NCBI GenBank assembly: GCA_009602725.1
Contig: WELB01000042.1
Coordinates: forward strand, 288,773-312,911
DNA from: Spirogloea muscicola
Taxonomy: Eukaryota; Streptophyta; Zygnematophyceae; Spirogloeales; Spirogloeaceae
Direction: 5' to 3'
DNA length: 24,139 nt
Positions 1 to 24,139 of this stretch are shown here, piece by piece. The number at the start of each line of letters is the position of its first letter. Position 1 is the first letter of the stretch. The notes under the pieces are model-generated. The model was not told where the DNA came from. It made no database searches and saw only the letters and a program-made list of their open reading frames with translations. The translations under genes were made by a program, and so were the position numbers.

Positions 1-200
1 CGGCGGCGACGGCGGCGGCGCGAGCGGCGGGCGCGGGCGCCCAACGGTCGGAAGCGGGCCAGCAGAGGCAGGCGAAGGGAAGGGGGGTAATTCCAAAGCC
101 AAGAGCCCCAGACTCCCAGACGCCGGCGCCCACTTCTCCGAGCCTGACCTCTCATTCTTGCCCGCTGAACTCACGAGAAGCTCAGACCCGAACCCAACTT
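1..200 (+). other. GC-rich 5' flank with CGG repeats
   Basis: This stretch starts with an interrupted CGG/GCG repeat (about 1-45) and then becomes mixed sequence leading into the first exon of the tRNA methyltransferase gene. It probably holds promoter or 5' UTR sequence. I see no TATA box or other defined element. The same kind of CGG tract lies upstream of the two other host genes in the window. Confidence 0.4.
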
Positions 201-3182
201 GTGAGCGCGGAGTCGCACCACCGCAAGGCGCTCTCAGCTCTGCGCACGAGCAAGCCCCACGCTGCGTCTGCTGCTGCGAGAGCGCCGCTTGGTGGGGCCA
301 GCCAGTCCGTCGGCGCCCACTTGGGGGCCAGCCTGATGCGCCTGACTGGCGGCCCGCTGGTCCGGGGCCTGCGGCTGGCGGGCCGGCACCTCGGGCGTCC
401 GCCATCGCCGCGGCTGCCCGCCTCCGGGCGTGGCCACGCCGTTGTCCTCCGCCGGCCAGCCTCCTTGAAGCCGACTGGCCGCCCATCGCCGCCTCGACCG
501 CGCCCCAACGGCAGAGGCCTCCTGCCAAGTACGTGTAGTCGTCAGTGGCCCGACGGTCGCAACGGCGGCGGTTACTTCCCATCCTTTGGAACGAAGGTGA
601 AGTCCGAGACTTGGGCTGCGGCAGTGGCCAGTGGTCATGGGCGCCCAGGGGGCGTGCAAGGGCTATGCCACGCTCGTGTGGACTCCGAGCTGTGGCTGGA
701 GGTGCAAGAGAGCTCCAGGCCAAGCCTGCACGACGAGGGCTGCAGGGCTGCCAGTGGCACACCGCCGGTAACCGATTCGCGAGAAGCTGCAGGGCTGAGC
801 GAGCAGCAGGAGGGCCAGCAGCCGCCAGTGCCAGCCGCATGCTCGCAGGCTGCACTCAGGACCGGCTGTGGCCATCGGGGCGGCGGTGGCGGGCCACGCC
901 AGCTGCCAATTAAGCCCCTACTGAAGCCGGAGAAGCGCACGGTGCCGATCGAGCAGCCATTCTCCGAGCTTGGCCTCAAGGATATCCAGGAGCAGGTGCA
1001 GCCCTTGCGTGGCCTCAGGCTTTGGATAAGAGTTGCTGCAGGGGATGTGGGGCACAGGGCTTGCATGAAGATAAGGCCACGTTCCTGCCAACCCATGAGT
1101 GCGCCTCCTGCGGCCCAGGGTTGCTCCAGTTGTTATCTGCAGCAGATGCAGTGAAAGTGTATCGCAGATGAGCAGAAGCTCTACTGTCATAGTACATATA
1201 CATAACAGTCATGACATAGATCTCTCCCCTTCCTGTGGGTGCAGTAAGTGCTATGCATCCAGCAATGAAGGTTTCATCTCAGGCCTTCAATCTGTGGTTG
1301 GTCTGTCTGTCTGCCCGTGCTTAGGTGGGTGGCTGCAGAGTGCGGCAGCATGTAAATCCCCTCAAGGCCTCACTGATGGTGAGCCGCTCCTCCAGGAGGT
1401 CACCCAGCTACTCTTGCACAATGCAGGGAGTGCCATGCTGAGCCCGCCGACCGGCTGCTCCACGCTGGAGTCCTACCTTGGACAGCCCAGCCGCCACAGG
1501 CTGGCGAAGCTGCGGCGGCTGACTGTGGCGTCCAGAGGGGCGATGGCAGACGCCGCTGGAGGTCCCAGACTGGTCGGAGGTGTTTGCTAACCCAAGGCTC
1601 CCTCTCAGCGTGGACATTGGCTGCGGTAAGCACACAGAGCCTTTTGGTCACACGCCTCAGGGATAGTGGTTTCATAACTGGTATGAAGGCTCGGCCATCA
1701 TCCGTCGTGCTCATTCTGCTGGACTGCAAAGATGCGGCAGGAGGAGGGGCATCCTCCAATCAGATTCCCCTGCTTGAAGAGGAAGAGTATGTAACACATT
1801 TGCTGTTACTATGAAAGTATACAGGACCAAATCAGTATTAAGGGTATCGTACCTTTCATCTACTTGCTGCCAAAAGCTAGGCACCATGTCAGGAGCTTTT
1901 TGGTCTTTGAGGTCGAGAAACTTGCACAGGCAGCGGCCGACTGCTGATGGTGCTCGCGAAGCGCAGCAATGGGCTTGAAAATTACCTTGGCCTTGAGATA
2001 CGTGAGCGGGTCAGTCCCTTGATCTCATCGTCCCTCCCGCTGGCCAATTGCAAGGGCCAACGGCCTGCTTAGCTAGCAGCGTCAAGCCGCGAGGCCCTGT
2101 CCCATAGTGCGCGGCAGGCCAGCTGGTCTATAAGTGGTCGCGATACAATACTTACAACCACTTGATGCCGATGCTGGTGACCTCCCTTCACTCCATGACT
2201 GTCTCTTCTCCAGCTCGTGGAGCGCTGCCTGCTGTGGACCCAGGAGCTCTGCCTTTCCAACATGTACGTACTCTCATGTGTGCACTCTCTGCGCCAGCAC
2301 CACGCGACTTGTCGCAGGGTCTTGTCTGTGCCCTGCCTTTGCGCATTTGCATACCTGGATCAGAGGAATTCTAGGCTGCTGTCACCAGTTGCTAGCATTG
2401 GCTATGCAGTGCATACTACGGTGTGAGGAGATGGACTGTCACAGCTGACTCAGTGCAAATTGTCTGCTTGCCAGCCATTTCTTCGTGGCCAATGCCAGCA
2501 TCTCCTTTGACAGCATCCTTGCCACGTATCCTGGCAAGCTCAAGAACGTCTTCATACTGGTGAGATCTGTGCGGCACACGACGAAGCGGCTGCAGGATAT
2601 GCTAGCTTTACACCTCTTATACTCAGGTCGAGACTGCAGCCTCCAATCTTGGTGACAGGAGGATATGTTTGTAAGTGGAGAAATTAAAAGGGTACAAATT
2701 CTGATGCTCTGGGGCCCGTTTGCGTTACGACAGTGCCCCGACCCGCACTTCAAGAAGCGGCATCAAAAGAGGCGGGTGCTGCAGGAGGACCTCGTCCAGG
2801 CGATCGTGAAGCGCTTGGAGCCAGGGGGCCAGGTTCTAATTCATGCCCTCTTGTAGTTGTAAGCCCTCTCATTGACAACATTTTCTGCTTGAGCAGCACC
2901 CGGGATTGACTCTGCTTTGATTTTATCGAAGCTGGCATCTTATGACAGGTCTTCATCCAGTCTGATGTGGAAGGAGTGGCACGCGACATGATGGACCAGC
3001 TGGAGCAGCACGCTGGGCCCTCGCTGGCCCCTGCGCCGCAACACTGCGACGGCACCGCAGCGTGCGCCGACGGGTGGTTGTTGGACAACCCGCTCAATAT
3101 TCCTACCGAGCGAGAGGTGTACGTGCTGAGCATGAAGGAGAGGATGTACCGCAGGTTGTACGTCAGAACCCCAGCGTCTTGA
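201..3182 (+). CDS. trmB: tRNA (guanine-N7)-methyltransferase, organellar TrmB type, 8 exons
   Basis: TrmB-family enzymes use S-adenosylmethionine to make m7G, usually at position 46 of tRNA. Exons I can join: 201-995, 1325-1378, 1550-1625, 1930-2009, 2214-2263, 2475-2559, 2734-2832 and 2949-3182. All introns are GT-AG and every phase closes, giving about 490 residues. Visible blocks are RVRQHVNPL (about 270-278), the SAM-binding loop VDIGCGSGR (304-312), YLGLEIRERLVER, the family signature CPDPHFKKRHQKRR (381-394), GGQVFIQSDV, and a C-terminal NPLNIPTEREVYV ending in YRRLYV. The QHVNPL block and the end resemble the land-plant organellar form rather than cytosolic TRM8. The first exon adds about 265 residues rich in Arg, Ser, Ala and Pro with no recognised domain. 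It may contain a plastid or mitochondrial transit peptide, or an intron I could not place, so the start is uncertain. The core from 1325 onward is very secure. Confidence 0.9.
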
Positions 3183-3720
3183 ACCGCTGACTGGCTTCTC
3201 TCTGACCTGCCCGAGTCACGACTTGACAACCTGGCAAGTGAGCAGGGCGGACTGCAACAAGCTGGCGGAAGAGCAGGACGGACTGCAAGTGGTGGGAGGG
3301 GGGCAAGAAGAGCTCATGGCAAAACAGTGCTGGGTGTGTTTGTACACTGTTTGTACACTGACCAACGGAAGTCCACGATAGACGGCTGGCTTTCTCCAAG
3401 GGCGGCTGTATAAGGCAGCCGAGTGTGTACAGGGGGAGTTTGAGGCTGGATAGTCAAACACTTGGTATGAATCATTGTTGTGCACCCCTCGACCCTGAAT
3501 CCTCAACTTTAAGGGTGTGACAGTAGGGTGTCCTTGAGACTCCCGGACGTGCGCTGGCATGGCAATGACGAACAGTGGCGGGAGTCTCCCCCAGGATGGG
3601 CGAAAGGGAAGGGGGAAGAAGGTGCACGGTGTGCATGAAACGAAAGGGAGGCCAAATCAAGCTATAACAGTGTTCAGGCAAAAGCTAGTGCCAAGTATGG
3701 GGCTATACAAAGTGAAAGAA
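3183..3720. other. 3' flank of the methyltransferase gene
   Basis: Presumed 3' UTR and spacer. It has two short imperfect direct repeats: a GAGCAGG-CGGACTGCAA unit around 3239-3290, and TGTTTGTACAC repeated in tandem at about 3336-3360. From about 3400 onward the sequence is unassigned. It could hold part of an LTR, but I could not identify matching termini or a primer-binding site. No credible coding region is seen. Confidence 0.35.
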
Positions 3721-3840
3721 GGGCGCTCCCACAGACGATGGGGGCTGGGAAAGGCCAGCCCAAGAAGACAAGGTCCAAAGAGCCGGAAGGCGCTTAAAAC
3801 CACACAGCTAGACACGTGACTACCGCAGAGGGAAGCCTTA
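3721..3840 (-). repeat. 3'-terminal fragment of the RLE retrotransposon family
   Basis: The stem-loop at 3741-3762 (GGGGCTGG...CCAGCCC) is followed by a block containing GGTCCAAAGAGCCGGAAGG and CACACAGCTAGACACGTGACTAC. This block recurs at 4470-4570 and 21353-21455, where it leads directly into the antisense stop of the retrotransposon ORF. It is therefore read as the element's 3' UTR on the - strand. Confidence 0.65.
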
Positions 3841-3949
3841 TGTTTGCAATGGGGTCAAGGGAACTGTGCGTCAGCCGGCTGAAGGAGGACTTAAGTAAGC
3901 AGGAGTAAGCACTATAGAGCTAACATCTGATCCTGTGGGCTGGCCTCTC

Positions 3950-4245
3950 ACAGCCTTACTTAGGAAGAGCTGTTTCACTGGAAGATCAGTCAATCGGAGC
4001 TGACTTGGGTAGCCCGAGAAAGAAACAGCTCTTCCAATGCAAGAAGAACGATTCTTCCAGTAGAGGGCGATGGCTGTGGTTGGCCAGCCATTAAAACAAA
4101 ATGACCAAATTTCCGGAGTGGCATGAGAAGCGTTGACGCACCCAGCGGATGTAAGGCAATGGCTGTGATGCCAGCCCAAAGAAAGAAAGATACAGCTTTC
4201 CCAACGTAATGCAATGGCTGTGAGTGAGGCCAGCCCGAGAGAGGT
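3950..4245 (-). repeat. Cluster of three related stem-loop repeats
   Basis: Three short hairpins lie close together at about 4071-4090, 4159-4177 and 4216-4235. Each has the form GGCTG...CAGCC. They are preceded by variants of AGCTCTTCCAATGCAA or AGCTTTCCCAACGTAA. A very similar block occurs alone at 14343-14390. They look like decayed or truncated retrotransposon 3' ends, all antisense to the + strand. Confidence 0.5.
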
Positions 4246-4488
4246 TTGGATGGGCCAGAGCACCTCCACGGAAGCCAGAAAGTGCTGGGGTTCCCTAGAA
4301 AGGAGGAAGATGAGCCCATCCAAGCATTTGTAAGCAGGGTAGAATCATTGGCCCTTCAGCTGCAAGACATTGGAGAGGAGGTTCCGGTCCGATTCTTAGT
4401 TCTTGCCATACTTATGGGGCTCCCGCCTGCATATGATACTGTCAGAGATACATTGCAGATGGTCCGCGGGGAAAGGCCAGCCCAATAA
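4246..4488 (+). pseudogene. Ty1/copia-type gag fragment
   Basis: An open stretch of about 80 codons encodes EDEPIQAFVSRVESLALQLQ, then GEEVPVRFLVLAILMGLPP and YDTVRDTLQ. This is the conserved part of the copia gag region (UBN2/retrotrans_gag family), whose usual signature is a GLP-x-YD core after an alternating Leu/Val helix. Only this core is present. There is no zinc knuckle, protease, integrase or RT next to it, so it is a relic. It is bounded on the left by a stem-loop repeat and runs directly into the next one on the right. Confidence 0.75.
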
Positions 4489-5175
4489 GGATGGAGAAGA
4501 TTCAAAGAGCCGGAAGGAGCCCTTTCTTCCTGACACCAGACAGCTAGACACCTGACTACCGCAGACGGAAGCTCCAATTAATAGAAGAAAGAACGAGAGG
4601 GCTCGCCCATGGAGAAGAGTGGCTGGCAAAGCGAGCCAAAAAGAAATCGACAATAGCCAAAGCCAAAGAAAAGAGGTGTCGAAGAAGGACTACGCTACAA
4701 AACACAAGACGATGCAGAGGGAAGCTCAGTACCCGCGAGTAAGCAACATCAAGTCAGAGTAGCTCGCTGCAGGGAAAGAGGCACTCCGTTGAGACCTTTT
4801 AATAATCACGAGTGAGCAGCAGCAAGTCGGAGCGACTCGCAGCTGGGAAAGAAGTGGCTCTCCCAATGAAGAAGAAAGGGCTCGCCCATTGAGGATAGGG
4901 GCTGGAAAAGCCAGCCCAAAAAGGATGAACGAAGTACGAGAAGGGGGCCAGGGGAAGCGCTTAGAAAAACAAGCACAAGAAAGAAACAAAGCAGCTACGA
5001 AGCACTCAGTAACCCCTGCTAAGCAGCCTCAGGTCAGAGAAGCTGGGCTCCTGGAAGCGGGTTCCCAAACGGGGCAAGGATGCGTGTGAATTAAGAGATG
5101 GGGAGGCCATGTGTGGCCAAGTACAAGGGCAAGCACTCTGACAAATGTAGGTCACCTGCTGCTAAGCTGACCCGT
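4470..5175 (-). repeat. Stack of truncated RLE retrotransposon 3' ends
   Basis: Several fragments follow each other in the same - orientation. Antisense C-termini can be read at 4726-4795 (SASFPAASYSDLMLLTRGY then stop), about 4799-4850 (SDLLLLTRDY then stop at 4799-4801), and about 5006-5060 (FSDLRLLSRGY then stop at 5006-5008). Each is followed, on the - strand, by a different 3' UTR. The 4868-5060 unit includes the stem-loop at 4898-4917 and closely resembles units at 22034-22215 and 22303-22490. The 4670-4795 unit matches the end of the + copy at about 20095-20215. Confidence 0.75.
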
Positions 5176-5400
5176 TCAGTAACCACGAGTCAGCACATAG
5201 AGGTCGCTAATTGATGCCCGAATACCGGACGGCAATCGACAAGGTCTTGAACTACCAGCTAAGGCTCGACCAGCTTTCCGATGCAACGCATGAGCCTGAG
5301 CTCGCTGCAGACAAGCTGACACTCGACGACGGAGGAATGACAAGTAGGCTGCCGGCATGCCCGGCAAGGGCTGTGAAAAGCCAGCCCGAAAAGAATTGAC
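5176..5400 (-). repeat. RLE retrotransposon C-terminus and tail, divergent copy
   Basis: On the - strand the end of an ORF reads ...AHALHRKAGRALAGSS...SDLYVLTRGY and stops at 5176-5178. This parallels the QRSMARALHLRAGRALAAAS...SDLRLLSRGY end of the better copies. Downstream of the stop (about 5110-5175) the sequence matches in reverse complement the direct repeats at 18864-18939 and 19007-19081, which define one 3' UTR subtype. A further stem-loop (5368-5387) marks the tail of another copy. Confidence 0.6.
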
Positions 5401-5473
5401 GAAATGGGAAGAGGTACCTGGTTTAATGTCTCCTCCGTTTGGGAGTGCCAGACGGTGCCGCAACCATTGCGCC

Positions 5474-5559
5474 AGATGTCGACATTCTGATGTCAACATT
5501 CCGGATGCACCGGATGTCGACATTGGTGCCGACATCTGGATGTCTACATCTGCGACGTC
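5474..5559. repeat. Degenerate tandem repeat of GATGTCGACATT
   Basis: Six or seven imperfect 12-14-nt units based on GATGTCGACATT (itself nearly palindromic) follow one another: GATGTCGACATT, CTGATGTCAACATT, CGGATGTCGACATT, TGGATGTCTACATC and variants. They lie directly before a + strand retrotransposon tail. Their function is unknown. Confidence 0.7.
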
Positions 5560-5716
5560 TTTCCGCCTGCTAGCTACTCAGATTTGCATCTACTGACGAG
5601 AGGTTACTGAGACTTCGCTTACTGCTGTCTCAGTCCTTAGCACTCCGACTCCTTCAGCCCTTGTCCATTCTTTTGGGCTGGCCTCTCCCAGCCACCAGTT
5701 AATCTGGCCGCGCTTG
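5550..5716 (+). repeat. RLE retrotransposon C-terminus with complete 3' end
   Basis: The + strand reads ASYSDLHLLTRGY and a stop at about 5608. A 3' UTR of roughly 100 nt follows, ending with the stem-loop GGGCTGGCCTCTCCCAGCC and about 22 further bases (to 5716). The terminal 55 bases are nearly identical to 7749-7802 and 18457-18510. The three copies diverge immediately afterwards, so 5716 is probably the true 3' end of the insertion. Confidence 0.7.
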
Positions 5717-5732
5717 CTTCTACATGGATTCG

Positions 5733-6010
5733 TATCCCCCATTGTGCGGCCCGGCCCACTGGGGGTGGACCTTGGGGCTACCCTCGTCACACCCTTCTCG
5801 GATCACCCGGTGGGAGACGAGTTTGTCCCACTTAACGTACACGGAGCCTTTGGCGAGGCTGCCCTGCACATCATACTTTGAGGGCTCGCACGGCTGGGCA
5901 CAACCCAACCGCGCACCGTGGCTAACTTTCGCCTTGAGGCGTCGAACACGCTGTTCACCCACGCAAGTACGGGCAATTCGCGTGCGTACCTCTTCACACA
6001 GCGCCCCCAA
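5733..6010 (+). pseudogene. Fragment of a second, related RLE retrotransposon lineage
   Basis: One + frame reads LVTPFSDHPVGDEFVPLNVH, then GAFGEAALHIIL, a stop, GLARLGTTQPRTVANFRLEA and SRAYLFTQR. The HPVGDEF...VHG...LAR order parallels KYADHPVEDEFAALAMDVLG and the later LAR block of the main family, but the rest is clearly different. I read it as the region just after the endonuclease core of another non-LTR element. It is broken by a stop codon, and the upstream domains are absent. Confidence 0.45.
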
Positions 6011-6019
6011 CACGGGGGT

Positions 6020-7065
6020 CACTAGCGACTTCCCACCCGGGACAGGCGTCAAGCACGGTGGGCGGAGTGCATGGCCAAATTTACCCATTTCCAGTGTGTG
6101 TACCGCCCTAAAAGAAGAAACGTTGCGGATCCAGTAAGCCGCAACATTGCAGGGGCTTCTGTGGCGGCTGTCTTGCACGCTTCGGGAATTCAGACCGCAG
6201 ACGTGCGGCCTACCCATGAAGCTGCTCGGCAGTCCACCGCCAACATCTTTGAGCTGTGTGTGCGTATTCGTGATGGGTATGGTACAGACCCATGGTTTGC
6301 AAGGAAGACCAACACATGCACACTCACAAATGACCAAGCCTTCTGGTGGCGAGGTGACGCCATTGTAGTCCGCGACTGCAATGCCTTGCGCAGCAGCATC
6401 TTGCAAGAGCTGCATGAGCCTCCGTATAGTGGTCTTTTGGGTATGGGAGAGACAAAGAAAGCTATCCAGCTTCTCTTCTGGTGGCCGGACTGGCAACTTT
6501 CAAGTGGAGTCTTCTGTGAAGACTTGTGCCACCTGCCAGCGCAGTAAGGCACGCTCTCATAAGCCTGCCGGGTTGCTCCAACCATTGGAGACCTCCGAGG
6601 AACTGGTTTGATGTCAGTGTTACCGCTGACGCGGAGCGGTTGCGACGCCATTGTCGTATTTGTGGATCGGCTTAGTAAAGTGGCCCATTTAGTGCCTACA
6701 AAGGTGTCAGCCAAGGAATTTGTTGATACACTTGTGGATCGAGTTTGGAAATTGTACGGAGTACCCGAGCGGTCCGTGTCTGACCGCGACCCTCGCTTTA
6801 CGGGGCACTTCTGAAAAGAATTGTGCAGGTTTATTGTCACCTAGCAATCCATGTCTACAGCTTTCCACCCACATAGTGATGGTCAGACTGAGCGAATGAA
6901 GAGGGCAGTGGAGGACATGTTAAGGCAGTAAACCCCACCCAAAGTGACTGGGATGAGTACCTTTGCTCCAGCAGAGTACCTTGTGTACAACGCTTTCCAT
7001 GAGTCCACCAAAAACACACCCTTCTTCCTCAAATACGGTCAGCATCCCCGATCATCTTTAGAGGT
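6020..7065 (+). pseudogene. Ty3/gypsy pol remnant: RNase H end and integrase
   Basis: The order of blocks is that of a Ty3/gypsy pol. First comes the RNase H end, RRQARWAECMAKFTHFQCVY then RRNVADPVSR (6044-6150). Next is the integrase H2C2 region, ILQELHEPPYSGLLGMGETK...AIQLLFWWPDW (about 6400-6490). A frameshift leads to VKTCATCQRSKARSHKPAG (about 6515-6570). The integrase core follows: LPLTRSGCDAIVVFVDRLSK...LYGVPERSVSDRDPRFTGHF (6620-6813), then a stop where Trp is expected. STAFHPHSDGQTERM (6854-6898) and, after another stop and frameshift, STKNTPFFLKYGQHP (about 7000-7050) complete it. At least two frameshifts and two stops make it inactive. It ends abruptly near 7065 where an antisense LINE fragment begins. 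No LTRs were identified. Confidence 0.85.
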
Positions 7066-7089
7066 GGGGAGGCCGGAACGTGTCTCGGT

Positions 7090-7600
7090 GGACTGCAGGC
7101 TAGCCTGCAGCAGAGCGGCTAGCGCCTTGCAGAAGTCCGGGTGCTGGATGCATTCTGCCGCGCTCGCCAGGATGCCGGTGTCGAAGGATGTGTACGCCGC
7201 CATCGCCGCCGAAGAGGCAGGGAGGGCTTGGGCCAGGTACAGCGGCTGCTGTGCAATGCACCTCGTTAGCATGGCGAGCGTCAGCTGCATGTCTTGCAGC
7301 TCTTGGAGGCGGTCCGCCGGCCGGAGATGCTCCTGCAGCCGTGCCTGCAGCTGCTCCACCACAGAGGCTGGCGAGCCTAAGGCGACTCTAAGATGAAACA
7401 TCAGACGGCTGCTGATACTTAATCCTCCCAAGGAGAGTGGGGCCCCCAGCGGGTGTCTGACAGCCGGAGGGCAGGCATAAAAGAAGCACTACATAGAAGG
7501 GCCGGCAGGCCCTGCGGGGACCAGGCACAGCATTTCTCCGAAGCCAGAGGGCTGGGCTTTGTCTCTGGGCTTGGCCATTCACAGTTCCGAGTGGTCCATC
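7090..7600 (-). pseudogene. RLE retrotransposon fragment: region after the RT palm
   Basis: The - strand encodes KCCAWSPQGLPA, GCQTPAGGPTLLG, then RLQEHLRPADRLQELQDMQL, TLAMLTRCIAQQPLYLAQAL and AAYTSFDTGILAS. These match in order the longest copy (about 23690-24070: KCAAWSPCGLP, GCQTPANGFTLLG, LPELQDMQLALAMLTKAIAE). The frame is shifted between the SPQGLP and ELQDMQ parts. Both ends are missing, so this is an internal fragment. It abuts or interrupts the gypsy integrase at its left edge. Confidence 0.8.
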
Positions 7601-7639
7601 CTACACGCATTCTGACATAGCGCTTTAGGCCCCTCCTTC

Positions 7640-7802
7640 ATTTGGCCCCTTCGGAGCTTCGTCAATTGCTTTCGGGCTGGCTTTCTACAGGCCTTGCCCC
7701 CATTGGGACAGCCACTTCTCATTCACAGCCCCCGCCCTCTGGGGAAGAGTGCATTCCTTTGGGCTGGCCTCTCCCAGCCACCAGTTAATCTGGCCGCGCT
7801 TG
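7640..7802 (+). repeat. Two successive retrotransposon 3' ends with stem-loops
   Basis: A stem-loop-like segment near 7675-7695 is followed by CCCCCATTGGGACAGCC. A second segment, 7749-7802, is the conserved terminal block with GGGCTGGCCTCTCCCAGCC. A T-run and unrelated sequence follow at 7803. The orientation is +. Confidence 0.6.
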
Positions 7803-8080
7803 TTTTTTCTCTGTGGAAGAGTTCACCACTTTGTGGGTGGGGTGGTAGCCGCACGACAACCGGCGTCGGTCTCACAGAGCCGTGGAACGCTCTGCTCTGA
7901 CGGTTGCGTGGGACCGTGGTCGGTCGCTCCACCGGGAGTTGCGGCGGCCGGCGCGCCGGGGGTGGGGGGCTGGAAAGCGAGGGTCCTGGTAACGTGACCG
8001 TCTGGCGGGGGGGAGGGGAGGAGGAGGTGGGGAGGCGCCCATGGCGGCGGCGGCTCCGGGGCTGACTTTGGACGCCGCCC
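7803..8080. other. Unassigned upstream flank of the receptor kinase gene
   Basis: I see no repeat match or coding signal here. The stretch grades from average composition into GC-rich DNA and ends next to the CGG tracts. Promoter sequence for the downstream receptor kinase is plausible, but no specific element could be recognised. Confidence 0.3.
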
Positions 8081-8091
8081 CTTGAACTCGA

Positions 8092-8262
8092 GCGGCGGCG
8101 GCGGCGGCGGCGGCAATGAGCCGAGGCGCTTGAAGCGGCGGCGGCGGCGGCGGCGGCGACGGCCCGGCGGNCGGGGCCGGCGCCGGAGCCCTCCATCGAC
8201 TGGCAGTACTTGTTCAGCCTGCCGCCGATGTATAACCCGCCGCCGCCGCCGCCGCCGCCGTA
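8092..8262. repeat. Opposed CGG and CCG microsatellites with an undetermined base
   Basis: Two (CGG)n tracts (about 8092-8114 and 8131-8160) are followed by a (CCG)n tract (about 8238-8262). The G-rich and C-rich halves are complementary and could fold into a long hairpin in RNA or single-stranded DNA. The N at 8171 lies in the GC-rich part between them. In one + frame the region reads SIDWQYLFSLPPMYN followed by a proline run. It may be an unplaced 5' exon of the kinase gene or its 5' UTR. Confidence 0.7.
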
Positions 8263-8450
8263 CCGGCCGTCCGGCGAAGGTGCGGCGAGAGGGACGCGCG
8301 CCGCAGAGCCGCCATTGGCGGCAGCGGCGATGGGCGCGGCAGCTGCAAACCTGGATGTGTCGCCCCGCAGGATTGCCGTTGAGCGCAGTCCATGGCGGCC
8401 AGAGCCGGCTCTGACGAGCCCGCTCGGTGGTCTCCTGCGCGGCGGCAGTC

Positions 8451-11400
8451 ATGGCGCTGCTGGCGATGAAGGAGGCGCTGGGCAACCCGACGTGCATGGC
8501 GTACTGGACCGACGCGGCGCCGCCGTGCGACGCGCACGGCCAAAACTGGAACCCCCCGGCCGGCGGCGCCCCGAGCACGCAGTACTACGCCGGATACGAG
8601 TGCTGGGCCGACGACAGCCGCCTCTCCCTGCTGTACGCCAGGGCCGCCTCGCCCTGCACCTCCTTGCTCAGCCCGCCGACGTCCTCTCACTGGCCTTGGC
8701 TGCAAGCTCTGCCATGCGGTGCCCAGGCATCACAGCTGCATGCTGCCACCGGTCCATGGCCTCCTGCCAGCCTGAGCGCGCTTGCTGCGCCCGCCGGCTT
8801 GCTGCTGGGCAGGGACGTCTCCAACTGCGGGCTGCAGGGGAGCCTCGGCCGCATCGCGCGGTACCTCGGCCAGCTCACGCGCCTGTGGATACTGTGAGCT
8901 CCCCTCCTCCCACCACTGTGCGAGGACGGAGGCACTGGCTGTGTCCACCATGGACGTCGTGACCATGGTGGGCACAGCCGTGGTCATGGCTTCCACCGAC
9001 GTCGTCGTCGTCGCACTATAGTCCTACCCACCTCTCCCTCTTCCTCCGAAGGCTTCGAACCCTCCTTGACGGCTCCGTTCGCGTCGGGGCGCAGCCTCTT
9101 GCACAACAACTACTTCACGGGCCCCATCCCGGCGGAGCTGGCCAACCTGACGCAGCTCCGGAACCTGTGAGCGCCCCTCTCTACTGGACTCGCCTCTCCT
9201 TTTCACAATCGTTAGTGGGATTGTTAATGTCCAATTCATCTCCCCCATATCTTTGTCAAGATGGTAGATCATGTTCAGTTGCTGATAGCAGGAGCTAATC
9301 GGGGGAAGCAGCTCCAGCTGTGGACCGACCGCTGTGCTTCGACGTGACGTTCCGGTGTCTGCTCTTGCCTGGCTCTGCGTGCCTGGCGGCATCCAGCTCC
9401 ATCTTTGGGCAGAGCCCCACAGATGGCACCCTGCCAGGCCTGTCCGGCCCCCTGCCTGCCGCGCTCGGCAGCCTCTTGGAGCTCCGTGACCTGTGCGTCT
9501 AGTCGACTCTGCCCTGCTCTGCCTTGCCACTGTCGTAGACATAGCAGTGTAGAGATGCCTGATGCTCTTGTACATATTGCAAACATTTCCTGATATGATA
9601 GGCAAGAGGTAATGCAAGCATCTACGCAACATTTCTGGCGGCTGCCTCTCTGACTGTGCAAAGCTGCTCCTGCTCACATTGCGACTGCTGTTGCCACTGC
9701 AGTCAGCTCTGGCAGAACAGCCTCTCTGGAGAGCTGCCGGCGTCGCTTGGGAACCTGACCAAGTTGGTGAAGCTGTGAGTGCCACGCCACCGGCCTACGT
9801 GGCCGATGGCATGGCGTCTGGCGGAGACGGCCTGCATGGCGCCCTGCACTTGGCCTGGTGCTTGCTTCGTCCTGATGCCTTGCTCGGTGCACCTTGCTCT
9901 GCATCTCTGGCCGGGCAGGGACATTGGGACCAACCAGTACACGGGCGACATTCCAGACCTCTCGAAGCTCAAGGACATGAACTTCCTGTGCGCCTCTTGA
10001 CTGGGAACCTCAGTGCGTGATGTTCAAGGCAGCAGATCACTTCAGGGTCTGATACCGCTTGCTGCTGCCTGCAGAGCGATAGACAAGTGCAACCTGAATG
10101 GGAGCATCCCGGCGTGGCTGGGGTCCCTGCCTTCGCTGGTGGAAGTGTGAGTGCACACAACGGGCTGCTATCGGACGCTACGACCTTGCTTCCCTGGACC
10201 CCAGTCCATGCAGGTCACCTTAACGTGTATGCTGTTTGTGGCCTGGTGAAGGGCTCAGAAGCTCGCTTGCATGACCTGCATGCTGATAGTAACGAGCTAT
10301 GGTGCAGGCACTTGGACTCCAACAGCCTCAATGGGCCCATCCCTGCGAGTGTGACGAACCTGACCAAGCTCCAGTTACTGTAAGAGTCCCTCCCTCACAA
10401 TCTGCATTCCTTTCCTAACCTCCCAACAGGTGGCTGATCTGCTTGGCTAACTGTCGGTTAACAGCCTCACAGGGCATGCATGCATCTTTGCTTGGGAGCT
10501 TGCCTTGGTGTCATCTGTGCCTGCCTGTTGTCCTTCTATAGCTCTGGTCTGATGTGCCTGGTCAAGCAATAAGGAGGCTGATGCGATGCTGCGTGCTTTT
10601 GCAGAAACCTTCAAGATAACCAGCTGACGGGCGAGCTTCCCTCTGCTCTGGGAAAGAATCTCACACATTCTCTGACTGTGTATGTCAAACAGTTCCCTGT
10701 TAGGGCCTCTTTATCTCATGTAGATTGCTGTGCACATTCTATGGACAGTGGATGTGGGATAGGAGTGCATGCAGAAATGTTGAGGCCTACTTTGAAAACT
10801 AATTAGCTGTTGACTGATACCCAGATCGCTGAGGGGCCCTGCATGCAAAGAATGCTCAACAAACCTGTCTAAGTAACTTACTGAGGAGGAGAATGCGTAT
10901 AGTGCCAGCAGGCAATGCTTGACCGGCATGTGAGCTTTCAATGGCAGGAATGTGCAGAATAACTATCTGACTGGTGGAATTCCAGACCCCACACCAGAGT
11001 TTCTGAACATTACGTGAGTGAATGGTATGCGGCCTTGTGTGCTTGTCTTATGATTCACATTGCTAAACACACACACACACACACACAAAAAAACCTGAAA
11101 AATGTAATCTTTTAGGAGCAGTACTGCTCTTATTGCTCCTGTCCGCGCCAGTACCGACTTCTTGAAAGAGCATGGCAAATTGCTTAAAAGCTGCTCTGTG
11201 CTGAACAACTTCTAAGCCTGCTCTTTTGCTAGCATCTTGCAGCACCACCGGCAATTGCTTCTTAGGACGTCCCACTCAGAAAGTGCTGAAGAACTGCCTC
11301 GCATACTATCCCCCTCCCCCCTCTCCCCCGTCACGTGAGCTGTCCAGCTTTTACATATTCCGCCTGCCATTTTTGGCTTGAAGTCAAGTAAGGCCAAGCA

Positions 11401-13612
11401 ACATGGTTGGAGTCTCTCACATGGTCGGAGTCTCTCCAAATAGTAGCAAGTGACTAGGTTGTCTGCTGAAATTAAAGAGCATCTGCATGGTACATTGAGC
11501 GCTTCTCTATATTCTGGCAAGCTCTTGCCAACATTGTTAAGCTTCTGGTGTGTCATGACACGCTCCACCAGCAGCTTTGCTGCCTTTTTCCTGCTGATAA
11601 TGGAAGCACTGTCTGGCTGCAGCACCCCCAGCAAAGGGGAAATCCTCCAGCAACTCGAGTGCAGCCCTGATAGGGGGCCTAGTTGGTGGAGGGGTCTTCC
11701 TCGTAGCGATGCTCCTCGTAGTGCTCATCTGGTGGAGAAGGCACACTTACAAGCCCCCCTCGTTGGGCATGCTGCACTTGAGTGAGTTGCTATGCTGCCT
11801 TTGCATGGCAGCTAGGTAAATAGAGGCCATGGTTGCTGTTATTGCTCCGCTTTCATCCTATACAGATTCCCCTTGTAGTGCTTTATTTGACTTGTCGCAA
11901 GCCTCCGTGATTATCGCCATATAGCTCTATGTTGCTGCTGCATGCCCAGAGCTATTACTTCTCTTAACTGTCAAACTGTCTGTTTGCATGTACCTGTGCA
12001 GACGGAGGCATCACAGAGTTCCGCGCATGGGAGCTGGAGAAGGCCACTGGCGGTTACAGCAGCTTGCTGGGCCAGGGTGGCTTTGGCAAAGTTTACTTGG
12101 CCAAGCTCAATGACAAGGCCAGGACGTTTGCAGCAGTGAAGAGGGCCAACAATGTTAATCAGGAGGCAGACTCGGCATTCTTCAGAGAGGTAGAGCTGCT
12201 CAAAAGGATCCACCACCGGAGGCTTGTCAACCTGCTTGGCTACTGCTGCGAGGAGAAGGAGCAGATGCTTGTGTATGAATACATGGCTGGCGGCAGTCTG
12301 TATGACCGCATGCACGGTAAGCTGTACCAATCTTACTTAAAGAATTTTTATTGTATCGCGGTTACGGTGGAGAGTGATGACAGTACTGGAACTTTCAACT
12401 GCCTGAATCTGCAAAGGAGTATGTGTTGCAGGACTAAAGACTGCCAAAGTCATTCCTTGGGACATCCGAGTGCGCATTGCCTACCAGGTCGCTCTGGCAC
12501 TGAAATACTTGCATGAGGAGGCAAACCCTCCGATCATCCACAGGGACATCAAGTCCAGCAACGTCTTGCTAACCCAGGACATGGATGCCAAGGTACACAA
12601 CCTTCACTTCTTGCTATTGACATTTACTGTCAGTGTAGCCGTTGTTAAGACAGTCTTTTATCCAGGCTCAGAGTGCCGGGATGGACATGTATTATGGTAT
12701 GGAGGGCCAAGGCTGTGTACTCCAGCTTCTCACAAGCAGCCCGTGGTCTCGGTTCGTTGTTACAGGTGGCAGACTTTGGCCTCTGTAAGGAGGCGCCCCC
12801 TGGCCAAGAATACTTTGAGTCAGTGGAGACTAACGTCATGGGGTCCTTTGGCTACCTAGACCCCCAGTATGTGCAGACTTGGGTCTTGTCAGAACGTTCC
12901 GATGTGTTCAGCTTTGGTGTGCTGCTGCTGGAAATCATATCAGGTCAAAAAGCTGCAAATAAGGACACCTTCCTCGGGCTTCTGGTGAGTGTCACAAGCT
13001 GGTCATTTATGCCTGCTGTTGGTTGAGTTGGCGCAAAGTGCGCTTCTGCTGCAAGTCTTAGGTAAAGGAGGACAGCTTGCTCAGTGTGCAATTACACATA
13101 TTGCTAGAGAGTGCTCAATGAGCACCAACGGGCTTGCCTCATTAGGACCTGTTCGACAGCCAACTGATAATTGCAGTCGGTTTGCAATAATTATTGTTGT
13201 CCTCCAGGCAGCGCCGTACTTGGAGAATGTCGACAGGCTAAAGGAGTTTGTGGACCCCAAGCTGGGCGACGAGTACGACTTTGCGCAGCTTTGCGTACTT
13301 GCTGAGGTGGCCCGCTTCTGCGTGCGGCTGAACGGGAGCGAGCGTCCGACAATGGGCGAGGTGGTCGAGAGCCTGGAGCAGAATGTGCCCGCGCTCAAGA
13401 GGGAGGTCGATGGGGACAGCACCAAGGCGTGGGCAGACGTCAAGGATGCAGAGAGGGGCCAGCAGGACACCTACGGCAACGGCGTGAGAATGCCAGAAGC
13501 TCCGAGGACCGCAGACCAGTCCAGGGAGTCGGCACGGTCCGCCGAGTCGGGCGGTTCGGATGAGACTAACCCAGCAGACCAGCTGTCCCTCTCAGCTGTC
13601 CAGCCTCGCTGA
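8451..13612 (+). CDS. LRR receptor-like serine/threonine kinase, 16 exons
   Basis: Predicted plasma-membrane receptor. Exons: 8451-8632, 8813-8893, 9095-9166, 9397-9492, 9703-9774, 9919-9987, 10075-10146, 10308-10379, 10605-10679, 10948-11013, 11243-11334, 11623-11781, 12002-12316, 12432-12592, 12766-12984 and 13208-13612. Phases close throughout, giving about 735 residues. An LRR-cap-like segment (ALLAMKEALGNP...ECWADDSR) precedes about nine LRRs of the L-x-x-N-x-L-x-G-x-I-P type. A membrane span (about 331-354) ends in WWRRH. The kinase has the P-loop GQGGFGKV (393-400), Lys416, HRDIKSSN (511-518), DFG (531-533), GSFGYLDPQY and SDVFSFGVLLLE. It is an RD kinase with no missing catalytic residue and a charged tail. 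The wording around AAVKRANNV and FFREVELLKRIHHR recalls plant RLKs of the At1g49730 type, from memory only. The ATG at 8451 gives no signal peptide, so an upstream exon is likely. The acceptor of exon 4 is the least certain. Confidence 0.9.
11067..11087 (+). repeat. (AC)n microsatellite in a kinase-gene intron
   Basis: About ten AC units followed by a short A-run lie in the intron between the last LRR exon (ending 11013) and the exon starting at 11243. Confidence 0.9.
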
Positions 13613-14335
13613 GCACTTAGTAATTACATACAGTTGCCAACTCGACATCCCAGCCCTGGGGTTGGCCTGAGGCCACCTGTGTACACTGCAGTGAGACAGA
13701 CAGTCGCCATCATTTCTGGTTAGTTGTCGCTCCTACAAAAGTCATGTTGACGTTGATCATCATTCTTAGCCTTTGTACATGTACATTTCTACAAGGCCTG
13801 TGTTGGGGGAGCGCCGGGAAAATCTCAGGTGCAGGTTGAGTACCTGGATTGAAAGAGTAATTTCTAAGAATGAGGACTGATGAGCATGCATTGTTGCAAA
13901 ATCAGGAGATGGGCCCTCAAAGGGGCGAGACAACAATAAGGAAACGACACAATGCCGAGAAGTAGTCCTGAGGCACTCTTAGTATACAGGTGCCCGCAGG
14001 ATCATCTGAGGTGGACTGTGGTCCCCTGATGACAATGTTGGTAAGCAGATTAGCACAGCGGCTCGGCCATGAAGCCAAAGACCAGCATTGACACTTCGGT
14101 GCAGGACTCGTCAGCTGCATAGCCCTCCTGAGCATGCGATGTCAAGCAGGTGGCACTGAGCGCCCCAACCACCAGCAGTCCACTGACTGAACCTGAGCAA
14201 CTGCACTGGCCAAATGCTTGGTAGTAGCGCCTCTACTCTTATTTGCCCAACCACCAAGCACGCCATTCACGGAGGGGTTGCCATATCTGGTAATGAGGAG
14301 CTAAAGGATATATCAACAGCTTCAATATGAGCAGT
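13613..14335 (+). other. 3' UTR and spacer after the receptor kinase
   Basis: No coding region is supported here. A perfect 12-base palindrome TGTACATGTACA lies at 13774-13785, about 160 nt after the stop, and could take part in 3' end formation or RNA-binding-protein recognition. The remainder shows no repeat or gene I recognise. Confidence 0.35.
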
Positions 14336-14450
14336 GCAAACAAGCAGCTCTTCCAATGTAAGCTAATGGCTGTGAGAGGCCAGCCCAAAAGAATGTATAA
14401 TGTCTGAAGGGGCCGAAAGGCGCAAGTTCCACGAAACTAGTCTCCATGGC
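14336..14450 (-). repeat. Isolated stem-loop repeat in the convergent spacer
   Basis: The sequence AGCTCTTCCAATGTAAGC followed by the stem-loop GGCTG...CAGCC (about 14368-14386), then AAAAGAATG and GGGGCCGAAAGGCGC, matches the cluster at 3950-4245 and the retrotransposon tails. It is the only member of the family found between the kinase and CCT4 genes. Confidence 0.55.
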
Positions 14451-15337
14451 TTCTGCGAGTCTGCGCTCATCAATCGCCAGTGCAGATCAGCGGGCGGAGT
14501 GCATAGCGTCCCAAGGAAAGCGTCCATGAAAGGAGAACCAAATTAGGTTTTCACAAAGTTGGGCCAGTGGTGGTTGCGGCCTAGGCAAATGAACCCATAA
14601 TGAACAGCATGCCAGGTTAAAGCATGAGCTACTGATGAGCACGTGCTTACCAAGGAGGTAAAGCATGGCCGTTCTTTGAAAGCTTAACCAGATTTGCTTG
14701 CTTAAACCCTGACCCGTTATAAATGCTTGCTGAGTACCTCCTGAGTGGAAAGGTGAGGATGCTGCCAGCAACACCAGCACAACTGGCAGCAACTAATTTC
14801 TGGTGTGTAACCAAGGACAAAGCTTTCCGGGCTGCAAGCATGGCAGGGATACCGACCAAGGTCGTTTGCCTGTAGTGTTTTGGGTCCTGTAGCTGTCGCT
14901 TAAGTTGTTCAAGACCTGGGGGTTTGTTCTGGCCTCACAAACATAGTCATGTGGCAACCTCACTTGCAGCCTCGTTCAGCTTCTTATCTGACCGCTACTT
15001 TTACAGAACACAGTCATTGCATTGCTGACAGGTCCAATGCAGACACCGGCAACGTGTATGATGCTTTCCAAGCAGACAAAAAGTACAAAGCCACGCCTCA
15101 TTGGCACGTAAATGGACAAATTTTCTGTCCCATTCTGTGGCTGTTGAATCTCCTAACAATTGAAGACGAGATGCTTCAAGGGAGCAGTACCTCCGCCTCG
15201 ACTAATTTTGCCACCATGACTCCATCGACATGGACTTGCATGTTGATTGAGCCAAAGCATGTCGCCCTTGTTTATGTGCAGGTGTCTAATGGATCATGTA
15301 AAGAGCTCTTATGGTAAGCATGAGGGAGTCCTGGCCT
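14451..15337. other. Spacer and probable CCT4 3' UTR
   Basis: The right part should hold the 3' UTR of CCT4, which is transcribed leftward. A + strand open frame at 14949-15317 (122 codons, no recognisable domain, Thr/Ser/Ala-rich) overlaps it and I do not accept it as a gene. A - strand frame at 14647-14859 is likewise unsupported. Confidence 0.3.
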
Positions 15338-18188
15338 CTACCGAGTGATGACAATGTCGTCGATCTTGAGAACCATGCGTACGCACTCAGTCGCTAGCGA
15401 GACAGCGCTGGTGCTGACGAGTAGCGGCTGCACCACATTCTCCTCCAGGATGTTTGTCACCACGCCCTTTCGCACGTTGATGCCTGTGTTCACCTGCGTA
15501 ATGCCAGGATGCCGCTTACTCATGCTTCCAGACCACTCATGTCGTGTGAGCACCTAACCAGATTACACGTGAAAATGATGGTTGAGCTACTGGCATAGAG
15601 CAGCCCCAGAGCAGGCTTACCTCTCCCATGGCATGGTGGTTGCGCAGCTCTGTGACAATGGCAATTGGGTTTAGGCCCGCATTCTCCGCAAGAGTGTATG
15701 GAACTACCTGGACAGGGGCAAATGCTGGGCGAGAGTGAGCATCGTAGCTTATAGTGCATGACAGTCAGTGCTGTGAAGCAGCAACTCCTTCCTACCCATT
15801 CCCTGCCCTCCTCCTCTCTCCCCCCTCCGCCCCTCCCACCCTCTCTCTCAAGTGATTTCGTCAGTTAGGAGGAGGATGCTGCACCTCCATGGCCTCCGCA
15901 AACGCCCGGACGCAGTAGCTCTCCATGCCCTGCAGCGTCTTTGCCCACGCGCCAAGCTGCCGAGATATCTCAATCTCTGGCGCGCCTCCGCCTGCAATCA
16001 GGAAGCGCTTGGTAACCAAGCAGCGAACCACGCACAGCGCATCGTGCAGGCTGCGCTCCGCCTCGTCCAAGACCTGTTCCCCCCAAAAGAAGTAGCAGAT
16101 CCACGGTTCAGTCCAAGTAGCAGACGCATTTAGAAACCACGGCAATGTAGCTGACTCCTGAGGTGCCAGTATGCAAGTCTCGTAGCACTCACCAGCTGGT
16201 TTGAACCACGGACGACAACGGTCATCGTTCGCCCTTGGTTCTTGATGCCAGTCACTCTCACGACCTGCCACAGCAGTGCTGGGAGTCACTTATGCTCAGT
16301 GGGCTGCAACTAGGAATGCGGCGAGCGTCACGCAATGGGCGCAGGTCGTTGGCCACACTGCTCGGTGCAGCAGCCTCCTTGAGGTGCAGATATATGTGCA
16401 GCAGCAGAACAGGTGGTGCTTGTTGCAGTCCAACTGGCAAGTCTCGCAGCGAGCATCCCACCTTGCTCTCGCCCATCGTGACCTCCTCGACAAGGTCGGC
16501 GGAGCCCAGCTTCTCTGCACGGAAGTGCTCGATGTTGGCAATGGGCAGGCAGCCGAGCGTGCGGGTGATGAACTCAATGTCCTCGCGCTCCACGTCCTTG
16601 ACAACCAGGATCTTAGCCTTGGCCAGGTAGTGCAGTGACAGGTCCGTGACGGCGTCGCGCAGAATGCTCTTCTGCACCAGCAGCACGTTGCAGCCTGCCG
16701 CGCGGATCTTCTTGACCATGCCCAGGATGTAGCTCCGCTCCTCCTTGAGTATGCGGTCCATCTGCAGAGTGCCACCAACAAGGGGTGCGCAGCTCAGGAC
16801 CGCAGGTCGAGGGGCCCGTTCCCTTAGAGATGAAGTCCTGCATTTAGGTGGAGCCCATCAGCAGGCCTCAGGCCCTCGTTCCTAGGCCCTTACCTCAAAA
16901 CCTGAGTTGAGTGGTGATCCGCAACAGTAGCTAGCGGGTGTCGGGATGGCAAACCTGCGCGTAGTCGGAGATCACAACGTTCTGCTCCATGTCGGTCTTG
17001 GGCGGCGAGACCTGGAACTGGATGAGCCCAATCTTCGCATTCTCGATGCGCGTCGGGCCACCCGCCGCATGGCTCGCCTTTTGGTCAAACACCAAACCCC
17101 GCACGATCTCGGTGTCGTCGATCTGGCGGGCAGGCGCATCATCATCAGTAGGCCACTCGGCAAGGCCGAGTGCAGAGGGACAGCAGCCTTCGGCAAGAAG
17201 CTCACCGTGCCCCCGAGCTTCTTGATGACCTTGATGTTCCGCAGGTCCACAGGGTCAGCGGGCTGCTCGGGGTCCACGAGGCTCAGCACGCAGTCCACAG
17301 CCATGGGCGCCAGCAGCGACGAGTACTGACTCACGACCTGGCGCATCATATTGGCGCAGCCAGCGCAGCAAGTGTGTGAATCTGGCGACCACGAGAAGGA
17401 GCGTGCACAGTAGCCAGGCTGACGGACACGGCCGCTCCCTGTGCCGCCCCACACCTTGCTGTTGAGCGCCGTGCTGGCGCTCTTGACGAGCGCGCCGCGG
17501 TCGGAGAGCTCCACCGGCACCGCCATCGCCGTGAGCACCTCCACGGCCTTCTCGGAGGCCTTGTGGAGCGCCTCAGAGATGACGGTGGGGTGCACGCCCT
17601 TGGCCAGCAGCCCGAGGCACTGCTTCAGGAGCGCGCCGGCCAGAACCACCACTGCAGGCTCGCATGGCACAGCATTGTAACGCGTCAGAGCTTCTAGTCC
17701 TGCCGCACTCTCAAGACGGCGCTGGAGAGCTCATGGAGCTTCGCAGGAGCACTGCTGGCGTGCAGGAAGGCCGGCGCCCACAAACCCGTCGTGGTGCCGT
17801 CCCCGGCCACGATGTCCTGCGACTTGGACAGCTCCACCAGCATCTTCGCGGCGGGCTGCGTCACCTCCAGCTGGAGCGCAGTGGCAAGAGTGGCGCAGGC
17901 CACCGTCAGAAGGTGCGCGGCAGCGAACGAGGGCCGACAAGCCGCAAGAGGAATGGGCGCCGCCCGGACCTTGTTGAGGATGGTGGCGCCGTCGTTGGTG
18001 ATGATGACCTCGCCCGACGACGTGGTGAGCATCTTGTCCATGCCGCGGGGCCCCAGCGAAGTGCGCACGGCGTCCGCCACCGCCTTGGCCGCCAGCATGT
18101 TGGCCTGCCGCACATCGTCCTTGCGCTTGGTGTCCACGTACGTGTCCGTCCGGGACGCCGCGCCCGGCACCACCTGCGCCGCCGGCAT
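15338..18188 (-). CDS. CCT4: T-complex protein 1 subunit delta (CCT4), 10 exons
   Basis: Delta subunit of the cytosolic TRiC/CCT chaperonin, which folds actin, tubulin and other proteins with ATP. Exons in transcription order: 18188-17970, 17870-17786, 17651-17455, 17337-17206, 17122-16955, 16761-16462, 16264-16193, 16073-15885, 15707-15621 and 15493-15338. All have GT-AG borders and consistent phases. They give 1605 nt, 534 residues, the usual CCT length. Group II chaperonin motifs: [21 protein letters not shown] joined to [10 protein letters not shown], and [11 protein letters not shown] with the ATP-site GDGTT (about 96-100). Later come [13 protein letters not shown] and [15 protein letters not shown]. 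The subunit assignment rests on [10 protein letters not shown]-like and [20 protein letters not shown] segments and the ending [20 protein letters not shown]...KIDDIVITR, which match the delta subunit. No stop or frameshift was found. The start ATG at 18186-18188 is the natural one for the family. Confidence 0.96.
15784..15850. repeat. Polypyrimidine/polypurine tract in CCT4 intron 8
   Basis: About 65 bases are almost pure C/T on the + strand, hence G/A on the transcribed - strand, inside the intron between the exon ending at 15885 and the one starting at 15707. The tract lies about 34 nt after the donor. Such tracts can form triplex DNA. No function is implied by the sequence alone. Confidence 0.8.
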
Positions 18189-18380
18189 GACGCCGCCGCA
18201 GCCGCCGCCGCCGCCGCCGCCGCCAACGCCGTCTCCGCCTCGGCGCAGCGGCGTACACGCTGCCGCGCCACCACGCGCCCGCCTTCGCCTCGNCGCGGCG
18301 GCGGCGCTCGAGGCGCGCGGGGGCCTGGCCGAGGAGCTTTAGGGGGAGGAGGGGGACACGAGAGGTATGGGGTTTGGGGG
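18189..18380 (-). other. GC-rich 5' flank of CCT4 with CCG repeats and an N
   Basis: Directly upstream of the CCT4 start lies a (GCC)n tract (about 18190-18222 on +) and a CGG-rich segment containing the undetermined base at 18293. This resembles the upstream regions of the two other genes. It probably holds the CCT4 5' UTR and core promoter. No defined promoter motif is visible. Confidence 0.5.
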
Positions 18381-18414
18381 TTATCCCCTTATTGCAAGTC
18401 CGAGGTCCTCTCAG

Positions 18415-18510
18415 GCCGCTTCTTCTGGGCTGGCCGACCACACCCATCGTGACCTCGTCCATTCTTTTGGGCTGGCCTCTCCCAGCCACCAGTTAATCTG
18501 GCCGCGCTTG
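18415..18510 (+). repeat. Conserved retrotransposon 3' terminal block
   Basis: Positions 18457-18510 repeat, almost base for base, the terminal segments at 5662-5716 and 7749-7802, with the stem-loop at about 18470-18487. At 18511 the sequence switches through a C-run to an internal piece of the same family. This is the junction between one insertion's 3' end and the next copy's truncated 5' end. Confidence 0.75.
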
Positions 18511-18517
18511 CCCCCCT

Positions 18518-18860
18518 TCTCGCTGCAGAGGTCTATGGCCCGCGCGCTGCACCTGCGTGCAGGCAGAGCCCTCGCTGCTGCCTCTGGCTCTGGCCAGGGG
18601 ACCCGCTTCCAGGAACCCAGTCTCTCTGAACTGAGGCTCTGCTTAGCAGGGGTTACTGAGTGCTTCGTAGCTGCTTCGTTTCTTTTCTGTGCTTGTTCTT
18701 CGTACTTCCCCTGGCCCCTTCTCGTCCTTTGTTCATTCTTTTCTGGGCTGGCTTTTTCCAGCCCCTATCCTCAATGGGCGAGCCCTTCCCCCTATCGGGC
18801 TGCCCTTGCCCCTATTGGGCTCCGTATCTGCCATCCAGTATTCAGGAATCGGTCAGCGAC
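18518..18860 (+). repeat. 5'-truncated RLE retrotransposon copy, 3' UTR subtype B
   Basis: The copy opens with QRSMARALHLRAGRALAAAS, GSGQGTRFQEPSLSELRL and a degraded end. A stop/3' UTR follows (TTACTGAGTGCTTCGTAGC...) with the stem-loop at 18745-18764 and AATGGGCGAGCCCTT. The UTR is the reverse complement of the units at 4868-5060, 22034-22215 and 22303-22490. About 50 codons of the ORF end are present. Confidence 0.8.
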
Positions 18861-19081
18861 CTTTATGTTTTGATCCGTGGTTACTGAGCAGGTCAATCTA
18901 CTGTAGGTTATGTAGGTTCTTAAGATGTGCTTGCCTTTGTACTTGGCCATTTGGCCTTCGTTTGTTTCAAATACACGACATTTTCATTGGGGCCCTTGCC
19001 CCCATTAATGTTTTGACCCGTGGTTACTGAGCGGGTCAATCTGCCGTAGGTCACGTAGGTCTCCAGATGTGCTTGCCTTTG
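18861..19081 (+). repeat. Two direct copies of 3' UTR subtype C
   Basis: Segments 18864-18939 and 19007-19081 are about 75 nt each and mostly identical. They start at TATGTTTTGA(T/C)CCGTGG, contain the TTACTGAGC stop context and GGTCAATCT, and end at GATGTGCTTGCCTTTG. The first follows SDLYVLIRGY-stop and the second keeps only VLTRGY-stop. A reverse-complement copy lies near 5110-5190. Confidence 0.75.
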
Positions 19082-19495
19082 CAACTTAGAAGAAGTGGCT
19101 CTCCCAATGGGGGCAAGAGCTGTGAGAAGCCAGCCCGTAAAGAATTGACAAGGTTCGAAGGGGCCAAATTATGAGCTAAGCAGCAACTACGGGGCCTGAA
19201 GAGGCTATGGCAGAACGGGGGAGGATGGACCATTCAGTAGTTACGAGTGAGGAGCCTCAAATCCGACAGACTAGCTGCCGGAAAAGTATCCTCCTGACGA
19301 AAGCCGGAGGCCGCAGCGAGAGCACGGCCAGCACGCAGATGCAAGGCGTGGGCCATGGACCGCTGAAGGGGAGACGGACAATCGCATACGATAAACCTGA
19401 GCCCACGAGCCAGCGGCGTTGAAGTCAGCCGGCTCACCGCGCTTGCGGGACACAGCGCGCCTTGCAAGCCTGGCCAGCAGGTCGAGCCAGTGGGA
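19082..19495 (-). pseudogene. 5'-truncated RLE retrotransposon copy, - strand
   Basis: Reading leftward: SHWLDLLARLARRAVSRKRG, DFNAAGSWAQVYRMRLSVS, then after a frameshift QRSMAHALHLRAGRALAAAS and SLSDLRLLTRNY with the stop at 19234-19236. The 3' UTR continues to about 19082, with a weak stem-loop at 19119-19136. It covers only the region after the endonuclease. Its truncated 5' end meets the next copy head to head near 19490. Confidence 0.8.
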
Positions 19496-20215
19496 CACGG
19501 GGGCGAGCGGACCGCTTCCCACGACCTCCTGCGCCGCTTGAAGTTCTTCTTGCGCGATGGTATGCAGGGGGTGTTCGGAGGCGGGCTTCAAGGTCGCGGT
19601 GGAGAACTCCTCCATCATGCCCATCCAGCTGGGCGCGGACGGCCAGCCCCATACGCGACGCGCCGACCTGGTCGCCATCCCGCCCGGCGGCGGTCCCCGC
19701 ATCATAGCTGACGTGGTGACAACTGACTGCATCGACTCCGCCAATCCCACCAGATCGGCGTCGTTTGCAGGGCACGCGGTCGGCCAGGCGGCCCGGGGCA
19801 AGGAGCGAAAATATGCTGATCACCCGGTGGAGGATGAATTCGCGGCCCTGGCGATGGATGTACTTGGGGGCTTTCGGCAGCCGTTGGCTGGATCTCATTC
19901 AGCGGCTTGCCCGCCAGGCCGTGGACCGGCGGCCGGGTCTGCCAGGGGCGATGCCCGGCTTCAACGCCGCCGGTTCGCTCGCACAAGTCTTCCGCATGCG
20001 CCTGGCCGTATCGCTTCAACGCTCCCTTGCCCACGCCGTCCACACGCGAGCAGGCCGTGCTATGGCCGCCGCCTCTGGGTCTCGGCGGAGTGCCTCTGTC
20101 CCTGCAGCGAGCTACTCAGACCTGATGTTGCTCACTCGTGAGTACTGAGCTTCTCTGCATCGTCTCTGTGTTCTGCTGTGTTTTGTAGTGTAGTCCTTTT
20201 TTCTGCCAGCGCTTC
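19485..20215 (+). pseudogene. 5'-truncated RLE retrotransposon copy, + strand (zinc knuckle to 3' end)
   Basis: The copy starts at GHGGERTASHDLLRRL, just after the zinc-knuckle cysteine. It continues through VAVENSSIMPIQLGAD, TRRADLVAIPPGGGPRIIAD, VVTTDCIDSANPTRSASFAG and KERKYADHPVEDEFAALAMD. After a frameshift come SRWLDLIQRLARQAV, FNAAGSLAQVFRMRLAVS and AASYSDLMLLTREY with a stop at 20146-20148. The RLE core residues (Asp of RADLV, Asp of ADVVTTD, Lys/Tyr of KERKY) are all visible here, making it the best copy for that domain. The 3' UTR (CTTCTCTGCATCG...TTTTGTAGTGTAGTCC) is subtype A and matches 4670-4728 in reverse complement. Confidence 0.85.
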
Positions 20216-21350
20216 CTCGTCCACGGCCAGCGCGCCCTGGAGCGGGCGGCAGCTGAAGTGAAGACCGGCCAGCTGCACTTCCAGGCAGCCCTCCGTTCTG
20301 CCCGCGACGGGTCCTGGCGGCCCACCCCGACTCGTCGGCGCAGGCCGTCCCATTCGTGCACCTCGCGCACACCCCTGACCTGCGTGCCCAGGCACGCTAC
20401 ATGGCGCTGGTGGAGACGGTGGCCTTCGACAAGACAGTTGAGCTCCTTCCTCAGCACGACCTTCGAGGGCGCGCCCGGCTCCTGTCGGCCTCCTCCCCCG
20501 CGGCGGCGGCGTGGTTTGATAGCGCTCCCCCTTTATGCGCCGCTAACCATGCCCGACGCGGTCTTCCAGACGGCGGTTCACCGGTTCCGGGCCTCCTCCC
20601 TCCCTGCCTCGTCGGTGTGGTGCAATGTGGACGCAGAGCCCGCCACACCGACGCTGCGGAGCTGGCTGCACACAAACTCCGCTGTGCGCACGGAAGCGAG
20701 AGGAGCGGCTCGCAGGACCTTCTACTGGACGCCATGCATGGCGTGTACCTGGAGGCGGGAGGGCTACACGGTGGCGGTGGAAAACACATCAGTCATGCCC
20801 ATCCAGCTGGGCGCGGACCGTCAGCTCCATACCCGGCGCGCTGACCTGGTCGCATCCCGCCCGGAGGAGGTCCGCGTATCTTTGCGAATGTGGTGACTGC
20901 CGACTGCGTTGACTCCACCAGCCCCACCAAATTGGCGTCGACAGCAGGGCAAGCGGTAGGCATGGCGGCTCATTGCAAGGAGCGCAAGTACGCGATCACC
21001 TGGTTGGGGACGAGTTCGCAGCACCTGCTATCGACGTACACGGGGGCGTTCCGCAGTCGCTGGCTGGACCTCCTGCAGCTGCTTGCCCGGTAAGCCATCG
21101 CTCGTCGCCAGGGTCCGCAAGGGGAGCTGCCCGGCTTCAACGCTGCCTGCTCAATTGCCCAGGTCTCCGTATGCGGCGGTCAGTCTCTTTCCAGCGTCCC
21201 CTGGCTCACACAGTCCACTCGCGCGCAGGCCGTGCTTTGGCTGCTGCATCTGGGTCTAGGCGGGGTGCCTCTTTCTCAGCTACGAGTTACTCCGACTTGC
21301 TGCCGCTCACTTGTGGTTACTAAGCTTTCGTCTGCGGTAATCTCGTGTCT
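20205..21350 (+). pseudogene. RLE retrotransposon copy, + strand, multiply frameshifted
   Basis: The copy begins at QRFLVHGQRALERAAAEVK and LHFQAALRSA. It continues in shifting frames through the AVHRFRASSLP region, a knuckle remnant (ELAAHKLRC), GYTVAVENTSVMPIQLGAD, RRADLV, HCKERKYAITW and DEFAAPAIDVHGGV. SRWLDLLQLLAR then ends in a stop. It closes with PLAHTVHSRAGRALAAASGS and SYSDLLPLTCGY-stop (21321-21323). It lacks the reverse-transcriptase palm. It follows copy 19485-20215 in direct tandem, with its 5' end at the T-run of that copy's 3' UTR. Confidence 0.82.
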
Positions 21351-21352
21351 AG

Positions 21353-21690
21353 CTGGGAAAGGCCAGGCCCAAAAGAATGGACAAGGTCCTAAGAGCCAGG
21401 AGGGTGCCTAAAATCACACAGCTAGAAACGAGACAACCGTAGATGGAAGCTTAGTAACCACGAGTGAGCAGCAACAAGTCGGAGTAACTCGGACGAGGCA
21501 CTCCGCCTAGACCCAGATGCAGCAGCCATAGGGCAGCCTGCTCGCAAGTGGACTGCCTGAGCAAGGGATCGCTGGAAAGAGACTGACAGCCGCATGCGGA
21601 AGACCTGGGCAAGCGAGCCGGCCGCGTTGAAGCCGGGGAGCTCCACTTGCTGACCCGGTCACCGATCGATGGCCTGCCGGGCAAGCCGGT
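21353..21690 (-). pseudogene. RLE retrotransposon tail copy, - strand
   Basis: Reading leftward: LPGFNAAGSLAQVFRMRLSV, SFQRSLAQAVHLRAGCPMAA and SYSDLLLLTRGY with the stop at 21451-21453. The 3' UTR follows down to the degenerate stem-loop at about 21353. It faces the end of the + copy tail to tail. The two tails are reverse complements of each other over about 40-50 nt. Confidence 0.8.
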
Positions 21691-21995
21691 GCAGGAGGAA
21701 GAGCTCTCCCATAAAAGGTAGGGGCCGGGTAAGGCCAGCCAGCATGGACAAAGTCCGAAGATCCGAAAGCCGAAAGGCGCTTCAAACACACATCTAGCAC
21801 GAGACTACAGCGGAATGGGCTTACTAACCCCGGGTTAGCAGCACTCGGAGTAACTTGCAGCTGGAAAGGAGGCACTACGACGAGACCCAGAGGCAGCAGA
21901 GCAGCAATAGCAGCTGCAGAAGGTCCAGCCAGCGACTGCCAAAAGCCCCATAAATGGTGATCGTAAGTGCCGCGAGTTCATCACCAGCAGGGTGA
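21690..21995 (-). pseudogene. RLE retrotransposon copy with internal deletion, - strand
   Basis: Reading leftward, the frame goes from the DEF...VHGAFG-type region (here ITLLVMNSRHLRSPFMGLLA) and a shifted equivalent of SRWLDLLQLL directly to AASGSRRSASFPAASYS and a degraded stop near 21835. The FNAAG...LHLRAG block present in every other copy is missing. Its 3' UTR continues to about 21690 with a weak stem-loop at 21721-21741. Confidence 0.65.
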
Positions 21996-22033
21996 TCAGA
22001 CCTTGTCCATTCCTTTGGGTTGGCCTCTCACAG
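21995..22033 (+). repeat. Short + strand stem-loop end between two - strand copies
   Basis: CCTTGTCCATTCCTTTGGG followed by TTGGCCTCTCACAGC matches the start of the conserved terminal block (compare 5660-5695) but stops where an antisense subtype B tail begins. Confidence 0.55.
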
Positions 22034-22300
22034 CGGAAGAAGGGCTCGCCCATTGAGGATGGGGGCTGGGAAATGCCAGCCCAAAAAAGAGTGAACAAAG
22101 TACGAGACGGGGCCAGGGGAAGCACTAAGTAAAACAAGCACAGAAAGAACCTAAGCAGCTACGAAGCACTCAGCAACCGCTGCTAAGCAGCCTCAGCTCA
22201 GAGAAGCTAAACTTTTGGAACCGAGGCCCCTGGCCAGAGCCAGAGTCAGCAGCGAGGGCTCTTCCGGCACGCAGGTGCAGCGCGCGGGCTATAGACCTCG
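22034..22300 (-). pseudogene. RLE retrotransposon tail, subtype B
   Basis: Reading leftward: RSIARALHLRAGRALAADSG, then FSELRLLSSGC and a stop at 22170-22172, so the usual RGY end is mutated to SGC. The 3' UTR carries the stem-loop at 22061-22082 and continues to about 22034. Confidence 0.78.
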
Positions 22301-22302
22301 AG

Positions 22303-24139
22303 AGAAGGGCTCGCCCATTGAGGGTAGGGGCTGGAAAAAGCCAGCCCAGAAAAGAATGTACAAAGGACGAGAAGGGGCCTGGGGAAGTACGTAGAACAAC
22401 AAGCACAGAAAAGAAGCGAAGCAGCTACGAAGCACTCAGTAACCCCTGCTAAGCAGCCTCAGGTCAGAGAGACTGGGTTCCTGGAAGCGGGTCCCCTGGC
22501 CAGAGCCAGAGGCAGCAGCGAGGGCTCTGCCTGCACGCAGGTGCAGCGCGCGGGCCATAGACCTCTGCAGCGAGACGGCCAAGCGCATGCGGTACACCTG
22601 CGCTAGCAACCCTGCTGCATGGGAGTCCACCGGCTCCCCATGGAAGCGGCGGGCAATGGCGTGACGAGAGAGCTGGTTGAGCAGCTCGAGCCACCGAGCG
22701 CCGAGCGCCCAGCGCCCCGTGAGTATCGATGGCGAGCGGGAAGAACTCGTCTTCCCGCGGGTGATCTGCGTATTTTTAGCTCCTTGGCCCGAGCTGCGCA
22801 GGCTACTGCATACCCAGCTTTGGTGGCACACTGGGTTGGATGGGAGCGGTCATAGGAGTCGGTGGTCACCACGTCCAGGAGAAGACGTGGCCCGCCTGCC
22901 AGTGGGGTGGCCACAAGGTCCACGCGACGAGCGTGGAGACCGTCGGCCCGTTGCTGGAGTGGCATGACGGCAGAGTTCTCGGCTGCCACCGAGAAGCCCG
23001 CCTCCGCAAGGATGCCATGCATCGCATCCCTGAATTGGTCATGGGCCGCGGTCCGCTCTCCGCCGTGGGAACAGCGCAGAACATGAGCGGCCAGCTCCCC
23101 CTGCTCGGCCCCTCGCTCACCACACTCACACTGTTGCACGCCCTGGAGGCATGACGGCGGCAAGCCCAGGAGCCGGTGGACGGCACTGCAAAACGCCTCA
23201 TCCGGGAGGGTGAGGGCTCATTGAGGGGGAGGGCCTGGAGCCACGCCGCGGCCCGCGGGGAGGAGGCCGAGTGGAAACGCGCGCGCCCGCGCAGGTCGGC
23301 CTCCGGGAGCTGGAGCAAGGTGGTGGTGAAGGCTGCCTTGTCCATTGCGGCTGCGAAGCGCGCTTGGATGCGCTGGTCGGCGGTGTGCGCGAGGTGCGCA
23401 AAGGAGACCGCCTGGCCCGCCAGGTCCGGGTGCACCACGAGCAGCTCCTGGTGGGCGGAGCGTAGCGACGCCTGGAAGGGCAGCACACCCCTGTCGACCT
23501 CCACCACCGCCTGCTCCAGCGCGCGCTGGCCGTGGACCAAGAAGCGCTGGGCCACGGAGGCGGCTGTCTGCGCCCAGCTGCCGAGGTACGCTGCCCGGCA
23601 GGAACGAACGAGCGGGCGCAAGCCGAGACCGCCGTATCTGAGGGGAAGCGTGGCCTGGTGAAGGGCTGCAGGCGACTGGGGGAAGCCCTGGTGGCGGACC
23701 AGGGCCGCCAGGCTCGTCACCATGCCTGCGTCAAAACCCGCGTACGCCGCCAGCGCCCCTGGGGACGGCGGGGTGGCCCGAGTCAGGTACTGGGGTCTCT
23801 CCGCAATAGCCTTGGTCAGCATGGCCAAGGCCAGCTGCATGTCCTGCAGCTCGGGGAGCCGGGCCGCAGGCTGGAGGTGCTCCTTGAGGCGGGCTCGCAG
23901 CTGCCCCTCCACGAAGGACGGCGCGCCGATAGGGACCCCCAGGAGGGTGAAGCCGTTTGCGGGAGTCTGGCATCCGGCGGGCAGCGCCAGGGTGGGAGGG
24001 AGGCCGCAGGGGGACCAAGCCGCACACTTCGACGCCCGGGTGGACAGGCCGAGGGTGGCCAGCTGCCGCTCGAAGGTGACGAAGGCCGCCGCCACGTCTT
24101 CCGGAGGGCCGACCATGGTGGTGTCGTCGGCGAAGGTGG
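22303..24139 (-). pseudogene. Longest RLE non-LTR retrotransposon copy (RT, zinc knuckle, endonuclease, 3' end)
   Basis: The copy runs off the right edge on the - strand. In transcription order: FADD (the RT catalytic box, at 24130-24118) in TFADDTTMVGPP; LSTRASKCAAWSPCGLPPT; LPELQDMQLALAMLTKAIAE; YGGLGLRPLV; QRFLVHGQRALEQAVVEVDR; and ADLRGRARFHSASSPRAAAW. After a frameshift near 23210 comes the knuckle CECGERGAEQGELAAHVLRC with a following His, a spacing like that of R2-class elements. The RLE core is RRVDLVATPLAGGPRLLLDV with VTTD, then KYADHPREDEF in a third frame. It ends RWLELLNQLSRHA, QRSMARALHLRAG and SLSDLRLLSRGY (stop 22436-22438), with a subtype B 3' UTR and the stem-loop at 22326-22347. 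At least two frameshifts mean it is inactive as sequenced. The apurinic-endonuclease or N-terminal part, if any, lies outside the window. Confidence 0.88.

Follow-up and report, generated by a model that had tools for sequence, protein, structure and literature searches.

The window, i.e. the whole 24,139-nucleotide stretch of Spirogloea muscicola DNA that was analysed, contains a receptor-like kinase gene (11968–13612; intron-split as far as the frames show), a CCT/TCP-1 chaperonin gene on the minus strand (frames within 16972–18338, two of them with Cpn60_TCP1), which probably extends further downstream, and fragments of a non-LTR retrotransposon on both strands (Table 1). The kinase exon at 11968–12516 is nearest, within the best 60 of 655 matches to solved structures, to the plant receptor kinases SYMRK (1.7e-19), then FERONIA and BRI1, which makes a host of the green plant lineage likely; the frame at 12989–13612 has no Pfam match at 0.01. 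Two GC-rich repeats (8117–8170 and 18192–18247), each near an N base, are similar to one another in opposite orientation.

Copies of the retrotransposon were located by tblastn of the window, with parts of copies A and B as queries, and by self-comparison of the window. Apart from copy A, coding fragments lie on the plus strand (B, C and G) and the minus strand (E, F, X, H, I, J, J′ and K), and several other stretches consist of just UTR and tail. None of the copies seen in the window is intact. Copies C and F form an inverted pair of 630 bases (21069–21698; 78% identical) with tails meeting at ~21383. The start of copy G is uncertain (18504 to 18524) and adjoins the tail end of another copy. 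Directly beside copy K are the remains of a Ty3-like integrase (6026–7130; Integrase_H2C2, E 7.9e-5, 23.1 bits, cut-off 25.5).

Table 1 Copies, fragments and tails of the non-LTR element in the window.
Feature	Position	Strand	Evidence or relationship
Copy A, C-terminal part of RT (FADD), thumb and linker, 306 aa	23220–24137	−	Motifs; dN/dS against copies K and C
Copy A past first frame break: linker with LP, knuckle CX1CX12HX3C, R-x3-H, RVDLV, LLLDVVTTD, KEL	22771–23217	−	Motifs; hhalign register with R2Bm
Copy A past second break: KYADHPREDEF (KY of K..KY)	22713–22775	−	
Copy A past third break: C-terminal extension, GARW, RGY-stop	22439–22720	−	Motifs; dN/dS
Copy A 3′ UTR and tail: hairpin GGGCTGG...CCAGCCC at 22329–22347, end GGGCGAGCCCTTC	22304–22436	−	
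Copy X, 5′-truncated: C-terminus and tail	22038–22299	−	86% identical to A over 263 bases
Copy F: C-terminal part and tail	21351–21703	−	Tail to tail with copy C
Copy C: linker, knuckle, RLE (RRADLV, IFANVVTAD, KERKYA), C-terminus, frame breaks	20207–21325	+	
Copy B: RLE (RRADLV, IIADVVTTD, KERKYADH) and C-terminal extension, frame breaks	19496–20149	+	
Copy E: C-terminal part and complete tail, end CTTGCCCCCATTGGGAGAGCC	19096–19489	−	
Two successive C-terminal/UTR copies, starts 18829 and ~19003	18829–19095	+	Both adjoin CCTTGCCCC[TC]ATT
Copy G, 5′-truncated	18514–18788	+	94% identical to A
Second-type tail, end CCAGTTAATCTGGCCGCGCTTG	18453–18511	+	Directly upstream of copy G
Two successive tails, ends 7719 and 7803	7658–7803	+	
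Copy K: RT thumb/linker fragment	7132–7541	−	Adjoins Ty3-like integrase stretch
Two-hairpin tail, then truncated copy I starting at or near the tail end	5114–5403	−	
Copy H, 5′-truncated	4877–5066	−	Between CTTGCCCC and ATTGGGAGAGCCACTTC, two halves of a tail end
Copies J′ and J: C-terminal parts and tail	4596–4852	−	

Coding region and likeness to R2

Copy A, on the minus strand from 24137 to 22304, is the 3′ half of the element. It begins at the window edge with TFADD (24137; read downward, TFADDTTMVGPPEDV), and the window does not cover the part of the RT that precedes FADD or any N-terminal region. FADD is followed by GLSTRASK and GFTLLGVPIG, at the positions of what we take to be RT blocks 6 and 7, then by a thumb and linker of ~330 residues that separate the RT blocks from the knuckle and include, upstream of the latter, SAVHRLLGLPP (helix, LP). 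The knuckle, CECGERGAEQGELAAHVLRC, has the form C-x-C-x12-H-x3-C, and downstream of it lie, in order, ERTAAHD (R-x3-H), AEN, RRVDLV (VD), LLLDVVTTD (DV) and KEL then KYADH (K..KY), before a C-terminal extension with GARW that closes with RGY-stop near 22436 and a conserved 3′ tail ending at ~22304. All the motifs listed in the earlier note for 22303–24139 (FADD, C-x-C-x12-H-x3-C, an Arg/His segment, D...DVVTTD and K..KYAD) are thus present, on the minus strand. Copy A is dead, since its frame changes three times, at about 23218, 22773 and 22715 (placed against copies B and C). No open frame joins RT to endonuclease, and KELKY spans the second break, with KEL in one frame and KY in the next; the corresponding KERKY lies within one frame in copies B and C.

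The reading frame of the element is coding, by codon evidence: dN/dS was 0.09–0.45 in 15 of 16 segment pairs, which were chosen by us, and 0.70 in the remaining one (A3-G; A against G, 91% identical in protein), and four shifted-frame controls gave 0.83, 0.99, 1.03 and 1.05. A pattern of the ordered landmarks, composed after the sequence had been seen, had no match when the joined copy A protein was shuffled 200,000 times. Seven element frames were compared with Pfam and none reached a cut-off; the frame of copy K had two hits below it (E 0.073 and 0.12). A CxCG...GxHxxxC knuckle with a similar C-terminus is presumably common in proteins of algae and other protists.

Most of the landmarks described for RLE LINEs in PMC5678591 are present and in register: downstream of the RT, the knuckle is followed by H, E, D, D and KX2KY, ordered in copy A across the frame breaks. 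The knuckle spacing given in the same source (CX2-3CX7-8HX4C) differs from the CX1CX12HX3C of copy A, and the P of PD and the R of RH are kept in none of copies A, B and C. The assignment to the RLE class by order and spacing, made in the earlier note, therefore stands for the order and for most landmarks, which are in R2 register, but not for knuckle spacing or the P of PD. Both replacement forms reported there, RVDLV (A) and RADLV (B and C), were seen, in three copies rather than two. Copy B retains H, E, D, D and KX2KY, and in copy C the H is replaced by Q and the second catalytic D by N (IFANVVTAD). That loss of the proline marks a dead enzyme was considered and dropped: the neighbouring D is kept, and [AV]D occurs in all three copies.

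Unconstrained hhalign of a profile of family copies against R2Bm (PDB 8gh6) aligned 82 columns for the RLE part and 153 for a longer profile, with the linker, VH, HGG-R, H, E, [VP]D, DV and K..KY falling on their R2Bm counterparts. In the longer alignment the first C and the H of the knuckle lie on those of R2Bm and the other two of the three C do not lie on C. The score was reached by 2 of 400 column shuffles for the RLE part and 7 of 200 for the longer profile, and the reversed profile scored 11.2 against 20.0 for the real one. The E of AEN takes the place of the E that follows the first strand in R2Bm, and the distance from FADD to the first C is 334 residues here (joined frames) compared with 308. 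Like R2, the element thus has RT, a linker with LP, a knuckle and then H, E, D, D and K..KY in register; it differs in the knuckle (CX1CX12HX3C), in [AV]D for PD, in having no R directly before the H and in GX2W rather than GXW. R2 proper inserts in 28S rRNA genes, whereas no Rfam family, rRNA included, reached its gathering threshold anywhere in the window, and an rDNA target was rejected on that account.

AlphaFold models of two pieces (5 and 4 alignment rows) had mean pLDDT of 46 and 55. Each has a helix after three strands, the second and third of which carry the two D, and an extra helix before the strands in the longer model gives helix-strand-strand-strand-helix. With these low-confidence models Foldseek found no match at E ≤ 0.001, and R2 was not among the best 50 of 989 or the best 50 of 758 matches. 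The best 50 of the first search include chains of TDP2, which we take to be phosphodiesterases of APE-like fold; at E 0.11–0.26 and TM below 0.3 they were attributed to noise, the model being poor. R2 was not listed by PDB searches with single sequences or with the profile, whose matches were discarded as chance hits, the profile search giving designed helical repeats. The likeness of the post-RT domain to the R2 endonuclease is therefore seen in the hhalign register, but with modest scores and without a Foldseek match at that threshold. From its motifs, the domain is predicted to adopt an R2-like PD-(D/E)xK fold.

3′ tails and tail-to-head junctions

Fifteen aligned tails have ~50 bases in common (TTCTTTTGGGCTGGC, a loop, CAGCC and a variable stretch) and mostly end in sequences such as GGGCGAGCCCTTC, GGGAGAGCCACTTC or GGCCGCGCTTG. 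The window has 17 matches to a hairpin pattern where 0.43 would be expected, and 7 to a pattern of the hairpin's 5′ side (0.02 expected). This conserved 3′ hairpin is common to copies with unrelated upstream DNA, and sharing can be confined to the tail (e.g. 14367–14395 and 7752–7780; 93% over 29 bases). In single folds, 12 of the 15 tails form the first hairpin in simple form, the others (t4642, t7670 and t18465) folding otherwise or with an interruption. RNAalifold of all 15 gave 5 pairs, none changed on both sides: the stem of the first hairpin is conserved as sequence, not covarying. A second hairpin, seen in some single folds, had no common alignment and is not claimed.

None of the listed tails is followed by poly(A). 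They end in CTTC or CTTG, then pass into varied, often pyrimidine-rich flanks, and several run into CTTC/TTC stretches. By analogy with the stringent-type LINEs described in PMC3747384, the RT probably recognises the 3′ end of the element. One complete minus-strand tail (14339–14417) lies between the kinase and chaperonin genes, with no element coding sequence found upstream by tblastn, and is a candidate non-autonomous (SINE-like) element; similar tails occur at 3933, 4240 and 4181. A tRNA-derived SINE was rejected, as ARAGORN found no tRNA in the window.

Several truncated copies begin where the tail of another copy ends. Once this pattern had been seen, positions were assigned by eye to fourteen 5′ starts and as many tail ends, leaving aside A, B, C, E and others with starts that could not be placed and including one tail (4851) without the first hairpin. 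Seven of these starts lie ≤45 bases from the end of a same-strand tail: X (about 5 bases past the tail of copy A), G (3), J′ (−1), I (−5), the 7757 copy (30), the 4573 stretch (23) and the 18877 copy (41). The remainder are J (55), H, the 19020 copy, the 3836 stretch, F, the 18465 copy and K. Random placement within element-rich stretches gave a mean of 0.76 and at most 6, with none of 20,000 trials reaching 7, and tails on the opposite strand are more than 45 bases away from all 14 starts. Because the list was made after the pattern was seen, the count of 7 in 14 is a lead rather than a test. The second half of one tail type, CCTTGCCCCNATTGGG, has 7 matches at ≤3 mismatches against 1.1 expected; two are in complete tails, one is at the end of copy G, and four (two with 3 mismatches) adjoin 5′ starts at 3845, 5064, 18804 and 18994.

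This arrangement suggests either template jumping or insertion of new copies into existing tails. R2 RT is described as jumping between templates in vitro, leaving one at its 5′ end and resuming at the 3′ end of the next (PMC8857657). Copy H seems to interrupt a tail because it lies between the two halves of a tail end. As the only copy readable on both sides, it could not sustain a claim of fixed target-site duplications, which was dropped. Unequal recombination, or joining of repeats during assembly, could instead have produced the junctions with neither jumping nor targeting. We regard this as a real though less probable possibility: the stretch is very repetitive and contains N bases, and A-X and tail-G align across their junctions (22039–22361 with 18788–18457), but the joined copies are of different tail types, and copy H sits inside a tail end, albeit of a tail with no recognisable first hairpin.

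Affiliation and proposed mode of proliferation

The dead 3′ half and the shorter copies very probably represent a non-LTR family ending in RT, helical linker, zinc knuckle and R2-like RLE. The earlier note's proposal of such a family, with a knuckle and an R2-like endonuclease region, is borne out by landmarks in register with R2Bm and by dN/dS constraint. The kind of element is already known; placing the family in a named clade was considered and dropped. By description, RT and a C-terminal RLE also occur in Utopia, NeSL, CRE, Hero and R4, and Utopia has in addition a zinc finger at its C-terminus (PMC4640811). Searches with the RLE frame and the RT/linker frame found no relatives in bacterial/archaeal or viral contigs (5 of 6 peptides informative in each), and the exact 29-base tail had no match in viral contigs; with collections of this make-up, these results carry no information on how rare the family is.

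Green algae are the only hosts tabled for Dualen/RandI in PMC4438587 (see also PMC8226300), and no paper on a different green-algal RLE element was among the open-licence papers listed (in one case 20 of 612), which does not prove that there is none. Dualen encodes both APE and RLE (PMC3636483, PMC4640811), so a Dualen/RandI element with its C-terminal RLE here and its N-terminal APE outside the window, like the rest of the 5′ part, would be a special case of the R2-like RLE family proposed above. A host of the green plant lineage speaks for this identification, but we consider it rather doubtful. Eight green-algal families are tabled in PMC3747384 with (ATT)n or (CTATTT)n ends, and neither repeat follows the tails here. 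Such repeats are typical of RandI rather than defining, and the argument drawn from them is weak because SINEX-2_CR of Chlamydomonas, linked to RandI-2/3, has a (CTTT)n end (PMC3747384), which is closer to the CTTC seen here, and tails in the window reach CTTC/TTC stretches. The lack of an RNase H match in the seven element frames also speaks against Dualen/RandI, as a weak negative. An APE-class LINE (L1/Zepp or RTE-like) with a knuckle region resembling RLE by chance is very improbable. APE LINEs too have a linker ending in a CCHC knuckle (PMC5678591), Zepp-like L1 elements form clusters in green algae (PMC8226300), as copies do here, and the fold and profile evidence for an RLE is weak; against this, the knuckle is followed, in an order like that of R2, by R-x3-H, E, D, D and K..KY, landmarks that are found again in constrained copies that have diverged, and Zepp and L1-1_CR are tabled with (A)n (PMC3747384), whereas the family here combines RLE landmarks with a hairpin tail lacking poly(A).

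For an R2-like RLE family, the observed motifs and their order, the codon-level constraint, the conserved tail and the 5′ truncation can be accommodated as follows. The endonuclease would nick target DNA, and the freed 3′ end would serve as primer for reverse transcription beginning at the 3′ end of the element RNA, where the RT may recognise the terminal hairpin (GGGCUGG...CCAGCC) and then the CUUC/CUUG end instead of poly(A). Many copies would stop early and be 5′-truncated, and the RT might switch RNAs, jumping to the 3′ end of a second one, or copies might insert into existing tails. A stronger version, in which this is a separate green-algal RLE lineage with a changed knuckle and [AV]D, multiplying by insertion into, or jumping from, its own and related 3′ hairpin tails so that the tail is both RT signal and landing site, is a speculative proposal that we think unlikely to hold in full.

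R2-type RLE retrotransposons are under development for RNA-templated DNA insertion (e.g. PMC11371274), and the range of these enzymes would be extended by a green-lineage family whose knuckle and catalytic motif are altered. Should the family prove not to be Dualen, it would also bear on how APE replaced RLE. Template jumping may not be needed for proliferation (PMC8857657); the tail-to-head arrays, if they occur genome-wide and are not joined repeats, could be a natural record of it, and are the part most worth following.
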